From NCBI GenBank assembly GCA_903871335.1, contig CAIQGE010000025.1, forward strand, positions 124,001-188,000: 64,000 nt of DNA. The letters are read 5' to 3'. The DNA comes from an uncultured Actinomycetes bacterium. GTDB lineage: Bacteria > Actinomycetota > Acidimicrobiia > Acidimicrobiales > RAAP-2. How positions within the stretch are numbered: position 1 is the stretch's first letter; every line of letters begins with the position of its first letter. A program made the position numbers and the translations under genes. The notes beneath the pieces are model-generated. The model ran no database searches, was not told where the DNA came from, and saw only the letters and a program-made list of their open reading frames with translations. Positions 1-64,000 of the stretch are shown in pieces.

Positions 1-443
1 CCCGCCGCGATCACGCCCGCGTTTTGGGCGCTCTCGACGCGGTTCACCAGTATCTGTAGCGATCGTCCCGACGCGACAGCTCCCTGCGGTGACGGGGTGA
101 AGTCGTCGAGTTGTTCCATGAACATCAAGCGGTAATAGGCGGGATGTTCGTGCGCAAAACGTCGATAGCTGCGCCCGCAGGCCACGAGGGCGTCGAGCGG
201 GGAGAGGGTTTCATCGACCTCCATCGCGGTGGATAAGCGATCAAAGCCCTCGGTCCACACAGCCTCGATGACACCAACTTTTCCGTCGAAGTGGTTATAG
301 ATGCCCATCGGAGCCACGCCCGCGCGGGTGGCGATGCCCCGCACGGTCAGGGCGCGGGAGCCTTGCTCGGCCAACAACTCGAGGGCGGCCGTGAGAATCT
401 TTCCCTCGAGTTCTCCAGACGCGGTGCGGGAGCGAGGGACCAT
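1..443 (-). CDS. TetR/AcrR family regulator (C-terminus cut by window edge)
   Basis: Reading the minus strand from ATG at 443 gives 147 residues with no stop before the edge. An N-terminal helix-turn-helix is visible (VRGIATRAGVAPMGIYNHF, about residues 33-51), the classic TetR recognition helix ending in YNHF. The C-terminal part contains YRLMFME, typical of ligand-binding domains in this family. It is transcribed away from the MFS exporter at 507, so it is probably that gene's local repressor. A -10 box ends six bases before the ATG, so the message is probably leaderless. Family is clear; the ligand is unknown. Confidence 0.9.
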   Translation of the reverse strand, partial: MVPRSRTASGELEGKILTAALELLAEQGSRALTVRGIATRAGVAPMGIYNHFDGKVGVIEAVWTEGFDRLSTAMEVDETLSPLDALVACGRSYRRFAHEHPAYYRLMFMEQLDDFTPSPQGAVASGRSLQILVNRVESAQNAGVIAA

Positions 444-449
444 AACGTT

Positions 450-455
450 AGCCTA
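450..455 (-). promoter_or_regulatory. -10 box for leaderless tetR transcript
   Basis: TAGGCT on the minus strand, six bases upstream of the regulator's ATG at 443, with no Shine-Dalgarno between. This spacing puts the transcription start on the start codon. The same hexamer at the same distance precedes fur, divIVA and aroC in this window. Confidence 0.6.
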
Positions 456-480
456 CTAAAGAACAATGTGCTATAGTTGT

Positions 481-493
481 AGAACACAGTTCT
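481..493. promoter_or_regulatory. Candidate TetR operator
   Basis: Inverted repeat AGAAC-ACA-GTTCT with perfect 5-bp arms, 14 bases before the TTG start of the exporter and just downstream of a TATAGT -10-like hexamer (472-477). A repressor bound here would block transcription initiation or early elongation of the exporter. TetR operators next to divergently transcribed exporters are common; binding is inferred. Confidence 0.45.
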
Positions 494-506
494 CTAAGGA
501 GTTGTC

Positions 507-2057
507 TTGAATACCATCCGGCACGAACGTAAGTACGTCATCCTCGCGGTGTTGTGCCTGTCTGTCTTCCTCGTCGTGGTGGACAACACCATTGTCAATG
601 TGGCGTTACCGTCGTTGTCGAAATCACTGGGCGCCTCGAATTCGGCGTTGCAATGGGTCGTCGACGGTTACTCGCTTCCCTTTGCGGGCCTCCTCCTCGC
701 CGGTGGTGGCCTGTCGGACCGGTGGGGCCGAAAGAGAACGATGCAGTTGGGACTTTTCTTCTTTGGCATCTTCTCGCTCTTCGCCGCGTTTTCGACCACC
801 ACGGGGCAGCTGATTACGTCGAGAGCTCTCATGGGCGTGGCCGCCGCGTTCATTTTTCCGGCGACACTGTCCATCCTGACGGTGACCTTTGAAGATGCGA
901 ACGAACGCGCACGCGCTCTAGGAATCTGGTCGGCGACGTCAGGCCTGGCCGTCGCGTTCGGCCCGATTACCGGTGGGGCCTTGATTACTCATTTTTGGTA
1001 CGGCTCCGTGTTCTTGATCAACGTGCCACTCGTTGCCATCACGCTCGTCGCGGGGTACTTATGGATCCCCGAATCACGTAATCCCTTCCAGCGATCCCTC
1101 GACCCAGTCGGTCTCGCACTGGGAACCGCCGGCATTACGACATTGGTTCTCGCCATCATCGAGGGTCCAAGTTGGGGATGGCGTAGTGCCACGACGCTGG
1201 GTCTCTTCACCCTGTCCCTCGTCCTGCTCGTGTCCTTCACCCGTTACGAACTGCGTCGCGAGGGGCCGCTCCTCGACGTTCGGGTCTTTAAGATCCCGGC
1301 GTTCTCGGCAGGTTCGGGAGCCATCGCGATGGCCTTCTTCGGTTTGTTCGGGTTCATCTTTCTGATGACCCAATACTTTCAGCTCGTGCGCGGCTACTCC
1401 GCGCTCTCGGCCGGAGTTCACACTCTTCCGTTCGCCATCACTACGGCGGTCTTGACACCCATCGGCGCAGTACTGGCTCTGCGGATCGGGGCCCGGTACG
1501 TCGTGAGCGCGGGCCTTCTCATCATGGGTCTCGGACTCTTCTGGGTCTCTCTGCAGAGTGACCACGCGGCGTACTGGGGGCCCATCATCTATTCCATGAT
1601 CGTTCTGGCCGTGGGCTTTTCACTGATCACGGCACCGTCCACGGCGGCGATCATGGGTTCACTGAGTCCTTCACAAATTGGTGCGGGTTCGGCCGTCAAC
1701 AACGTGACGCGGGAACTCGGAGGGACGATGGGTGTAGCCATCATCGGCTCGGTGTTTTCGTCTCTCTTCGGTCCGCAGATCATTGAAGCGTTCCGTGGTG
1801 TGCCGCTGAGTGCGTCGCAGCTCGCCACCGCACAATCCTCCATGCAAGCGGCTCTCGGTACGGTCGCTCACCTGCCAAGTCAGCTACAGCCAACGGTGTT
1901 GGCGGGTGTGACGCAGGCGTTCATGTCCGGCTTTCATCGCGGTTGCCTCGTGGCGGCGATTCTTCTCGCCCTGACGGGTCTCGTGACCTTCGCGTTCCTG
2001 CCGGGAAAGAAGGAGACCGATAAGGAGTTCTCCATGATGCAGGCGCTGGCGCACTAG
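507..2057 (+). CDS. MFS drug:H+ antiporter, DHA2 (EmrB/QacA) family
   Basis: A 516-residue integral membrane protein of the size expected for 14-helix DHA2 exporters. It starts LSVFLVVVDNTIVNVALP, the DHA2 helix-1 motif with an embedded Asp, followed by the loop 2-3 motif LSDRWGRKRT at about residues 69-78. The start is TTG at 507, chosen because AAGGAG sits at 496-500 and it is the first in-frame start after it. It is divergent from a TetR gene, so drug- or metabolite-induced efflux is likely. The substrate cannot be read from sequence. The CoA-transferase gene follows after 12 bases, so the two may be co-transcribed. Confidence 0.9.
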   Translation: MNTIRHERKYVILAVLCLSVFLVVVDNTIVNVALPSLSKSLGASNSALQWVVDGYSLPFAGLLLAGGGLSDRWGRKRTMQLGLFFFGIFSLFAAFSTTTGQLITSRALMGVAAAFIFPATLSILTVTFEDANERARALGIWSATSGLAVAFGPITGGALITHFWYGSVFLINVPLVAITLVAGYLWIPESRNPFQRSLDPVGLALGTAGITTLVLAIIEGPSWGWRSATTLGLFTLSLVLLVSFTRYELRREGPLLDVRVFKIPAFSAGSGAIAMAFFGLFGFIFLMTQYFQLVRGYSALSAGVHTLPFAITTAVLTPIGAVLALRIGARYVVSAGLLIMGLGLFWVSLQSDHAAYWGPIIYSMIVLAVGFSLITAPSTAAIMGSLSPSQIGAGSAVNNVTRELGGTMGVAIIGSVFSSLFGPQIIEAFRGVPLSASQLATAQSSMQAALGTVAHLPSQLQPTVLAGVTQAFMSGFHRGCLVAAILLALTGLVTFAFLPGKKETDKEFSMMQALAH

Positions 2058-2069
2058 CCTCGCCTCTGC

Positions 2070-3272
2070 GTGAGCAAGCACGAAACATCGTCGGACCAAG
2101 ATCCCCGTCGCGAGCAGCTGTGGCCGCTTCATGACACCAACGTCGGCACGGGGCTGCCTCTCGAGGGAATTCGTATCGTGGACTTCTCGCGCGTCCTGGC
2201 TGGACCCTTGTGCGCCATGGTGGCCGGAGACCTCGGGGCGGACGTCATCAAGGTCGAAGCGCCCGCGGGTGATCCGGTGCGATCCTTGGCTCCTCCTCGT
2301 TTCGGAGACGATGCCACCTATTACTTGGCCGTCAATCGACATCGGCGGAATATCACACTGGACTTACGAGATCCGAATGAGTATGCCGTCGCCGAGGAAT
2401 TGATATCAGTAGCGGACGCCGTCGTGGAGAATTTCTTGCCTTCGCAGAAGGTGTCGTTGCGCGTCGATGAATTGCGCGCGGCCCACCCGGACGTGGTGTG
2501 GGTGAGTGTGTCATCTGCGAGTTCTGGCGGTCCACTGGCGGACGAGCCCGCGTTCGATCTCTTGGCGCAAGCCCGCAGTGGTCTCATGGGCGTCACGGGT
2601 GATGCGGACGGTGAGCCACTGAAGGTGGGGGCACCCATTGCTGATGTCGTCACCGGACTTTATGCGGCGGTGGGTTTACTCGCCGGGCTCTTCGCGCGCG
2701 CGACGCAACGGCCCGGACGACAGTTTGAAGCGCCCCTCTTGGAGTCGGCGCTGAGCGCACTGATTAACCAGGCGCAGGGTTATCTGGCCACGGGCGTGAC
2801 CCCGCAACGTCTAGGAAATGATCATCCCAGTATCACGCCCTACGGCCCCGTACGCACCCGAGACGGTTTTCTTCTTCTCGCGGTTGGCACCGACGGTCAA
2901 TTTGCGCGACTGGTGGACGTCCTGAACGACGATGTCGTTCGATCACGGCAAGAGTGGTCGACTAATGATGGCCGGGTGCGCGATCGTGACGTCGTGCGAT
3001 CCGAACTCGACCGAGTCTTCGGTCGTGCCACTACCGACGAGTGGGTGGCGCGCCTCGCTGGTACGGGCGTGCCGTACGCGCCCATTCTGGACGTCGCGGG
3101 TGCGCTCGCTCAGCCGCAGGTGGCGGGTGGAGACCTGGTGGGCGAGACCGACGCGCCCGCGGGCCCCGTGCGGATGATCCGGTCGCCCCTGCTCATCGAC
3201 GGTGCGCGGCCACCACTGCGCCGAGGACCCCGACGACTCGGTGAAGACAACGATGAAATTCGTCGAACTTAG
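2070..3272 (+). CDS. CaiB/BaiF (class III) CoA-transferase
   Basis: A 400-residue protein of the formyl-CoA transferase/alpha-methylacyl-CoA racemase family, which moves CoA between carboxylic acids through an aspartyl-CoA intermediate. LEGIRIVDFSRVLAGP (31-46), DLGADVIKVEAP (54-65) and FDLLAQARSGLMGVTG (from 162) are family signatures. Asp163 in the last motif corresponds to the catalytic aspartate. GTG at 2070 is the start. Its stop codon overlaps the stop of the convergent nitroreductase by four bases (TTAG). Acyl specificity is unknown. Confidence 0.9.
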   Translation: MSKHETSSDQDPRREQLWPLHDTNVGTGLPLEGIRIVDFSRVLAGPLCAMVAGDLGADVIKVEAPAGDPVRSLAPPRFGDDATYYLAVNRHRRNITLDLRDPNEYAVAEELISVADAVVENFLPSQKVSLRVDELRAAHPDVVWVSVSSASSGGPLADEPAFDLLAQARSGLMGVTGDADGEPLKVGAPIADVVTGLYAAVGLLAGLFARATQRPGRQFEAPLLESALSALINQAQGYLATGVTPQRLGNDHPSITPYGPVRTRDGFLLLAVGTDGQFARLVDVLNDDVVRSRQEWSTNDGRVRDRDVVRSELDRVFGRATTDEWVARLAGTGVPYAPILDVAGALAQPQVAGGDLVGETDAPAGPVRMIRSPLLIDGARPPLRRGPRRLGEDNDEIRRT

Positions 3273-3952
3273 AGATCGAACGCCGGACCGTTGAAGCGGT
3301 CGCGCGTCGTGAACGCCGCGACGGGTCGTCGAGTGAGTTTTTGCAGCGTTCGAATGGGGTATCCCAGCGCGACGACCGCCGCGATCGCGTGATCGGCGGG
3401 AACGTCGAGAACGGCACGAACCTCAGGTTCGTTGCGCGTGGCCATGGTCGTCATGACACCACCGATGCCGCGCTCCCGAGCGGCGAGAAGAATTTGCCAG
3501 ACGAATGGATAGATCGACGCGCCGCCGGCAATGGTGTAGCGATCGAGGTCACGGTCGACGGCCGCGAGCGAGCCAATGTCCGCCGTAATGACCAACAAGC
3601 GTGGGGCTCGCTCCAAGGATTGTGCAAATTCGTGAAAATGAGAGGCCGCTTCCGCGTCCGAGCGCTTCGCCACTGCGACCCGACGGTCCTCCTCGCTCGC
3701 GAGCGGGGAAAAGGGGACTAATCCTGCGAGTAGGTGCGCAACGTAGTCGTACCAACCGTCGAGGTAGAGCTCCTGGAGGCGAGCGCGCAATTGCGGATCA
3801 TCGAGGACGATGACGTGCCACGCTTGGCGGTTTCCTCCACTCGGCGCAAAGCGAGCGTCATCCAAAATGGCAAACAGAGTGTCGTCGGAGATCGCGAGAT
3901 CTCGAAATTCACGAACAGCATTGGTCGTACGAAGGGCGTCGCGGAGTTCCAT
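3269..3952 (-). CDS. Nitroreductase family oxidoreductase
   Basis: A 227-residue FMN-dependent nitroreductase-fold protein. It has TTNAVREFRDLAISDD near the N-terminus, FAPSGGNRQAWHVIVLDD (FMN-phosphate and isoalloxazine contacts) and GGASIYPFVWQILLAARERGIGG in the second half, all typical of the family. The open frame extends upstream to 4018, but I place the start at ATG 3952. Homology begins there, the longer form would overlap the divergent VOC gene, and a -10 box lies six bases upstream. The electron acceptor is not identifiable. Confidence 0.85.
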   Translation of the reverse strand: MELRDALRTTNAVREFRDLAISDDTLFAILDDARFAPSGGNRQAWHVIVLDDPQLRARLQELYLDGWYDYVAHLLAGLVPFSPLASEEDRRVAVAKRSDAEAASHFHEFAQSLERAPRLLVITADIGSLAAVDRDLDRYTIAGGASIYPFVWQILLAARERGIGGVMTTMATRNEPEVRAVLDVPADHAIAAVVALGYPIRTLQKLTRRPVAAFTTRDRFNGPAFDL

Positions 3953-3958
3953 GGCGAC

Positions 3959-3964
3959 ACCGTA
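3959..3964 (-). promoter_or_regulatory. -10 box for leaderless nitroreductase transcript
   Basis: TACGGT on the minus strand, six bases before ATG 3952 with no ribosome-binding site between. It supports the shorter start. Confidence 0.5.
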
Positions 3965-3986
3965 GCGGTCTATGTCAAAGTGACGT

Positions 3987-4364
3987 GTGCATCGTTCTCG
4001 ACTCGCCACCATTTGCATCGACGTTCCCGCCGACGTGCGGGATGCGGAAGTGGCCTTCTGGTCGGGAGCCCTCGGGAGATCCGCACGGACGGGCGTTCAA
4101 TATCCCGAATACAGCGTTCTTGGTGGTGACGGTCACCTCAGCGTCCTCGTGCAGGCGTTGGGGGAGGGAGACGCCCGCATTCATCTCGACGTACACACCG
4201 ACGATGTCAACTCCGAAGTACGACGTTTGGAGAACCTCGGGGCGAAGGTCGTGACTCGGCATGATGACTGGGTGGTGCTGCGCGACCCCGCCGGCATGCT
4301 TCTTTGTGTTGTTCCCGTCGACGTCGACGACGTTGTCCTCGTCGATGCTCCTCAGTGGGATTAG
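3987..4364 (+). CDS. VOC-superfamily (glyoxalase-like) protein
   Basis: A 125-residue single-module vicinal oxygen chelate protein. The ending VVTRHDDWVVLRDPAGMLLCVVPVD is the classic beta-strand and DPxG turn of glyoxalase/bleomycin-resistance folds. HLDVHTDDV in the middle carries a probable metal-ligand or structural His. Metal ligands are only partly conserved, so the enzymatic role is open. Start GTG 3987; a GTG two bases upstream is in another frame. The stop overlaps the stop of the convergent ABC permease by four bases. Confidence 0.75.
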   Translation: MHRSRLATICIDVPADVRDAEVAFWSGALGRSARTGVQYPEYSVLGGDGHLSVLVQALGEGDARIHLDVHTDDVNSEVRRLENLGAKVVTRHDDWVVLRDPAGMLLCVVPVDVDDVVLVDAPQWD

Positions 4365-5143
4365 GCGTCGCGACGGTTGAAGAAGACGATTCCTAGCGAG
4401 ACGAGTCCGATGGCGTACAGCGCGAGAATGATCAAGCAGTTCCACGGCCCAAAAGTGTGGGCGTCTCTCGTCAAGGAAATCATTCCCTGAGACAGATTGC
4501 TCGGCATCCATCGCAAAATGGGCTCACCCCAACTCGACGGCAAGATGTTCAGCAAGATTGGTGCCACCAACAAGACGACGACGAACACGGCAATTGCCGC
4601 CGCGGTGCGTCGCAATAAGAGTCCGAGGCCAAAACCAAGGAGGGACAGCAGTACCAGTTCAACCCCGCCAAACGAGACTGCTCGCCACGTGGCGGCATTG
4701 CTGAGTGACGCCGTCGGCACGTTGTAGCTGGCTTCGATCATGTGTCCAATGAAGTACGACACGAACACCATGGCCTCGCCGACAATGAGCAACGTCACGA
4801 CCAGGACGACCACTTTCGAGATGATGAATTCGGTGCGCCGTGGAAACGCCGCGAGCGATGTGCGAATTGAGGTCGTGGCGTATTCGCCCGTCATGACAAT
4901 GGCGCCCATGACACCGACGACGAATTGCGCGAAGAAGAGTCCGGCGAGACTGGACGCGATGGGATCGTACGTGAGGTCGCCGCCGCGATCGGCGTAGTGC
5001 TTCGCGATGGCGAACGTGATCAGTGCGCCGAGTCCGACGGTGAGACTGATCAATGTAATCAAGCTGTAGATCGACGAGCGCAGCGATCGAAACTTGATCC
5101 ATTCGGCTTTCGTGCTCGAGGCGAGAGAGATAGACGAGCTCAC
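4361..5143 (-). CDS. ABC-2 type transporter permease
   Basis: A 260-residue membrane protein with about six predicted helices. The first follows a cytoplasmic AEWIKFRSLRSSIYSL segment, a hallmark of ABC-2 permeases. FVVGVMGAIVMTGEYATTSIRTSLAAFPRR is the coupling region seen in this family (E and R after the second helix). It starts with GTG overlapping the stop of the ATPase gene, so the two form a tight operon and a two-component exporter. Substrate unknown. Confidence 0.88.
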   Translation of the reverse strand: MSSSISLASSTKAEWIKFRSLRSSIYSLITLISLTVGLGALITFAIAKHYADRGGDLTYDPIASSLAGLFFAQFVVGVMGAIVMTGEYATTSIRTSLAAFPRRTEFIISKVVVLVVTLLIVGEAMVFVSYFIGHMIEASYNVPTASLSNAATWRAVSFGGVELVLLSLLGFGLGLLLRRTAAAIAVFVVVLLVAPILLNILPSSWGEPILRWMPSNLSQGMISLTRDAHTFGPWNCLIILALYAIGLVSLGIVFFNRRDA

Positions 5144-6063
5144 TTGGTTTCCTCCGTGGTGTGCTGGGAGCCGCTGTACTCGACGGAGTCCGCGGTCAAT
5201 TCCATGAATACGTCTTCGAGTGATGCGCGCTGGGGGGTGAGTTCATGAAGCGCAATGTTGTTCTCGTGCGCAACGTCGCCTACTTGCTCTGAGGTGGCAC
5301 CACCGATCGTTAGCGACGTTTCGTTATCGGCAGTGACCTGGAAACCGGCTTGGCGTAGGGCGGCGCCGAGGGCATCAGCCTGTGGGCTTCGCACCAGGAC
5401 CGAACCAACCGCTGATTCGGTGAGATCGGTGATCTTGCCCTGTCGAATGAGTTTCCCTCGGCCGATCACGATGACGTCGTCGGCCGTGAGGGCCATTTCG
5501 CTCATCAAGTGTGAGCTGACGAAGACGGTGCGGCCTTCGCTCGCGAGTCCGCGGAAGAATTCACGAACCCAACGAATTCCCTCGGGGTCGAGACCATTGA
5601 CCGGTTCATCAAAAAGAAGGATTTGAGGATCTCCGAGAAGCGCTCCCGCAATGCCGAGGCGTTGCCCCATGCCCAATGAGAAGTCGCCCGCCCGCTTGCG
5701 AGCAACCTTGCTCAGGCCGACGATGTCGAGCACCTCGTCCACGCGCTTCTTGGGAATGTTGTTCGTCGCGGCGAGTGAAAGTAGGTGGTTGCGAGCACTT
5801 CGTCCGGGGTGCAACGCCTTGGCGTCAATGAGGGCACCCACTTCTCGCAGAGGGAATTTCAGGTCGGCGTAATTCTTGCCGTCAATCGTCACCGAACCAC
5901 TGGTCGGACGGTCGAGTCCCAGAATCATCCGCATCGTGGTCGACTTTCCTGAACCGTTCGGTCCCAGGAAGCCCGTCACGACGCCCGGTTGGATGTCGAC
6001 TGTGAGATCGTTTACCGCGACGACGTTGTCGTAGCGCTTCGTCAAGTTCTTGAGCTGTATCAC
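5140..6063 (-). CDS. ABC transporter ATP-binding protein
   Basis: A 307-residue ATPase with Walker A GPNGSGKST (34-42), signature FSLGMGQR, Walker B ILLFDEP followed by NGLDPEG, and the switch SSHLMSEM. The C-terminal 90 residues form the small extra domain usual in ABC-2 (CcmA/drug-export) ATPases. The start GTG 6063 has GAGGAGA about six bases upstream. It is the partner of the permease whose start codon overlaps this gene's stop. Export of a lipid, antibiotic or peptide is typical for the family; specificity cannot be told. Confidence 0.93.
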   Translation of the reverse strand: MIQLKNLTKRYDNVVAVNDLTVDIQPGVVTGFLGPNGSGKSTTMRMILGLDRPTSGSVTIDGKNYADLKFPLREVGALIDAKALHPGRSARNHLLSLAATNNIPKKRVDEVLDIVGLSKVARKRAGDFSLGMGQRLGIAGALLGDPQILLFDEPVNGLDPEGIRWVREFFRGLASEGRTVFVSSHLMSEMALTADDVIVIGRGKLIRQGKITDLTESAVGSVLVRSPQADALGAALRQAGFQVTADNETSLTIGGATSEQVGDVAHENNIALHELTPQRASLEDVFMELTADSVEYSGSQHTTEETK

Positions 6064-6129
6064 GCGTATCTCCTCGATGAATGTCTACCAGTCGTAGAGC
6101 GATGTTCAATCGGGAGAACTAAGAATGCA

Positions 6130-6576
6130 CTAAGAGTGCAGTTCCGCGTCGCGGCACGATCCGCACACGCCCGAGATGGCGAGATGGTGTCGGTCCACGT
6201 CGAAGTCGAAATCTCGTCGCACGGCGTGCACGAGTGGTTCAAACAGCGTCGAGGGAACCTCGAGCGTCACGCCACATCGTGAACACAGTAAGTGTCCATG
6301 GACGGGGCCGGCGAGGTGGTACACGGCCGCGGCGCGACCGAGATGAGCGTGCACGACGATTCCGAGCTGCTCGAGTTCTTCGAGATTGCGGTAAATCGTT
6401 GATGGACTGGCTTCGGGCGCATGGATTTGGACGGCGGCGGTGAGGGCTTCAGCGGTGACGTGCTCGCGCGTCTCCACGAGCGCCTGCACGAGGGCGCGTT
6501 TCGTCGCCGTTATGCGGCCTCCCGAGGTCCGCAGCGTGGCGAGAATGTCGTCAATGCTCCACGTTTCCTCACCCAT
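6130..6576 (-). CDS. Fur-family metalloregulator
   Basis: A 148-residue protein with an N-terminal winged helix (TKRALVQAL ... SPSTIYRNLEELEQLGIV) and a C-terminal metal and dimerisation domain. HGHLLCSRCG and VCGSC form the structural CxxC pairs that hold Zn. Sensor-site His residues lie in VVHAHLGRAAAVYHL and DRHHLAISG. It could be Fur, Zur or a related regulator; the sensed metal is not decidable. It stands alone, with a -10 box six bases before its ATG. Confidence 0.88.
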   Translation of the reverse strand: MGEETWSIDDILATLRTSGGRITATKRALVQALVETREHVTAEALTAAVQIHAPEASPSTIYRNLEELEQLGIVVHAHLGRAAAVYHLAGPVHGHLLCSRCGVTLEVPSTLFEPLVHAVRRDFDFDVDRHHLAISGVCGSCRDAELHS

Positions 6577-6582
6577 GGACTC

Positions 6583-6588
6583 AGCCTA
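6583..6588 (-). promoter_or_regulatory. -10 box for leaderless fur-like transcript
   Basis: TAGGCT on the minus strand, six bases upstream of ATG 6576; no Shine-Dalgarno fits in the gap. Confidence 0.55.
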
Positions 6589-6690
6589 CGTTTCGCCCAC
6601 TGCCGCTTCGGGCTTTCATGAGACGCCCGGGTGGCTTGCACCACGAGCGACCCCGAAGCGGGTGGGGATTCCCCGGGGCGTGATCTCCCT

Positions 6691-7662
6691 CTAGCTGTTG
6701 TCGAGGGACCGAAAGCGGTGAAGAGTCCTTCGTGCTTCATCCATCATCGAGGCCACGATGTCCCCCGCGGGCACGAGCGAGTCAATTCCTCCGACGGCCT
6801 GACCAGCGGGGTAGCCCTCTCGTTCCGGATCAACACCCTCTGTTCTCTCGTCGCCACCCAAGTGGAATGTGCCATCGGAAAGTGATGTGCCGAGTTGCTC
6901 GGGAAAGGGCTGCAACAACGAGGGGTCCTTCTCGTACCTCTCCGTCGTGAGGTTCTTAAGCACACGCATCGTCTTGCCAGAAAAGGCTCGCGAGACCACG
7001 GTGCCATCTTCTCGGGAATGCAGGATTCGCTCTTTGTAGCCGGGTAGGCCTCGGGCTTCCGGTGTCGCGATGAAGCGAGTTCCGACCCAAATACCATCAG
7101 CGCCTAACGCCAAGGCCGCCGCGAGTCCGCGACCGTCAAAAATGCCGCCCGCGGCCACGACGGGAATTGATTCGCCCACGGCGTCGACAATCATCGGCAC
7201 GAGCGGAAATGTCGCCACCGTTCCCGTATGGCCCCCCGCCTCGGTACCTTGCGCGACGACCAAGTCGCACCCGGCATCGAGCGCGGCGCGAGCGTGATCG
7301 ACTTTTCCGCACATCGAGACGACGACCACGTTGTGAGCGTGACAGAGGTCCACTACCGCACGAGGCACGCCGAGGCCCGCCACGAAAGCCGAGGCGCCGC
7401 CCTCGATGATGATCTCGACGTTGCGCACCATGTCGCCGGGAAAGGCGGTCAAGAGATCAACACCAAATGGTCGATCGGTCAATTCTCGCGTGGCGGCGAT
7501 TTCGGCCGCCATGTGCTCGCTGGACATAGTCGACGCGCCGAGGGTCCCAAAGCCGCCAGCGTTCGAGACAGCGGCAGCTAGGGCCGAATACGAGACACCT
7601 CCCATGCCCGCCAACATGATCGGGTACTCAATATTCAACAATTCGGTCAAGCGAGTCTTCAC
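6691..7662 (-). CDS. Nitronate monooxygenase-like FMN oxidoreductase
   Basis: A 323-residue TIM-barrel flavoprotein of the NMO/2-nitropropane dioxygenase family. Visible motifs are IMLAGMGGVSYSALAAAVSNAGGFG at the N-terminus, AQGTEAGGHTG in the centre (with the active-site His of the AGGH motif), and PVVAAGGIFDGRGLAAALALGADGIWVGTRF, the FMN phosphate-binding half. The start GTG 7662 is preceded by AAAGGAG. It could oxidise alkyl nitronates, but related proteins are enoyl reductases. It lies 18 bases downstream of nhaA, so co-transcription with it is possible. Confidence 0.88.
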   Translation of the reverse strand: MKTRLTELLNIEYPIMLAGMGGVSYSALAAAVSNAGGFGTLGASTMSSEHMAAEIAATRELTDRPFGVDLLTAFPGDMVRNVEIIIEGGASAFVAGLGVPRAVVDLCHAHNVVVVSMCGKVDHARAALDAGCDLVVAQGTEAGGHTGTVATFPLVPMIVDAVGESIPVVAAGGIFDGRGLAAALALGADGIWVGTRFIATPEARGLPGYKERILHSREDGTVVSRAFSGKTMRVLKNLTTERYEKDPSLLQPFPEQLGTSLSDGTFHLGGDERTEGVDPEREGYPAGQAVGGIDSLVPAGDIVASMMDEARRTLHRFRSLDNS

Positions 7663-7680
7663 GTCTGCTCCTTTGGGTGG

Positions 7681-8868
7681 TTACTGAACGGTAGATCGAT
7701 AAATCGCTCGGCGGAGCAAAACAACTCCGAGGGCGGCGGCCAACACCGAGGCGATGAGAAGGCCCACGGTGATGGATGATGACGCGACTGATCCGTAGCC
7801 GAAGACCGAACTCGCGAATAGCAGGGGCACCGTGAAGCCAATGGCGCAGAGCAGCGACGATGCCGCGACCATGGGCAGAGTGACGTCAGCGGGCAATTTG
7901 AGTCCCAGCCACTGACCGAGGGCGGTCGCTCCGGTAATGCCGAACGATTTCCCGACCAGTCGTGCGAGCACAACCGCCCCGATGAGTTCGAGAACTTTCG
8001 GGTCAGTCGACAATGTGTCCCAGACAACACCGCACGCGCCAAGAGCGAAGAGGGGCAGGACGAGGCCATTCGACCACGGAACGATCGCGTGTTCAAGACG
8101 GTCGCCCGGGGAGTGTCGCCCGAAGGGGACGAGCACACCCACGAATGCTCCCGAGAGGGCTGGCTCAATATGCGCCAACGTGAAGAACACCCAGACCACG
8201 ACGAGACCGACGACGTAGACCGCGAGAGGGTAGTGACGTCCGCGCCACGCCAGGAGCGCGAGCGTGACGACGGCACCTATGAGCCACGCAGGTTCCGCGT
8301 GATGATGGCTGACGAGCGCGAGGATGATGACCGCGAAGACGTCGTCCGCGATCGCCAGCGTTAGAAGAAAGACGCGTAATCCGCTAGGGACTCGTCGACC
8401 GACGAGAGCGAGGGCTCCCAAAGTGAAGGCAATATCCGTCGCCATGGGGACACCCCACCCGCGCTCGATCTGCGAGTTTCCGAAGGCCACACCCACGACG
8501 TCAAAGATGAGGGCGGTGGCCAGCATTCCGCCGATGGCCGCCACGACGGGCAAAGCGGCGTGTTGGCGATCCTGCAGCACGCCCGTTCGAATTTCCCGAG
8601 ACAGTTCGAGTCCCACGACGAAAAAGAACACGGTCATCAAGCCATTTATGGTCATCAGGTACGTCGAATTGAGATCGAATCGTTCCAGTATCGGTGCCGC
8701 CCACGTTGCGTGCAGGATGCGCTGATAACTCCCCGATGCGACCAGTGACCACAGCACGGCGAACACCGCACCCAGACCCACTGTCGCGCCGGCCGCGTAC
8801 TCGTGTCGCAGCAACGTCGACAAGCGCCCGAGAACGGACGTGGAAGGCGGAGTGGAGCGCGGGGACAC
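7681..8868 (-). CDS. nhaA: Na+/H+ antiporter NhaA
   Basis: A 395-residue inner-membrane antiporter, close to the family's usual 390. TDIAFTLGALALVG (from residue 144) and LAIADDVFAVI (from 171) carry the acidic transport residues Asp145 and Asp175/Asp176, equivalent to E. coli D133 and D163/D164. NGLMTVFFFVVGLELSREI is also diagnostic. It exports sodium or lithium in exchange for protons for pH and salt homeostasis. The start is GTG 8868, with TAGCCT nine bases upstream as a possible -10. Confidence 0.93.
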   Translation of the reverse strand: MSPRSTPPSTSVLGRLSTLLRHEYAAGATVGLGAVFAVLWSLVASGSYQRILHATWAAPILERFDLNSTYLMTINGLMTVFFFVVGLELSREIRTGVLQDRQHAALPVVAAIGGMLATALIFDVVGVAFGNSQIERGWGVPMATDIAFTLGALALVGRRVPSGLRVFLLTLAIADDVFAVIILALVSHHHAEPAWLIGAVVTLALLAWRGRHYPLAVYVVGLVVVWVFFTLAHIEPALSGAFVGVLVPFGRHSPGDRLEHAIVPWSNGLVLPLFALGACGVVWDTLSTDPKVLELIGAVVLARLVGKSFGITGATALGQWLGLKLPADVTLPMVAASSLLCAIGFTVPLLFASSVFGYGSVASSSITVGLLIASVLAAALGVVLLRRAIYRSTVQ

Positions 8869-8929
8869 GGTGAGAGAAGGCTACCGAGCGAACCGGCGAC
8901 GCGGTGGCGACCGTTCAGCGGGTGGTGGG

Positions 8930-8935
8930 TAGAAT
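8930..8935 (+). promoter_or_regulatory. -10 box upstream of second MFS exporter
   Basis: TAGAAT, a close match to TATAAT, with no convincing -35. Initiation here would give a leader of roughly 110 bases before the GTG at 9055, unusually long for this window, and the leader contains the UUCG hairpin at 8975-8995. Confidence 0.4.
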
Positions 8936-8974
8936 AGTGAACGTCCCCCGTACTGCGAATGCAGCACTGTGCCT

Positions 8975-8995
8975 CAACGGACCTTCGGGTCGTTG
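8975..8995 (+). promoter_or_regulatory. UUCG-capped hairpin in exporter leader
   Basis: CAAC, one bulged G, GACC, loop TTCG, GGTC, GTTG: an eight-pair stem closed by the very stable UUCG tetraloop. It lies 60 bases before the exporter start codon, inside a leader with no convincing gene. There is no U-tract, so it is not a simple terminator. It is a plausible RNA regulatory element or stability hairpin. Confidence 0.4.
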
Positions 8996-9054
8996 ACACC
9001 CGGATTCCTTGCGACTTCGGTTGGCGGGCGGGGTGCGAGCAGAGCGGAGTAGCA

Positions 9055-10626
9055 GTGTCGCCACACGACGTCAATCACATCAGCAAGCGAGAGCTTTACC
9101 TCATCATTGGGGCCCTGATGATGGGCATGCTGCTCGCCGCGCTGGATTCCACCATCGTGTCCACGGCGCTGCCGACCATCGTTCATGACTTACACGGCGG
9201 GGATCACCTGGCGTGGGTGGTCGTTGCGTACCTCCTGGCGTCGACCGTCTCGACGCCCATGTGGGGCAAGCTCGGAGATCTCTACGGTCGCAAGAATTTC
9301 TTTCAAGCCGCGATCGTGATTTTCCTCGTGGGTTCCGTGCTCAGTGGATTGTCGAACTCAATGTTGATGTTGGTCCTGTTCCGCGCTTTCCAAGGTTTGG
9401 GTGGCGGTGGCCTCATGGTCGGAGCTCAAGCAATTATCGGTGACATTGTTCCGCCTCGGGAGCGCGGAAAATACGCGGGCTTCTTCGGCGCCACCTTCGG
9501 CGCCGCAACCGTGCTCGGCCCGCTCATTGGTGGATTGTTCGTGGAGTACCTCTCGTGGCGCTGGTGCTTTTACGTCAACATTCCCTTAGGCGCGCTGGCA
9601 TTGATCGCGACCGCCGTCTATCTCCCGACATCTTCAAAGCGTGTATCGCACACCGTTGACTACTTAGGGTTCGGCCTGCTCGCGGTCGGGGCTTCCGCGC
9701 TGATTGTGTACCTGTCGCTCGGAGGTCAGTCCATTGCGTGGTTTGGCGCTGAAGGCTTGACGCTCCTGTTTGTCGGGATTGCTCTCACCGGTGCATTTGC
9801 CTTCGCCGAGACTCGAGCCAAAGAACCGATCCTCGCCCCGCATCTTTTCAAGAATCGGGTTTTTGTTTCCGCGTCCGCGATCAGCTTCGTCGTAGGTTTC
9901 GCCATGTTCGGTGCCATGACGTTCCTGCCCCTGTACATGCAAGTGGTTCGTGGTATTTCACCGACGACCTCGGGCCTACGTCTCCTCCCCATGATGGCGG
10001 GCCTTCTCGGGGCTTCGATTTTGGCGGGCAACCTCGTTTCCAAGGGTTGGAAATATCGTGGCTTTCCCATCGTCGGTTCGGCGATCATGTGCGTCGGTCT
10101 CGCACTGCTGGCCACCATTACGGCAACGTCTAATCAGTACGCGATGGCGTTCTACATGTTCGTCCTCGGCTGCGGCCTCGGCCTCGTGATGCAAATTCTG
10201 GTCACGGCGGTTCAAAACGCCGTCGATTTTCAAGACCTGGGGGCCGCGACGGCCGGCGCCAATTTCTTCCGCTCGATGGGCGGTTCCTTCGGCACGGCGA
10301 TCTTCGGCGCGCTGTTCGCCAATGTGCTCACGCACAAGTTGGATTCTCAGAAGGCCGCCATTGGTGAAATCTTCAATCGCCTCGGCCTGAACCCACCCAC
10401 GGACTTCGGCACCACGTTCTCTCACGACGAACTCATACGCTTGCCGGGGGAAGTCGCGACCATCATTATCAACGCGATTTCTGAATCGATCCAGTCGGTG
10501 TACCTATGGGCGCTACCCGTTTCAATTTTGGCGTTTGTTCTCTCGCTCACGTTGCCGGAGGTCAAGTTGCGAACGACTCATCCCCAAGGCGAAGCGCTTG
10601 AACCACTTCCCGACATGATTGGGTAA
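9055..10626 (+). CDS. MFS drug:H+ antiporter, DHA2 (EmrB/QacA) family, second copy
   Basis: A 523-residue transporter with 14 likely helices. Near the N-terminus [24 protein letters not shown] is the DHA2 helix-1 motif, then [12 protein letters not shown] is the loop 2-3 motif. [20 protein letters not shown], just before helix 5, is the motif shared by EmrB-type pumps. An in-frame ATG at 8959 exists, but GTG 9055 is preferred because GGAG lies five bases before it and homology starts just after. The 3' end overlaps the convergent phosphatase gene by 65 bases. Confidence 0.9.
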
Positions 10627-11038
10627 TGGTTTCAAGACACTGATTGAAATCTTCGTCGTGACCGTAATACGGATCGGCGAGATCGAGTTCGTAGCGGTCA
10701 TCGATGAACGATCGAATGAGTCGAACGGGGACATTCCGTCGCAAACGAGATTGAACGTCGACGCGGTGTTCGCGGGTCATCACGACAATGAGATCTTGTT
10801 CGTCGAGGTAGGCGCCGCTCGCGAACTCCGCCAGCGAACCTTCGTCCGTGTATCCGGCTCGGTCGAGTGCCGAGCGCGCACGCGGATCCATGGGTCTCCC
10901 GACGTGCCAATTGGCGGTTCCGGCACTCGACACGACGACGTGAGCCAGGGACGGGTCGCTCGATGTCAGCGTGCGCAGGACGACTTCACCCATCGGCGAC
11001 CGACAGATATTGCCCGTACAGATCATGCTGACGCGCAC
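10562..11038 (-). CDS. Low-molecular-weight protein-tyrosine phosphatase
   Basis: A 158-residue phosphatase with the P-loop CTGNICRSP at residues 7-15 (C(X)5R, nucleophile Cys7, Arg13) and the general-acid motif DPYYG near the C-terminus. In actinobacteria such enzymes act on phosphotyrosine proteins or arsenate-like substrates. A short DPYYG-containing loop without an arsenate-type triple-Cys system favours PTPase. The C-terminal 21 codons lie antisense to the end of the MFS gene. Start GTG 11038. Confidence 0.9.
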
Positions 11039-11046
11039 GTCAGGTC

Positions 11047-11056
11047 ACCGTACGAT
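11047..11056. promoter_or_regulatory. Overlapping divergent -10 boxes (phosphatase / LapA-like gene)
   Basis: TACGGT (minus, 11047-11052) is eight bases before the phosphatase GTG. TACGAT (plus, 11051-11056) is 29 bases before the LapA-like ATG, which has its own GAGGGGAG ribosome site. The two boxes share two bases, so the polymerases would compete for one site. Confidence 0.35.
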
Positions 11057-11085
11057 GGTCCTCAACGAGGCGAGGGGAGCTCAGC

Positions 11086-11331
11086 ATGAGCAGTGCATCA
11101 TCGGGGTCCAAGCGGGGAGCGCAAAAGAGGGACGCGTGGATGATCGCGACGGGATTGGCCGCGGGACTCTTGATCTGGTTCGCTCTCGCGAATTCCGAAC
11201 AGGTCGATATCCATTTCTGGGTCGTCTCGGCCAAGGCGCCGCTCATTGTGGTGATAGTGGTGTCCGCCCTCCTGGGGGCACTCATTCTCACTTTGTGGCG
11301 TCGCTCTCGACGGCATCCTCACTCGTCATAG
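11086..11331 (+). CDS. LapA-domain (DUF1049) small membrane protein
   Basis: An 81-residue protein with two hydrophobic helices (about 18-36 and 49-69). The second ends in WRRSRRHPHSS, a cytoplasmic basic tail. ANSEQVDIHFWVVSAKAPLIVVIVVSALLGALI matches the lipopolysaccharide assembly protein A (DUF1049) domain. In Gram-positive bacteria its role is unknown and probably envelope-related. The last 44 bases overlap the 3' end of the convergent 419-residue membrane protein gene. Confidence 0.8.
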   Translation: MSSASSGSKRGAQKRDAWMIATGLAAGLLIWFALANSEQVDIHFWVVSAKAPLIVVIVVSALLGALILTLWRRSRRHPHSS

Positions 11332-12547
11332 AGCCTTCACCGAGCGCGGGTGGCGCCTGATCCAGCGTGGCGTGCACTTGATGCGAGAGCCAGTAGTAGC
11401 CACCCGTGAGAAGAACGAGAATCACGAGGCCCCAGAACGATCCAATCCAGAACAGGACGATGAACACCACCGCAACTGCCACCACGACGTCGCTGACGCG
11501 CAAGATAGAGGCGAGTTGATTGCGATTCGACTGTGACCAACCCTTCCAGTCCTTGTGGGTAATTTGTTGCGAACCTCGCGAGATGCCGCTGCGGACAGCC
11601 CGAATGGCGCCAGCGATTTGGTGGCGCGTGGCGACGGCCCCCTTTGTCGGTCCCGTGAACCAACAGGCGATGAGCCCCAGTGCACCAAGCGTCGTCAGGA
11701 TCAAGAGTTCCCGACCGAGATAGTGCGTGACGGCGTTGAGGATCGCCTTGGTGACGTCCGCGGGCGTCGGAGACAGTGGGGTAGCCAACGCGATGCCAAT
11801 CCGGAGGAGTCCGTACGCGACGGCGGACGAGAAGAGAACGACCAGCGAAACCCGTCGAAACCCTTGACGTCGAGGCTTGGCGAGGACCACGACGAGTGCC
11901 GCAAGGAGCAGCGACAAAAACGGCAGCAACCATTCCAGAGTCGTCGCCAAGTGGAAATACCTTTGCGCTTGCTGTAGTTCCTTTTCGTTCAGGAGATTCA
12001 GTGCGAGTACACGGTCGACGTTCAATTTCTTCTTGAGCGGATCGAGAAACGTAATGCCTTGAGCGTCGAGTTTGTCAATGGCGGACGTTATCGCGGGCGT
12101 CACGTTGATCACGATCTTGCGCGCTTTGGAGATGTTCTGGTTCTCGTCGCCCGACAAGATCGCCACCGCCGTGGAATGGGTGAATCTATTTTCCTTTTCC
12201 CACAATTTCTGAAAGGCCGACGACTGGAGTGCGGACCCCAGCGCCCGGGCGATGGTGTTTTGAAATTGGGTCGTGATGGTGGTCGCGAGGAACGACGCGG
12301 GACCGGGCAGGACCTTCGCGATCCGGTTCTCGACGTTCAATTGCGTCACGATCGTCGACGCGCCCTCCTCGGCGATGTAATTCGTGATCGTGGGATTGGT
12401 AGCCAACGGCTGGAGGGTGGCGACCCAACGGTCAGTGTTGGTGACCGTGTAGACGGCCCAGAAGCTGATGGTGCTCAGTGGCAGAATGATCGCAAGTAAA
12501 CCTGCGGCAATTCGTGACCACAATGCCCGCTGCGCTTTTCCGGCCAT
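11288..12547 (-). CDS. Actinobacterial multi-spanning membrane protein, function unknown
   Basis: A 419-residue protein: one N-terminal helix (about 12-33), then a roughly 170-residue extracytoplasmic region rich in Thr, Gln and Asn (VTNTDRWVATLQPLATNPTI...), then about five helices between residues 200 and 390, and an acidic C-terminus. It resembles a family of uncharacterised actinobacterial integral membrane proteins with an N-terminal sensor-like ectodomain. I do not recognise a named function. The start ATG 12547 has GAGGAG just upstream. Confidence 0.7.
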   Translation of the reverse strand: MAGKAQRALWSRIAAGLLAIILPLSTISFWAVYTVTNTDRWVATLQPLATNPTITNYIAEEGASTIVTQLNVENRIAKVLPGPASFLATTITTQFQNTIARALGSALQSSAFQKLWEKENRFTHSTAVAILSGDENQNISKARKIVINVTPAITSAIDKLDAQGITFLDPLKKKLNVDRVLALNLLNEKELQQAQRYFHLATTLEWLLPFLSLLLAALVVVLAKPRRQGFRRVSLVVLFSSAVAYGLLRIGIALATPLSPTPADVTKAILNAVTHYLGRELLILTTLGALGLIACWFTGPTKGAVATRHQIAGAIRAVRSGISRGSQQITHKDWKGWSQSNRNQLASILRVSDVVVAVAVVFIVLFWIGSFWGLVILVLLTGGYYWLSHQVHATLDQAPPALGEGSMTSEDAVESDATK

Positions 12548-12670
12548 GGAGACTCCTCGTCAATCGTTTGGAACAGCCTAATTACGCTGTACGCACAATC
12601 AGGGGAGGCGGCGTGAAATGCGCTGAAGCCAGACGGTACGCTACGAGCAGTAAGAGCGAGAGGAGACGTG

Positions 12671-13057
12671 GTGCCCTTATCTGAACGTGAGCAGCGCATC
12701 CTTGCCGAGCTCGAAGAGTCTTTGTCGAAAGAAGACCCTCGCTTCGCGAAGAACGTTCGCGAGACCACCGTCTACACGCATAGCGGACGTCGCGTGCGCT
12801 GGGGGGTCGCCGGATTTGTTCTGGGACTGGTCATTCTTCTGCTGACCTTTTCGTGGTCGGTCATTGCCGGTCTGGCGGGAGTCATCATTATGTTCGCCTC
12901 TGCGATTCTGGTCGAACGCAACTTGCGACGACTCGGGAGAGCGTCGTGGTACGACATTCGCGCTCAGCGTGCTCACGACGATGACGCCGTGGAGAACGAG
13001 TCGTCGTCCCGTCGAGTGTGGCGACAGTGGATGGACCGACGCGAACAGCCCGAATGA
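12671..13057 (+). CDS. DUF3040 membrane protein
   Basis: A 128-residue protein beginning PLSEREQRILAELEESL, the conserved start of DUF3040, an actinobacterial family of small two-helix membrane proteins of unknown function. Two hydrophobic stretches lie at about 46-60 and 63-80. Two tandem GTGs occur; I choose the second (12671) because AGGAG (12661-12665) is then five bases away and the protein starts as in the family. A TACGCT -10 lies at 12637-12642. The stop overlaps the ROK gene's ATG (ATGA). Confidence 0.85.
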   Translation: MPLSEREQRILAELEESLSKEDPRFAKNVRETTVYTHSGRRVRWGVAGFVLGLVILLLTFSWSVIAGLAGVIIMFASAILVERNLRRLGRASWYDIRAQRAHDDDAVENESSSRRVWRQWMDRREQPE

Positions 13058-13932
13058 CGTTGGGGGCGTTGACGCCGAGTTCCGCCGCACTTGCCCTGGA
13101 CGTTGGTGGCACCAAGATTGAGGTCGGCGTCATTGATACGGACGGCAACTTGATCGCTCGCGAGCGCATGGACACGCGGGCGAATGACCCGCGACTCTTC
13201 GACGACGTCGTCACCTTGTTGCGAGAGGTCGGGTCGGCCTCACCCTTCGGAGTTCTCGGAGTGGGATGTGGTGGTCCCATGACCCAGGGTGGTCGCACCG
13301 TCTCACCGCTGAATATTCCGGCGTGGCGTGAATTCCCGTTGCTCGGTCGATTGTCCGAGCTTTTCGATGTCCCGGTGTTCATTGACAACGACGCCAAAGC
13401 GTTGGCTCTCGGAGAAGGGCTGTTTGGTTCGGCGCGCGGTGTAGCCAATTATCTCTCGATGGTGGTGTCCACGGGTGTCGGAGGCGGCATCGTTCTCGAC
13501 GGCGAGCTTCTCGACGGACGAGACGGAAATGCTGGACATATTGGCCACGTGGTCGTCGTTCCCGACGGTCGCCTTTGTGCGTGCGGCGCTCGCGGGTGCT
13601 TGGAGGCCGAAGCCTCAGGAACTGCCATTGCGTCGGTGACCGGCGCGCCCGCGAGCGAAGCGTCGGTCGAGGTACGTCGACGAACGGGGGATCTGGTGGG
13701 TCGAGCCGTAGCGTCCACCGCAGCTCTCTTGGATTTCGATCGCTGTTTCGTGGCCGGATCGGTGGCATTGGGCTTTGCTGACGACTTCTTTGACGCCGCG
13801 AACGACGCCGTTGCTCGTCACGCGCAGATTCAGCACGCCCGATCTCTGGTGATCTCGCCCTCAGGGCTGGGAACGAACGGTCCGCTACTTGGTGCAGCAG
13901 CAGTGGGATGGCGAGGCCTACCCCGTGGCTAA
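13054..13932 (+). CDS. ROK-family sugar kinase (glucokinase-like)
   Basis: A 292-residue kinase. ALDVGGTKIEVGVID near the N-terminus is the phosphate-1 ATP motif, FIDNDAKALALGE carries the catalytic Asp, GHIGHVVV supplies a zinc-ligand His, and CACGARGCLEAEASG is the ROK zinc motif CxCGxxGCxE. It phosphorylates glucose or a related hexose. A longer frame from 13018 exists, but the ATG at 13054 overlaps the previous stop in the standard ATGA manner. Glucose versus N-acetyl sugar specificity is not resolved. Confidence 0.9.
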   Translation: MTLGALTPSSAALALDVGGTKIEVGVIDTDGNLIARERMDTRANDPRLFDDVVTLLREVGSASPFGVLGVGCGGPMTQGGRTVSPLNIPAWREFPLLGRLSELFDVPVFIDNDAKALALGEGLFGSARGVANYLSMVVSTGVGGGIVLDGELLDGRDGNAGHIGHVVVVPDGRLCACGARGCLEAEASGTAIASVTGAPASEASVEVRRRTGDLVGRAVASTAALLDFDRCFVAGSVALGFADDFFDAANDAVARHAQIQHARSLVISPSGLGTNGPLLGAAAVGWRGLPRG

Positions 13933-14179
13933 GTACTGGCCACGGGGCATGGGCGTGCACATTGTGCGACATCCGAGTGACGGCATCGTGGTCGCGACTG
14001 CGGCGTGGCGCCTTCGTCGACGACGTTGGTGGTGCACCCCCCCCTTCCTGCCCGTACCCGACGAGCGCTACTGGGCCTTTCGTCTGGCGACCGCCACCGG
14101 GAGCCCGGAGGGTGAGGTGAGCGTGGACGAGGCCATCGCCGCAGCGCGGTGGTCGCGTGCGCAGTCACGGGGGAACTAG
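13925..14179 (+). CDS. Small conserved-looking protein of unknown function
   Basis: An 84-residue protein starting at GTG 13925, eight bases before the end of the ROK gene. It is rich in Trp and Arg ([44 protein letters not shown]), with no signal peptide or helix. I do not recognise it. It ends with TAG at 14177, in the same reading frame as the HNH-nuclease coding sequence that follows directly, which makes the junction suspicious (see findings). Confidence 0.55.
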   Translation: MAKYWPRGMGVHIVRHPSDGIVVATAAWRLRRRRWWCTPPFLPVPDERYWAFRLATATGSPEGEVSVDEAIAAARWSRAQSRGN

Positions 14180-14236
14180 TTTGGCCGTATCGGGCGCGTC
14201 CTCCTGCTCAATGCGACCTTCGAGCCGCTGCAGCTG

Positions 14237-14695
14237 GTGAGTGAGCGGCGAGCCGTTGTTCTCGTCTTGGCGGGAAGGGCAGAGCCGATCGCGACACCAG
14301 AGAACCCCCTGCTGTGCCGTTCGACGTCGGTACAGGTCGAAGTGCCGTCGATCGTTCGGTTGCATTCTGTGGTGCGCCTCCCCACGAGGCTGCGAACTCC
14401 ACCTCTCACGCGGCGCGCGGTGTTACTGCGCGACAACTATCGATGCGCGTACTGCGACGCTCCGGGCGACACGATTGATCACGTGGTTCCCCGTTCGCGC
14501 GGCGGACGTCACGAGTGGACCAACGTGGTCGCGGCCTGTCGCCGGCACAACACGCTCAAGAGCGACCGTCTTCTCGACGAATTGGGCTGGAAGTTAGAAA
14601 CCGAGCCACGGGTACCTGACGGTTTGGGCTGGCGTTGGCGTCATTTGCACGATCCCGATCCTTTGTGGGAACCGTTCTTGCCGAAGGCGTCGTGA
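14237..14695 (+). CDS. HNH endonuclease, N-terminus disrupted
   Basis: The C-terminal half contains the full HNH site: CAYC, TIDHVVPRSRGG, EWTNVVAACRRHNTLK and SDR. This is the stand-alone HNH family widespread in actinobacteria, usually about 165-170 residues. The family's N-terminal motif (V/L)LLLNATFEPL is encoded at 14198-14230 in this frame, upstream of the first usable in-frame start (GTG 14237) and downstream of a TAG. A TTG at 14181 with GGGGGAA before it lies one frame off, so a single-base deletion is likely. Function is probably intact only if that base is a sequencing error. Confidence 0.75.
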   Translation: MSERRAVVLVLAGRAEPIATPENPLLCRSTSVQVEVPSIVRLHSVVRLPTRLRTPPLTRRAVLLRDNYRCAYCDAPGDTIDHVVPRSRGGRHEWTNVVAACRRHNTLKSDRLLDELGWKLETEPRVPDGLGWRWRHLHDPDPLWEPFLPKAS

Positions 14696-15357
14696 ACTCA
14701 TCTTTCGACGAGTTGTACGACTATGACGTTGTGCGAGCTCTACCTGAACCCACGGCGCTCCTCGTGAGGGTGGACGAACCCACGATCATCCTCGGCAGCC
14801 AACAAACCGATGACGTCCTGCGCGACGGCGTGGCGGACGATTTTTGTGTGCGGCGACGCCGAGGTGGCGGGGGAGCCGTGTTCGTTGATCGACACGATTT
14901 GTGGGTGGACTGGTGGATTCCGCGAGATGATGATCGCTACGACGACGACGTCCGACGAAGCGCGGTGCGGGCGGGCGAATGGTGGACGACAGCCTTAAAT
15001 CACGTGCGGCCAGCAGAGTGGTCGGTGCACGTTGGTGGTGTCGAGGGAGATGAGGATGTGCGGGTCGCCTGTTTTGCCGGAAAGGGTCCCGGCGAAGTCC
15101 TACTCGATGGACGCAAGGTGGTTGGTCTCACGCAATGGCGTGTGCGTGAGGGAATCTTCGTGTCCACGTTGATGAAGTACTCATCGAGTGAAGAGTTGTT
15201 GGGTGCTCTACGTCTTGTTCCTTCAGGCTTGACTGCCGCGTTGGGTCACCACACTGCATCGACGCTGGAGCTCGCCGACAGCATCGATGAGATCGAACAA
15301 GTCCTTCTGCGTTTTTCGGGTCCCTGGCGAAAAAGACCAGTAGTCCTTCTCCGGTAG
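14692..15357 (+). CDS. Lipoate-protein ligase A-like (BPL/LplA fold) protein
   Basis: A 221-residue biotin/lipoate ligase-fold protein. CVRRRRGGGGAVFVDRHDLWVDWWIP corresponds to the RRxxGGGAVxH substrate loop, and DGRKVVGLTQWRVREG supplies the catalytic Lys of the (R/K)KVxG motif. It would transfer lipoate or octanoate to a protein, or act as an inactive relative. The start GTG 14692 overlaps the HNH stop (GTGA). It is shorter than full LplA because the C-terminal accessory domain is absent. The usual His of the loop is replaced (GGAVFVD), so specificity is uncertain. Confidence 0.75.
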   Translation: MNSSFDELYDYDVVRALPEPTALLVRVDEPTIILGSQQTDDVLRDGVADDFCVRRRRGGGGAVFVDRHDLWVDWWIPRDDDRYDDDVRRSAVRAGEWWTTALNHVRPAEWSVHVGGVEGDEDVRVACFAGKGPGEVLLDGRKVVGLTQWRVREGIFVSTLMKYSSSEELLGALRLVPSGLTAALGHHTASTLELADSIDEIEQVLLRFSGPWRKRPVVLLR

Positions 15358-15570
15358 TTGGCGTCGCCGACAACCACCCGGCATAAGGCGTCACTCCATT
15401 GGCGCCCGCACATTCGCGTGGCTCCCTGTTGCTGGGCGCGTGAACTCTCCTGCGGCCATTGCTCGGGTTCCAATTTCCGTGGCCACTTCCGTCCGACGGC
15501 CACCCCCAACCTTCCTCGATGTCCTGACCTCTCCATTGACCCTCACCCCGCGGTAATTCGGTCCACGGGG
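15358..15570. other. Non-coding stretch upstream of mraZ
   Basis: No convincing gene on either strand. The minus-strand open frames here are long only because of base composition. There is no tRNA-like or terminator-like structure. A TTGACC sits at 15536-15541 without a matching -10. The MraZ-box array follows. Confidence 0.6.
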
Positions 15571-15660
15571 TCCCGATGGCGCGAAATGGCGTAAAAGGGC
15601 GCGAAATGGCGGCTAGTGGTGGAAAATGGTGTAAAGTGGCGCGGAGTGGAGGGAAGTGGT
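15571..15660 (+). promoter_or_regulatory. Array of nine 10-bp MraZ-box-like repeats
   Basis: Nine consecutive decamers in exact 10-bp phase, each ending in ATGG/GTGG plus C, T or A. Examples are GCGAAATGGC, GTAAAGTGGC and GGGAAGTGGT; one unit is degenerate (AAGGGC). The core AAAGTGG resembles the AAAGTG(T/G)N3 box bound by the ring-shaped MraZ repressor upstream of dcw operons. Most described operators have three or four copies. Location 29 bases before mraZ fits autoregulation. Confidence 0.8.
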
Positions 15661-15674
15661 GGGGAACCACTTCC
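15652..15674 (+). promoter_or_regulatory. Inverted repeat abutting the mraZ Shine-Dalgarno
   Basis: GGAAGTGGT, spacer GGGGA, ACCACTTCC: perfect 9-bp arms. The left arm is the last MraZ-box unit, the right arm its reverse complement. The hairpin ends one base before GAGGAGG (15675-15681), so in RNA it could affect access to the ribosome site. In DNA it gives an extra box on the opposite strand. Confidence 0.5.
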
Positions 15675-15688
15675 GAGGAGGCAAGACC

Positions 15689-16114
15689 GTGCTGGGCTTC
15701 GTGGGGCGCTTTGAGCACTCTCTGGACGCCAAGGGGCGCGTGATTCTGCCTGCTCGTTTCCGCCCTGAATTCGAACGTGGTGGCCATCTGACCCAGCACT
15801 ACGAGGGCTGTTTGGCCTTGTGGACTCCGGGTGAATTTTCTCGTCAGCTCGGTGAGATGCTCGATGTCTCTCGTGCCGGCACGACCCAAGACCGGAATCG
15901 TGCCCGAGTCTGGGCGGCGGGTGCCAGTGACGTCGAAATTGACCGACAGGGCCGTCTGGCGCTTCCGGCATCCGCCCGAGCCTTTGCCGACGTGACGTCT
16001 GAAGTTTTGGTTATTGGCTCCATCGACCGAATCGAACTCTGGAATCCTCGCCGATTCTCAGAACGGGTTGCTCCCGCGGAGGACTTCTTCAGCGGTGGCG
16101 ACCTTGACCAATGA
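15689..16114 (+). CDS. mraZ: Transcriptional regulator MraZ
   Basis: A 141-residue protein with two SpoVT/AbrB-like half-domains. Each carries the DxxxR motif: HSLDAKGRVILPARFR near the N-terminus and DRQGRLALPASARAFA after the midpoint. MraZ forms octamers or dodecamers that bind repeated boxes upstream of the dcw operon and repress it. An open frame begins at 15656, but GTG 15689 is preferred: GAGGAGG is seven bases upstream and the protein then starts LGFVGRFEHSLD as in the family. Confidence 0.95.
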   Translation: MLGFVGRFEHSLDAKGRVILPARFRPEFERGGHLTQHYEGCLALWTPGEFSRQLGEMLDVSRAGTTQDRNRARVWAAGASDVEIDRQGRLALPASARAFADVTSEVLVIGSIDRIELWNPRRFSERVAPAEDFFSGGDLDQ

Positions 16115-16257
16115 AAGGAATGAATTCCATACGAACGGGCACTGCGTTGATGACCATGCGCAGCCTTGCGATCGACACGGATGAGGACATTTCCTCCACC
16201 CGTCCGAATTGCCGTTTGGTGAGCACCCACTCGCCAGCGTCGATCGAAAGGCTGCAG

Positions 16258-17199
16258 ATGGCCAACAACTTTGAACACACTCCGGTCCTCGCTTCAGAAG
16301 TCGTGGATCTGTTTGCCGACCTGCCGGTCGGAGTGTTGGTGGACGCCACTTTGGGAGGTGGGGGACACGCGGAATTGCTATTGGACGCTGCGCCCGAGTC
16401 ACGTCTCATCGGCATCGACCGTGACGTCGTCGCCCGTCACGCTGCCGGAGAGCGACTCGCTCGCTTCGGCGAGCGTGTGCGGATCGTGCCGGGCACTTTT
16501 GGCGACCTGGTAGGAATTTTGGAGCGAGAGTCGGGCTTCGTCAATGGCGCACCGATCGTGGGAATTCTCGCTGATCTCGGTGTGTCGTCCCCTCAATTGG
16601 ATGACGCCGCCCGCGGTTTTTCCTTTCGGTCGGATGCTCCCTTGGACATGAGGATGGATCAAACCTCCGGAATGACGGCGGCGGAGTTTCTTCTTGAGGT
16701 CGACGCTCAGGAACTCACGCGCCTTCTTCGTGAACACGGTGAAGGTCGATTCGCTGGCGCGATTTCGCGCTCCATCATTTCCTCGGCACCTCGCACGACG
16801 TCGGAACTGGTCGCCGCGGTGGAACGAGCCGTTCCTCCGGCGGCCCGGCGCCGAGGACACGTGGCTACGCGCGTTTTTCAGGCACTCCGAGTCAGTGTGA
16901 ACGACGAAGAGAGCCAATTGGACTCCATGTTGGAAAGCGCTATCGCTCACGTGAGTGCCGGCGGTGTCGTCGTCGTGATCTCGTATCACTCAGGCGAAGA
17001 CAAAGTGGTCAAGAAGGTGTTCGCGACAGCGGCGACGGGCGGGTGCACGTGTCCATCGGAATTGGGGTGCGTATGCGGCGCGGTTCCGATCATGCGAGTT
17101 CTCAAGGCCAGTGCTGTCTTGGCCACGTCGGACGAAATTGAACGGAACCCTCGGTCTCGCTCGGCGCGCCTCCGGGCGGCTTGGAAGTTGTCCGCATGA
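16258..17199 (+). CDS. rsmH: 16S rRNA (cytosine1402-N4)-methyltransferase RsmH (MraW)
   Basis: A 313-residue SAM-dependent methyltransferase. FEHTPVLASEVVDLF opens the family fold, DATLGGGGHAELLL (29-42) is the SAM loop, and DLGVSSPQLDDAARGFSF carries the signature near residue 110. The C-terminus FATAATGGCTCPSE and RSRSARLRAAWKL are also typical. ATG 16258 has GAAAGG six bases upstream. An in-frame ATG at 16111 would overlap mraZ's stop but adds 49 residues with no family resemblance. Methylates C1402 in the ribosomal P site. Confidence 0.93.
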   Translation: MANNFEHTPVLASEVVDLFADLPVGVLVDATLGGGGHAELLLDAAPESRLIGIDRDVVARHAAGERLARFGERVRIVPGTFGDLVGILERESGFVNGAPIVGILADLGVSSPQLDDAARGFSFRSDAPLDMRMDQTSGMTAAEFLLEVDAQELTRLLREHGEGRFAGAISRSIISSAPRTTSELVAAVERAVPPAARRRGHVATRVFQALRVSVNDEESQLDSMLESAIAHVSAGGVVVVISYHSGEDKVVKKVFATAATGGCTCPSELGCVCGAVPIMRVLKASAVLATSDEIERNPRSRSARLRAAWKLSA

Positions 17200-17654
17200 G
17201 CATCATTTCTTTTCCTCGTCGCGAGGTCACGCGTGTCCCGTCGAGGCCGAAGACGACTCGTCGCGCAGTCACGACGACGCCACGTTCGACGCACCGTGTG
17301 GAGCGTCGAACGCTTCGCTCGCGTGTGGCCGGAATTTCACTACCTATGCGAGCCGCGGCCGTGGGAACGGTGGCGCTCTTCGTTGTTTTGGTGGGCAATA
17401 CCTACTCCGCGCAGCGACAAGTGCAATTGCACCAGATGCAAACTCAATTACTGCAAGCTCAGTCGGCGTACGCCGAGCAGGTCGCGACGCTGACGAATGT
17501 GGCTGATCCCGCGCGTGTCGCCAGCCGAGCGGGATCACTGCACCTGGTCGTGCCGTCGTCGGTATCGCAGATTGCGCCCGTTTCTTTGGACACACCTCTT
17601 CCTCTGCCCAAGTTGGCGGGGAATGATGTCGTTACGACGAGGACGTATCAGTGA
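17196..17654 (+). CDS. ftsL: FtsL-like septum protein
   Basis: A 152-residue bitopic protein: a basic Ser/Thr/Arg-rich cytoplasmic tail (1-50), a single helix (about 51-69), then a Gln-rich coiled coil (QRQVQLHQMQTQLLQAQSAY) and an extracytoplasmic tail ending in Pro/Leu-rich sequence. Sequence identity is never high in FtsL, so the call rests on topology and position between rsmH and ftsI. It overlaps rsmH by ATGA and ftsI by GTGA. Expected to join FtsQ/FtsB and activate FtsW-FtsI. Confidence 0.8.
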   Translation: MSIISFPRREVTRVPSRPKTTRRAVTTTPRSTHRVERRTLRSRVAGISLPMRAAAVGTVALFVVLVGNTYSAQRQVQLHQMQTQLLQAQSAYAEQVATLTNVADPARVASRAGSLHLVVPSSVSQIAPVSLDTPLPLPKLAGNDVVTTRTYQ

Positions 17655-19489
17655 ATCAACGTGGGGCACCGGGAGCCGCGCGACCCATTCCTCTTCGTCC
17701 GCTGGCCGCCACGAACGCGCCCTTCTTTGCTCGCCGCCTGCGGTGGACCCACGTGGGGATCGCGGTCGTGTTTCTCGCGCTTCTCACGCGCCTTGCGTTC
17801 ATTCAAATCGCTGATGGCTCGTATTACTCGAAACTATCGATTGAGCAAGTCCGCACCGACGTATCGGTGCCCCCGTTGCGTGGTGCCATGTACGACCGTA
17901 ACGGCAGCATCCTCGCGATCTCTTCTCCGACATCGCTCGTCGTCGCCGACGACTTTCAGATCACTCATCCCACGACGGAAGCCGCCGCGCTATCGCCGTA
18001 CCTGGGCATGCCGGCGAGCACCCTCGCACCGCTTCTCGCTCGTCACAGCGGGTACGTGGTTCTCGATTCCTCACTGAGCTTGAGCCAGGGTCACGCCCTC
18101 GCGCAGCAATATTTCCCCGGAATTGATGTGCTGAGCTCATCCAAGCGCACGTATCCCAATGGGGAATTGGCGACGTCGCTGATCGGCGGGATCAATGCGT
18201 CGGCGGCAGGATCCGCGGGACTCGAATATCAATATCAGGGCCTCTTGGGCGGCCAGGCGGGACTCGAGAGGATCTTCGCGTCGCCCTCGGGAATTGCTCT
18301 GCCCAGTTCCCACGTCACCGTGCTCCGCAAGGCCACCACCGGCAAGGGCATGGAGCTATCGGTCGACACCGCGTTGCAATTCGTCACCGAACAAGCACTG
18401 GGCCAGCAACTGCGAGCGACGGGGGGACTCACGGGGGTCGCCATCGTGATGGACGTGAAGACGGGGCAGATCCTGGCGAATGCTTCTCTCGTGAACACCG
18501 CCGTCAATGCCGGCGTCTTAGGGCCGATTTCGAATTGGTCAAAGAGCATCGGCGTTCCCGGCATCAAGCAAACAATCAACGACCTCGCGTTCACCCAAAC
18601 GTACGAGCCCGGATCTGTCTTCAAAATCGTCCCGTTCTCGGCAGCCCTTAACGCGAACGCCATCACTCCCACGAGTCACTTTTCGGTTCCCTACAGCGTT
18701 ACCGTCGACGGTCGCGTGTTCCACGACGCCGAGCGACACGGCATTGAGAATCTCACGACGACAAATATTCTCGCCCAGTCGTCCAACATCGGTACGTACG
18801 AAATCGCCAGTCGCGTCGGGAAGACCGGTTTGTTGCACCAAGTCCAATTGTTGGGATTCGGCATGCCGACGGGTCTTAGTTATCCGGGAGAATCTCCGGG
18901 CCTTCTCGTGAACGCGGCCCAGTGGTCCGGCAGCGACCTCGCGGCGCTCCCGATCGGTCAGGTGGACGCCGTGACACCCATCGAAGTCCTCGACGCGTAC
19001 AACTCGATCGCGAATCAAGGTGTGTACGTAGCGCCCAAGTTGGTCTTGGCCAAGATCAATGCTGACGGCACGATGGTCCCCACACCGAAGAGCGCCACGC
19101 ATCGAGCCTTGAGCACGACGGTGGCATCAGAATTAACGAACATGCTCGAGCAAGTAGTTCTCGACGGGACAGGTACGAATGCCCTGATTCCGGGCTACCA
19201 GGTAGCCGGGAAGACGGGAACGAGCCAGATTCCCACGCCGGGCCACGCTTCGTACATCACCGGCGCGTATAACGCGAGTTTCGTCGGTTTCGCTCCCGCG
19301 AATCACCCCGTCTTGTCGATGATTGTTGTGGTGCAACGGCCTCAAACAGTGATTTTCGGTGGTTCGGTTGCCGCCCCCGTATTTCAGCGTGTGATGAGTT
19401 ACGCCCTGCACCACTACGGCATTCCGGCGTCAGGTCCGGTCGAAGTTACGAAGCATTCGGGGGCCACCGTTGCATCGGACGTGACGTGA
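17651..19489 (+). CDS. ftsI: Septal class B penicillin-binding protein FtsI (PBP3)
   Basis: A 612-residue transpeptidase: N-terminal signal-anchor helix (about 32-51), a pedestal domain starting RGAMYDRNGSILA, then the penicillin-binding domain. The three catalytic motifs are SVFK (Ser322, Lys325), SSN near residue 378 and KTG in VAGKTGTSQ. It crosslinks septal peptidoglycan together with FtsW. GTG start overlapping the upstream stop. The class A transglycosylase domain is absent, as expected. Confidence 0.95.
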   Translation: MNQRGAPGAARPIPLRPLAATNAPFFARRLRWTHVGIAVVFLALLTRLAFIQIADGSYYSKLSIEQVRTDVSVPPLRGAMYDRNGSILAISSPTSLVVADDFQITHPTTEAAALSPYLGMPASTLAPLLARHSGYVVLDSSLSLSQGHALAQQYFPGIDVLSSSKRTYPNGELATSLIGGINASAAGSAGLEYQYQGLLGGQAGLERIFASPSGIALPSSHVTVLRKATTGKGMELSVDTALQFVTEQALGQQLRATGGLTGVAIVMDVKTGQILANASLVNTAVNAGVLGPISNWSKSIGVPGIKQTINDLAFTQTYEPGSVFKIVPFSAALNANAITPTSHFSVPYSVTVDGRVFHDAERHGIENLTTTNILAQSSNIGTYEIASRVGKTGLLHQVQLLGFGMPTGLSYPGESPGLLVNAAQWSGSDLAALPIGQVDAVTPIEVLDAYNSIANQGVYVAPKLVLAKINADGTMVPTPKSATHRALSTTVASELTNMLEQVVLDGTGTNALIPGYQVAGKTGTSQIPTPGHASYITGAYNASFVGFAPANHPVLSMIVVVQRPQTVIFGGSVAAPVFQRVMSYALHHYGIPASGPVEVTKHSGATVASDVT

Positions 19490-20877
19490 TGAATCTCGCC
19501 GACGTCCTTCGAGGTGTTGATCTCTCGAGCGACATTCCTGACGTGGACGTGTCCCGCGTGGAAATCGATTCGCGGCGCTGCACTCCGGGAACCTTGTTCT
19601 TTGCGATGCCCGGTCACAGCGAAAGTGGCTCTCGCTACATCGACGACGCCGTCCTTCGCGGTGCGGTGGCTGTGGTGACGGCGACTGGCGGTACCGCTCT
19701 CGTGCCGACGGTGCTCGTCGACGACAAAATCCTGGGCGACGTGCTCGTACGAGCGTGCCAGAACGTCGCCGGGCATCCCGAAACCTCGATCGGTCTTCTG
19801 GGGGTGACGGGAACGAACGGCAAGACGAGCGTGACGACGATTTTCGCGGAATTGTGGCGGATGCTCGGGTACTCGGCGGACGTTATTGGAACGCTCACCC
19901 ACGAGCGCACCACTCCCGCCTCGCCGGAGCTGTATCGGGAGCTCGCTCGATTTCGAGATACGGGTGGAGAGCGGCCGGTGATGGCACTCGAGGTTTCGAG
20001 TCACGCCCTCACTCAAGGTCGTGTTGACGGATTGCGTTTCGACGTTGTCGCCTTTACGAATCTCTCGTTGGATCATTTGGATTATCACGGCTCGATGGAG
20101 GAGTACTTCCTCGCCAAGGCGGAACTCTTTACCGCGCGACGCGCTGCGCGGGCCGTGGTCTTTGTGGACGATCCCTATGGCGAACGACTCGTGTCGCGGA
20201 TCGCCGTCCCCGTCACCGCGGTCTCGCGACGCGACGCCTCCAACGTGGAAATGAATGTGGGTGACACGCGCTTCACGTGGCGAGGTCAGGACGTCCGGTC
20301 GAAATTGTCCGGCGCGTTCAACATCGATAACGCGCTGATTGCGTTGACGTGCGCGGTCGAGCTCGGAGCATCAGAAGCCGAGGCGGCCGACGCCATGGCC
20401 TCGTGTACGGGCGTGCCGGGTCGCTTTGAGATCATCCAGAGACATTCGCCGACGGTCATTGTTGATTACGCACACACTCCCGACGGACTTGAGCGTGTCC
20501 TGCGAGATGCTCGGTCGATGGCGGGCGTTGGTCGGGTGGTAGTCGTCTTCGGCTGTGGAGGGGATCGAGACCGGACCAAGAGGCCGGTGATGGGTCGGGT
20601 CGCGGGAAACGAAGCGGATGTCGTGGTGTTGACGTCCGATAATCCCCGAAGTGAGGACCCGGAGGCGATCTTGGACGAGATTCTCTCTGGCGTCGACGAT
20701 GGAGTCGTCGTTCATCGTGAGGTCGACCGCCGTCGAGCGATCCAATGGGCGATCAAAACGCTCCTTCCCGAAGATCTTCTGGTTATTGCGGGAAAAGGGC
20801 ACGAAAAGACACAGATTGTCGGTGCGAACGTGCTCGAATTTGACGACCGCCGTGTGGCGCGGGAACTACTGGGATGA
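19489..20877 (+). CDS. murE: UDP-MurNAc-tripeptide ligase MurE
   Basis: A 462-residue Mur ligase with the P-loop GVTGTNGKTSVTT (about 105-117), EVSSHALTQGRVDG, and HTPDGLERVL in the third domain. DNPR at residues 384-387 is the motif that selects meso-diaminopimelate as third residue, so the cell wall is predicted to be DAP-type. ATG 19489 shares one base with the ftsI stop; a GTG three bases upstream is the alternative. The gene is followed directly by mraY, without the usual murF. Confidence 0.95.
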   Translation: MNLADVLRGVDLSSDIPDVDVSRVEIDSRRCTPGTLFFAMPGHSESGSRYIDDAVLRGAVAVVTATGGTALVPTVLVDDKILGDVLVRACQNVAGHPETSIGLLGVTGTNGKTSVTTIFAELWRMLGYSADVIGTLTHERTTPASPELYRELARFRDTGGERPVMALEVSSHALTQGRVDGLRFDVVAFTNLSLDHLDYHGSMEEYFLAKAELFTARRAARAVVFVDDPYGERLVSRIAVPVTAVSRRDASNVEMNVGDTRFTWRGQDVRSKLSGAFNIDNALIALTCAVELGASEAEAADAMASCTGVPGRFEIIQRHSPTVIVDYAHTPDGLERVLRDARSMAGVGRVVVVFGCGGDRDRTKRPVMGRVAGNEADVVVLTSDNPRSEDPEAILDEILSGVDDGVVVHREVDRRRAIQWAIKTLLPEDLLVIAGKGHEKTQIVGANVLEFDDRRVARELLG

Positions 20878-20886
20878 GGCGTTGAG

Positions 20887-21918
20887 ATGTTGAGTTTGAT
20901 GGAGTCGGGAGGAGCGGCGTTTCTCATCGCCCTCTTCGCCACGCCGTTGTTCATCCGATTCCTGCACCGTCGCAGCATGGGTCAACGTATTCGTGAGGAC
21001 GGCCCGGAGACTCACCGCGCGAAAGAGGGCACGCCCACCATGGGTGGCGTCGTCATCGTGGCGGCCGCGCTGATTGGTTACGTGGTGGGCCACTGGAGTT
21101 ATCACACCTTTACGCGCGCAGGTGTTTTGGTCGCCGCCACCCTTCTGGTATCGGGCCTGCTGGGATTCACGGACGACTACTTGGGCATTCGAAACGCCCG
21201 CAATCTGGGATTGAACAAGAGAGGAAAATTTGGCGGTCAACTGGCCATTGGCCTCACCTTCGCCGTCCTCGCAGTGTTTTGGGTGCACACCAAGACAACG
21301 CTGTCCTTTACACGGGCCAATTTGCCGGGGTGGCATCTGGGGAGCGCGGGATGGATGCTGCTCGCCATTTTTATTTTGGTTGCGACGTCGAACGCGGTGA
21401 ATTTCACCGATGGTTTGGATGGGCTCGCGGCTGGATCATCGACATTTTGCTTCGCGGTCTTGTCCATCATCGGCTATTGGCAGTTCCGACACTTCCCCCT
21501 GTATCACCTGCCTCCGGCACTCGACCTCGGTTTAATCGCTGTCGCTCTGGTGGGAGCCTGCCTGGGCTTTCTGTGGTGGAACGCCGCGCCCGCAAAGATC
21601 TACATGGGCGACACGGGTTCGCTAGCCATCGGAACGACGCTCGGCGCACTGTGTCTCCTCATGAATCTCGATCTTCTCCTGCTCGTCATCGGCGGCCTGT
21701 TTGTGGTGGAGGCAGCTTCCGTCGTTTTGCAGATTGTGAGCTTCCGGGTCTTCCGTCGACGTATCTTTCGCATGGCACCTATCCACCACCACTTTGAACT
21801 ACGAGGTTGGCCCGAGACCACCGTCATCATTCGGTTCTGGATCCTTTCGGGACTCTTGGCGGCTCTCGGGCTCGGGATCTTCTACGGTGACTTTCTCAAG
21901 ATCGCGAAGGTCGGATAG
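20887..21918 (+). CDS. mraY: Phospho-MurNAc-pentapeptide transferase MraY
   Basis: A 343-residue polytopic enzyme that makes lipid I from UDP-MurNAc-pentapeptide and undecaprenyl phosphate. The active-site elements are visible: FTDDYLGIRNARNLGL (Asp pair), NFTDGLDGLAAG, and the cytoplasmic HHHFELRGWPE loop near the C-terminus. About ten helices are expected. It is separated from murE by nine bases, and its stop shares a base with the ftsW GTG. Confidence 0.97.
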   Translation: MLSLMESGGAAFLIALFATPLFIRFLHRRSMGQRIREDGPETHRAKEGTPTMGGVVIVAAALIGYVVGHWSYHTFTRAGVLVAATLLVSGLLGFTDDYLGIRNARNLGLNKRGKFGGQLAIGLTFAVLAVFWVHTKTTLSFTRANLPGWHLGSAGWMLLAIFILVATSNAVNFTDGLDGLAAGSSTFCFAVLSIIGYWQFRHFPLYHLPPALDLGLIAVALVGACLGFLWWNAAPAKIYMGDTGSLAIGTTLGALCLLMNLDLLLLVIGGLFVVEAASVVLQIVSFRVFRRRIFRMAPIHHHFELRGWPETTVIIRFWILSGLLAALGLGIFYGDFLKIAKVG

Positions 21919-23165
21919 TGGCTCGTCGCGCAAAACAAATCGGTTCCGTCAACGTTCTCGAACGTTCCCTCGTGGCCGTGACCATTGTTCTGGTGATCGT
22001 CGGAATGATCGCCGTCGGCTCGGCGAGTGGACCGCAGTCCGTGGCGAACGGTTCGTCAATCTGGTCCTTCATGATGCGCGACGTGTTGTACGTCCTCGTT
22101 GGTCTCGGGGGATTCATGCTGGCCTGTCGCATGCCCACGCGGAGTTTGGCGCGATTGGCCGCCCCCGCGATGGTGGTCAGTCTCGGGCTCCTGGCTGTCG
22201 TTGAATTGATGGGAACGTCCACCATGGGTGGGCAACGCTGGCTGTCGTTTTCCTCCTTTTCTTTCCAACCCTCAGAACTCTTCAAGCTCACCGCTTGTTT
22301 GTATTTGGCGGTCACCATTGCACGCGTTGAACGAAGTTCACGTCACTGGATGGACATTCTCAAGTGGTCGGCGCCCGTCGCGCTGGGAGCAGGACTGATC
22401 TTCTTGGAGCCCGACATGGGCACCGCCTCGGTCGTTCTACTCGTGAGTTTCGGGATGTTGATTTTGGCGGGCATGCCACGGACGTCCATCCGTTTTCTTT
22501 CGCTCTTGGGGCTAGGAGCCCTCGGCGTCTTCGCCATTGCGGCGCCGTATCGACGACAGCGTTTGTTGTCGTTTCTTCATCCCGGTGCTGACCCCAATGG
22601 AGCGGGATACCAAGTCCTCCAAGCCAAGATCGGCTTGGGCGCGGGCAAGTGGACGGGTCTCGGATTCGGCAATAGTCGCGAAAAGTGGGGACTGTTGCCG
22701 AACGCGCACACCGACTTCATCTTTGCGATCATTGGCGAAGAGTTCGGCCTTATCGGCTCCATCCTCGTGCTCGGCATCTTCTTTTGGTTAATCACTCTCG
22801 GCATCCAAACTGCGCGGCGTGCTCCGGACCGGGAATCACAACTTCTGGCGAGTGGCATCACTTTGTGGCTCGCGCTAGAGACCATCATCAATGTCGCATC
22901 AGTAGTGGGGTGGTGGCCCGTGACGGGAATTCCCTTACCGTTCTTGTCGTACGGAGGTACGTCCCTCATCATCAACCTCCTGGCCCTTGGTCTGCTCGTC
23001 AACGTGGCTCGTCGCGCGACGACGGCACCACGGGAGACTCCGGCATCCGTGACGACGGCGCGCGCACCACTTCGTCCGCGTTACGCATCCGCGACGTCGA
23101 CGGCGCAACGTCGCGGAGCCACGGCGCACACTCCTCTCGTCCGCGAGCGACGACGGAAGCCCTAG
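21918..23165 (+). CDS. ftsW: SEDS peptidoglycan polymerase FtsW
   Basis: A 415-residue SEDS-family glycosyltransferase with about ten helices. Recognisable parts are GGQRWLSFSSFSFQPSELFKL, GAGLIFLEPDMGT, NSREKWGLLPNAHTDFIFAIIGEEFG (family-conserved extracytoplasmic loop) and PLPFLSYGGTSLI. It polymerises lipid II at the septum with FtsI. After the last helix there is a roughly 60-residue Arg/Thr/Ala-rich cytoplasmic tail. It replaces the usual murD-ftsW order, since murD is missing here. Confidence 0.95.
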   Translation: MARRAKQIGSVNVLERSLVAVTIVLVIVGMIAVGSASGPQSVANGSSIWSFMMRDVLYVLVGLGGFMLACRMPTRSLARLAAPAMVVSLGLLAVVELMGTSTMGGQRWLSFSSFSFQPSELFKLTACLYLAVTIARVERSSRHWMDILKWSAPVALGAGLIFLEPDMGTASVVLLVSFGMLILAGMPRTSIRFLSLLGLGALGVFAIAAPYRRQRLLSFLHPGADPNGAGYQVLQAKIGLGAGKWTGLGFGNSREKWGLLPNAHTDFIFAIIGEEFGLIGSILVLGIFFWLITLGIQTARRAPDRESQLLASGITLWLALETIINVASVVGWWPVTGIPLPFLSYGGTSLIINLLALGLLVNVARRATTAPRETPASVTTARAPLRPRYASATSTAQRRGATAHTPLVRERRRKP

Positions 23166-24265
23166 TGCGACCCCCCGTCGTCATTACCGGTGGGGGCACC
23201 GGTGGTCACATTTTCCCCATGCAGGCCATCGCCGAAGCGCTGATCGCCCAGGGCGCGTCGCCCACGGAACTCCTCTTTGTTGGTTCACGCCGTGGCAAGG
23301 AGAGAGAACTACTCGGCCAAGAGGCGACGCCCCTCGTTCTGCTTCCGGGTCGCGGAATTCGACGCTCGTTATCGCCGCGCGCTCTTCTGCAAAATTGCGG
23401 AGCGATTCTTGGTTTAGTGAGCGCGCAAGTGCGAGCGGTTCTGCTCGTTGGTCGGCTCCGACCAGCGGCCGTCGTGAGTGTGGGTGGATACGCCTCGTTT
23501 GCTGTGTCCGTGGCCGCGGTCATCTGGCGACGACCACTCGTTCTCGTTGAATTCGACGCCACTCAGGGAGCGGCACATCGCGTGGTGTCGCGGTTTGCCA
23601 CCCGGCGTTGCGTGGCGTTCTCTTCGGATGATTCTCGTGACGTCGTGACCGGAGCACCGCTGCGTGCGACCATCAGCACCATTGATCGTTCGGGTGCGCG
23701 CGTCAATGGTGCGTCACGTACCAGGTGGACCGTCGTGGTGATGACGGGGTCGCTCGGCGCCTCGTCGGTCAATCGTGCCGTTGTGGCGCTCGCCGACGTG
23801 TTGCGAGATCGCGACGACGTCACTTTGCTGCACGTGACCGGTGATCGTGATTTTGACTGGGTGCGAAAGAGTCGCGACGTTCGTCCCACCGATCGACTCG
23901 ACTATCGCGTCGAAGCCTTTGGCGACATGACGACGTTGTGGTCGACCTGCGATGTCGCGATCTGTCGTGCGGGTGCCATGACGGTGGCGGAGTTGACCTA
24001 CCTGGGCATCCCATCGGTCTTGGTGCCACTCCCGGATGCCCCCGGAGATCATCAAACGAAGAACGCACGCGTTCTCGAAGACGCGGGTGCGGCCGTCGTC
24101 ATCAACGACTCAGAGGTCTCGGGTGCCGTTTTGGCGCGCGTGATTGATGACCTGTTCGCGCGTCCGGATCGGATGCAGGATATGGCTCGTGCGTCCCTCG
24201 CACTGGGACACGCCGACGCCGCGGCCGCGATTGCCGACGTCGTCAGGGAGGTCAGCGAGTGGTGA
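23165..24265 (+). CDS. murG: UDP-GlcNAc:lipid I GlcNAc-transferase MurG
   Basis: A 366-residue GT28 enzyme that converts lipid I to lipid II on the inner membrane face. GGGTGGHIFPMQAIAEAL at the N-terminus is the first G-loop, VMTGSLGASSVNRAV the second, and CRAGAMTVAELTYLGIPSVLVPLP the UDP-GlcNAc site. The open frame extends to 22685 inside ftsW. GTG 23165, sharing one base with the ftsW stop, is the sensible start because homology begins there. Confidence 0.95.
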   Translation: MRPPVVITGGGTGGHIFPMQAIAEALIAQGASPTELLFVGSRRGKERELLGQEATPLVLLPGRGIRRSLSPRALLQNCGAILGLVSAQVRAVLLVGRLRPAAVVSVGGYASFAVSVAAVIWRRPLVLVEFDATQGAAHRVVSRFATRRCVAFSSDDSRDVVTGAPLRATISTIDRSGARVNGASRTRWTVVVMTGSLGASSVNRAVVALADVLRDRDDVTLLHVTGDRDFDWVRKSRDVRPTDRLDYRVEAFGDMTTLWSTCDVAICRAGAMTVAELTYLGIPSVLVPLPDAPGDHQTKNARVLEDAGAAVVINDSEVSGAVLARVIDDLFARPDRMQDMARASLALGHADAAAAIADVVREVSEW

Positions 24266-25629
24266 CCATTTTTTCTCCGGGGGCTCGTGTGCACATCATG
24301 GGGTGTGCGGGAGCCGGCATGAGTTCCTTGGCGCAGTTACTTAATGAACGGGGCCTCGTCGTCACCGGATGCGACCTGCGTGATGGCGGCGTCGCGGCCC
24401 AGCTTCGTGGTGTGGGAGTGGACGTCGCCATCGGGCATTCCGTCGAGCATGTTCACCGTGACGTGGACTTTCTGACTACCTCGCCAGCGGTCACGACCGA
24501 CCACGAAGAAGTTCGCGCGGCGGTCGCCTCGGGTGTGGCCGTGGTGCGTCGCCCCGATGTGCTCGGGGCCCTCGGCGAGGTGGCGCCCGTGGTCGGAGTC
24601 GCGGGGACCCACGGGAAGACCACCACTACGTCCATGCTCGCCACCATCTTTCACGCGGCTGGTCGTGACCCCGGTCGACTTCTCGGAGCACCCGTGGCGG
24701 GCGTGGGCGAGGGCGGCCATTGGGGACGCGATCCCGAGGTGCTCGTCGAAGTCGACGAGAGTTACGGCACCTTCGCTCAACTCACGCCCGCCGCTCTTGG
24801 TCTGTTGAATGTCGATCCCGACCACCTCGACTTCTACGGTGACATCGCCACACTCGAAGCAGCGTTCACGGCTCTCGTCGCGAGAACCCGCGGTCCCGTG
24901 GTGGTGTGGATCGATCATCCCGGAGCGGCCCGCGTAGCCGAGCGCGCCGCCGTCGAGGCGGTGGCGGTGGGGCGTGATCGCGCCACGGCCGACGTTCTCG
25001 TGATGAACGAAACGTGGGATCGAGAGGGGTCCACGTTTTCTTTGCAATTTGCCGATGGCGTGGTGAGCATTCGCCTCCACGTGCCCGGCTCCCTCAATGT
25101 GGCCAATGCGGCGGTGGCAGCGGTTCTCGCTCGAGAGTGGGGAATTAGCCCCGACGCGATCGTCACGGGACTGGCGAACTTCCGCGGTGCGCCCCGTCGG
25201 TTCGAGCGCCGAGCGTCCATCGGCGCCGTGGACGTGGTTGATGACTACGCTCACTTGCCGCTGGAGGTGCACGAAACCATTCGCGCCGCGAGGGCGGCCG
25301 GTTACCAGTCGATCGTCGCCGTGTTCCAGCCCCACCGGGTGACAAGAACGCAGGCTCTCGCGCCGGAGTTCGCCGGGGCCTTCGCCGGTGTGCGCAGCCT
25401 CGTGGTGACCGATATCTACCGAGCGGGCGAGGTCAATCCCGACAACATTGACGGATCGCTCGTCGCCACTGCCGTCCGCGAAGGACCAGATGCTCCCGAC
25501 GTTCTCTACGTCGGTGCATTGCAGGACGCGGGTCGGGCCCTAGCGGAACTGCTCGAAGGAGCGGATCTTTTGCTGGTGCTCGGGGCGGGGGACGTGACGA
25601 GGGTTCTGGACTACGTGGTGGCTCCGTGA
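24262..25629 (+). CDS. murC: UDP-MurNAc-L-alanine ligase MurC
   Basis: A 455-residue Mur ligase adding L-Ala to UDP-MurNAc. MGCAGAGMSSLAQLL is the MurC-specific N-terminal dinucleotide-like loop, VAGTHGKTTTTSML the P-loop, and VDDYAHLPLEV and VFQPHRVTRTQAL mark the third domain. GTG 24262 overlaps the murG stop (GTGA); a GTG one codon upstream is possible. Length and motifs are normal for the family. Confidence 0.95.
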   Translation: MTIFSPGARVHIMGCAGAGMSSLAQLLNERGLVVTGCDLRDGGVAAQLRGVGVDVAIGHSVEHVHRDVDFLTTSPAVTTDHEEVRAAVASGVAVVRRPDVLGALGEVAPVVGVAGTHGKTTTTSMLATIFHAAGRDPGRLLGAPVAGVGEGGHWGRDPEVLVEVDESYGTFAQLTPAALGLLNVDPDHLDFYGDIATLEAAFTALVARTRGPVVVWIDHPGAARVAERAAVEAVAVGRDRATADVLVMNETWDREGSTFSLQFADGVVSIRLHVPGSLNVANAAVAAVLAREWGISPDAIVTGLANFRGAPRRFERRASIGAVDVVDDYAHLPLEVHETIRAARAAGYQSIVAVFQPHRVTRTQALAPEFAGAFAGVRSLVVTDIYRAGEVNPDNIDGSLVATAVREGPDAPDVLYVGALQDAGRALAELLEGADLLLVLGAGDVTRVLDYVVAP

Positions 25630-26549
25630 GCTTCGAGTCCTTCCGCCACGTCGTGGGCACCTTGGGCCTCGACCACGCGCCGTTCGGTTCTCGCACGACG
25701 TACCGAGTGGGGGGTACTGCCCGCCTTCTCATCACGCTGAACACTCTGGATGAACTTCGCTCGATTGCTCACGAACTCGCCATGGTGGACGTGCCGATCT
25801 TCACTCTCGGAAAAGGGTCGAACACCTTGGTCGCCGACGGCGAGTTCGACGGCGTGGTCGTCGTTCTGGGTGACGAATTCGCGTCGCTCGAGTGGACCGA
25901 CGGTGATGACGGCGTCCACGTCGTTGCCGGCGCGGCCTTGGGCCTTCCGATCGCGGCCCGTCGCCTTGCCGATGGCGGCGTCAGCGGATTTGAGTGGGCC
26001 GTGGGAGTGCCCGGTAGTTTCGGTGGTGCCGTCGTGATGAACGCCGGGGGCCACGGATCGGACATGGCGGCCAGTGTCGTGAGCGTTGATGTGTGGGACC
26101 TGGATCGTGAGTGCGTCGTCCGCAAAACTGCGTCAGATCTTGGCTTTGGCTATCGACACAGCGATCTTCGGCCCCGCGACATCGTCCTGTCCGTGACGCT
26201 TCGGCTCCAACGCGGCGACGCGGCGATGTCCCTCGCGGCGGTGCGGGACATCGTGCGATGGCGGCGCGAACACCAACCCGGAGGGTCGAACGCGGGAAGC
26301 GTCTTCACGAACCCTCCGGATCACACCGCCGGAGCGCTCATTGAGGGCGCCGGGCTCAAGGGATACCGGCGGGGAAGTGCCTTCGTGAGCGACAAGCACG
26401 CCAATTTCATCCAAGTCGACGACAACGGTCGGGCCAATGACGTGGCCGGACTCATCGACGAAGTGCGTCATGCCGTGCGCGCCTCGTTCGGCGTGGAGAT
26501 GCGTACCGAAATTCGTCGCGTCGGTTTTGGCGACGGCGGTGCCGTGTGA
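25626..26549 (+). CDS. murB: UDP-N-acetylenolpyruvoylglucosamine reductase MurB
   Basis: A 307-residue flavoenzyme reducing UDP-GlcNAc-enolpyruvate to UDP-MurNAc with NADPH. TYRVGGTARLL and LGKGSNTLVADGEFDG bind FAD, GVPGSFGGAVVMNAGGHG follows, and SNAGSVFTNPP carries the serine that protonates the enol intermediate. AGLKGYRRGSAFVSDKHANFI is the C-terminal substrate region. Start GTG overlapping the murC stop. Confidence 0.95.
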   Translation: MSFESFRHVVGTLGLDHAPFGSRTTYRVGGTARLLITLNTLDELRSIAHELAMVDVPIFTLGKGSNTLVADGEFDGVVVVLGDEFASLEWTDGDDGVHVVAGAALGLPIAARRLADGGVSGFEWAVGVPGSFGGAVVMNAGGHGSDMAASVVSVDVWDLDRECVVRKTASDLGFGYRHSDLRPRDIVLSVTLRLQRGDAAMSLAAVRDIVRWRREHQPGGSNAGSVFTNPPDHTAGALIEGAGLKGYRRGSAFVSDKHANFIQVDDNGRANDVAGLIDEVRHAVRASFGVEMRTEIRRVGFGDGGAV

Positions 26550-27316
26550 GTCGCCGGGTGCCGACGGCGACGTCGAGTGACACACCCAGCAGCCGGACGG
26601 CGGCGCGAAAGAACACCACCGCGCGACGATGGCCTCGACGGTTGATCATTTCGGCTCTCGTGGTGGCGACCATCGTGATGGGAGTTCGGTGGGTCCTGCA
26701 CCGGCCCTACTTCTCGGTCGAACACGTCACGATCTCTGGATTGGTGCACGAGCCCTACGGCGCGGTCCTCGCTCGCTCGGGACTCGCTGGACACCCCGCC
26801 ATGATCGACGTGAATCCCGGCGTCGTGACTCGACACGTGGAGACCTTTACGTGGATACGTTCGGCGACGGTGCAACGACGATGGCCAAACACCGTGGCGA
26901 TCGTGGTCCACGAACGCACGCCCGTGGCCGTGGCCCATGAAGGCGCGAGACTCTATTTGACCGATCAGTTCGGTCATCAGCTAGCCCCGATTGCTCGCAG
27001 TACGACGTTTCCACTGCTGGTCGCCACCGGCGCGCCCGTCACGACGTGGCCGTTTGATACGTGGGCGCAACCGGCCGCTCGTGTGGCCGGCGCGTTACCA
27101 CCCGCCTTCGCGAGCCAAGTCGCGGTCGTTCACGTAGATCACACCGGAAACGTGTCCTTGACCCTGACGTCACCACTGACGTTTCAGTTAGGCCCGGCCA
27201 CGAATCTTCGCGCAAAGTTCGTTTCCATCGCCGCGGTCATCGCACACGGCACCCTTCACGCGGGTGATGTGGTGGACGTATCGGTTCCCGGAACGTTGAC
27301 GGTCACGGGGCCGTGA
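26546..27316 (+). CDS. ftsQ: FtsQ/DivIB-type divisome protein
   Basis: A 256-residue bitopic protein: a basic, Ser/Thr-rich cytoplasmic tail of about 30 residues, one helix (about 32-50), then a POTRA domain (YFSVEHVTISGLVHEPYGAVLARSGL) and the FtsQ fold, with TVQRRWPNTVAIVVHERTPVAV typical of the family. It anchors FtsL and its partner to the divisome. It overlaps murB by GTGA and is the last gene before a separate ftsZ promoter region. Confidence 0.9.
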   Translation: MSRRVPTATSSDTPSSRTAARKNTTARRWPRRLIISALVVATIVMGVRWVLHRPYFSVEHVTISGLVHEPYGAVLARSGLAGHPAMIDVNPGVVTRHVETFTWIRSATVQRRWPNTVAIVVHERTPVAVAHEGARLYLTDQFGHQLAPIARSTTFPLLVATGAPVTTWPFDTWAQPAARVAGALPPAFASQVAVVHVDHTGNVSLTLTSPLTFQLGPATNLRAKFVSIAAVIAHGTLHAGDVVDVSVPGTLTVTGP

Positions 27317-27326
27317 GTTGCTTCAT

Positions 27327-27355
27327 TTGACCATCCGCAGGGGGCTGAGTAGCCT
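27327..27355 (+). promoter_or_regulatory. Candidate ftsZ promoter
   Basis: TTGACC (27327-27332), 17-base spacer, TAGCCT (27350-27355), in the 129-base gap between ftsQ and ftsZ. It implies a leader of about 85 bases. Separate ftsZ promoters inside dcw clusters are common. The -10 matches the TAGnCT type seen before other genes here. Confidence 0.5.
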
Positions 27356-27445
27356 CACACCACAGCAAACGTGCGTTATTGCGGACGTTCCCGCGGCGCG
27401 GACGTGCCGTGGGCCAGAATATTTCGAGAGCAACCAAGGGGCGTC

Positions 27446-28558
27446 ATGAGTCTGAGTCAGGGTAATTACCTCGCAGTCATCAAGGTCTTCGGCGTCGGCG
27501 GTGGTGGTGTCAATGCCGTGAACCGGATGATCGCTTCGGGACTAAAGAGTGTCGAGTTTCTGGCGGCGAATACCGATGCCCAGGCCCTGCTCATGAGTGA
27601 AGCCGACCTGAAGCTGGACATTGGACGCCAATTGACGCGAGGTCTGGGAGCGGGCAGCGACCCCGAGGTGGGTCGTCAAGCCGCCGAAGACCACCGCGAA
27701 GAGATCGAAGAAGCCCTGAAGGGCGCCGACATGGTTTTCATCACCGCCGGCGAGGGTGGCGGAACCGGAACCGGCGCTGCGCCGGTCGTGGCCGAGATCG
27801 CCCGCGCAATGGGCGCACTCACGATTGGTGTGGTGACCCGACCATTCGCCTTCGAAGGTAAGCGTCGAGCGACACAGGCCGAAAAGGGAATTCAGAGCTT
27901 GAAGGACAAGGTCGACACGCTCATCGTTATCCCCAACGACCGCTTGCTCACGGTCTCCAACGCGCAGACATCCATGTTGGACGCCTTTAAGATGGCCGAC
28001 GAAGTTCTTCTCCAGGGCGTGCGTGGCATCACCGATCTCATCACGGTGCCCGGCCTCATCAACACCGACTTCGCTGACGTGAAGATGGTGATGAGCAACG
28101 CCGGTACGGCCATTTTGGGCGTCGGCCAGTCAACGGGCGAAGGTCGCGCGGTGAACGCCGCCCGTGCCGCCATCACCTCGCCTCTGCTCGAAGCCTCCAT
28201 TGAAGGGGCACGAGGGATTCTGATGAACATCGTGGGTGGTCCGAACTTGACCCTCTTCGAAGTCAATGAGGCGGCGGAGATTGTGCACTCAGTTGCTCAC
28301 CCTGACGCCAACATCATTTTTGGTTCGGTCGTCGACGAGACCATCGGTGACGCCGTGCGCGTCACGGTGATCGCCGCGGGCTTCGAGCGTTGGGAAGGCG
28401 CGACGGGAACCAAGCCCGCCACCACGAACGCCACCGCCGCGACACCCAGCACCGACGCGCCGAGTGCGCCGGCGGCTGACATCTTCGGCGGTTTTGACGC
28501 CACCGATGACTTCAGCTTCGATGCCGGCGATGACGATCTCCCCAGCTTCCTCCGCTGA
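27446..28558 (+). CDS. ftsZ: Cell division tubulin FtsZ
   Basis: A 370-residue GTPase forming the division ring. [14 protein letters not shown], the tubulin signature [16 protein letters not shown] and [25 protein letters not shown] are clear. A variable Ala/Thr/Pro linker leads to the C-terminal peptide DDDLPSFLR, which docks SepF and other partners. ATG 27446 is chosen over the open frame from 27371 because AAGGGG is just upstream and the protein starts near VIKVFGVGG. Confidence 0.97.
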
Positions 28559-29216
28559 ATCCCACCTGATCGACAGCGTCGCTGAGTCGCTGGCGACACT
28601 TCGTTCGCGCATCGTCGCGACCGGTCGAGAGTTAGATGACGTGCGCATTGTGGCGGTCACGAAGACATTTTCGCCCGCCCACGTCGCGGCCGTCGCGGCG
28701 AATGGTCTTCGCCACGTGGGCGAAAATTACGCCCAGGAACTCGACGACAAGCGTTCAGTCACCAGCGCGCCGCTGACGTGGCACTACTTAGGTGCGCTGC
28801 AAACGAACAAAATCCCTCTGCTATCGCGTATCAGTGACCTGATCGCGTCGGTGAGTCGGACCAAGGAGATTGAACACCTGGGCCGCCAGATCCGCAGAGT
28901 GCCCGTGTACCTGCAGATCGACTTCACCGGACGCGAGGATCGCAATGGTGCGCCGCTGAGCGCCATCGAGGAACTTCTCCTCGCCGCGCAGAAGGCTGAG
29001 ATTGACGTCCGTGGCCTCATGACGGTGGGCGATCAGGATCCGAGTGTCGCACGTCGAGAATTTGGAGAATTACGTCGTGCCTGCGACACCTGGGGCCTGC
29101 GCGAATGCTCCATGGGCATGAGCAATGATCTCGAGATCGCGTGCGACGAGGGATCGACGGAAATTCGGGTGGGACGCGGCCTCTTCGGGCTCCGTGGGCC
29201 CGCCCCGGTGCGGTGA
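28530..29216 (+). CDS. yggS: YggS/PROSC family PLP-binding protein
   Basis: A 228-residue protein with the N-terminal alanine racemase fold. [11 protein letters not shown] contains the PLP-binding Lys, then [22 protein letters not shown] and [12 protein letters not shown]-like [26 protein letters not shown], all hallmarks of YggS. It maintains PLP homeostasis. ATG 28530 overlaps the ftsZ 3' end by 29 bases; the exact start is uncertain among three in-frame ATGs. The pgeF/ylmD gene usual between ftsZ and yggS is absent. Confidence 0.93.
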
Positions 29217-29255
29217 CGTAACATAGACCTCTGTTAGAAAGGCGCGGGGAGAATC

Positions 29256-29825
29256 GTGCTCAAGGATTCCTTTCGAAAGTTAATGGTCTACGTCGGTCTC
29301 ACGGAGGACGACTACGACGATCTCGGCCGCGGAGCGGAGCGACCCTTTGTCGACAACGCCCCGCATGACGCCTACGAGAGTCAGTGGGCGCCCCCGACGC
29401 AACAACCCGTGGCACCCGTGGCGGCACGCACACCGTCGGTATCGGTGCTGGACAACGGGTACGCCCCGTCGGCCGCCGCGCGACCCATGATGCGACCGGC
29501 AACACCGTCGTCATCGGTGCGACCGATTACGACGTTGGCCCACGACGGAGATCTCGAAGTCCTGGTGCCCCGTAGCTACGAGGACTCCAAGCGCATTGGC
29601 GATCACTTGAAGGCCCGACGCGCACTCGTGGTCAATTTGGTGATGGCGGACGCGGATCTGTCGCGCCGCATCATTGACTTCTCCAGTGGCGTTGTCTACA
29701 CGCTCGCCGGCCGGATCCAGCGCGTCGCCCCGCAGGTGTACCTCCTGACTCCGCAAAATGTTCGGGTGTCACCCGAATCCATTGATCGGTTGCGTCAGCA
29801 GAATTTCCGGAGTTTCGAAGGTTGA
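29256..29825 (+). CDS. sepF: SepF, FtsZ membrane anchor
   Basis: A 189-residue protein. The N-terminus LKDSFRKLMVYVGL is the amphipathic membrane-binding helix, followed by an acidic DDYDDLGR stretch and a Pro/Ala/Thr linker. The core DLEVLVPRSYEDSKRIGDHL ... VVNLVMADADLSRRIIDFSSGVVYTL is the FtsZ-binding domain. In actinobacteria SepF replaces FtsA/ZipA. Start GTG 29256 with GGGGAGAA upstream. Confidence 0.95.
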   Translation: MLKDSFRKLMVYVGLTEDDYDDLGRGAERPFVDNAPHDAYESQWAPPTQQPVAPVAARTPSVSVLDNGYAPSAAARPMMRPATPSSSVRPITTLAHDGDLEVLVPRSYEDSKRIGDHLKARRALVVNLVMADADLSRRIIDFSSGVVYTLAGRIQRVAPQVYLLTPQNVRVSPESIDRLRQQNFRSFEG

Positions 29826-30076
29826 TCGGTCTCCTGCAAGGCCTCATCTCTCTGTACATTCTTCTGATCATCGTTCGTGCTCTCTTGAGTTGGTTCGCGC
29901 CGCAACAACAAGGCGGTGCGGTGGCGCAAGTCGACCGAGTGGTGACCCTGGCGACCGAACCTGTACTCGGTCCCTTGCGCCGAATCATTCCTCGACCCGG
30001 GGGATCGTCCATGGCGATTGATTTGTCCCCGATGGTGGCCGTTTTACTGCTGGCTCTTCTTCGCGCGCTTCTGTAA
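29822..30076 (+). CDS. YggT family membrane protein
   Basis: An 84-residue two-helix protein: IGLLQGLISLYILLIIVRALLSWF, then EPVLGPLRRIIPRPGG, then a second helix VAVLLLALLRALL. PxL(R/N)PxRRxIPP and the aromatic WF are YggT hallmarks. Its function is unknown but it sits between sepF and divIVA in most Gram-positive clusters. It starts with TTG overlapping the sepF stop (TTGA). Confidence 0.88.
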   Translation: MIGLLQGLISLYILLIIVRALLSWFAPQQQGGAVAQVDRVVTLATEPVLGPLRRIIPRPGGSSMAIDLSPMVAVLLLALLRALL

Positions 30077-30101
30077 AGACGCGGAGTAAACGGGAGATAT
30101 C

Positions 30102-30130
30102 CCGACATTTTGCTGTCACGACGGTAGGCT
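30102..30130 (+). promoter_or_regulatory. divIVA promoter, leaderless type
   Basis: CCGACA (30102-30107), 17 bases, TAGGCT (30125-30130), then exactly six bases to ATG 30137. One of the few leaderless sites here with a recognisable -35. It separates divIVA transcription from the upstream sepF-yggT operon. Confidence 0.6.
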
Positions 30131-30136
30131 CCCACC

Positions 30137-30901
30137 ATGGACAGTTCGAATGCACCCCAATCGGCCCTGGACGCTCTGCGTTCGGTCGCTTTCAAAATGG
30201 GCCTCAAGGGCTACAACGTCGACGAAGTTGACGAGTTTCTCGAGCGTGCGGCGGTCGAAGCGGAACACCTCAAAGACCAGTTGCGCCAACAGCAGCAGCA
30301 GTTGCGCCAGGCGGCGGAGAGGATCAGCCAGCTCGAAGCCGAACGTCGAGCCCCCGGGGCTACGCCTGCTCCCGCGGCCGCACCGGCACCCGTAGCCGCT
30401 GTTGCGCCCGCACCGGCCGTTGCGAGCACCGCTGGCGCGGAGCAGGTGACGCGGATGATCACGATGGCGCAGGAGTTTGTTGACCAAACGCAGCGCGAGG
30501 CGGAGACGCGTGCGCGTGAATTGACGCTCGCCGCACAGGAAAAGGCTCGAGAAATTGTCTCTGAAGCGCAAAATCGAGCCCAGGACGAAGTGACGCGTCT
30601 CAATGGTTTGAAGCAACGATTGAGCGAGGATGTCGAAAAGCTGGCGCGTCAAGTCGACATCGAACGCAACCGTCTGCGTACACAGTTGCAGGAATTCCTG
30701 CAGTGGGTGGAAGACAACGTGAAGCCCGCTTCAGCCTTAAGTGCCCCTGAGGCTCCCTCGCTCGCATCCGCTCCGGCCGAAGTGCTGCGTTTGGAGACTC
30801 CGCAAGTTGAGCCGCCGCGTCCCGTGACTCCGCCCCCGGCGGCACCACCGGCGGCGACTATTGGTCAAGTTCTGCACTTCGACACCGACGAGCGACCGTA
30901 A
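30137..30901 (+). CDS. divIVA: DivIVA/Wag31 polar growth and division scaffold
   Basis: A 254-residue coiled-coil protein. The N-terminal FKMGLKGYNVDEVDEFLERAAVEAEHLKD is the membrane-curvature-sensing DivIVA domain. An Ala/Pro spacer (about 75-100) and a second coiled coil (about 110-200, GAEQVTRMITMAQEFVDQT onwards) follow, then a Pro-rich tail. In actinobacteria this protein directs tip growth and recruits cell-wall enzymes. Regulation by Ser/Thr kinases is known in the family but not visible here. Confidence 0.93.
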   Translation: MDSSNAPQSALDALRSVAFKMGLKGYNVDEVDEFLERAAVEAEHLKDQLRQQQQQLRQAAERISQLEAERRAPGATPAPAAAPAPVAAVAPAPAVASTAGAEQVTRMITMAQEFVDQTQREAETRARELTLAAQEKAREIVSEAQNRAQDEVTRLNGLKQRLSEDVEKLARQVDIERNRLRTQLQEFLQWVEDNVKPASALSAPEAPSLASAPAEVLRLETPQVEPPRPVTPPPAAPPAATIGQVLHFDTDERP

Positions 30902-30968
30902 GTCGTCACGGTGCTGCTAGCGTCAGCGCCGACTTATCCACTCGCGAAATGTTTCGAAGGAGTAACTG

Positions 30969-32066
30969 ATGGCTGCAACCTCCAGCAAGCCGAAGTCAAC
31001 GACGGCCAAGAAGGTCGCTACAGCCCCGGCAAAGAAGGCCCCGGCAAAGAAAGTCGTGGCGAAAAAGGCTCCGGCAAAGAAGGCTCCGGCGAAGAAGGCG
31101 GTCGCGAAGAAGGCGGTCGCGAAGAAAGCCCCGGCAAAGAAGACCGCGTCCGCCGCGCCCAAGAAATCGTCGTCGAACACTTCCAAGTCGGCTGGAGTGA
31201 CGTCAACAACGAAGAAGTCAGTGCCCGACAAGGCTGCCGCCGCAAAGGCGAAAGCCGCCGCCGCGGCCCAAGCACTCAAGGAGCGCGAGGCCAAAGCTCG
31301 CACCGCGGCTAAGGAGAAGGCCGCGCAGGACAAGGCCAAGGCCGCCGCCGCCGCGAAGGCCCTCAAGGAGCGTGAGGCCAAGGCTCGCATCGCCGCCAAG
31401 GACAAGGCCGCCAAGGACAAGGCCAAGGCCGCCGCCGCCGCGAAGGCCCTGCGCGAGCGTGAGGCCAAGGCTCGCGCTGCGGCCAAGGAGAAGATCGCCA
31501 AGGACAAGGCTCGCGCCGTTGCCGCCGCGAAGGCCGCCAAGGAACGTGAAATCGAAAATCGCCGCAAGGCGATTGAAGCCGAGCGCCTTCGTAAGCAGCG
31601 CGAGAACGATCGTCGTAACGAAGAAGAGCGCAAGCGACAAGAACGCCGCGAGGCTGAAGAGCGCAAGCGCCAGGAGGCGCTCGACCGAAAGCGCCACTCC
31701 AAGCCGTACGCCGACGACGCGGACTTCCTCGCGGAATTGCGGACGTTGCTGCTCGAACAGCGGGCGATTGCGGCGTCGCAGATCGACCTGTCAGAGTCCC
31801 AGGCGGACGAAATGCTGGTGGATCGAGAGCGGCTCGAATACGACGACGAAGACGGTAGTTCGGTCGGTTCGGATGTCGCGCGTGACCAATTGAAGGAACT
31901 CGCTTTGCGTTTGCGACTGAAGGTCGATGAAATCGATGTGGCGCTGACGAGAGTGGATGATGGTTCCTACGGTCGCTGTGACGAATGTTACGAGCGGATC
32001 CCGAAGGATCGTTTGCGCTACCAAGTTCCGGCGTTTACGTGCGCCGCGTGCCGATCAATCGTCTAA
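30969..32066 (+). CDS. Histone H1-like / coiled-coil / DksA-type zinc-finger fusion protein
   Basis: A 365-residue protein of three parts. Residues 14-58 are PAKK/VAKK repeats like the tails of histone H1 and of Lys-rich mycobacterial DNA-binding proteins. Residues 87-245 are a highly charged Ala/Lys/Glu/Arg helix containing about three 29-residue repeats. Residues 250-365 are a DksA/TraR domain with a C4 zinc finger, CDEC (337-340) and CAAC (358-361), spaced CX2C-X17-CX2C. DksA/TraR proteins sit in this position in other actinobacteria (between the divIVA region and lspA) but are normally far shorter. The ATG has GAAGGAG seven bases upstream. DNA binding and RNA polymerase contact are inferences. 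Confidence 0.85.
   Translation: MAATSSKPKSTTAKKVATAPAKKAPAKKVVAKKAPAKKAPAKKAVAKKAVAKKAPAKKTASAAPKKSSSNTSKSAGVTSTTKKSVPDKAAAAKAKAAAAAQALKEREAKARTAAKEKAAQDKAKAAAAAKALKEREAKARIAAKDKAAKDKAKAAAAAKALREREAKARAAAKEKIAKDKARAVAAAKAAKEREIENRRKAIEAERLRKQRENDRRNEEERKRQERREAEERKRQEALDRKRHSKPYADDADFLAELRTLLLEQRAIAASQIDLSESQADEMLVDRERLEYDDEDGSSVGSDVARDQLKELALRLRLKVDEIDVALTRVDDGSYGRCDECYERIPKDRLRYQVPAFTCAACRSIV
31227..31568 (+). repeat. 87-bp tandem repeats inside the DksA-fusion gene
   Basis: Codons 121-149 and 150-178 encode near-identical 29-residue units (DKAKAAAAAKAL(K/R)EREAKAR), with diverged copies before (from 87) and after (to about 200). The repeats keep frame, so copy number could vary without breaking the protein. 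Confidence 0.75.
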
Positions 32067-32518
32067 AGCGTTCCGCGCTGCCACTGAGCGTGGCCGCCGT
32101 GGTGATCGCCCTGGATGTACTTACGAAAACGTGGGCTCGTCACGCGCTGGCGACGGGTTCTCAACACGTGGTGGGACCGCTGTCGTGGCAATTGAGCTAC
32201 AACGCGGGCGTGTCGTTTTCGTTCGGACAGTCGGAACCTGTTGTCGCCAACGTCTTGTCGCTCGTCGCGCTTTGTCTGGTCACGATGGCGGTTCTGAGGT
32301 CCCGGCCCGGTGCCCCCGGGGTCGGACTCGGACTCGTACTCGGCGGAGGGGTCGCAAACATGGCGGACCGACTTTCGTCGACGTCGCGGCAAGTGACGGA
32401 CTTTATCGCCGTGGGTCGATTTCCCATATTCAACGTGGCCGACGCGGCCATCACGATCGGAGTAGCTGTGCTCGTTGTTCTGTTAGTGACTGGCCGTTCG
32501 GTCTTGGTGCCACGATGA
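32039..32518 (+). CDS. lspA: Lipoprotein signal peptidase LspA
   Basis: A 159-residue membrane aspartyl protease that cleaves prolipoprotein signal peptides after lipidation. ALDVLTKTWA opens the fold, YNAGVSFSFG is the conserved Asn-Gly loop, and the catalytic aspartates lie in NMADRLSS and FNVADAAI. Four helices fit the length. Start GTG 32039 or 32048; both lie within the 3' end of the previous gene and cannot be separated by sequence alone. It serves the lipoprotein at 55141, among others. Confidence 0.92.
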   Translation: MRRVPINRLKRSALPLSVAAVVIALDVLTKTWARHALATGSQHVVGPLSWQLSYNAGVSFSFGQSEPVVANVLSLVALCLVTMAVLRSRPGAPGVGLGLVLGGGVANMADRLSSTSRQVTDFIAVGRFPIFNVADAAITIGVAVLVVLLVTGRSVLVPR

Positions 32519-33489
32519 GTGACTCACTTCCGCTGGACGCCTTCGACGGCGAAGCATTGGACATCATCGTTCCTCACGCGTTGGCGGGGGTGCGAGTGGA
32601 TCGAGCTTTGTCAATGTTGACCGGCATGTCTCGCGGTGAGATGTCGTCGGTGATTGACGCTGGCTCGGTTCGCGTTGACGATCACGTTGTCAAGAAGTCG
32701 TCGGTGTCGCTCGCGGAGGGCCAACACCTGGTCGCGGTGTTTCCGCCCCTGGACGACGGTAGCGTCACGCCTGATCCTTCGGTAACAGTCTCCGTGGTGC
32801 TCGAAGATGAACACTTCGCCATCGTGAACAAGGACGCGGGCGTGGTTGTTCATCCGGGTGCGGGGCAGCGGGATGGGACTCTCGTTGCCGGGCTCATCGC
32901 TCGGTACCCCTCGATGCTCGAATTAGTGGAGGCCGGGGTGTGCGACCCCGTGCGGCCTGGCGTGGTGCATCGTTTGGACAAAGGAACGAGTGGTCTCTTG
33001 GTCTTCGCAAAAACACCCGAGGCGTACTACTCCCTCGGAGAACAACTCAGCGAACGAACGATGGAGCGGACGTACCTCGGTCTGGTCGAAGGGCACGTCA
33101 CCGAAGAGCGAGGTGTCGTTGATGCCCCCATTGGTCGTTCCACCCGACAGCCCACGTTGATGGTGGTTCGCGGCGACGGCCGTCCCGCACGCACGGGATA
33201 TCGCGTGTTGTCGCGAATTGACAAGCCACACACCGTGTCGTTGCTGGAACTCAAACTCGAGACAGGTCGCACGCACCAGATTCGTGTTCATTTGGGGACG
33301 ATTGGGCACCCCGTCGTCAATGACACGCGATACGGTCATCGACGAGATCGCCGACTGCCCGAAGAGCGTTTCTTTCTCCACTCGACGACGTTACGTTTTC
33401 AGCACCCCATCACGGGAGAAACCGTTGCGGCGCACGCGCCGTTGCCTGAGGATTTGGCGGCACTCGTGCCGGGATTCGAGTCGCTCTAG
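32515..33489 (+). CDS. rluD: RluD-family 23S rRNA pseudouridine synthase
   Basis: A 324-residue protein: N-terminal S4 RNA-binding domain (VDRALSMLTGMSRGEMSSVIDAGSVRVD) and the RluA-type catalytic domain, with the catalytic Asp in HRLDKGTSGLLVFAKT and ETGRTHQIRVHLGTIGHPVVND further on. It isomerises uridines in 23S rRNA. ATG 32515 overlaps the lspA stop, although the open frame runs upstream to 31957. The stop overlaps that of the convergent sigma factor by four bases. Confidence 0.93.
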   Translation: MSDSLPLDAFDGEALDIIVPHALAGVRVDRALSMLTGMSRGEMSSVIDAGSVRVDDHVVKKSSVSLAEGQHLVAVFPPLDDGSVTPDPSVTVSVVLEDEHFAIVNKDAGVVVHPGAGQRDGTLVAGLIARYPSMLELVEAGVCDPVRPGVVHRLDKGTSGLLVFAKTPEAYYSLGEQLSERTMERTYLGLVEGHVTEERGVVDAPIGRSTRQPTLMVVRGDGRPARTGYRVLSRIDKPHTVSLLELKLETGRTHQIRVHLGTIGHPVVNDTRYGHRRDRRLPEERFFLHSTTLRFQHPITGETVAAHAPLPEDLAALVPGFESL

Positions 33490-34337
33490 ACGATCTCGTG
33501 AGCGGCCACAACAGCGTCGTCGTGGCGAAGCAACGCGAGAGCTTCTTCTTCCGCGCGCCGAACCCGTCGCACGCCGATGTCCAAACGCGTGGCCGTGGCC
33601 TGCAGCGACAGCGGCGTTTCTCCCGTCAGGCCGAAGCGCAAACTCAATACGTCGCGCTGGAGATCGGTCAACTGACTGAGAGCCGCGCGGAGTTGCTCAT
33701 CGAGCATGTTCTGCTCGACATCGGCAACCCAATCGTGGTTACTCGGCGCGACCAAGTCACCCAGCGTGGTGGACGAGTCAGATGATGCCGGCTGGTCCAA
33801 GCTGGCGGTGACGCCCGCGAGCCCTTCGAGATTCCGACGCTCAGCCTTTGAGAGACCGGTCGCTTCGGTGAGCTCATCGTCCGTGGGCTTGCGGCCGAAG
33901 ATGGACGTCAATTCGGCGGTCGTCGCTTCGAGTCGCTGCAGCTGTTCGCCCACCTCGAGAGGAATGCGGATCGTGCGACCGTGCTGCTGGACGGCGCGCT
34001 GGAGAGCTTGTCGAATCCACCAGGTGGCGTAGGTCGAGAACTTAAAGCCACGCTCCCAGTCAAACTTTTCGACGGCCCTCAGGAGGCCAAATGTGCCCTC
34101 TTGAACAAGGTCAACCATTTCGACGCCACGGTCTTGGTAGCGACGCGCCCAGTGGAGGACGAGGCGAAGGTTGGCGGCGACCATTTGCTTCTTGGCCTCT
34201 TCATCACCAGCGGTAACGCGCTTGGCGAGTTCGACTTGCTCGTCGTAGTTCGGCATCGGGTAGCGGTCAAGGTCGCGCAAGAGGAGACCCAACATGTCAT
34301 TGGTGTTCGCGGCGGCTCGTTTGTTGGTGGGGTTCAC
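33486..34337 (-). CDS. Group 2 (primary-like) sigma-70 factor
   Basis: A 283-residue sigma factor. Regions 1.2-2.4 are intact (NLRLVLHWARRYQDRGVEMVDLVQEGTFGLLRAVEKF, FKFSTYATWWIRQALQRAV), followed by region 3 and region 4 (LTDLQRDVLSLRFGL ... VRRVRRAEEEALALLR). It lacks the acidic region 1.1, so it is an alternative primary-like factor. I place the start at GTG 34337 because AAGGAG sits five bases upstream; an in-frame ATG at 34355 lacks a site. A perfect palindrome overlaps its promoter region. Confidence 0.9.
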   Translation of the reverse strand: MNPTNKRAAANTNDMLGLLLRDLDRYPMPNYDEQVELAKRVTAGDEEAKKQMVAANLRLVLHWARRYQDRGVEMVDLVQEGTFGLLRAVEKFDWERGFKFSTYATWWIRQALQRAVQQHGRTIRIPLEVGEQLQRLEATTAELTSIFGRKPTDDELTEATGLSKAERRNLEGLAGVTASLDQPASSDSSTTLGDLVAPSNHDWVADVEQNMLDEQLRAALSQLTDLQRDVLSLRFGLTGETPLSLQATATRLDIGVRRVRRAEEEALALLRHDDAVVAAHEIV

Positions 34338-34393
34338 TGGGGCTCCTTCGCGCATCGCATCACATTTCGATAATTACTACCTGCGTGTGAATA

Positions 34394-34411
34394 ACTTACC
34401 ACTCGGTAAGT
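34394..34411. promoter_or_regulatory. Candidate operator between rrf2 and the sigma factor gene
   Basis: ACTTACC-ACTC-GGTAAGT: perfect 7-bp arms, 4-bp spacer. It is 57 bases upstream of the sigma-factor GTG, near where a -35 would lie for the TAATTA-type -10 on the minus strand. It has no U-tract, so it is more likely a dimer binding site than a terminator. The Rrf2 regulator encoded next door is an obvious candidate binder. Confidence 0.5.
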
Positions 34412-34439
34412 CGCGTGTCGAGTATCTCGGCGCGAGTGC

Positions 34440-34892
34440 CTAGTGGTGGTCGTGTGTTCGGACCATGGGCCGATTTCCACGAGCCTGATCCACCATGTCC
34501 GCCAGCGTAAAGCTGGCCAAATGGTCCTTCATGTGGTTTCCAACGTCGGCCCACACTGCGAGGAGAACGCACTGTCCCTCGTGATCGCAGGCTCCATCCT
34601 GGTGAGGTTGACCAAAATCGCCCGCCACAATGGGCCCGTCGACGGCCGCTACGACCTCAGCGAGGGTGACCTCGTTCACCGGACGAGCGAGGACGTATCC
34701 TCCGCCAACACCACGCTTCGAGCGGACCAGTCCGGCTCCCTTGAGCGACAACAAGATCTGCTCGAGATACGGCTGGGGTAGACCTGTTCGTTCGGCGATG
34801 TCGCGGACGGACGTGGGGCCACTTTGCTCCTCGTGGAGCGCCAGACTCAATAGCGCTCGACAGGCATAATCGCCTCGCGTGGAAACCCTCAC
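34440..34892 (-). CDS. Rrf2-family transcriptional regulator
   Basis: A 150-residue winged-helix protein: STRGDYACRALLSLALHE, SVRDIAERTGLPQPYLEQILLSLKGAGLVRSKRGVGGGYVLARP. These are the full Rrf2 recognition helix and wing. The effector region has two cysteines in CDHEGQC (CX5C) but not the third cysteine of IscR/NsrR, so a normal [2Fe-2S] site is doubtful. A frame from 35045 exists, but GTG 34892 gives the conserved start (MRVSTRGDYA) and has a -10 box six bases upstream. Confidence 0.88.
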   Translation of the reverse strand: MRVSTRGDYACRALLSLALHEEQSGPTSVRDIAERTGLPQPYLEQILLSLKGAGLVRSKRGVGGGYVLARPVNEVTLAEVVAAVDGPIVAGDFGQPHQDGACDHEGQCVLLAVWADVGNHMKDHLASFTLADMVDQARGNRPMVRTHDHH

Positions 34893-34898
34893 GCGCTC

Positions 34899-34904
34899 AG
34901 TGTA
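34899..34904 (-). promoter_or_regulatory. -10 box for leaderless rrf2 transcript
   Basis: TACACT on the minus strand, six bases before GTG 34892; the intervening bases hold no ribosome-binding site. Confidence 0.55.
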
Positions 34905-34969
34905 CTGAGGACATTCCCTTCGGCAGAGATGCGGAGCACCGAGGCCGAAAATTCTGCAACACTGCGAAG

Positions 34970-35464
34970 ATGGAATCACACGAGGCTGACAACGTAACGG
35001 TGGACCCCAACGAAGTTTTGCCCCCCGGTGCAGCGCCAGGCGCACCTGAGAGCGACGAGGAGCTCACCGACTTCATTTCGCAACCCGCAAAAGTCATGCG
35101 TATCAGCTCGATGGTCAAGAGTCTGCTGGAGGAGGCCCGGTCGGCGCCCCTCGATGAGGCTGGTCGCCAGCGCCTGCGAGAGATCTACGAAACCTCAGTG
35201 CGTGAATTGTCGAGTGCGCTGTCGAGCGACCTGAGTGGCGAATTGTCGCGTGTCGCGCTTCCCTTTACGAGCGAAACGCCGACGGAATCGGAACTTCGGG
35301 TCGCCCAAGCTCAACTCGTGGGTTGGCTCGAAGGACTCTTCCACGGAATTCAGGCCAGCATTTTTGCCCAACAGGCCGCCGCCCAGGCTCAGTTGCAGGA
35401 GATGCGAAATCGATCTCTGGCGCCGGGATCCGATGGTGGGCCTCGCGCCGGAACCTATCTCTAG
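34970..35464 (+). CDS. bpa: Bacterial proteasome activator Bpa (DUF2587)
   Basis: A 164-residue helical protein. QPAKVMRISSMVKSLLEEAR, PLDEAGRQRLREIYETSVREL and ELRVAQAQLVGWLEGLFHGIQASIF match the mycobacterial Bpa/PafE core. Bpa forms a dodecameric ring that opens the 20S proteasome for ATP-independent degradation. The family C-terminus is GQYL, which docks into proteasome pockets; here it is GTYL. This implies a 20S proteasome elsewhere in the genome. Divergent from rrf2, 77 bases between starts. Confidence 0.92.
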   Translation: MESHEADNVTVDPNEVLPPGAAPGAPESDEELTDFISQPAKVMRISSMVKSLLEEARSAPLDEAGRQRLREIYETSVRELSSALSSDLSGELSRVALPFTSETPTESELRVAQAQLVGWLEGLFHGIQASIFAQQAAAQAQLQEMRNRSLAPGSDGGPRAGTYL

Positions 35465-35549
35465 ACCCGGTCACCGGTCGCTCGCGCCGGTGTACGCTCC
35501 TGCACGCGGATGAACTTACATTCGTGTGATTCGACTTCGAGGAGGCGCC

Positions 35550-38500
35550 GTGGCTGCGGATGGTTTTGTCCATCTCCATAACCACACCGAGTATTCGATG
35601 CTCGACGGTGCGGCGCGAATTGAAGAAATGGTTCAGGCCGCGATCAACGACGGTCAACGAGCGATTGGCATCACCGACCACGGCAACATGTACGGGGTCA
35701 TTGAGTTCTACGAGACCTGTCGAAAGTTGGGCGTCACGCCCATTATCGGCCTCGAGGCGTACATGGCGGCGAACTCGCGGCACGATCGACCACCACGAAG
35801 AGGAAAGATTGACGACACCGGGGGTGACGTCGACGGCGGACAGAAGCTGTACCACCACCTCACTCTCTTGGCCGAAACGACCGAGGGGTACCGCAACCTC
35901 ATTCACGCCTCGTCCCTCGCGTACCTCGAGGGCTATTACTACAAGCCGCGTTTGGACTGGGAACTGTTGGAGCGGTATTCGAAGGGACTGATCGCAACGT
36001 CGGGTTGCCTCGGCGGAGTAGTCCTGCAGGCGCTCTTGCAAGACGATTATCAAAAGGCCCGTGATCTCGCGGGACGGCTGCAAAGCATCTTTGGTCGCGA
36101 CAATTTCTTTATCGAGCTGCAAGACCACGGGATTCCCGAACAGGTTCGAACGAATCCCCACTTGTTGTCCATCGCGAAAGATCTCAACGCACCACTGCTA
36201 GCGACGAATGATCTGCACTACGTCGGTCACGACGACGCGGAAATGCACGACGCCCTGTTGTGCATCGGGACAGGATCATTGGTAGCGGACCCGAACCGAT
36301 TTCGTTTCCAAAGCAACGAGCACTACCTCAAGTCCGCGAGTGAGATGAGGTACTTGTTCCGCGAGGTGCCCGAGGCGTGCGATAACACGCTGGCGATTGC
36401 CGAGCGAGTCAACGTCGAGATCGAATTCGACAACGACGCCCTTCCGGAATTTCCGATTCCCGAGGCGTACGACAAGGGTGACCACAACGAGAGTGCCAAT
36501 CATTACCTTCGCGAACTGACCTACGAGGGTGCGCGCGAACGCTATGGCGATCACTTGACTGACGCGGTGCGCGACCGGATTGATTACGAGCTGCGCGTCA
36601 TTATCGACATGGGGTTCGCCGATTACTTCCTCGTGGTGTGGGACTTGATTCGGTTCGCCCGTGAGGCAAAGATTCGTGTTGGTCCCGGTCGCGGATCCGC
36701 CGCCGGGTGTTGCGTGGCGTATTGCCTCAAGATCGTTGATCTGGACCCCATCCGCTACGGACTGATTTTCGAGCGTTTTCTCAATCCCGGGCGCAAGCAA
36801 ATGCCCGACATCGACATGGACTTCGACGAACGGTATCGCGGCGAAATGATCAAGTACGCCGCCGCGCGATACGGCAGTGACCACGTTGCTCAGATTGTCA
36901 CGTTCTCGACGATCAAGGCACGCGCCGCTGTTCGTGACGCGGCTCGAGTGCTCGGTTTCCCTCCGATGGTGGGGGACAAGGTTGCCAAAGCCATGCCGCC
37001 TCTGCTGATGGGCAAAGACGTCCCGTTGGCAGCCTGTCTTGAGAAGACGCCTGGTTTTGAGGATCGGTTCTCCGAGGCGTCGGAACTTCGCGAGATGTAC
37101 GCGTCGGATCCTGACGTAAAGAAAACCATCGACGTGGCCTTGGGTTTTGTCGATAAGCGTCGCCAGGACGGCATTCACGCCGCGGCTGTCGTCATCACGA
37201 AAGAACCCGTGATGGAGTATGTCCCCGTACAGCGCAAACCGGGACCGAATGGCTCCATCGATGATGCACCGACGGTGACGCAGTTCGAGATGCACGCCAT
37301 CGAAAAATTGGGCCTGCTCAAGATGGACTTCCTCGGGCTCCGCAATCTCGCGATCATTGACCGGACGCTCGAGATGATCAAACTCCGTCGCGACATTGTG
37401 GTCGACATTGACCACATCGATCTCGCGGATGACGCTGTGTTTGAGATGCTGCGGCGCGGTAATTCAATTGGCGTCTTCCAACTCGAGGGAACGCCCATGC
37501 GGGCCCTCATGCGCAAGCTCGGACCGACGAGCTTTGATGACGTGGCTGCTCTCGTGGCGCTCTACCGACCAGGACCGATGGGTGAAAACGTTCACAACCA
37601 TTACGCCGATCGGAAGAACGGACGACAAGACGTGTCCTTTGATCACGACGATCTTCGTGACGTTTTGGACGAAACCTACGGGCTGATGATCTATCAAGAA
37701 GACATCATGCGCGTCGCCCAGAAGATCGCCGGCTACTCAATGACCGAGGCGGACAATCTCCGAAAAGCCTGCGGCAAGAAGATTCGCGAGATGATTCAAG
37801 CGGAGCGCTCGAAATTTGTTGACGGTGCTGCGAACAGTGGTTACACGCGCGAGTTGGGCGAAGCCCTCTTCGACAAGATCGAACCCTTTGCCGATTACGC
37901 CTTCAACAAGTCACACGCCTACGGCTACGCGTTAGTCGCGTATCAGAATGCGTGGCTCAAAACTCATTATCCGGTCGAATACCTCTCCGCCCTGCTCACG
38001 TCCTTTAAGGACGACAAGGACAAGACCGCGGTCTACCTCGCAGAATGTCGCTCCATGGGCATCACTGTTCGGGTGCCGGATGTCAACGAGTCCTTCGGCG
38101 ACTTCACGCCGTCGTTGACTTTGGAGAACACCATCAATTTTGGACTCGCCGCCGTGCGCAACGTTGGAACGGCACTGGTGGATCGCATTGTTGCCGAGCG
38201 CAACAGTGCGGGTCGGTTCACGTCAATCTACGACTTCGTGCGTCGTGTCGACCCCGCGGTACTGAATCGACGCACCATGGAATCACTCATCAAAGCTGGG
38301 GCCTTCGATTCGTTGGGCGTGTCACGCAAGGGCTTAGGACTCGTTGTCAACGAACTGATTGATAAGACATTGGAACGCCGACGTGATCTGGCGGTGGGAA
38401 TCTCGACCTTGTTCGCCGCGATGGGTGATGAAGGCAAGGGCGACGACTGGGAGGGCACCGAGATCTCGGTTCCCGTCAGCGAATTCGATAAGACCACTCT

Positions 38501-39119
38501 CTTGGCGTTCGAGCGCGAAATGTTGGGACTCTACGTGTCCGACCACCCGCTACTAGGTGTGGAAGCCCAATTGCGCCGCAGTACCGATGGCACCATTTCC
38601 GAAGCACGTGAGCGCGCTGATGAGATTGGCGAGCGCGGCGAATTCTTCACCATTGGAGGCGTTCTGAGCGAAGTGCAGCTCAAGACATCGAAGCGGGGAG
38701 AAAACTTTGCGCGGGTGGTTGTCGAGGACCTCGGCGGTTCTCTTGAGGTGATGGTGTTCGCCAAGGCGTTTTCTGCCGCCGGGGCGCTCCTCGCGAAAGA
38801 CAACGTCGTGGTCATCAAGGGCCGACTCGAGCAGCGAGATGAACAAGTTCGATTTACCGCCCAGGAAATTCGCCGCCCACATCTCGTCGCGACGGCGGAC
38901 GAAGTGCTGCGCGTGTGCTTGAACGATACTCATCTCAATCCGGCCGGGATCAGTCGCTTGAAGTCAATTTTGGTAGCCAATGCGGGCTCCACGGCGGTCA
39001 TCGTTGAGGCCGCGGGTGACGCGAAATCCTTCCGACTTGGTCCCGAATTCAACGTCAATCCCCGCACGGCCGTGGCCGAACTCAAAGCCGCCTTTGGGCA
39101 AAACATCGTCAGTTCCTAG
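35550..39119 (+). CDS. dnaE: DNA polymerase III alpha subunit DnaE
   Basis: An 1189-residue replicative polymerase. It starts with a PHP domain (HLHNHTEYSMLDGA, GITDHGNMYG), whose metal ligands look intact. The catalytic aspartates are in PDIDMDFDE (from about residue 419), with a further acidic residue expected downstream. HHH motifs and an OB-fold follow (FFTIGGVLSEVQLKTSKRG near residue 1035). Start GTG 35550, four bases after GAGGAGG; a GTG at 35526 is the alternative. Length is normal for DnaE1. Main chromosomal polymerase. Confidence 0.96.
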   Translation: MAADGFVHLHNHTEYSMLDGAARIEEMVQAAINDGQRAIGITDHGNMYGVIEFYETCRKLGVTPIIGLEAYMAANSRHDRPPRRGKIDDTGGDVDGGQKLYHHLTLLAETTEGYRNLIHASSLAYLEGYYYKPRLDWELLERYSKGLIATSGCLGGVVLQALLQDDYQKARDLAGRLQSIFGRDNFFIELQDHGIPEQVRTNPHLLSIAKDLNAPLLATNDLHYVGHDDAEMHDALLCIGTGSLVADPNRFRFQSNEHYLKSASEMRYLFREVPEACDNTLAIAERVNVEIEFDNDALPEFPIPEAYDKGDHNESANHYLRELTYEGARERYGDHLTDAVRDRIDYELRVIIDMGFADYFLVVWDLIRFAREAKIRVGPGRGSAAGCCVAYCLKIVDLDPIRYGLIFERFLNPGRKQMPDIDMDFDERYRGEMIKYAAARYGSDHVAQIVTFSTIKARAAVRDAARVLGFPPMVGDKVAKAMPPLLMGKDVPLAACLEKTPGFEDRFSEASELREMYASDPDVKKTIDVALGFVDKRRQDGIHAAAVVITKEPVMEYVPVQRKPGPNGSIDDAPTVTQFEMHAIEKLGLLKMDFLGLRNLAIIDRTLEMIKLRRDIVVDIDHIDLADDAVFEMLRRGNSIGVFQLEGTPMRALMRKLGPTSFDDVAALVALYRPGPMGENVHNHYADRKNGRQDVSFDHDDLRDVLDETYGLMIYQEDIMRVAQKIAGYSMTEADNLRKACGKKIREMIQAERSKFVDGAANSGYTRELGEALFDKIEPFADYAFNKSHAYGYALVAYQNAWLKTHYPVEYLSALLTSFKDDKDKTAVYLAECRSMGITVRVPDVNESFGDFTPSLTLENTINFGLAAVRNVGTALVDRIVAERNSAGRFTSIYDFVRRVDPAVLNRRTMESLIKAGAFDSLGVSRKGLGLVVNELIDKTLERRRDLAVGISTLFAAMGDEGKGDDWEGTEISVPVSEFDKTTLLAFEREMLGLYVSDHPLLGVEAQLRRSTDGTISEARERADEIGERGEFFTIGGVLSEVQLKTSKRGENFARVVVEDLGGSLEVMVFAKAFSAAGALLAKDNVVVIKGRLEQRDEQVRFTAQEIRRPHLVATADEVLRVCLNDTHLNPAGISRLKSILVANAGSTAVIVEAAGDAKSFRLGPEFNVNPRTAVAELKAAFGQNIVSS

Positions 39120-39147
39120 GGATTTTTGGGTTGGACCCAATTTCCCG

Positions 39148-39153
39148 TAGAAT
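39148..39153 (+). promoter_or_regulatory. -10 box upstream of the 39162 gene
   Basis: TAGAAT, 16 bases after TTGGGT (39126-39131), and eight bases before ATG 39162. The same TTGGGT pairs with ACCCAA (39135-39140) as a 6-bp hairpin, so the site could instead end dnaE transcription weakly. Promoter is the better reading, because a gene with no Shine-Dalgarno follows immediately. Confidence 0.45.
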
Positions 39154-39161
39154 GGTCAACT

Positions 39162-39836
39162 ATGGCGATGACGGTCACGACTAAGGACACCACGGCCCTG
39201 ACGGAAGTTGAGATCGTCGAGATGGCAGAACTGTGCCTCGGACGGGCTCCGTATTTTGACGTGGCGTTCCTCACCGAACAAAAGGACCAGTGGGTCCTCG
39301 TTTCTCAGGCGCGCGAAGGGAACAAGTTGCGCGGCTACTCGTTTTGCACGCTGGAGCGCATCGGGGGGACACCCTCGCTCTTGGTGGGAACGGCTCTCGT
39401 CGACAGAAACCAAAAGAGTGACCAAACTCTAAAAGTTCTCTTGCACGACCAATTCCGTCGCGCCTTGCTGGCATTTCCGGACGAAGACGTTCTTCTCGGT
39501 ACTCGCTTAACGACTGCTGACGGATTTCGTGCGTTCCAGGGCCTCGAAGACATCGTTCCTCGGCCCGATTACAAGCCCACGGGCGAGGACCGCGCGTGGG
39601 GGCGACGTCTCGCCAAACGATTTGGCTCCGAAAAGGCCATTGACGACAAGACTTTCGTCATGGCGATCGACGACGGTCGCCCGGTGGGCGGACTTGACTA
39701 TGTCGTGGCCAAGGCGACAATTCCCGAGGGAGCGAACGAATCCTTCAAGGGCGTTCGCACTGAAAAGGGAGAGCGCCTCGTCGTGTTCGGCTGGGCCATG
39801 GCCGAAGCACTGGCCAGCGGCAAACTGCCGAAGTAA
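39162..39836 (+). CDS. Protein of unknown function
   Basis: A 224-residue soluble protein with no signal peptide or transmembrane helix. It has a central beta-rich stretch (SLLVGTALVDRNQKSDQTLKVLLHDQFRRALLAFPDEDVLLGTRLTTADGFRAF), which resembles an acyltransferase-like fold (GNAT-type order), but no CoA loop is visible. I do not recognise a family. It sits alone after dnaE, convergent with the next gene. Confidence 0.6.
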   Translation: MAMTVTTKDTTALTEVEIVEMAELCLGRAPYFDVAFLTEQKDQWVLVSQAREGNKLRGYSFCTLERIGGTPSLLVGTALVDRNQKSDQTLKVLLHDQFRRALLAFPDEDVLLGTRLTTADGFRAFQGLEDIVPRPDYKPTGEDRAWGRRLAKRFGSEKAIDDKTFVMAIDDGRPVGGLDYVVAKATIPEGANESFKGVRTEKGERLVVFGWAMAEALASGKLPK

Positions 39837-40556
39837 TTAGCCTCGCGGCAAGAGGCCCGTACAGACTTTGTAGCAGTGTCCGTCGATCGGCGCGCTGAGC
39901 GTCGTGAGGACGTACGTGGGGCGAAAGCCCAGCGCAATCGCTAAGTCTTTGCCCGAGAGCATTTCTCGTCGCGCCGCGTCAAGAGCCCGGGTCGCGTGAG
40001 GATCTTCACACAGCAGCCACACGTCGTCCCGGTCCCACCCGAATCGAACCCACGTGGAGTTATCCTCGCGACGGCGCAGCAACTGGGGTCCCCGATCCGC
40101 GACGATTAAGGCCACGCTCGGCCGATCGCCGCGAAACTCCCAGTACGGTGCGGACGGTCCACGAAAACCAAAAAGCGGTCCGTCGGACGGTGTTTGGAGG
40201 CTTGCGAGCAGGTGGCGCACACGGCGTCCTCGTAATTTGCCAATCTGACGCGGCAGACTGGAGAGCGTCACCGCCTCGGGCTGGGCCAGGTCATCGAGTT
40301 CGAGGTCGTCAGCGAGGCGTCCTTCGACGACGTCGAAGAGGGAAAGATCGGTGTCCACGCCAGCGGGCCAGGGAATTCGCCATCGCACAATGGCACCGCT
40401 GACAAGATCAACGACCGTGGTGTCCTCGCGAGTGGAGCCCAGAACCAAGCCGTACTTCAAAGAACCGGGCGTGAGGTCGAGCAGAGGGCGTCGGGGGAGT
40501 TCCTTCACGAATCGCCGGGTCTCCACCGAGGCGACCTCACGTCGCAAACTGACCAC
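39837..40556 (-). CDS. Protein of unknown function
   Basis: A 239-residue soluble protein rich in Arg and Leu, without recognisable motifs. The C-terminal half has two Trp-rich segments (STWVRFGWDRDDVWLLCEDPHATRALDAARREML). The start GTG 40556 overlaps the stop of the upstream YyaL-type gene, so the two form an operon. Overlapping translation suggests a linked role, but none can be inferred. Confidence 0.55.
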   Translation of the reverse strand: MVSLRREVASVETRRFVKELPRRPLLDLTPGSLKYGLVLGSTREDTTVVDLVSGAIVRWRIPWPAGVDTDLSLFDVVEGRLADDLELDDLAQPEAVTLSSLPRQIGKLRGRRVRHLLASLQTPSDGPLFGFRGPSAPYWEFRGDRPSVALIVADRGPQLLRRREDNSTWVRFGWDRDDVWLLCEDPHATRALDAARREMLSGKDLAIALGFRPTYVLTTLSAPIDGHCYKVCTGLLPRG

Positions 40557-42556
40557 TAGCGGAATTCCAATGCTTCAATTTGCCGCCGTAATTCGTCTGG
40601 GGTTCGGACGGGAAGTTGGCACGCGCGAGACTCGCAGAGGTACGCCCAACCTTCTTCGCGATTCGCGAGCAAACTCGACGAGCCGTAGCCGGAGACAACG
40701 AGGGAGAACGGCACGAAGACAGATCGTAGGAGATCGGACCACGGAGCTCGGTCGCCGGGAATCACAATGTCGCGACCGGACGCAAAAAATCCGTACGCCC
40801 TCACGAGATCAGGAACAGCGGCTGGGTGATCGTCGAGCAGGGGACCTGCGAGTTCCAGCAGTCGTGACACTACGGCGTCCGCGTCCGCGTCATCAGTGAG
40901 CCGAGCAAACTTCGCGAATGCCGTCGCGACCACGGCGTGCGCGGAGGGTGTTGCACCGTCAAATATCTCCTTGGGTCGATAGACGAGATCCTCTACGGAG
41001 TTCGCGGTCGTAAAGACGCCTCCGCCGCGACTCGGCGACGAAGCCGTTGGTCGCTCGCCATCCCAGTAGTGATCCACGAGGTACGTGACGAGGTCGGGGG
41101 ACTTGGCCAGCCACTCGTCGTCACCGGTTGCTTCGAAGGCGCTCAACGTCGCTTCGAGCAGCCACGCGATATCGGCGGCGGTGGCCTGTGCGGTGCGCGT
41201 CTCCGTGCGAAACCAACGGCCGTTCTCGTAGTGCGTTCTGTCGAGGTTCCACAAGGTCTCCGCACCCAATTGAACAAACTCCCTGGAACCACTTTCGAAG
41301 CACGCGGCGGCGAACATGGCGTTCCATTCGAGAACCACCTTGTTGTCGCGACTGGGTTGAGGTCGTTGCGCTCGAGCCGTCCGAAGAGCGTCGAGTGCCG
41401 CAAGGAGGTGCGGTGGAGTAGCGAAGGGTGCTCCGTCGGCCAATTGGGGGATACAACGACCTTCAAACAACTCGCCGTCATTGATACGCCATCGCGCACA
41501 CGCCTCGTCGAGAAGTTCGAGTCGCCCGGCGCTCGCGAGGGCCGCAGCCACGTCATCTCGTGTCCAGGTGACGTGGGCGCCTTCGACACCGTCGCTGTCG
41601 GCGTCGAGGCTTGAGGCGTACCCGGCGTGGACACGTAGGTCATCGCGGACGAAACGCAACGTTTCTAGGGCGACCGTGGCCCACGGTGTGCCACCTCCGG
41701 CCGCTCGGTCGGCGCGGAAGTACGCCATTGCGAGCAACGCCTGGTCGCTCAGCATCTTTTCGAAGTGGGGCACGTGCCATCGTGCGTCAACGCTGTAGCG
41801 AGCGAAGCCGCCGCGAATGTGGTCGTAGAGACCACGGCGGGACATTGCATCGAGCGTGCGATGAACGGCGGCTCGAGCACGAGGATCGCTCCACGCCACG
41901 AGCAATGCTTCGACGTAACTCGGCCGTGGAAATTTCGGCGCCGGTCCGAATCCACCGTCGTCGTCAACACGAGCGACGAGGTGCTCGACGAGCGCCTGGG
42001 ACACGATCGCGACACTTCGGGTGGGGGCGGACGCCACGACGTGATCGACGAATCGCAGATCTCGTTCGATGGCTTTTTCGATCTGCGCCGCCTGTTCGTA
42101 CACCGCGGCCCGCTGGCTGCGCCAGGCGTCCGACATTGCCGAGAGCAATCGAGGAAATCCGGGTTGACCGCCTCGATCAGTTGGTGGGTAGTACGTGCCC
42201 GCCATGAATGCTCGCCCGTCCGGAGTGAGAAAGACCGACATCGGCCAACCACCATGACCACTCACCGACTGAGTGGCGGCCATGTAGACGGCGTCGACAT
42301 CAGGTCGCTCTTCGCGGTCGACCTTGATCGCAACGAAGTGTTCGTTCAGTTGCTCGGCGATTTCGCGGTTCTCAAAGCATTCGTGGGCCATCACGTGACA
42401 CCAGTGACACGCGGCGTAACCAATGGAAAGAAAAATCGGACGGTCGAATTCTCGCGCACGGGCAAAGGCTGCGTCCCCCCATTCGTACCAGTCCACGGGA
42501 TTGTCGGCGTGTTGTTGGAGGTACGAACTAGTCGCCGCGGCGAGTCGATTGGGCAC
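40556..42556 (-). CDS. YyaL/SSP411-family thioredoxin-fold protein (DUF255)
   Basis: A 666-residue protein. The N-terminal thioredoxin-like domain has NPVDWYEWG, FLSIGYAACHWCHVMAHECFEN (CxxC: CHWC) and VDREERPDVDAVYM, the diagnostic set. The remainder is an (alpha/alpha)6 barrel with FARYSVDARWHVPHFEKMLSDQA and SLDADSDGVEG. Its biochemical function is unproven in bacteria. I set the start at GTG 42556 because a -10 box ends six bases before it; a TTG one codon upstream is possible. Confidence 0.9.
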   Translation of the reverse strand: MPNRLAAATSSYLQQHADNPVDWYEWGDAAFARAREFDRPIFLSIGYAACHWCHVMAHECFENREIAEQLNEHFVAIKVDREERPDVDAVYMAATQSVSGHGGWPMSVFLTPDGRAFMAGTYYPPTDRGGQPGFPRLLSAMSDAWRSQRAAVYEQAAQIEKAIERDLRFVDHVVASAPTRSVAIVSQALVEHLVARVDDDGGFGPAPKFPRPSYVEALLVAWSDPRARAAVHRTLDAMSRRGLYDHIRGGFARYSVDARWHVPHFEKMLSDQALLAMAYFRADRAAGGGTPWATVALETLRFVRDDLRVHAGYASSLDADSDGVEGAHVTWTRDDVAAALASAGRLELLDEACARWRINDGELFEGRCIPQLADGAPFATPPHLLAALDALRTARAQRPQPSRDNKVVLEWNAMFAAACFESGSREFVQLGAETLWNLDRTHYENGRWFRTETRTAQATAADIAWLLEATLSAFEATGDDEWLAKSPDLVTYLVDHYWDGERPTASSPSRGGGVFTTANSVEDLVYRPKEIFDGATPSAHAVVATAFAKFARLTDDADADAVVSRLLELAGPLLDDHPAAVPDLVRAYGFFASGRDIVIPGDRAPWSDLLRSVFVPFSLVVSGYGSSSLLANREEGWAYLCESRACQLPVRTPDELRRQIEALEFR

Positions 42557-42562
42557 CAAATA

Positions 42563-42568
42563 AGAGTA
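42563..42568 (-). promoter_or_regulatory. -10 box for leaderless YyaL-type transcript
   Basis: TACTCT on the minus strand, six bases before GTG 42556. It decides between the TTG at 42559 and this GTG. Confidence 0.5.
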
Positions 42569-42618
42569 GTGATCGTCCGGACTGAGTTGGCCACAGCGAG
42601 CTCTGCTAAAGGTACAGC

Positions 42619-43506
42619 GTGGTTATTCCGCCCGCTTCCGTCCACGTCACTGAGGCCACTGCGCTGCAGCTCATTCGTGAACACTGTCCGCAGTGGCGCA
42701 ACCTCAGCACGTCGAAGTTAGGTGAAGGTTTCGACAACGTCTTGTTCGCTCTGGGAGATGACCTCGTGGTGAGACTTCCTCGGCATTCCGCCGGAGCCAC
42801 CCTCCTCGCGCACGAACAGGAGTGGTTACCACATTTGGTGTCCCGACTCACGTTGCCGGTACCTGAACCCCTCTACTTTGGTGTCGCTGACGCCACCTTT
42901 CCTTTCCCGTGGTCGGTTGTCCGACGCATCGGTGGCGAATCGGGCGATGAATCATTAGTGACGTCGTCGAAGATCAACGCTGAGAAGGTCGGCGCATTTT
43001 GGCAGTCGTTACACGTCGTGGCGCCGTTCAATGCCCCGCGCAATCCGCTTCGAGGCGTCCCTCTCGCGCACCGCGAGGAGGACTTTGAGCGCCGTTGGAA
43101 CGAACACACTTCTTCGCAACACGATGATCTTCTGCGTCGCATATGGGACGACGGCCTCACGTCGACACCGTTCTCCGGTGACCCGTTGTGGATTCACGGC
43201 GATCTGCATCCCGCGAACGTGATTGGCCGCGGCGGCGAGATCGTGGGCATCATCGATTTCGGAGATCTCACCTCCGGTGATCCGGCGGGTGACTTGGTGA
43301 GCGCGTGGATGATTTTCGACGACTCAGAACGCCGCATCTTGTGGGATGTTTACCAATGCGACGACGACACGCGTCGCCGTGCCGCCGCGTGGGCCGTTCT
43401 GTACTGTTTGTTCTTTCTCGCCATCGCGGAGGAAGGTCGTGTGAGCTTTGGCGTGATCGCGCGCCGCACGATGGCTGCTCTCGCGGAAGATCGTGAACTT
43501 CGATAG
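42619..43506 (+). CDS. Aminoglycoside phosphotransferase-family kinase
   Basis: A 295-residue kinase-fold protein. LGEGFDNVLFALGDDLVVRLPR holds the nucleotide-binding strand and ATP-lysine-equivalent region. HGDLHPANVIGRGGEIVGIIDFGDLTSGDPAGDL has the Brenner motif with catalytic Asp, plus the metal-binding DFGD. These enzymes phosphorylate antibiotics, sugars or small alcohols. Without neighbours that define a pathway, the substrate is unknown. It starts at GTG 42619 with TAAAGG seven bases before, and its stop abuts that of the convergent gene. Confidence 0.85.
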   Translation: MVIPPASVHVTEATALQLIREHCPQWRNLSTSKLGEGFDNVLFALGDDLVVRLPRHSAGATLLAHEQEWLPHLVSRLTLPVPEPLYFGVADATFPFPWSVVRRIGGESGDESLVTSSKINAEKVGAFWQSLHVVAPFNAPRNPLRGVPLAHREEDFERRWNEHTSSQHDDLLRRIWDDGLTSTPFSGDPLWIHGDLHPANVIGRGGEIVGIIDFGDLTSGDPAGDLVSAWMIFDDSERRILWDVYQCDDDTRRRAAAWAVLYCLFFLAIAEEGRVSFGVIARRTMAALAEDRELR

Positions 43507-44052
43507 TTAGACGCGTCGTCCCGTGAAATTAAGAAACTTGGTTTGCGCCGAGGCGTCGGGTGCCGGCTCAATCGCCGCGGCAAATCCGCCGGGGACGCGG
43601 ATAGCGTCCCCGGCATCTCGAAGTCGGCGATGCGCCGATTGAACCGCCTCTTTGTCGAGAGCCTCGTCGGCGCCGATGGCGCGCGCCAGATCCCACGTGT
43701 GGCACAGAGTGTCCGCACACAACAAACCCGCCACTAGTGCGCCGAAGGCTTGTTCGCCGTCGCGCGAGGGGACGAGAGTGCTCGCGACGTCACGCTCAGC
43801 AATGAGTCGCACAATGGTGGCCGTTGCCTGCAGCCACGCCTCGCGCAAGTCTTCGTCGTCTCCGACGTGCGTCGTCTGAGCTGGCTCCACCATCGCGGCG
43901 ACGCGACGATGCACGCCGATCACGTGGGTCACAAGTGCGGTCACGTCCCACTCGTCATCGGGTGTCGGCAGTGACCATTGGTCCTCGTGGATGGACTCGA
44001 CGGCACGAGAGAATCCGTCAGCAACACGGTGATATCGAGGGGTATCGGTCAT
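43507..44052 (-). CDS. TIGR03086-type maleylpyruvate isomerase/DinB-fold protein
   Basis: A 181-residue four-helix protein. WDVTALVTHVIGVHRRVAAMV and DTLCHTWDLARAIGAD carry the three conserved His residues that bind metal in mycothiol-dependent maleylpyruvate isomerase and its TIGR03086 relatives. Such proteins use mycothiol as thiol cofactor. This hints at a mycothiol-producing actinobacterium, though the substrate is unknown. The gene is divergent from a GNAT gene, and both have a -10 box six bases before their ATG. Confidence 0.85.
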   Translation of the reverse strand: MTDTPRYHRVADGFSRAVESIHEDQWSLPTPDDEWDVTALVTHVIGVHRRVAAMVEPAQTTHVGDDEDLREAWLQATATIVRLIAERDVASTLVPSRDGEQAFGALVAGLLCADTLCHTWDLARAIGADEALDKEAVQSAHRRLRDAGDAIRVPGGFAAAIEPAPDASAQTKFLNFTGRRV

Positions 44053-44058
44053 GACGCC

Positions 44059-44064
44059 ACCCTA
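44059..44064 (-). promoter_or_regulatory. -10 box for leaderless TIGR03086-type transcript
   Basis: TAGGGT on the minus strand, six bases before ATG 44052. It lies 24 bases from the opposing -10 at 44089, so the divergent promoters must compete or share contacts. Confidence 0.55.
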
Positions 44065-44088
44065 CTGAGGGTCGTAATCGCCACGTTG

Positions 44089-44094
44089 TAATGT
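44089..44094 (+). promoter_or_regulatory. -10 box for leaderless GNAT transcript
   Basis: TAATGT, six bases before ATG 44101; no Shine-Dalgarno. Confidence 0.5.
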
Positions 44095-44100
44095 CGCGCC

Positions 44101-44967
44101 ATGAAACTCGTCGAATGCATCGACGCCGCGAGCTTTCTGGAGAGAACGGAAACGTATCGAGAGCGAAACCCGTGGCTGACCAACGTCATTGGTTCCGTGG
44201 CGCTCTCGGTGGCCGACGGTGTACGGACGTACGATCACCATCGATGGTGGGTCGTCGAGGAACGTGATGAGGTGATCCTCGCGGCAATGCGAACTGCGCC
44301 GCATCCGGTGTCCCTGGGGCCTGGTCCGACAGCGGCGGCGCAACTTGTCGGCGCGGTAGTGGCGCAAGGCGCCGACGACACCGAAGGTTTCAATGGTCCC
44401 GAACATGTCGTGAATGCGGCGCTGGTGGGATATCAGTCAACGTCGTCGAAGGGCTCGCGACGTGAAGCTCGGATCACACGACGTGATGTGGTCTACGTAC
44501 TGGAGGGGCTGCGAACACCGGACGTTACGGGCGCCGCGCGTCGCGCGGAACTCGCCGATGAAGAGATCGTGCTGAAGTGGGTCCGCGACTTCCATGACGA
44601 ATTGGACATACCCCACGTCTCGCTCGAAGGAAATCTCGCGCGTCTCGCGCAGGGTTCTTTTTGGCTCTGGCACAACAATGGACTGCCCGTCTCTCTCGCT
44701 GGATACGCCAGCGCGGTAGCAACACCCTCGGGCGCGATCACTCGTATTGGTCCGGTCTACACCCCCGTCCCGCACCGAGGCCACGGCTTCGCGGCGGGCG
44801 TCACTGCCGCGGTGTGTCGTGAGATTACGACGTCCGGATCGTCGGTGATGTTGTACGCGGACGCTGATAACCCGACCAGTAACGGCGTGTACCAACGATT
44901 GGGCTTCGCTCACGTCGATGACGTGATCTCGCTCAGCATGCTGACGAAGGCCATTGAGCCCTCGTAA
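44101..44967 (+). CDS. GNAT-family N-acetyltransferase
   Basis: A 288-residue protein with a C-terminal GNAT domain. ITRIGPVYTPVPHRGHGFAAGVTAAVCREI is the acetyl-CoA pyrophosphate loop (R-G-x-G-x-A variant), and YADADNPTSNGVYQRLGF is the motif B strand and helix. The N-terminal 120 residues may be a degenerate second GNAT module, as in two-domain family members. Acceptor unknown. Followed after 11 bases by the SDR gene, but that gene has its own -10-like box. Confidence 0.85.
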   Translation: MKLVECIDAASFLERTETYRERNPWLTNVIGSVALSVADGVRTYDHHRWWVVEERDEVILAAMRTAPHPVSLGPGPTAAAQLVGAVVAQGADDTEGFNGPEHVVNAALVGYQSTSSKGSRREARITRRDVVYVLEGLRTPDVTGAARRAELADEEIVLKWVRDFHDELDIPHVSLEGNLARLAQGSFWLWHNNGLPVSLAGYASAVATPSGAITRIGPVYTPVPHRGHGFAAGVTAAVCREITTSGSSVMLYADADNPTSNGVYQRLGFAHVDDVISLSMLTKAIEPS

Positions 44968-44970
44968 TCT
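44965..44970 (+). promoter_or_regulatory. Possible -10 box of the SDR gene
   Basis: TAATCT, eight bases before ATG 44979, overlapping the end of the GNAT gene (stop TAA 44965-44967). Less certain because of the coding overlap and the longer spacing. Confidence 0.3.
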
Positions 44971-44978
44971 TCATCGGC

Positions 44979-45746
44979 ATGGAGATTCGATTGGACAACA
45001 AGGTGGCGGTGGTGACCGGAGGGTCACGGGGGATTGGTCTCGCCATTGCGGCGCGGATCGCTGAAGCGGGCGGTTCGGTGATGCTCTCCAGTCGCAGCGA
45101 AGAGAACCTCAGGTCCGCCGCGGCGACGCTGTCCGAACATGGCGACCGTGTCGCCTACTGCGTGGCGCACGTTGGTCGTAGTGAGGATGCCGAGCGACTC
45201 GTAGCCACGACTATCGAGCGCTTCGGTGCCGTGGACATATTGGTCAACAATGCGGCGACCAACCCGTATTTTGGTCCGACCGTCGAGATTGACGACGAGC
45301 GGATGAAGAAGACCTTTGACACGAACGTCGGCTCCGTGTTGTCCCACACACGTGCGGCGTGGCGTCACTGGATGAGGGAACATGGCGGTGTCGTTCTCAA
45401 CATTGCGTCCATTGGTGGCCTGGGCCCCGAGCCCGGCATCGGGTGGTACAACGTCACCAAAGCAGCCGTCATCCACCTCACTCGCCAATTGGCGTGGGAA
45501 CTAGCGCCCAGCGTGCGAGTCAACGCTCTGGCCCCCGGCCTCGTGCGCACGGAGCTCGCGCGAGGGCTGTGGGAGAACCATGAAGAATCCATTGCTCGAC
45601 ACATTCCGTTGCGACGCCTCGGTGAACCTGACGACATCGCGACCGTCGCATTGTCCCTAGTGAGCGATGCGAGTTCGTGGGTCACTGGCCAAACCATCGT
45701 CGTTGATGGTGGCACCGTGAATCAACCCACCGGCGGCGTGGGCTAG
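44979..45746 (+). CDS. Short-chain dehydrogenase/reductase
   Basis: A 255-residue classical SDR. VTGGSRGIGLAIAARI binds the NAD(P) pyrophosphate, LVNNAAT is the NNAG motif, NIASIGGLGPEPGIGWYNVTKAAV carries the catalytic Ser and YxxxK, and VTGQTIVVDGGTV closes the fold. NADPH versus NADH is not clear; SRS at strand 2 favours NADPH. It resembles FabG-like 3-oxoacyl reductases, but the substrate is open. It overlaps the convergent menE at the stop codons by four bases. Confidence 0.9.
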   Translation: MEIRLDNKVAVVTGGSRGIGLAIAARIAEAGGSVMLSSRSEENLRSAAATLSEHGDRVAYCVAHVGRSEDAERLVATTIERFGAVDILVNNAATNPYFGPTVEIDDERMKKTFDTNVGSVLSHTRAAWRHWMREHGGVVLNIASIGGLGPEPGIGWYNVTKAAVIHLTRQLAWELAPSVRVNALAPGLVRTELARGLWENHEESIARHIPLRRLGEPDDIATVALSLVSDASSWVTGQTIVVDGGTVNQPTGGVG

Positions 45747-46858
45747 ACCCAGCGGGCGATTTCATCGCGTCGCAATTTGCCGTTCGACGTTCGAGGCAGC
45801 GCGGCAACACGACGGAATTCCTTCGGTTTGGCCCATGGTCCGAGGGCGGTGGTCGCCGCGTCGCGACACTTATCCCACAGGGCATCGTCGAGGGACGAAG
45901 TAACAACGAATGCCACGATGCGCTGGCCCCACTCGTCGTCGTTGGCACCGGCGACCGCGACGTCGTCAATGTCGGGAAGTGTTCGTAGCGCGCCCTCTAC
46001 GTCCTCGGGCCACACCTTTTCTCCTCCCGTCGTGATCACATAACCCATGCGACCGCGAATCGTGAGTCGACCGTTTTCAAAAGTGCCGGCATCCCCAGTG
46101 GGAAACCAATCATCCGCCCCGTCGGGACCCGTGATAAAGGGTGCGGACGAGTGTCGATACGCGCGCAACAAAGTGGGTGAGGCGACGAGAATTTCGCCGT
46201 CTCTTTCGGCGAGTCGAACGTCGGGCAATGGGTGCCCGTCGTACACGACGCCAGATCCAGTCTCGGTCATGCCCCACGTCGTCACGACGTTCGCGGGTCG
46301 AATGGCCGGTGGAGGCCCTCCGCCGAGCAGCACCACGTCGTAGGCCGATAAGTCCGCTCGATGAAGTTGCGTGCGAACGACGGCCACGTGCGTGGCTCCG
46401 TTGGTTGCTCCCGACGCGAGATCATCGGGATCACCGAAGTAGAGGGACGCGTCGGTCAGGAGCGCTCGGGCGAGGACGGCGAAACCCCCCACATGTGTCG
46501 CGGGCAGGCAGGCATTCCACACCGTCGGTCGTTCACGTTGGAGGGCGGTCATTGTTCGCTCGGCGGAGGCGAGGACCGCCGCCCACGTCAAGATGGCCGC
46601 TTTTGGTGTTCCGCTCGTCCCCGAGGTGGTGACCACGAGCCCATCGCCGTCTTCGACCGGGAGTCCTTCCCAGGGATGTCGATGACCAGATTCGTCAACG
46701 ATCACCGTGGGAGCAACCACCTTCAGCATTTCGTCGCGTCGTGGGTCCCGCAAGCGTCGATCCAGCACGGTCACTGCTTCGCCGCGGTCATAACAACGTC
46801 GAAGCTCATCAAAGAGTTGGGGACCAAGAGGGAGATCGAGTCCCACGAGATCACGCAC
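45743..46858 (-). CDS. menE: o-Succinylbenzoate-CoA ligase MenE
   Basis: A 371-residue ANL-family ligase, shorter than typical MenE (about 450) but with the motifs in place: VTTSGTSGTPKAAILTW (P-loop A3), TWGMTETGSGVVYDG (A5), TGDAGTFENGRLTIRGR (A7-A8) and the catalytic Lys in TSNGKLRRDEI at the C-terminus. It activates o-succinylbenzoate for ring closure by MenB, whose gene lies 2 kb downstream on the other strand. The short N-terminus suggests a trimmed first domain. A -10 box lies six bases before GTG 46858. Confidence 0.85.
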   Translation of the reverse strand: MRDLVGLDLPLGPQLFDELRRCYDRGEAVTVLDRRLRDPRRDEMLKVVAPTVIVDESGHRHPWEGLPVEDGDGLVVTTSGTSGTPKAAILTWAAVLASAERTMTALQRERPTVWNACLPATHVGGFAVLARALLTDASLYFGDPDDLASGATNGATHVAVVRTQLHRADLSAYDVVLLGGGPPPAIRPANVVTTWGMTETGSGVVYDGHPLPDVRLAERDGEILVASPTLLRAYRHSSAPFITGPDGADDWFPTGDAGTFENGRLTIRGRMGYVITTGGEKVWPEDVEGALRTLPDIDDVAVAGANDDEWGQRIVAFVVTSSLDDALWDKCRDAATTALGPWAKPKEFRRVAALPRTSNGKLRRDEIARWV

Positions 46859-46864
46859 AAAACC

Positions 46865-46870
46865 ACTCTA
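46865..46870 (-). promoter_or_regulatory. -10 box for leaderless menE transcript
   Basis: TAGAGT on the minus strand, six bases before GTG 46858. A TTGACA further upstream (minus strand, in the palindrome region) is too close (12 bases) to be its -35. Confidence 0.5.
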
Positions 46871-46882
46871 GGGCTCACCTAT

Positions 46883-46899
46883 TGTCAAAATTGGTGACA
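46883..46899. promoter_or_regulatory. Candidate operator between menE and the SRPBCC operon
   Basis: TGTCA-N7-TGACA, perfect 5-bp arms, in the 74-base divergent promoter region. It could control both menE and the SRPBCC-sulfatase-menB-menA unit. No regulator gene is adjacent. Short arms make this tentative. Confidence 0.35.
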
Positions 46900-46932
46900 C
46901 AATGTTCGTCGTACCACCGGAGGAGACGGGCT

Positions 46933-47331
46933 GTGGCCACGATTCGATTTGAACGGCGTATTGCGGCGCCCGCGGATGTTGTATGGAAGATTGTCGGCAC
47001 GCCGGAGTCCATCTCGGACTGGTTCCCGGGAATCACGTCGTGCACCGTCGACGGCATGACGCGTGTTATCCGGTTGGCCTCCGGCATTGAGATGCCGGAG
47101 AAGATTCTGACGATCGATCCGTTGATTCGGCGCTTCCAGTACCAGATCACTGCTCCGATTTACCGTTTTCATCGGGGCACGATCGACGTGATTGAGTTGG
47201 GCGAAAGTGACTCACTGTGCGTGTACTCGACTGACTCGGATCCCGACGTGCTCGCCCTGGTCATCGGTGGTGGAACCTACGGGGCTCTTATTGAAATTGA
47301 ACGACTCGCCCTGGCACAGAAGGAGGCCTAG
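46933..47331 (+). CDS. SRPBCC (START/Bet v1-like) protein
   Basis: A 132-residue protein with the polyketide-cyclase/Bet v1 fold start: IRFERRIAAPADVVWKIVGTPESISDWFPGI, the typical first strand and helix. SRPBCC proteins bind hydrophobic ligands. It starts at GTG 46933 after GGAGGAGA, and the next gene begins one base after its stop, so it is tightly coupled to the sulfatase. A role as carrier or binder of a lipid or quinone-like ligand is speculation. Confidence 0.8.
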   Translation: MATIRFERRIAAPADVVWKIVGTPESISDWFPGITSCTVDGMTRVIRLASGIEMPEKILTIDPLIRRFQYQITAPIYRFHRGTIDVIELGESDSLCVYSTDSDPDVLALVIGGGTYGALIEIERLALAQKEA

Positions 47332-48906
47332 ATGGCCCGCAAGATTCTCTTCATCACGACCGATCAGCAGCGATACGACACGTTGGCGTGCAACGGTGGC
47401 ATCTTGTCGCGCACGCCCGTGGTCGACGCTTTGGCGGCCGAAGGAATTCGCTACACGCGCTGTCAGCCGACGTCGGTGGTGTGCATGCCGTCGAGGGCGT
47501 CCATGTTGACGGGACAATACCCGACCCGACACGGCGCGTGGATGAACGGCGTTCCCCTTGCCGTGGATGCGCCCTCGGTCGCAGAAAACCTTCACGACGA
47601 GGGTTACCGCACCGCACTCATCGGAAAAGCTCATTTCGAACCATTCCTCGATCCCTTCGGTCGCTTTGCGGAGAATTCGTTGGCATCACTCGGCATACCC
47701 ACCATTGAGCAGCCGTGGTTTGACGGGCGCCGTGGTCCTCATCGTGGATTTGATCATCTCGAATTCGCCACGCACGGGGCGATGGGTCCACTGCACTACG
47801 CCAAATGGCTGCAGGCGAATCACCCAGAGGCGTTGAGTGGTTTCTTTCCGGTGCTCGATGGCGATCTCAACGTGTCAGCTGAAGGTGGGGGAGATTCAGG
47901 TGCACCACAGGTCAAATTCAACAGTATTCCTCGGGAGTGGTACCACACAGACTGGGTGGCCGAACGAACGATTGAATGGCTGAACTCCGTCGACGTGGGC
48001 GACGACTGGTTTTGTTGGATGAGTTTCCCCGATCCGCATCACCCCTGGGATCCTCCGCAGTCCGAGATCGGTCGCGTCAACTGGCGTGATGTTGACTTGC
48101 CTGAGAACTACCCAACAACCGCCTCTGAACGTGAGGCTCTCTTGGACCAGAAGGCTCGCCACTGGCGTCTGTGGTACGACGGAAAACTGGTGAGCAACTA
48201 CGAGGCACCCAACAAGTGGGTGCCCGCCACGTTGACCGCCGATCAAGTGCGCGAGGTGAACGCGCTGAACGCCGTCGAAGTCGAGTTGATCGACGAAGCT
48301 ATTGGACGAGTTATGCGAGCTATCGAGGACCGTGGCTGGGGTGATGACGTGGATATCATCTTCACGACTGACCACGGCGAGTTCCAAGGCGACTACGGCC
48401 TCCTCTTCAAGGGTCCCTACCATGTCGACTCGTTGATGCGTCTGCCGCTCATTTGGCGACCGGCGAAATCCTCAGGAATCGCACCCGCTGTGGTGAACAC
48501 TCCCGTCAATTTGGTTTCGCTGGCCGCGACGTTCCTTGATGTCGCCGGCGCGCCACGCGCCGAGTGGCTCGAAGGAGGCCCTTTGCCACACAGTGACGAT
48601 GCCGCAGCCGCACAGGGATTCGACCAGTCGATTACGGAATGGGACTCGGCTCTCTTCGGAGTCGATGTCCACGTGCGCAGTGTCGTCACGAAGGACTACC
48701 TCTACACCGAGTACTTACCGGGAACGGTGCACGACGGAACAGAAGGTGAGCTCTACGTTCTGGCCGACGACCCCCTGCAACGCGTGAACCGTTTCGCCGA
48801 CTCGGCGTATCGCAGTACTCGCGACGAATTGCACGAACGGCTGGCCGCGCATATTGATCGACCCGGACTCCCCGAGCATCTCGGTCCGGTGGTGGCCCCC
48901 GTCTGA
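47332..48906 (+). CDS. Type I (formylglycine-dependent) sulfatase
   Basis: A 524-residue hydrolase. ILFITTDQQRYDTLAC binds calcium through the Asp-Gln pair, VVCMPSRASMLTGQYP contains the CxPSR motif (Cys51) that must be converted to formylglycine, and GKAHFEPF and FTTDHGEFQGDYG complete the alkaline-phosphatase-type site. It cleaves sulfate esters or, in close relatives, phosphonate monoesters. The maturation enzyme is not in the window. No signal peptide is present. Its place in front of menB and menA is unusual. Confidence 0.9.
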   Translation: MARKILFITTDQQRYDTLACNGGILSRTPVVDALAAEGIRYTRCQPTSVVCMPSRASMLTGQYPTRHGAWMNGVPLAVDAPSVAENLHDEGYRTALIGKAHFEPFLDPFGRFAENSLASLGIPTIEQPWFDGRRGPHRGFDHLEFATHGAMGPLHYAKWLQANHPEALSGFFPVLDGDLNVSAEGGGDSGAPQVKFNSIPREWYHTDWVAERTIEWLNSVDVGDDWFCWMSFPDPHHPWDPPQSEIGRVNWRDVDLPENYPTTASEREALLDQKARHWRLWYDGKLVSNYEAPNKWVPATLTADQVREVNALNAVEVELIDEAIGRVMRAIEDRGWGDDVDIIFTTDHGEFQGDYGLLFKGPYHVDSLMRLPLIWRPAKSSGIAPAVVNTPVNLVSLAATFLDVAGAPRAEWLEGGPLPHSDDAAAAQGFDQSITEWDSALFGVDVHVRSVVTKDYLYTEYLPGTVHDGTEGELYVLADDPLQRVNRFADSAYRSTRDELHERLAAHIDRPGLPEHLGPVVAPV

Positions 48907-48914
48907 GCGAACGG

Positions 48915-48920
48915 TAGCCT
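48915..48920 (+). promoter_or_regulatory. -10 box upstream of menB
   Basis: TAGCCT, seven bases before ATG 48928, immediately after the sulfatase stop at 48906. menB and menA may therefore be transcribed independently of the sulfatase. Confidence 0.5.
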
Positions 48921-48927
48921 GATCGTC

Positions 48928-49821
48928 ATGGCTGACACGGTTATTCACGGTTCCCCGATCGATCCCGTTGAGGAGTTCCGATCCTGGCCCCTGCCCCAGT
49001 GGCAGCGTGCGGAGGATTTCGAGGACATTTTTTACGACGTGGCCGACGGGATTGCCAAGATCACCATTAACCGCCCCGAGCGGCGGAACGCCTTTCGTCC
49101 CCAAACTCTCTTTGAGTTGTCTCGCGCATTCGAGCGCGCGCGGGATGACATTTCGGTGGGTGCGATCATCTTGACCGGTGCCGGACCTGACGCATTTTGT
49201 AGTGGCGGCGACCAAAAGATCCGCGGCAATGACGGATACATCGGGAACGATTCCGTCGCGCAACAGGGTGTTGGTCGACTCAACGTTCTTGATCTGCAAA
49301 TTCAGATTCGTCGGCTGCCCAAGCCGGTGATCGCGTCGATCGCGGGTTACGCCATTGGTGGCGGACACATCTTGCACCTCGTCTGCGACCTGTCCATCGC
49401 CGCCGATAATGCGCGTTTCGGTCAGACCGGCCCCATGGTGGGTTCCTTCGATGGCGGTTACGGCTCTTCATTGTTAGCGCGGACGATTGGCCTCAAGCGT
49501 GCGAAGGAAGTTTGGTTCTTGTGCCGTCAGTACGACGCAGAAACCGCTCTCGAGTGGGGACTGGTCAACACCGTGGTGCCGCTGGACGATCTGGAGCGCG
49601 AGACCGTGGCGTGGTGCCGTCAGATGCTCACGCTGTCCCCGATCGCGTTGCGCATGTTGAAAGCGGGTTTCAACGCGGCCGACGACGGACTCGCGGGCGT
49701 TCAGCAATTGGCCGGCGACGCAACGATGCTCTTCTATATGTCCGAAGAAGGGCAAGAGGGTCGTAATGCCTTCGTGGAACACCGCAAGCCCGATTTTTCG
49801 AAGTACCCCAAGCGTCCGTGA
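48928..49821 (+). CDS. menB: 1,4-Dihydroxy-2-naphthoyl-CoA synthase MenB
   Basis: A 297-residue crotonase-fold enzyme. [59 protein letters not shown] and the C-terminal [11 protein letters not shown] are MenB-specific and separate it from ordinary enoyl-CoA hydratases. It closes the naphthoquinone ring of menaquinone. It overlaps menA by four bases (GTGA). Confidence 0.96.
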
Positions 49822-50693
49822 CGACCGCGCCGCCAGGTCCGGTGCAGCGGTGGGTGCTCGCGGCCCGTCCGCGTACGCTGCCCGCCGCCATTGTGCCAGT
49901 GGTGGTCGGTGCCTCCGCGGTTCGACCACACTCCATCAATTGGGTGAACACCCTGGCGTGCGCGATCATTGCGCTCGCCTTGCAAATCGGAACGAACTTC
50001 GCGAATGACTATTCCGACGGCGTCCGTGGCACTGACGAGGTACGTGTCGGCCCGTTTCGGCTGACTGCATCAAGATTGGTGCCCGCCGCGCGCGTGCGAA
50101 CAGCGGCCTTCGCGACCTTTGGAGCTGCTGCCGTCGTGGGCGTGTTCTTAAGTTCGCGAACGTCGTGGTGGATGATCGCTGTCGGGGCGACGGCGATCGC
50201 GGCGGGATGGTTCTATACCGGTGGCCCTCGGCCCTACGGCTATTACGGCTTCGGCGAGTTTTTCGTTCTTGTTTATTTTGGTTTCGTGGCGACAGTGGGC
50301 TCGGCGTACGTGCAACACGAGTCGATACCCGCTCGCTCGTGGTGGCTCGCCCTGAGCGTGGGAGGAGCAGCGTGCGCGCTTCTCGAAGCCAACAACTTGC
50401 GTGACGTCGATGGTGACCGGGCGGCGGGCAAAAAGACCATGGCTGCCCGACTCGGACGTGAACGTGCGTCGTGGCTCGTGGTGGTGTGCGTCGTGGCGAT
50501 CGTCGTTGGTGGTGCCTTCGGCTCGTACTGGCTGAGTGGCCTGATCGCGCTGGCGATCTACGTTCCCGCCATTCGGTTCGCCTTTTCGTCACAGCGCGGG
50601 CGTGAACTGCTTCCCTTACTAGCCCTGTCGGCTCGAGCCCAGCTGTTGCTGGGCGTGATCTTGAGCGCGACGTGTTGGATCGTTCATCCGTAG
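49818..50693 (+). CDS. menA: 1,4-Dihydroxy-2-naphthoate polyprenyltransferase MenA
   Basis: A 291-residue UbiA-superfamily prenyltransferase with about eight helices. [18 protein letters not shown] holds the first Asp-rich NDxxDxxxxxD motif, and [25 protein letters not shown] the second. It attaches the isoprenoid tail to dihydroxynaphthoate. Start GTG overlapping the menB stop. The 3' end overlaps the convergent menH by ten bases. Confidence 0.94.
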
Positions 50694-51442
50694 TTCGAAC
50701 AGAAAGTTTCAATGAGCCGAGCCGTCAGGGCCGGCTGCTGTAGGTGAGCCGCGTGTCCGGCGCCCGGGATGAGGGCGAACGTTCCCGTGGGAACCGTGCG
50801 CGACAGCGCGCGAGCCTCCGCGGCAAAGCGATCATCACCCGCTCCCGCTAACGCGAGGGTCGGAACGTTCAGGGTTCGGAGTGGGTCCTCGAGCCACGAC
50901 TGAGTGCCGGTCCCCGCGAACAGCAAGGATGAAGCGAGCCCGGAGGCGGTGTTGTGGCGCCGGGCGTCGCGCTCTTCGGCGTCGTTCGGGAGCGAGGCGA
51001 ACATGGGTTGGGCGAGCCATTCGTTGAGAAAGGTGTCCACGCCGACGTCCAGAAGGTGTTGAGCGAGAGTCCCGTCGCGGTCCCGTCGTTGTTGGCGTAC
51101 GGCCTCGTCGTGGATGCCTCTCGTGGCGCCCAGCACGACGAGCGCCGCAATCTTGTCGGGATGTCGCAGGGCGACGTGCAGTGCCACTCGACCGCCCAGT
51201 GAATATCCTCCCAGGACAACGGGACGTGAGGGCATCGCAGCAGCGATGAGATCAGCGGTTTCTTCCAGCGTTGCCTCGACGTTGCTCTGCGAACCGTGCC
51301 CCGGGAGGTCTGGTGTCGTGAGTGGTCGATGACCTGTAAGAATTGAACGAAATCGATGCGCCGACGCACTTGTTTGCGTGAAGCCGTGCAGCCACCACAA
51401 GGGGGTCGGCTGCGCAGGTGTGTTCGTTGAAGTGGAAGGCAT
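50684..51442 (-). CDS. menH: MenH-like alpha/beta hydrolase
   Basis: A 252-residue alpha/beta hydrolase. LHGFTQTSASAHRF forms the oxyanion region, DLPGHGSQ follows, and GYSLGGRVALHVAL is the nucleophile elbow (GxSxGG). Ser, Asp and His of the triad fit, with His in GAGHAAHLQQP. The locus and length fit the synthase that removes pyruvate to form SHCHC after MenD. The start ATG is five bases from the menD GTG on the other strand; TACGCT eight bases upstream may be its -10. Confidence 0.8.
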   Translation of the reverse strand: MPSTSTNTPAQPTPLWWLHGFTQTSASAHRFRSILTGHRPLTTPDLPGHGSQSNVEATLEETADLIAAAMPSRPVVLGGYSLGGRVALHVALRHPDKIAALVVLGATRGIHDEAVRQQRRDRDGTLAQHLLDVGVDTFLNEWLAQPMFASLPNDAEERDARRHNTASGLASSLLFAGTGTQSWLEDPLRTLNVPTLALAGAGDDRFAAEARALSRTVPTGTFALIPGAGHAAHLQQPALTARLIETFCSNYG

Positions 51443-51447
51443 TCAAG

Positions 51448-53097
51448 GTGAGCGTACCCAGCCCGAGTGATGTGCAGGCCACCTTCGTTGCCACGTTGAT
51501 GGACGAGTGGATCCTCGCGGGCGTGACCGACGCCGTCGTGTGTCCCGGTTCACGGTCCACGCCTCTCGCATTGGCGGTGGCCGCGCGAGCCGAAGTCTCC
51601 GTGCACGTGCGAATTGACGAGCGGTCGGCGGCTTTTTTCGCTCTGGGTCGGGCCTTGCGAACGCAACGTCCCGTCCTGATCATCGTGACGAGTGGCACGG
51701 CCGCCATGGAGTTGCACGCGGCCATCGCCGAGGCAGATCTGGCGGGCGTTCCGCTCATCGTGATTACTGCCGATCGACCACCGGAACTTCACGGTGTGGG
51801 GGCGCCGCAAACCGTGCGACAACGAGAACTCTATGGTCCGCTCGTACGCCGGTTCGAAGAACCCGGCGTCGCGCGCAGTGAAGCCTCGTCGAGCTGGCGA
51901 CCGCTCGCGAGGCGCATGTTTGACGCGGCGACTGGGGTCCATCCGGGACCCGTGCATCTCAACGCGGCGTTCATCGAGCCGCTCGTGGGTGTCGTTCAGG
52001 ACGTGCCCGCACCTCGTGGTGCGCAGTCGTGGCGCGAACGTCGTCACACCCCGACGATGTGGTCGCACGACGAGGCGGGACGACGCGTCCTGGCGGTGGT
52101 GGGCCAGGGGGTCTCGTCAGATTTCCTCCGGGCTGCCGAACGGCTCGAGTGGGTGGTCCTCGGCGATGCCTCCGTGTCGGGCGGCGTGGCACACTTTGAC
52201 GCCATCTTGCGCTCGGACGCCGTTGCTGCCTCGTTGCGGCCCGATGTGGTCATTCGAACAGGTGGACTACCGGCATCCAAGGTCCTACAACAGCGACTGC
52301 GTGAATGGGGTGCCCCGACTGTTGGATTGACGACTGGTGCGCCCTTGGCGGATCCCGACGGACTCGTCAGCACGGTCGTGTCCACGACGCTGATTGACGT
52401 CGTCGCGTCGGCGGCGGCGTCGAGCGACTACCGATCACGCTGGAGTGAATTCTCCCGTCGTGCCTCACGCGTCGTCGAGTCCTTTGATGGCAACGATCTC
52501 GACGAACCACGTTTGGCGCGTCGTCTCGTGAAGTACGCCGCGAAGAATGACATTCCGTTGACCGTGGGTTCGTCGATGCCGGTTCGTGAAATTGAATGGT
52601 GGGCGACGGCGCATCGTGGACCGATCTACGCGAATCGTGGTGCGAACGGTATCGACGGTGTCACTTCTACGGCACTCGGCGTCGCTTCGGGCTCGCGCGG
52701 CATGGCGCTGGTCGGCGACATCACTTTCCTGCATGACGTGAGTGCGCTGACGGACGGCATGGGTGTAGCGGGGGGTTCGTGCGCCATCGTTGTGGCGAAC
52801 AACGGGGGAGGCGGAATTTTCGGTTTTCTCCCACAGGCGACAACGGTTGACGCGGCGGATTTCGAGCAGCTGTTCCTCACGCCGCGCCATCACCATCTGT
52901 CGGCCATCGCCGTGGGCTTCGGCCATCGAGTGAGTGACGTTGCCACCACGGATGCCCTCGACGTCGCACTGGACCACACTTGGGCCTCTCCGGGTCTCCA
53001 CGTCATTGTGGTCCAGGTGCCACCTATTGCGCAGAACGTGACTCGTCACCAAGAAATCAACGATGCAGTAGTGCGAGATGTAGAGGAACTTCTTTGA
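51448..53097 (+). CDS. menD: SEPHCHC synthase MenD (ThDP-dependent)
   Basis: A 549-residue thiamin-diphosphate enzyme catalysing the first committed step of menaquinone synthesis from isochorismate and 2-oxoglutarate. GVTDAVVCPGSRSTPLALA, DERSAAFFALG and GTAAMELHAAIAEADLAGVPLIVITADRPPEL match MenD, and GDITFLHDVSAL ... NNGGGGIFGFLP is the ThDP-binding region. GTG 51448 is preferred over the open frame from 51418. It overlaps the next gene by TTGA. Confidence 0.95.
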   Translation: MSVPSPSDVQATFVATLMDEWILAGVTDAVVCPGSRSTPLALAVAARAEVSVHVRIDERSAAFFALGRALRTQRPVLIIVTSGTAAMELHAAIAEADLAGVPLIVITADRPPELHGVGAPQTVRQRELYGPLVRRFEEPGVARSEASSSWRPLARRMFDAATGVHPGPVHLNAAFIEPLVGVVQDVPAPRGAQSWRERRHTPTMWSHDEAGRRVLAVVGQGVSSDFLRAAERLEWVVLGDASVSGGVAHFDAILRSDAVAASLRPDVVIRTGGLPASKVLQQRLREWGAPTVGLTTGAPLADPDGLVSTVVSTTLIDVVASAAASSDYRSRWSEFSRRASRVVESFDGNDLDEPRLARRLVKYAAKNDIPLTVGSSMPVREIEWWATAHRGPIYANRGANGIDGVTSTALGVASGSRGMALVGDITFLHDVSALTDGMGVAGGSCAIVVANNGGGGIFGFLPQATTVDAADFEQLFLTPRHHHLSAIAVGFGHRVSDVATTDALDVALDHTWASPGLHVIVVQVPPIAQNVTRHQEINDAVVRDVEELL

Positions 53098-53831
53098 TCG
53101 CGACCCTTCCGTCGTCGCTGATCGCCGCGATTCCTGTGGCCATTGCGGCGGGGTTGATCTCTTTTCTCTCACCGTGCGTCCTGCCGCTTGTCCCGGGCTA
53201 TCTCGCGTTCCTCGGCGGATCACTCGGGACCAGCGGTGCGCGCCGCACGGGTCGAACGCTGGTCGGTGCCAGTGCCTTCATTTTGGGTTTCACCTTGGTC
53301 TTCGTGTCCTACGGAGCTCTGTTCGGACAAATCGGCAACACGTTGCGCAGCGACCAGCGCACTATTTCGGTGGTTTTTGGTGTTCTGACGATCATCATGG
53401 GGATGTTCTTCGCGGGTTGGCTGCCGTCAGCCTGGTTGACGCGGGAGCGCCGCATTCACTATTTGCCGTCGGCAACCGTGATCGGGGCTTTTCTTCTGGG
53501 ATTCTTTTTCGGCGTGGGCTGGTCACCGTGCCTGGGTCCCACACTGAGCGCGATTCTCGGTATTGAGGTGTCATCCTCGGGCGCCACGGCACTCCGTGGC
53601 TCCATTCTGGCTTTCTTCTACTGTTTCGGACTCGGAATTCCGTTCCTCGTCTTTGCGATTGCCGGGGAGTGGGCGTCATCAGCGTCGAGGTGGTTACGCC
53701 GTCATCAACGGCTCATCGGCGTTACCGGTGGAGTGGTCTTGATTGTCATCGGCATCTTGGAAGTGACCGGGGTGTGGAATGACTGCGTGATCTATTTGCA
53801 AGATCACTTGTACGTCAATCTCCCTCTGTGA
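53094..53831 (+). CDS. ccdA: CcdA-type thiol-disulfide transporter
   Basis: A 245-residue membrane protein. ISFLSPCVLPLVPGYLAFLGG is the CcdA/DsbD signature with the first redox Cys in a PCxLP context, and GWSPCLGPTLSAIL has the second. It carries electrons across the membrane for cytochrome c maturation or other extracytoplasmic reductants. About six helices. It starts TTG, overlapping the menD stop. Co-location with menD links it to respiratory-chain assembly, in keeping with the SCO1-domain protein near 62-64 kb. Confidence 0.92.
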   Translation: MIATLPSSLIAAIPVAIAAGLISFLSPCVLPLVPGYLAFLGGSLGTSGARRTGRTLVGASAFILGFTLVFVSYGALFGQIGNTLRSDQRTISVVFGVLTIIMGMFFAGWLPSAWLTRERRIHYLPSATVIGAFLLGFFFGVGWSPCLGPTLSAILGIEVSSSGATALRGSILAFFYCFGLGIPFLVFAIAGEWASSASRWLRRHQRLIGVTGGVVLIVIGILEVTGVWNDCVIYLQDHLYVNLPL

Positions 53832-53848
53832 GACCGCGGGGCGCCTCG

Positions 53849-53854
53849 TAGACT
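53849..53854 (+). promoter_or_regulatory. -10 box for leaderless tyrS transcript
   Basis: TAGACT, six bases before ATG 53861; no ribosome-binding site in between. Confidence 0.55.
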
Positions 53855-53860
53855 TCACCC

Positions 53861-55144
53861 ATGACATTGCGCGATGACCTGAAATTCCGTGGCCTCGTGC
53901 ATCAGGTAACTGATGACACCGTCCTCGACCAACTTTCGGCCGGTGGTGTCACGGTCTACGCCGGATTCGACCCCACCGCCACGTCACTACACCTCGGACA
54001 CTTGTTGCAAATGTGCACTCTTCGACGAGTGCAGTTGGCTGGAAATCGACCGATTGCTCTCGCGGGTGGCGGCACCGGCATGATCGGCGACCCGAGCTTC
54101 AAGGATTCTGAACGCAAACTATTGAGCGTTGAAGAACTGGAGTACAACGTCTCCTGCATTCGCGAACAACTCAGCCGGTTTCTTGATTTCTCTCCCGCCG
54201 CCGGCGCGAGTCAAGCACTCTTGTTGGACAATGCATCGTGGCTGACCACGATCTCGTTGACTGATTTTCTGCGCGACGTGGGCAAGCACGTCACGGTGAA
54301 CCAGATGATCGCGAAGGACTCGGTCAAGAGTCGCCTTGATCGTGACGACGTGGGCTTGTCGTTCACTGAATTCAGTTACATGTTGCTGCAGGCCTACGAC
54401 TTCTACCGCTTGCACGTCGACCACGACTGCACGTTGCAAATCGGCGGTTCGGATCAATGGGGCAACATCACCGTGGGAACAGACCTCGTTCGCAAGATGG
54501 CGGGAGCGCAGGTCTTTGGGCTCACGTCACCGCTGCTCCTGAGGTCGGACGGAAAGAAGTTTGGTAAATCCGAAGGTGGCAACGAAAACGTGTGGTTGGA
54601 TGCAGCGCGGACGTCGCCGTTCAAACTCCACCAATTTCTTCTCAATTGTGACGACGCACTGATCCCGCAGCTTCTACGGTTCTTTACCTTCCTCGACCAC
54701 GACACGATCCTCGGTCTGGATGAGTCTGTGCGGAATGAACCTCAGCGACGGGCGGCGCAACGAGCATTGGCCAACGATGTGGTCACGATGGTCCACGGCG
54801 CACCGGCCGCCCTGGCAGCCGAACGCGCGGGTGAAGCTCTGTTTTCTGAGGCGATCGCCGAACTCGACGAACGGACCCTGCTCGACGTGACGTCGGACGC
54901 CCCCTCGAGTACGTGGTCCCGCACCGAACTGGGGGAGGGTGTTGATCCAGTGGATCTACTTGTTCGCTGCGAGCTCGCGTCCTCACGAGGCGAGGCGCGT
55001 CGTTTCCTCGATCAAGGAGGCGTGTACGTCAATAACGTCCGCATCGACGCGACGGCACCCGTCAGCCTGACGTCGGCCTTGCACGATCGTTACTTGATCC
55101 TGCGACGTGGTCGACGTTCGACGCACGTGGTTGTCGTCGGGTGA
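53861..55144 (+). CDS. tyrS: Tyrosyl-tRNA synthetase TyrS
   Basis: A 427-residue class Ic synthetase. DPTATSLHLGHLLQM carries the HIGH motif (HLGH), QIGGSDQWGNI the tyrosine pocket, KFGKSEGGN the KMSKS loop, and the C-terminus (LLVRCELASSRGEARRFLDQGGVYVNNVRID) an S4 RNA-binding domain that reads the anticodon arm. It charges tRNA-Tyr. The stop overlaps the lipoprotein gene's GTG by four bases. Confidence 0.97.
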   Translation: MTLRDDLKFRGLVHQVTDDTVLDQLSAGGVTVYAGFDPTATSLHLGHLLQMCTLRRVQLAGNRPIALAGGGTGMIGDPSFKDSERKLLSVEELEYNVSCIREQLSRFLDFSPAAGASQALLLDNASWLTTISLTDFLRDVGKHVTVNQMIAKDSVKSRLDRDDVGLSFTEFSYMLLQAYDFYRLHVDHDCTLQIGGSDQWGNITVGTDLVRKMAGAQVFGLTSPLLLRSDGKKFGKSEGGNENVWLDAARTSPFKLHQFLLNCDDALIPQLLRFFTFLDHDTILGLDESVRNEPQRRAAQRALANDVVTMVHGAPAALAAERAGEALFSEAIAELDERTLLDVTSDAPSSTWSRTELGEGVDPVDLLVRCELASSRGEARRFLDQGGVYVNNVRIDATAPVSLTSALHDRYLILRRGRRSTHVVVVG

Positions 55145-55578
55145 AGCGTTCGATTGTCGTCGCGATGCTGGGTGCCTTGCTGCTGGCGGGTTGCGGGACG
55201 ATCACTGCCTCGCAGTCCGTGCGAAATTGGACGAAGCAGGCAAATTTCGCCTCAAATACCCGCACGCTCGTCAACGACGCAAAGACCTCAGTGGGTCAGC
55301 TGCGTAGTGCGACCACGGCCGCTCCCGTTCTGCACACGGTCTGTGGCGTTCTACTCACTGATACGGAGGCAGCCAACGCGTCGTTGCCCAGTCCCGACAC
55401 CCAAGCCAACAACTGGCTGGCCCCGGCGTACATCAATCTCGGCGCGGGCGCGAACACGTGTTACAACGCAGCGGGGAATCCTCGATTGCGAGCCAAGGCC
55501 ATTGCCTATCTTCGCCACGGTGTCGCGCAACTCAGTTTCGGCGCCCTGCGTTTGGCGTCGGCGACCGCCGGGCCGTGA
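55141..55578 (+). CDS. Small predicted lipoprotein
   Basis: A 145-residue protein with a signal peptide ending in LLLAGCGTI: lipobox LAGC, lipidated at Cys18. The mature part is Ala/Asn/Thr-rich and contains two more Cys (in VCGVLL and TCYNAAG) that could form a disulfide. I do not recognise the family. It starts GTG overlapping the tyrS stop and overlaps the next gene by GTGA, so it lies in the tyrS operon. Confidence 0.75.
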   Translation: MKRSIVVAMLGALLLAGCGTITASQSVRNWTKQANFASNTRTLVNDAKTSVGQLRSATTAAPVLHTVCGVLLTDTEAANASLPSPDTQANNWLAPAYINLGAGANTCYNAAGNPRLRAKAIAYLRHGVAQLSFGALRLASATAGP

Positions 55579-56126
55579 GCCTCAACCACCTGACCAGCGT
55601 CGAAGGGGCTGAGGAACTACGACGACGCGTGTTGTGGAGTGTACCGACGGCACTAGCGGTCCTCGGGTGCGTGACGGCGGAGGGGCAACCCCACTTGATG
55701 AACGTGTCGTGGGTGACGCCGGCGGCGCATTCGCCGACGAGGCTCGTCTTCGCCGTGGAGTCAACCGCGAGGTCGAATGCAATTCTCCACGACTCAGCGT
55801 GCTTTGCGCTGAGTCTGCTGGACGTCGAACAACGCGCGCTAGGGCGTGCCTTTGTGAAACCACACCTCGAATGGTGGGCTGGCCCGCCGGAGAGCGTGGC
55901 CGGACACCCGATTGCCCGCAGCGCGCGTCACGCCCCTTTTCTTTGTAGCGCCGTCGCGGTGCTCGCCGGATCGGCAACGATGATCTCGGACCTCGGCTCG
56001 CATCATCTGTGGCTCGGAACTGTCGAAGAGGTGGCGTCGACCGAGGAGATCGTGAGCGGACCAGCGTCCGCCCATGCGGTGCGAATTCTGGGCGTGCACG
56101 ACACGCGGATGAACTACGGCGATTAG
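55575..56126 (+). CDS. Flavin reductase-like FMN-binding protein
   Basis: A 183-residue protein with the split-barrel flavin reductase fold. VTAEGQPHLMNVSWVTPAA is the FMN-contact strand, then RLVFAVESTARSNAILHDSACFALSLLD, typical of the family. It would reduce free flavin or act as the reductase part of a monooxygenase. No partner oxygenase is visible nearby. Its GTG overlaps the preceding lipoprotein stop, and its own stop overlaps the convergent 56123 gene's stop. Confidence 0.82.
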   Translation: MSLNHLTSVEGAEELRRRVLWSVPTALAVLGCVTAEGQPHLMNVSWVTPAAHSPTRLVFAVESTARSNAILHDSACFALSLLDVEQRALGRAFVKPHLEWWAGPPESVAGHPIARSARHAPFLCSAVAVLAGSATMISDLGSHHLWLGTVEEVASTEEIVSGPASAHAVRILGVHDTRMNYGD

Positions 56127-56347
56127 TCGTTGCGCGGACGCAGATCGATCTCCAGGCGAAGAATGCCGTCGTCGAGGGTGGCAACCGCGTCACCAATCAT
56201 CGCGTAATCCTGGAAGTCCAAGCGAGCGGCCTCGATGAAGCGCTGGCGCTCCGGGCCCTCCACGGGAGGAAGTCCACGCTTACGGACGGCCTCCGCTCGT
56301 GCCTGGAAGCGTTGGATCATGTCGGCGGGGTCAAAGTTGTTAGCCAC
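56123..56347 (-). CDS. Small conserved-type protein of unknown function
   Basis: A 74-residue soluble, charged protein: NFDPADMIQRFQARAEAVRKRGLPPVEGPERQRFIEAARLDFQDYAMIGDAV, ending in DGILRLEIDLRP. It looks like an actinobacterial short protein with an alpha-helical N-terminus and a C-terminal beta hairpin. I do not know its function. A -10 box six bases before the GTG supports that it is expressed. Confidence 0.6.
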   Translation of the reverse strand: MANNFDPADMIQRFQARAEAVRKRGLPPVEGPERQRFIEAARLDFQDYAMIGDAVATLDDGILRLEIDLRPRND

Positions 56348-56353
56348 GCTGGA

Positions 56354-56359
56354 ATGTTA
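56354..56359 (-). promoter_or_regulatory. -10 box of the 56347 gene
   Basis: TAACAT on the minus strand, six bases before GTG 56347; leaderless start. Confidence 0.5.
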
Positions 56360-56461
56360 CGGGCCGTCATCGTCAGGGTGTCGAGTTGGTAACATGGTCC
56401 CGCAGCGCACGGCGTGCGCGAGGCCGCCGCCGGTTCGGCCTGCGGTCAGTGAGGAGTTGAC

Positions 56462-56674
56462 GTGAAAAAAGGCCGCCACCGTCGGTTTGTAGAAGCACGT
56501 GAATTAAAGCGCTCTGTCGGACCGCGCGCCACCACGTGTGAAGAGTGTGGTGCGGAGCCTGAGGACGTTCACGCAGAGTGGTGCTTGGCCGAAGAGGATC
56601 GCTACGAAGAAATTCTGGGGAATCTCCCGCGCACCGTGTCGCTAGAAGATGACCCGCTCGCAGCGGAAGGCTAA
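56462..56674 (+). CDS. Small Cys-motif protein, possible zinc ribbon
   Basis: A 70-residue protein with CEECGAEPEDVHAEWC: one CxxC pair plus a third Cys 12 residues on, a partial zinc-ribbon-like arrangement. N-terminus basic (MKKGRHRRF), C-terminus acidic. Start GTG 56462 with GAGGAG upstream. The last four bases overlap the stop of the convergent 56671 gene. Function unknown. Confidence 0.6.
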   Translation: MKKGRHRRFVEARELKRSVGPRATTCEECGAEPEDVHAEWCLAEEDRYEEILGNLPRTVSLEDDPLAAEG

Positions 56675-57411
56675 TTCTTCTTGCGGATCGCCGGATGAGC
56701 GAGTCGCGTGACCTGCGGTTGTGAGCGTCGAAATTCCAAGTAGGCGTACAGACGGTCATAGACCTTTTGTCCAATCATGGCGACCAGTTCGTCGCGCATG
56801 CCGTCCACCACACGTTGGTTGCCGACAAATGCGTCAGGCGATTCGGTGCACCACCAATGAAAATCGTCGCCACCTTCTCCCCAATGGGAGCGGTCCCACT
56901 GACGAATCGTCGTGGTCACGTGGCCCCGCTCGTCGGCTTCCTCGTCACGTCGTAGTGGCAGCTGCCAGCAGACTTCGGGCTTGAGCGGAATGTACGACTC
57001 GTTCGTATCCATCGCGAGCACGTGGAGTGCACAACCCGGACCACGTGCGAAACCCGGACGATTCAAGAAGATGCACGCGTCCTGAACCAATCGAGTGACA
57101 ATTTCACCGTTCTTTTTGACCCGGGTCGTGCCGTTCTTGCCCTTGCTCTTGAATTGCCACTGATCCTCGGTGAGCCGTTTGGCGGCCTTTTCGACGCGTC
57201 GTTGGTCCTTCTCGTCGACGAAATGGGCCCCGTAGCTGCAGCATCCTTGGACGAGCTCCTCCGCCGGTCCCGTCAGCACGCCTTGGCACCCCGCGCCAAA
57301 GATGCACGTCCAATTACTTTCGAGGAAGGTCACGTCGAACACCCAGGTCTGTTCGCGTCGTTCGTCTTCGAAACTGATCCATTCGCGCGCGTCGGCGGGT
57401 ACTTGAGTCAC
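56671..57411 (-). CDS. Cysteine-rich cytoplasmic protein, YkgJ/DUF3109-like
   Basis: A 246-residue protein with at least eight Cys residues, in motifs WTCIFGAGCQGVLTG, GCCSYGA, RLVQDACIFLN, PGCALHVL, KPEVCWQLP and WWCTESP. The arrangement resembles Zn/Fe-chelating cysteine-cluster proteins (YkgJ/DUF3109-like), but I cannot confirm the family. No signal peptide. A -10 box lies six bases before its GTG. Divergent from nfuA, which makes a metal- or cluster-related role plausible, as inference only. Confidence 0.6.
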   Translation of the reverse strand: MTQVPADAREWISFEDERREQTWVFDVTFLESNWTCIFGAGCQGVLTGPAEELVQGCCSYGAHFVDEKDQRRVEKAAKRLTEDQWQFKSKGKNGTTRVKKNGEIVTRLVQDACIFLNRPGFARGPGCALHVLAMDTNESYIPLKPEVCWQLPLRRDEEADERGHVTTTIRQWDRSHWGEGGDDFHWWCTESPDAFVGNQRVVDGMRDELVAMIGQKVYDRLYAYLEFRRSQPQVTRLAHPAIRKKN

Positions 57412-57417
57412 GCAGCG

Positions 57418-57423
57418 AAACTA
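57418..57423 (-). promoter_or_regulatory. -10 box for leaderless transcript of the Cys-rich gene
   Basis: TAGTTT on the minus strand, six bases before GTG 57411. Confidence 0.45.
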
Positions 57424-57453
57424 GTGGGCGTAACGAGACGAGACGTGCACCTC

Positions 57454-57459
57454 TACACT
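57454..57459 (+). promoter_or_regulatory. -10 box of nfuA
   Basis: TACACT, seven bases before ATG 57467. Faces the divergent -10 at 57418-57423. Confidence 0.5.
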
Positions 57460-57466
57460 TTTCGAC

Positions 57467-58114
57467 ATGACCGCCATTGAGTCCGAACAAATCCTGACAC
57501 TCACTCCTGAGGCCTACGACATCGTGCTCGACGCCCTCCACAAGGAGGACGCCACTGGTGAGCTGGCATTGTTCGTCGAAGTCACCGGCATCGCCCGCGG
57601 GGGATATACGTACGACTTGTACTTTTCCGAAGTGGCGGACAGCGCGGACGAGACGGTTGTGCAGAAAGAAGACGGCCTCACCATCGTGATCCCGACCGCC
57701 AGCGCGGACAAGTTGCGCGGTAGTCGCCTCGAATTCTCTCGTGATGGCGGCGGTGGATTGGTGCTCGTGAACCCGAATGGTCCTTCGCCGGAAGAAGCGA
57801 ATCCGGGCGTCCCGCCCGAGGTGCTCGCGAAGGGTCTCGATTTTGATCTCGCGAAGCGCGCCGTATTGGTTCTGGAGCAACACGTAAATCCGTCGATCGC
57901 GAGTCACGGCGGACGCGCGGACCTGGTGGCCCTCGACGACGAGAAGATGGTCGCGTTCGTTCGCCTCTCCGGCGGTTGCCAGGGTTGTGCGATGAGTCGC
58001 ATGACCTTGTCGCAAGGCATTGAGGTCACACTCAAAGAACAACTCCCGGAACTCGTGGGCGTCGTTGACGTCACCGATCACACGTCCGGAGAGAATCCCT
58101 TCTACACGAACTAG
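57467..58114 (+). CDS. nfuA: NfuA-type Fe-S cluster carrier protein
   Basis: A 215-residue protein: a degenerate A-type (HesB/IscA-like) N-terminal domain (LTPEAYDIVLDALHKED ... GLTIVIPTASADKL) without its cysteines, and a C-terminal NifU domain with GGCQGCAMSRMTLSQGIE, whose CxxC (CQGC) binds a shared [4Fe-4S] cluster at the dimer interface. It delivers clusters to client enzymes. Length fits NfuA. Lies upstream of aroC, with its own promoter. Confidence 0.92.
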   Translation: MTAIESEQILTLTPEAYDIVLDALHKEDATGELALFVEVTGIARGGYTYDLYFSEVADSADETVVQKEDGLTIVIPTASADKLRGSRLEFSRDGGGGLVLVNPNGPSPEEANPGVPPEVLAKGLDFDLAKRAVLVLEQHVNPSIASHGGRADLVALDDEKMVAFVRLSGGCQGCAMSRMTLSQGIEVTLKEQLPELVGVVDVTDHTSGENPFYTN

Positions 58115-58133
58115 TCGTCGAACGCTGGCGACC

Positions 58134-58139
58134 TAGGCT
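58134..58139 (+). promoter_or_regulatory. -10 box for leaderless aroC transcript
   Basis: TAGGCT, six bases before ATG 58146, beginning the aroC-aroK-aroB-aroQ run. No recognisable -35. Confidence 0.55.
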
Positions 58140-58145
58140 GTACGA

Positions 58146-59336
58146 ATGTTGCGTTACCTCACCGCCGGTGAAAGTCACGGTCCCGCGCTGACCGTCATCG
58201 TGGAAGGGCTGCCCGCCGGCCTTCCGATTGACGTCGCGGGCATTGGTGACGAACTCGCGCGCCGTCGACTCGGATACGGACGAGGCCCTCGCATGCGTTT
58301 TGAGCGCGACGAGATTCGCATCCTCGGCGGTGTCCGGCACGGACGAACGCTCGGGTCGCCCGTCGCTATTGAGATCTTGAACTCCGAGTGGCCCAAGTGG
58401 GAAGAAGAGATGTCCGCGGCGGCCGGAACACCGACCAAAAAACTCACGCAGCCCCGACCCGGTCACGCGGATCTCGTCGGTATGCAGAAGTACGGGTTTG
58501 ATGACGCTCGTGACGTTCTCGAACGTGCGAGCGCTCGTGAAACCGCGGCGCGAGTCGCTGCCGGAGCTCTCGCGAAAGCCTTGCTGGACCAATTGGGTGT
58601 GCGCATCGTCAGCCACGTCGCGCGTATTGGCACGGTGGCGACGGCGAGTTCCCAGCGCCCGGGTCCCGATGACCTCGATGTCGTTGACGAGAACGAAGTT
58701 CGGTGTTTTGACGCCGACGTGGCCCACGCCATGATCGCCGAGATCAAAGCGGCGGCCAAAGAAGGCGATTCCCTCGGCGGAGTAGCGGAAGTTATTGCCT
58801 ATGGCGTGCCCGCCGGGCTTGGTTCGCACGTGCACTGGGACCGCAAGCTGGACGGACTTCTCGCGGGGGCGCTGATGTCCATTCAGGCCGTCAAGGCCGT
58901 GGAAATCGGTGATGGCGCTGAACAAGCTACGCAGAGGGGTTCGGTGGCACACGACGCGATCGCCGTGGACAGCACACAGGCGAAGAGCGGCGGGTACGTC
59001 CGTCGCAGTGACCACGCGGGTGGCCTCGAAGGTGGCATGACCTCCGGTGCACCGGTCATCGCCCGCGTATCGATGAAGCCGCTGGCCTCCCTGAATCGAC
59101 CCGTGCTCGAAACGGTCGATGTGGTGACCAAGGAATCAACGGTCTCCTTCAAGGAACGCACCGACGTGACGGCCGTTCCGGCGCTCGGGGTCGTGGCGGA
59201 GGCCATGGTCGCGCTCGTGCTCGCGAACGAGGCCGTTCGGAAATTCGGTGGCGACTCGGTCGCTGAATTCGTTCGCAACGCGAATTCCTATCTCGAACAC
59301 ATGGGCGAAACACCGAGTAGCGCTCGCGGCGCCTGA
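58146..59336 (+). CDS. aroC: Chorismate synthase AroC
   Basis: A 396-residue FMN-dependent enzyme making chorismate from EPSP. GESHGPALTVIVEGLPAGLPI is the N-terminal signature, GYGRGPRMRFERDEIRILGGVRHGRTLGSPVA the flavin region, and ASARETAARVAAGALAKALL and GLEGGMTSGAPV follow. All key Arg and His residues of the family appear present. Chorismate feeds folate, aromatic amino acids and menaquinone, matching the men genes here. Confidence 0.97.
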   Translation: MLRYLTAGESHGPALTVIVEGLPAGLPIDVAGIGDELARRRLGYGRGPRMRFERDEIRILGGVRHGRTLGSPVAIEILNSEWPKWEEEMSAAAGTPTKKLTQPRPGHADLVGMQKYGFDDARDVLERASARETAARVAAGALAKALLDQLGVRIVSHVARIGTVATASSQRPGPDDLDVVDENEVRCFDADVAHAMIAEIKAAAKEGDSLGGVAEVIAYGVPAGLGSHVHWDRKLDGLLAGALMSIQAVKAVEIGDGAEQATQRGSVAHDAIAVDSTQAKSGGYVRRSDHAGGLEGGMTSGAPVIARVSMKPLASLNRPVLETVDVVTKESTVSFKERTDVTAVPALGVVAEAMVALVLANEAVRKFGGDSVAEFVRNANSYLEHMGETPSSARGA

Positions 59337-59338
59337 GC

Positions 59339-59848
59339 GTGCCTGGCGTCATCCTCGTCGGATTGCCCGGGGTCGGCAAATCGACGGCGGGTCGACAGGT
59401 CGCACAGAAACTGGATCGCTCGTTTCACGACACGGACGACGTTCTCCACGGGCGTTTTGGGCTGAGTAGTGCCGACATGATTCGCACGGTGGGCGTGGAC
59501 GTCTTCCGCCACCGGGAATTCGAAGTTTTACGCGACCTCGTTGCGACGAATGACGTGATTGCGACCGGCGGTGGCATCGTGACGACACGGCCGGCGCGAG
59601 AGCTCTTGCGCGCGACGGGACGAGTCATTTGGCTAGATAGCCCTCCCTCGCTACTGCGCGATCGTGTCGCAACTGGCGATCGACCTCTCCTCGGCGACGA
59701 CGCGGCCCAACGATTGGTCGAACTGGACCTTGAGCGACGACCGTTCTACCAAGAGGTCGCGAGCGCGGTCGTGGACGCGACGAGACCGCTCACCAACGTC
59801 GTATCGCTCATTGTCGAGATCGTGAGAGAGTGGGAAGCGTGCGCGTAA
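59339..59848 (+). CDS. aroK: Shikimate kinase AroK
   Basis: A 169-residue kinase. ILVGLPGVGKSTAGRQVA is the Walker A motif, HDTDDVLHGRFG binds shikimate with its Asp, FRHREFEVLRDL is next, and ATGGGIVT is the GGG loop. Starts GTG 59339, two bases after aroC. Its 3' end overlaps aroB by ten bases. Confidence 0.95.
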   Translation: MPGVILVGLPGVGKSTAGRQVAQKLDRSFHDTDDVLHGRFGLSSADMIRTVGVDVFRHREFEVLRDLVATNDVIATGGGIVTTRPARELLRATGRVIWLDSPPSLLRDRVATGDRPLLGDDAAQRLVELDLERRPFYQEVASAVVDATRPLTNVVSLIVEIVREWEACA

Positions 59849-60885
59849 GAGTTGACGTAACGGACCGTGCCTACGACGTCGCCATCGGCGACGGTGTACG
59901 ACACGAACTGGCCAGCCTTATCGCGACCCGCGTTCCTGACGCACAGATGGCGGCGATCATTGTTCCCGCCTCCTTACGGCAACAGCCGTGGTTTGACTTG
60001 ACCACACGAATCGAAACCGTCATCATTGAAGTGCCCGACGGAGAGTCGGCGAAAACGCTGGCGCACATTGAGTCGCTGTGTGAGTCCTTTGTCGCGCACG
60101 GCCTGTCGCGACGCGACGTCGTCATTGGCGTCGGCGGTGGGGCCACCACCGATCTGGCGGGATTCGCGGCCGCGGTCTATCAACGTGGGGTTGCGGTCGC
60201 TCACGTGGCCACGTCGCTCGTAGCGCAGGTCGACGCGGCCATCGGCGGCAAGACCGCGGTCAATCTGGCGGCGGGGAAGAATTTGGTGGGAGCGTTTCAC
60301 CAGCCGGTGGGAGTGCTCTGCGACCTGGAAACACTGTCAACCCTGCCGGAACGCGAATGGCGCTGTGGCCAAGGAGAGGTCGCTAAATGTTGGCTGCTCG
60401 AAGGTCGCAGCGCACGCGAACTGAGCACCACGTCGAGCGAAGACTGGATTACGGCGGCGGTGGCCCTCAAGAGTCGCATCGTGAGTGCCGACGAACGTGA
60501 GGGGGGACAGCGCGCTCTGCTCAACTACGGCCATACCTTGGCGCACGCCCTCGAGGCGCAAAAACTGTCTGGAGTGCCTCTCGACGTGCTCCACGGTGAA
60601 GCCGTCGCTATCGGTATGGCGTTCGCCGTTCGTCTGGCTCTGCGTTTAGGACGAGTGGGCACGGACACCGTTGTCGCGCACGACGACGTGTTGGCACACT
60701 GGGGACTCCCCACGACGTTGCCGGGGCCCGTGCGCGCGACCGATCTGTTGGCGGCGATGGCGAAAGACAAGAAGGCGCACCACAATTTGACCTTCGTGTT
60801 GCCGGACGCCGACGGATTCTCCGTTGTCCCTGATTTACCTTTCGATACGGTGAACGCAGCCCTTCTTGACTTCGGAGCACTATGA
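59839..60885 (+). CDS. aroB: 3-Dehydroquinate synthase AroB
   Basis: A 348-residue NAD- and metal-dependent enzyme. VIGVGGGATTDLAGFAAAVYQRGVAVAHVATSLVAQVDAAIGGKTAVNL is the NAD-binding core, NYGHTLAHALEAQ carries metal-binding His, and HGEAVAIGM another. Start GTG 59839; an upstream frame from 59830 is the alternative. Second step of the shikimate pathway. Confidence 0.95.
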   Translation: MRVRVDVTDRAYDVAIGDGVRHELASLIATRVPDAQMAAIIVPASLRQQPWFDLTTRIETVIIEVPDGESAKTLAHIESLCESFVAHGLSRRDVVIGVGGGATTDLAGFAAAVYQRGVAVAHVATSLVAQVDAAIGGKTAVNLAAGKNLVGAFHQPVGVLCDLETLSTLPEREWRCGQGEVAKCWLLEGRSARELSTTSSEDWITAAVALKSRIVSADEREGGQRALLNYGHTLAHALEAQKLSGVPLDVLHGEAVAIGMAFAVRLALRLGRVGTDTVVAHDDVLAHWGLPTTLPGPVRATDLLAAMAKDKKAHHNLTFVLPDADGFSVVPDLPFDTVNAALLDFGAL

Positions 60886-61331
60886 GCGCGCAGATTCTTG
60901 TCTTGTCCGGGCCCAACTTGAATCTGTTGGGCTCACGGGACCCCGCCGTCTACGGCACGATGACGTTGGAGGAACACCTGGCCGCCTTCACCGTCGTCGC
61001 CGAGGGATTTGGTGCCCGTGTCGACCACGTCCAATCGAATTTCGAAGGTCAGCTCGTCGACCAGATCCACGGCGCACGAGGAAAGTACGCGGCAATCGTC
61101 ATCAATGCGGGAGCCCTCACGCACTATTCCTGGTCGTTGCGCGACGCCCTCGACGTTTTCGACGGTATTTCCATTGAAGTGCACCTGTCGAATCCCGCCG
61201 GGCGAGAACCCTTCCGCCACGTGTCGACTCTCGCCGCCGTGGTGGACGGGACGATTGCGGGATTCGGACAACTCAGCTACGAACTGGCGGCCTACGCCAT
61301 CCGTGACATTCTGAACGCCCGCTCCGAGTAA
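60882..61331 (+). CDS. aroQ: Type II 3-dehydroquinate dehydratase AroQ
   Basis: A 149-residue enzyme. LVLSGPNLNLLGSRDPAVYG has the conserved lid with catalytic Tyr (VYG), SNFEGQLVDQIHGA follows, VINAGALTHYSWSLRDAL holds the stacking and catalytic Asn/His set, and EVHLSNPAGREPFRH is the C-terminal motif. It dehydrates 3-dehydroquinate. ATG overlaps the aroB stop. Confidence 0.96.
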   Translation: MSAQILVLSGPNLNLLGSRDPAVYGTMTLEEHLAAFTVVAEGFGARVDHVQSNFEGQLVDQIHGARGKYAAIVINAGALTHYSWSLRDALDVFDGISIEVHLSNPAGREPFRHVSTLAAVVDGTIAGFGQLSYELAAYAIRDILNARSE

Positions 61332-61386
61332 CTCGGTCGGGACGCCTAAACTAGCCACCGCGTTCATTCAGAAAGGTCCGCGTTTC

Positions 61387-61950
61387 ATGCCCGCCATTTC
61401 CAGCAACGACATCAAGAACGGCATCACTCTCAAGATTGACGACGGTTTGTTCACCGTCATTGAGTTCCAGCACGTGAAGCCGGGCAAGGGTGGAGCCTTC
61501 GTGCGTACCAAATTGCGCAACGCTCGTACGGGGTCCGTCATCGAACGAACCTACCGAGCGGACGAACGGCTTGAGCAAGCCATCATCGACAAGCGCGACA
61601 TGCAGTATCTGTACCGCGACGGTGAGGACTACATCTTCATGGACCAAACGACCTACGACCAGGTACCGGTGTCCGCCAAGAACCTCGGCGCTGCCGCCAA
61701 TTTCCTGAAGGAAACGGGAACGGCGATCTTGATGATCAACGAGGACGAAATCATCGGGGTCGAACTTCCCGCGTCGGTGGAACTTCTCGTCGCAGAAACT
61801 GAACCTGGCATTCAAGGAGACCGGGTCTCGGGAGCCCGCAAGCCGGCCACCTTGGAAACCGGCTACGTCGTTCAGGTCCCCCTCTTTGTCGGACCGGGCG
61901 AAATGATCAAGGTGGACACGCGTTCTGGTGACTACCTGACTCGTGCCTGA
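61387..61950 (+). CDS. efp: Elongation factor P
   Basis: A 187-residue three-domain beta protein that relieves ribosome stalling at polyproline. ISSNDIKNGITLKIDDG opens domain I, and HVKPGKGGAFVRTKLRN is the tip loop. The modified residue position is Lys in KPGKGG, as in Lys-type EF-P; which modification enzyme acts is unknown. ATG 61387 is preceded by GAAAGG. A TAAACT (61347-61352) may be its -10, giving a leader of about 28 bases. Confidence 0.96.
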   Translation: MPAISSNDIKNGITLKIDDGLFTVIEFQHVKPGKGGAFVRTKLRNARTGSVIERTYRADERLEQAIIDKRDMQYLYRDGEDYIFMDQTTYDQVPVSAKNLGAAANFLKETGTAILMINEDEIIGVELPASVELLVAETEPGIQGDRVSGARKPATLETGYVVQVPLFVGPGEMIKVDTRSGDYLTRA

Positions 61951-62351
61951 TGAGTGAACTCGGCATCGCGCGCCATCGGGCGCGCGAGCGAGCGTTCGAA
62001 CTTCTGTACGAACTGTCCATCAAAGACCGTTCCGTCGCGGCGGTGGTCAACGAACTGCCCGTGGCGCCTGATCCGTACACGGTGGCGCTGTTGCGCGCCG
62101 TTGAGGATCACCGAGAGTGGGCGGAGGAACTTCTTGCGGAGTTCTCGACCGAATGGACACTCGAGCGAATGGCCATGGTGGACCGGTTGATCATGACATT
62201 GGCGCTGTGTGAGCTTCGTATGGAGGAACCGCCGCCTCGTGCGGTCATTCTCGACGAGGCCGTCGAGTTCGCCAAGGTCTATTCCACTGACGGCTCCCCG
62301 AGTTACGTCAATGGAGTCCTCGCAGCCTGCTTTTCCCACTACACTTCGTAG
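61950..62351 (+). CDS. nusB: Transcription antitermination factor NusB
   Basis: A 133-residue all-helical protein. RHRARERAFELLYEL, DRLIMTLALCELRMEEPPPRAVILDEAVEFAKVYS and SYVNGVLAAC are hallmark NusB helices. It binds boxA RNA with NusE (S10) in rRNA antitermination complexes. Its ATG shares one base with the efp stop. Confidence 0.93.
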   Translation: MSELGIARHRARERAFELLYELSIKDRSVAAVVNELPVAPDPYTVALLRAVEDHREWAEELLAEFSTEWTLERMAMVDRLIMTLALCELRMEEPPPRAVILDEAVEFAKVYSTDGSPSYVNGVLAACFSHYTS

Positions 62352-62371
62352 TAGTAGGAGGCGCACCCGCC

Positions 62372-64000
62372 ATGATGCCCGGCAACGGAAACACCAACCT
62401 CACGAACAGCTACGTCGTGCAGCTGTTTCACCACACGTTGTGGTCACAGGTCGGTTGGATCCTGGGCGTGGCGCTGGTGGTCGCGGGAATCATCGTGCTC
62501 ATGAGGCAAGTGCGAGAGTCGCCGGCTGAGGTCGAACCACGCTCCCGAACGCTTCTTCGTTGGATATTCGGCGTGTTGTGGTTCGTCGACGGTCTTTTGC
62601 AGTTGCAGCCCTCGATGCCGCTCGGTCTCGGCAATGATGTGGTCTTGCCTTCGGCCGACGGTACGCCGTTCTGGCTCCATCGATTGATGATCGATGGGGT
62701 GAACCTGTGGAACGACCATCCCATCGCCCTGGCCGCGGCGGCGGCATGGATCCAGTTGGGCATTGGGCTGTTCCTCCTCGTCTCACGCGGGACGCTGTCG
62801 CGCGTCGCCGGCGCTGTCGCGGTGGGCTGGGGATTGTTGGTATGGGTGGTCGGGAACGGCATGGGCGGCATTTTTTCGTCGGGTGCCTCTTTTCTCTTCG
62901 GTTGGCCCGGAGCCGTGATGTTCTACGTCGTTGCGGGCGCCTGGTTAGCGGCGCCACTACGGGTCTTCCCGCAGATCTTCGCGAAATTCACCCTCCGTTT
63001 GATCGCGTTGATCTTGGGTGGGGGGATCATTTTGCAGGTTCTGCCCTCTCACGAGTTTTGGCACGGCGGATCGAGCAATGCCCTCACGGCGATGGCCAAC
63101 GAGATGACCCAAGCGGCCCAACCCCACTGGTTTGCGAGCGTGGTGAACGGTGGTGGTTCCCTGGCGTCAACGATGGGAGGCGGATTCAATATCGTTGTGA
63201 TCATCTGGATGGCCGTGACGGCGTACGGACTCTGGCGCAGTTCGTCGACTGCGTCGACGTCGAATTGGGGCGTGGCGACGTGTGTCGCCGGTTGTCTGGT
63301 CTGGTGGGTCTTTGCGCAAGACGGGGCACTATTCGGCGGCCTGTCCACGGACGTGAATTCGATGCTCCCGGTAGCGGCACTGGTGGTGTGTGCGTCACCT
63401 CGGATTCGCAACTCCGAGCCCATCACCATGCCCCTTCCCGCTCTGGCTCGAAGGACCTACGCCACAGTCTTTGGAGCCGTCGCCACTGCGTTGTTGGTCG
63501 TGGCGATCATTCCGATGGTCAACGCCTCGGTGTCGAGTGGTGCGGAAACGACGTTGTACGTCGCCCAGAACGGTCAGGTGGCTTTCTATCCTCCCGGTAG
63601 TTCTGCGTTCCCGTTCAGCTTGACCGATCAACACGGCCGCAGTTTTCATTTCCCGAATTCGACGAAGCGGTACACCTTGCTGACGTGGCTGGATCCGAAA
63701 TGTTGGACTGATTGCCCCCTGCTCGCGGCGCAGCTAAAGGATCTTGATCAACAGCTCACGCCCCAACAGAGGGACCAGCTGCAAATCATTGCGGTCGCCG
63801 CGAACCCTTATCACGAGTCACTTCGCGACATCAACGCGTTCATGACCTCCCACCAACTGCACTCGATGAATAACTTCTACTTCGTCACCGGAACGCGTGC
63901 TCAATTAGCCCAGAACTACAACGATTACGGCATCGAAGTCTCGATGAAGCGAACGGACAAGATGTCGGTGCACTCTGACGCGATCTATCTGATTGATCCA
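62372..64000 (+). CDS. Multi-spanning membrane protein fused to an SCO1/SenC domain (3' end beyond window)
   Basis: An open frame of 543 codons from ATG 62372 to the window edge with no stop. The N-terminal roughly 400 residues have about eight to ten helices, with GNGMGGIFSSGASFLFGWPGAVMFY and HEFWHGG motifs. A final helix (LLVVAIIPMVNA) leads into an extracytoplasmic thioredoxin-like SCO1/SenC domain: DPKCWTDCP (Cys444, Cys448; CxxxC) and VHSDAIYLIDP (His534), the three Cu(I) ligands. SCO proteins deliver copper to the CuA site of cytochrome oxidase. The fusion is unusual: most SCO proteins have a single anchor helix. GGAGG lies nine bases before the ATG. Confidence 0.85.
   Translation, partial: MMPGNGNTNLTNSYVVQLFHHTLWSQVGWILGVALVVAGIIVLMRQVRESPAEVEPRSRTLLRWIFGVLWFVDGLLQLQPSMPLGLGNDVVLPSADGTPFWLHRLMIDGVNLWNDHPIALAAAAAWIQLGIGLFLLVSRGTLSRVAGAVAVGWGLLVWVVGNGMGGIFSSGASFLFGWPGAVMFYVVAGAWLAAPLRVFPQIFAKFTLRLIALILGGGIILQVLPSHEFWHGGSSNALTAMANEMTQAAQPHWFASVVNGGGSLASTMGGGFNIVVIIWMAVTAYGLWRSSSTASTSNWGVATCVAGCLVWWVFAQDGALFGGLSTDVNSMLPVAALVVCASPRIRNSEPITMPLPALARRTYATVFGAVATALLVVAIIPMVNASVSSGAETTLYVAQNGQVAFYPPGSSAFPFSLTDQHGRSFHFPNSTKRYTLLTWLDPKCWTDCPLLAAQLKDLDQQLTPQQRDQLQIIAVAANPYHESLRDINAFMTSHQLHSMNNFYFVTGTRAQLAQNYNDYGIEVSMKRTDKMSVHSDAIYLIDP

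Follow-up and report, generated by a model that had tools for sequence, protein, structure and literature searches.

In an uncultured member of the Acidimicrobiia, the mraZ gene at the head of the dcw cluster is preceded by nine decameric boxes set in unbroken 10-bp register, an array that very probably constitutes an enlarged MraZ autorepression operator covering the dcw promoter. We infer the binding of MraZ, the repression, the start site and the number of protein rings from the sequence and that of its relatives. The box number is a matter of observation, and it places the array at the top of a continuum among related bacteria, as an extreme and not a singular case. Positions given below are those of the window, the whole 64-kb stretch of DNA that was analyzed, in which the features bearing on the argument are as follows:

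15573-15662, forward strand: nine 10-bp phased MraZ boxes, consensus aAAGTGGnGn (from matrix scoring and sequence)
15632-15637, forward strand: inferred -10 element TAAAGT at the junction of boxes 6 and 7 (from the TA at the matching junction of genus arrays)
15652-15674, forward strand: 9-bp inverted repeat formed by box 9 and an anti-box before the Shine-Dalgarno sequence (from sequence and stem comparison)
15676-15681, forward strand: Shine-Dalgarno sequence AGGAGG (from sequence)
15689-16114, forward strand: mraZ, with a GTG start at 15689 and two MraZ domains (Pfam PF02381, 82.7 bits; PDB 1n0e, E 6e-15; fold match, Z 18.6)
16111-17199, forward strand: rsmH/mraW, the next dcw gene (PF01795)
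17651-24265, forward strand: further dcw genes, namely a transpeptidase (ftsI-like), a Mur ligase, mraY, ftsW and murG (from Pfam, with names assigned from families and gene order)

The gene directly behind the array encodes a true MraZ, as established by its PF02381 match, its sequence match to 1n0e and its fold. The predicted model of the 141-residue product (mean pLDDT 86) aligns with MraZ of M. pneumoniae (1n0e) over 137 residues (Z 18.6, rmsd 3.8), and it also aligns with two complexes of M. genitalium MraZ with promoter DNA, 9r4j and 9sz7, of which 9sz7 is by its title a 4-box promoter complex. MraZ is in any case widespread in the phylum, being present in 115 of the 119 genomes sampled. 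The dcw genes of the window run in the order mraZ, rsmH, short ORF, transpeptidase, Mur ligase, mraY, ftsW and murG, the ORF that occupies the place of ftsL being short and without a Pfam match. Neither murF nor murD is interposed in the stretch from the Mur ligase gene through mraY to ftsW (19486-21918); murD was found above the cut-off on contig C10, and the best murF match, which falls below the cut-off, lies on contig C37.

The nine decamers start exactly 10 bp apart throughout 15573-15662. A sequence-only reading of this DNA had described them as nine decamers with ATGG or GTGG cores in exact 10-bp phase; the phase stood as described, as did the cores of eight boxes, the third carrying AGGG instead (boxes 1 to 9: ATGG, ATGG, AGGG, ATGG, GTGG, ATGG, GTGG, GTGG and GTGG), while box 1 proved marginal. 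Scored with a matrix built from relatives, the boxes give, from first to ninth, 1.95, 8.7, 6.1, 7.7, 7.6, 10.7, 11.7, 6.1 and 10.1 bits, and the flanking decamers, two of which were scored on each side, give -6.3 to -17.8 bits, so that box 1 is weak and the ends of the array are sharp. The full run reaches 70.6 bits, the window having been left out of the training, and ranks highest among the 86 genus and order upstream regions scored, the matrix having been trained on these same regions except the window. Dinucleotide shuffles of the 170-bp upstream region (n=2000) reached at most 16.8 bits and five boxes, against 70.6 bits and nine. No other run in the window, whichever strand is read, exceeds 14 bits. 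Across the whole genome a 4-box TGG pattern matched the array (three overlapping matches) and one other place, and a reversed control gave one match; there is thus no sign of a second large array, and smaller sites may exist.

That the boxes are MraZ boxes, an identification which the sequence-only reading had drawn from resemblance, is borne out by their position, by the cognate MraZ, by a matrix common to the class and E. coli, and by the retention of all nine positions in the sister species. The designation of the nine decamers as an operator to which MraZ would bind is well supported, because these boxes recur in front of mraZ throughout the class and also in E. coli MG1655. The array stands immediately before mraZ, the first gene of the dcw cluster, consists of GTG-type direct repeats at 10-bp spacing that are recognized by a matrix common to E. 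coli, accompanies a true MraZ and holds a conserved place. A match to mraZ was found in 58 of the 60 genus genomes searched. From the class, 139 genomes had a match and 86 upstream regions were scored, with G072 left out for offering 61 bases only; 81 of these 86 exceed 15 bits, as against none of the 86 reverse strands. The genus and order scoring has dropped or missing rows for L080 and L096, which lack an anchor, and for L092 and L095, whose anchors are weak, and some genomes belong to more than one comparison set.

The sister species G006, the nearest relative, encodes an MraZ that is 86% identical, and its box cores differ from those of the window at 2 of 27 sites, both differences being T/G exchanges that preserve KGG, as compared with 22 of 63 non-core sites. 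The 90 bp of 5' flank are identical at 28 of 90 positions in an ungapped comparison, and the third codon positions of mraZ are 46% identical. The run in G006 keeps the same nine positions, one of them at only 0.4 bits. Since the cores of the array have been kept while the flanks were randomized, we rejected a functionless random or slippage repeat as an explanation.

Nine boxes exceed the three or four of studied bacteria (three in Mollicutes, four in E. coli and B. cenocepacia), just as the sequence-only reading had remarked, and the comparison of box number upstream of mraZ that it had proposed, once run across relatives, finds long arrays to be common in the Acidimicrobiia, with nine at the top. 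Among 86 genus and order regions, the window included, a contiguous run of nine boxes occurs in 5 regions, one of eight in 2, one of seven in 21, one of six in 29, one of five in 16 and one of four or fewer in 13, and 41 further named loci have runs of four (1 locus), five (7), six (19), seven (12) and eight (2). Most arrays of the genus contain six or seven boxes; the 86 class regions mostly have three to six per run, with a maximum of eight. Uniqueness of the nine could be ruled out, for with slips of 11-13 bp allowed two other loci, L179 and L263, have nine above-threshold boxes and the window eight, although their slip-allowed scores of 43.0 and 36.4 bits both lie below the 70.6 bits of the window.

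Elsewhere in the Actinomycetota, the best 30 by score of the 115 genomes with MraZ, a sample biased by that choice, show two to four boxes in 29 of 30 cases, counted with no score cut and with two-box runs near chance (the distance for L101 is unreliable owing to locus ends). With a cut of at least 18 bits, a chain count retains 21 of these 30 regions when the gene strand is read and 2 of 30 when the reverse strand is. One locus of the sample, L120 from an actinobacterium outside the class (G154), has a run of eight positions, seven of them above threshold, directly upstream of mraZ, and long arrays may therefore have arisen more than once.

Other Acidimicrobiia mraZ operators share both the box and its location with the window but usually have four to seven boxes and, outside the genus, often carry TTGAC and phase slips. 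The resemblance extends to the dcw promoter of E. coli, where phased GTGG-type decamers likewise lie just upstream of mraZ and RefSeq annotates a repressor; in strain MG1655 there are four phased boxes, as against nine in the window, and the stretch scored gives 27.0 bits on the Acidimicrobiia-trained matrix. We take these four boxes to be the sites bound by MraZ.

In Mollicutes the MraZ site is given as AAAGTGKN3 three times (PMC5282649), which agrees with the window in the AAAGTGG-like core, the 10-bp unit and the presence of a cognate MraZ (PMC5282649, PMC8475190) but differs in having three repeats against nine, the M. genitalium complex being titled a 4-box promoter. MraZ is described as a repressor in M. 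genitalium (PMC8475190). The four repeats of Burkholderia cenocepacia, each of 7 nt with a 3-nt spacer, overlap the start site downstream of the -10 element, and the E. coli repeats are placed likewise downstream of the -10 in the same account (PMC7761207). The array in the window shares this unit of 7 and 3 nt and overlaps a start site, here a presumed one; unlike the B. cenocepacia repeats, it also covers the inferred -10 element and extends about 60 bp beyond it on the upstream side. The MraZ passages of these three sources from the open-licence literature (PMC5282649, PMC7761207, PMC8475190) describe no array of the length found in the window, and one may be published elsewhere.

The register of the boxes needs to be distinguished from the pitch of the helix. 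The sequence-only reading had equated 10 bp with about one helical turn, which is not quite so: at 10.5 bp per turn, boxes 1 and 9 of a straight helix would be about 137 degrees out of phase. Over nine 10-bp boxes the DNA would therefore be overtwisted or curved, or separate rings would face differently. Strong boxes in the genus lie 10, 20, 30, 40, 50 and 60 bp apart with little between (10 bp 174 times and 11 bp once; 40 bp 72 times and 41 bp 4 times), and 318 of 323 chained steps measure 10 bp, the chain count disallowing steps below 10 bp. Genus arrays rarely carry a phase correction of 1-3 bp. Outside the genus the distances drift, with 40, 41, 42 and 43 bp occurring 18, 25, 12 and 17 times in 110 order and class regions and with 51-53 bp also common; in the class set 336 of 393 chained steps are of 10 bp and the rest of 11-13 bp. 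This pattern fits sub-arrays that are split by 1-3 bp, often at TTGAC, and that keep a long-range helical phase near 10.5.

A candidate -10 element lies within the array. In 48 of 56 genus arrays the dinucleotide TA stands at the junction just ahead of the third-to-last box, as compared with 5/59, 6/56, 2/56, 0/51, 0/27, 1/6 and 0/5 at the other junctions, and together with the box's own T it yields TAnnnT (TAAAGT in the window), which is the usual actinobacterial form of the -10; this anchor was chosen after inspection of the alignments. Outside the genus, TTGAC-N16-19-TAnnnT overlaps the array in 15 of the 24 order regions and 25 of the 76 class regions, against 3 of 1660 shuffled regions. 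A TTGAC -35 at the right spacing was found in none of 58 genus arrays, the window's included, and the window promoter is for this reason not certain. When the genus arrays are anchored on the -10 box (56 of 59, three being without the TA), the box positions from two upstream to one downstream are filled, at more than 2 bits, in at least 98%, the position two downstream in 89%, and those three to six upstream in 77, 48, 12 and 7%; in the window all of these positions are above zero bits, and all except the outermost exceed 2 bits. As a separate observation, the genus shows, at the third box position upstream of the -10 box, a tendency towards AATTTGG in place of AAAGTGG (among the 54 of 56 anchored arrays that are long enough), which is absent from the window.

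The mechanism we propose is that MraZ, encoded just downstream, would bind the phased boxes as rings. The boxes would begin some 60 bp before the inferred -10, pass through the presumed start site and reach into the leader, and the bound rings would exclude RNA polymerase, bringing about autorepression of mraZ and of the dcw genes that follow. Within the lineage, the operator may have grown upstream across the -35 region, now without TTGAC. More boxes would give tighter or more graded repression, either because more than one ring is loaded or because one ring has several registers at its disposal.

How the rings of such an autorepression operator would be arranged admits two main answers. It is close to an even call that a single ring engages about four boxes at once and that the extra boxes serve as alternative registers, through avidity or sliding. 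The title of the solved 4-box promoter complex agrees with this, as does the occupancy of the 56 anchored genus arrays, in which each of the five positions centred on the -10 box is occupied in no fewer than 89%, and the outer upstream positions progressively less often. The retention of all nine positions in the sister species despite randomized flanks, albeit with one at 0.4 bits, fits instead a function for the outer boxes. Somewhat less probable, though still a serious candidate, is an arrangement of two or more rings bound cooperatively side by side, since nine is more than twice the four boxes of the solved complex and the strict 10-bp register runs over the whole array and through nearly all chained genus steps. 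Against it stands the turn of the binding face by about 137 degrees over eight steps of relaxed DNA, by which adjacent rings would face different ways. The sequence-only reading had likewise raised two or more rings, or a full wrap, as possibilities.

The leader may add a further layer of control. The perfect 9-bp inverted repeat reported in the sequence-only reading is indeed present, pairing 15652-15660 with 15666-15674 across a 5-nt loop and ending one base before AGGAGG. It is rather unlikely, though not negligibly so, that this hairpin acts as a translational or RNA-stability element modulating mraZ on top of MraZ binding. An 8-pair core of the stem survives in the sister species, where one U-A pair has become U-G, in many genus members the final box can pair with a CC(A/G)C that precedes the Shine-Dalgarno sequence, and the joint stem score of 254 over 31 linker clusters (L061, with a truncated anchor, left out) lies above the shuffle mean of 213.7 (sd 15.8) but stays below the shuffle maximum of 265. 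The hairpin fold z-scores are -1.62 and -1.68, with 0.68 for a third species; in 44 of 58 genus members the stem is no longer than four pairs or is missing, and no Rfam family matches the window at gathering score. A long stem is kept only in the nearest relative, and hairpin conservation across the genus is weak.

The same inverted repeat creates a reverse-strand box, and the sequence-only reading had entertained an opposite-strand site for MraZ here. That suggestion fared less well: the box scores 8.4 bits in the window and 3.4 in G006, yet exceeds 2 bits in only 6 of 59 genus members, which makes a conserved opposite-strand box unlikely and led us to discard the reverse-strand sequence as a conserved tenth site. 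Taken together, the U-A to U-G change and the fall in the reverse-box score lean towards an RNA element over a reverse DNA box.

Three more far-reaching readings are each improbable. The first, which we regard as a long shot, would make the genus dcw promoter a continuous MraZ lattice, in which the -35 is gone, up to nine near slip-free turns of DNA are wrapped round the rim of one ring or spiralled over several, and the result is a closed promoter resembling a nucleosome, with the number of boxes setting its strength. Less probable again is the proposal that the -35 was lost since polymerase is now recruited by MraZ, or by a different factor, bound along the long array, with MraZ as an activator. 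Such a role would agree with the lack of TTGAC-N16-19-TAnnnT from all 58 genus arrays and its presence in the order and class, and with the increase in FtsZ that accompanied MraZ overexpression in M. gallisepticum (PMC8475190). However, MraZ figures as a repressor in that source, its account of E. coli included, and 51 of 76 class regions are likewise without TTGAC-N16-19-TAnnnT.

The least probable of all is that the repeat forms a G-quadruplex. Such a structure has been put forward for the mraZ promoter of Staphylococcus aureus, downstream of which it is placed, with similar motifs in other bacteria (PMC11796246). The array is G-rich, a 25-nt stretch from 15641 has a G4Hunter score of 1.56, and 15551-15700 holds three two-tetrad motifs, two of them within the array; over the 90 bp, however, G4Hunter falls to 0.72. 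We dismissed it as the main reading because 15551-15700 contains no canonical motif (four runs of at least three G, loops of 1-7) and because a quadruplex requires neither the 10-bp spacing nor the conserved T (88% in the matrix from relatives) and A positions of the box. The S. aureus G-rich tract called a quadruplex may itself be, or include, MraZ boxes, of which the passages concerned make no mention (PMC11796246).

MraZ is a widespread regulator of bacterial division, and recent structures are clarifying how its ring recognizes DNA. The array in the window, interpreted as an MraZ autorepression operator, would represent a known kind of switch that is unusually long, and as such it makes a good test case for the grip of the MraZ ring on DNA. 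Because related species carry from two to nine boxes, box number is a natural variable with which ring stoichiometry, wrapping and repression strength may be approached. The slipped arrays that have a -35, set beside the nearly seamless arrays that lack one, provide a lead on the co-evolution of operator and promoter.
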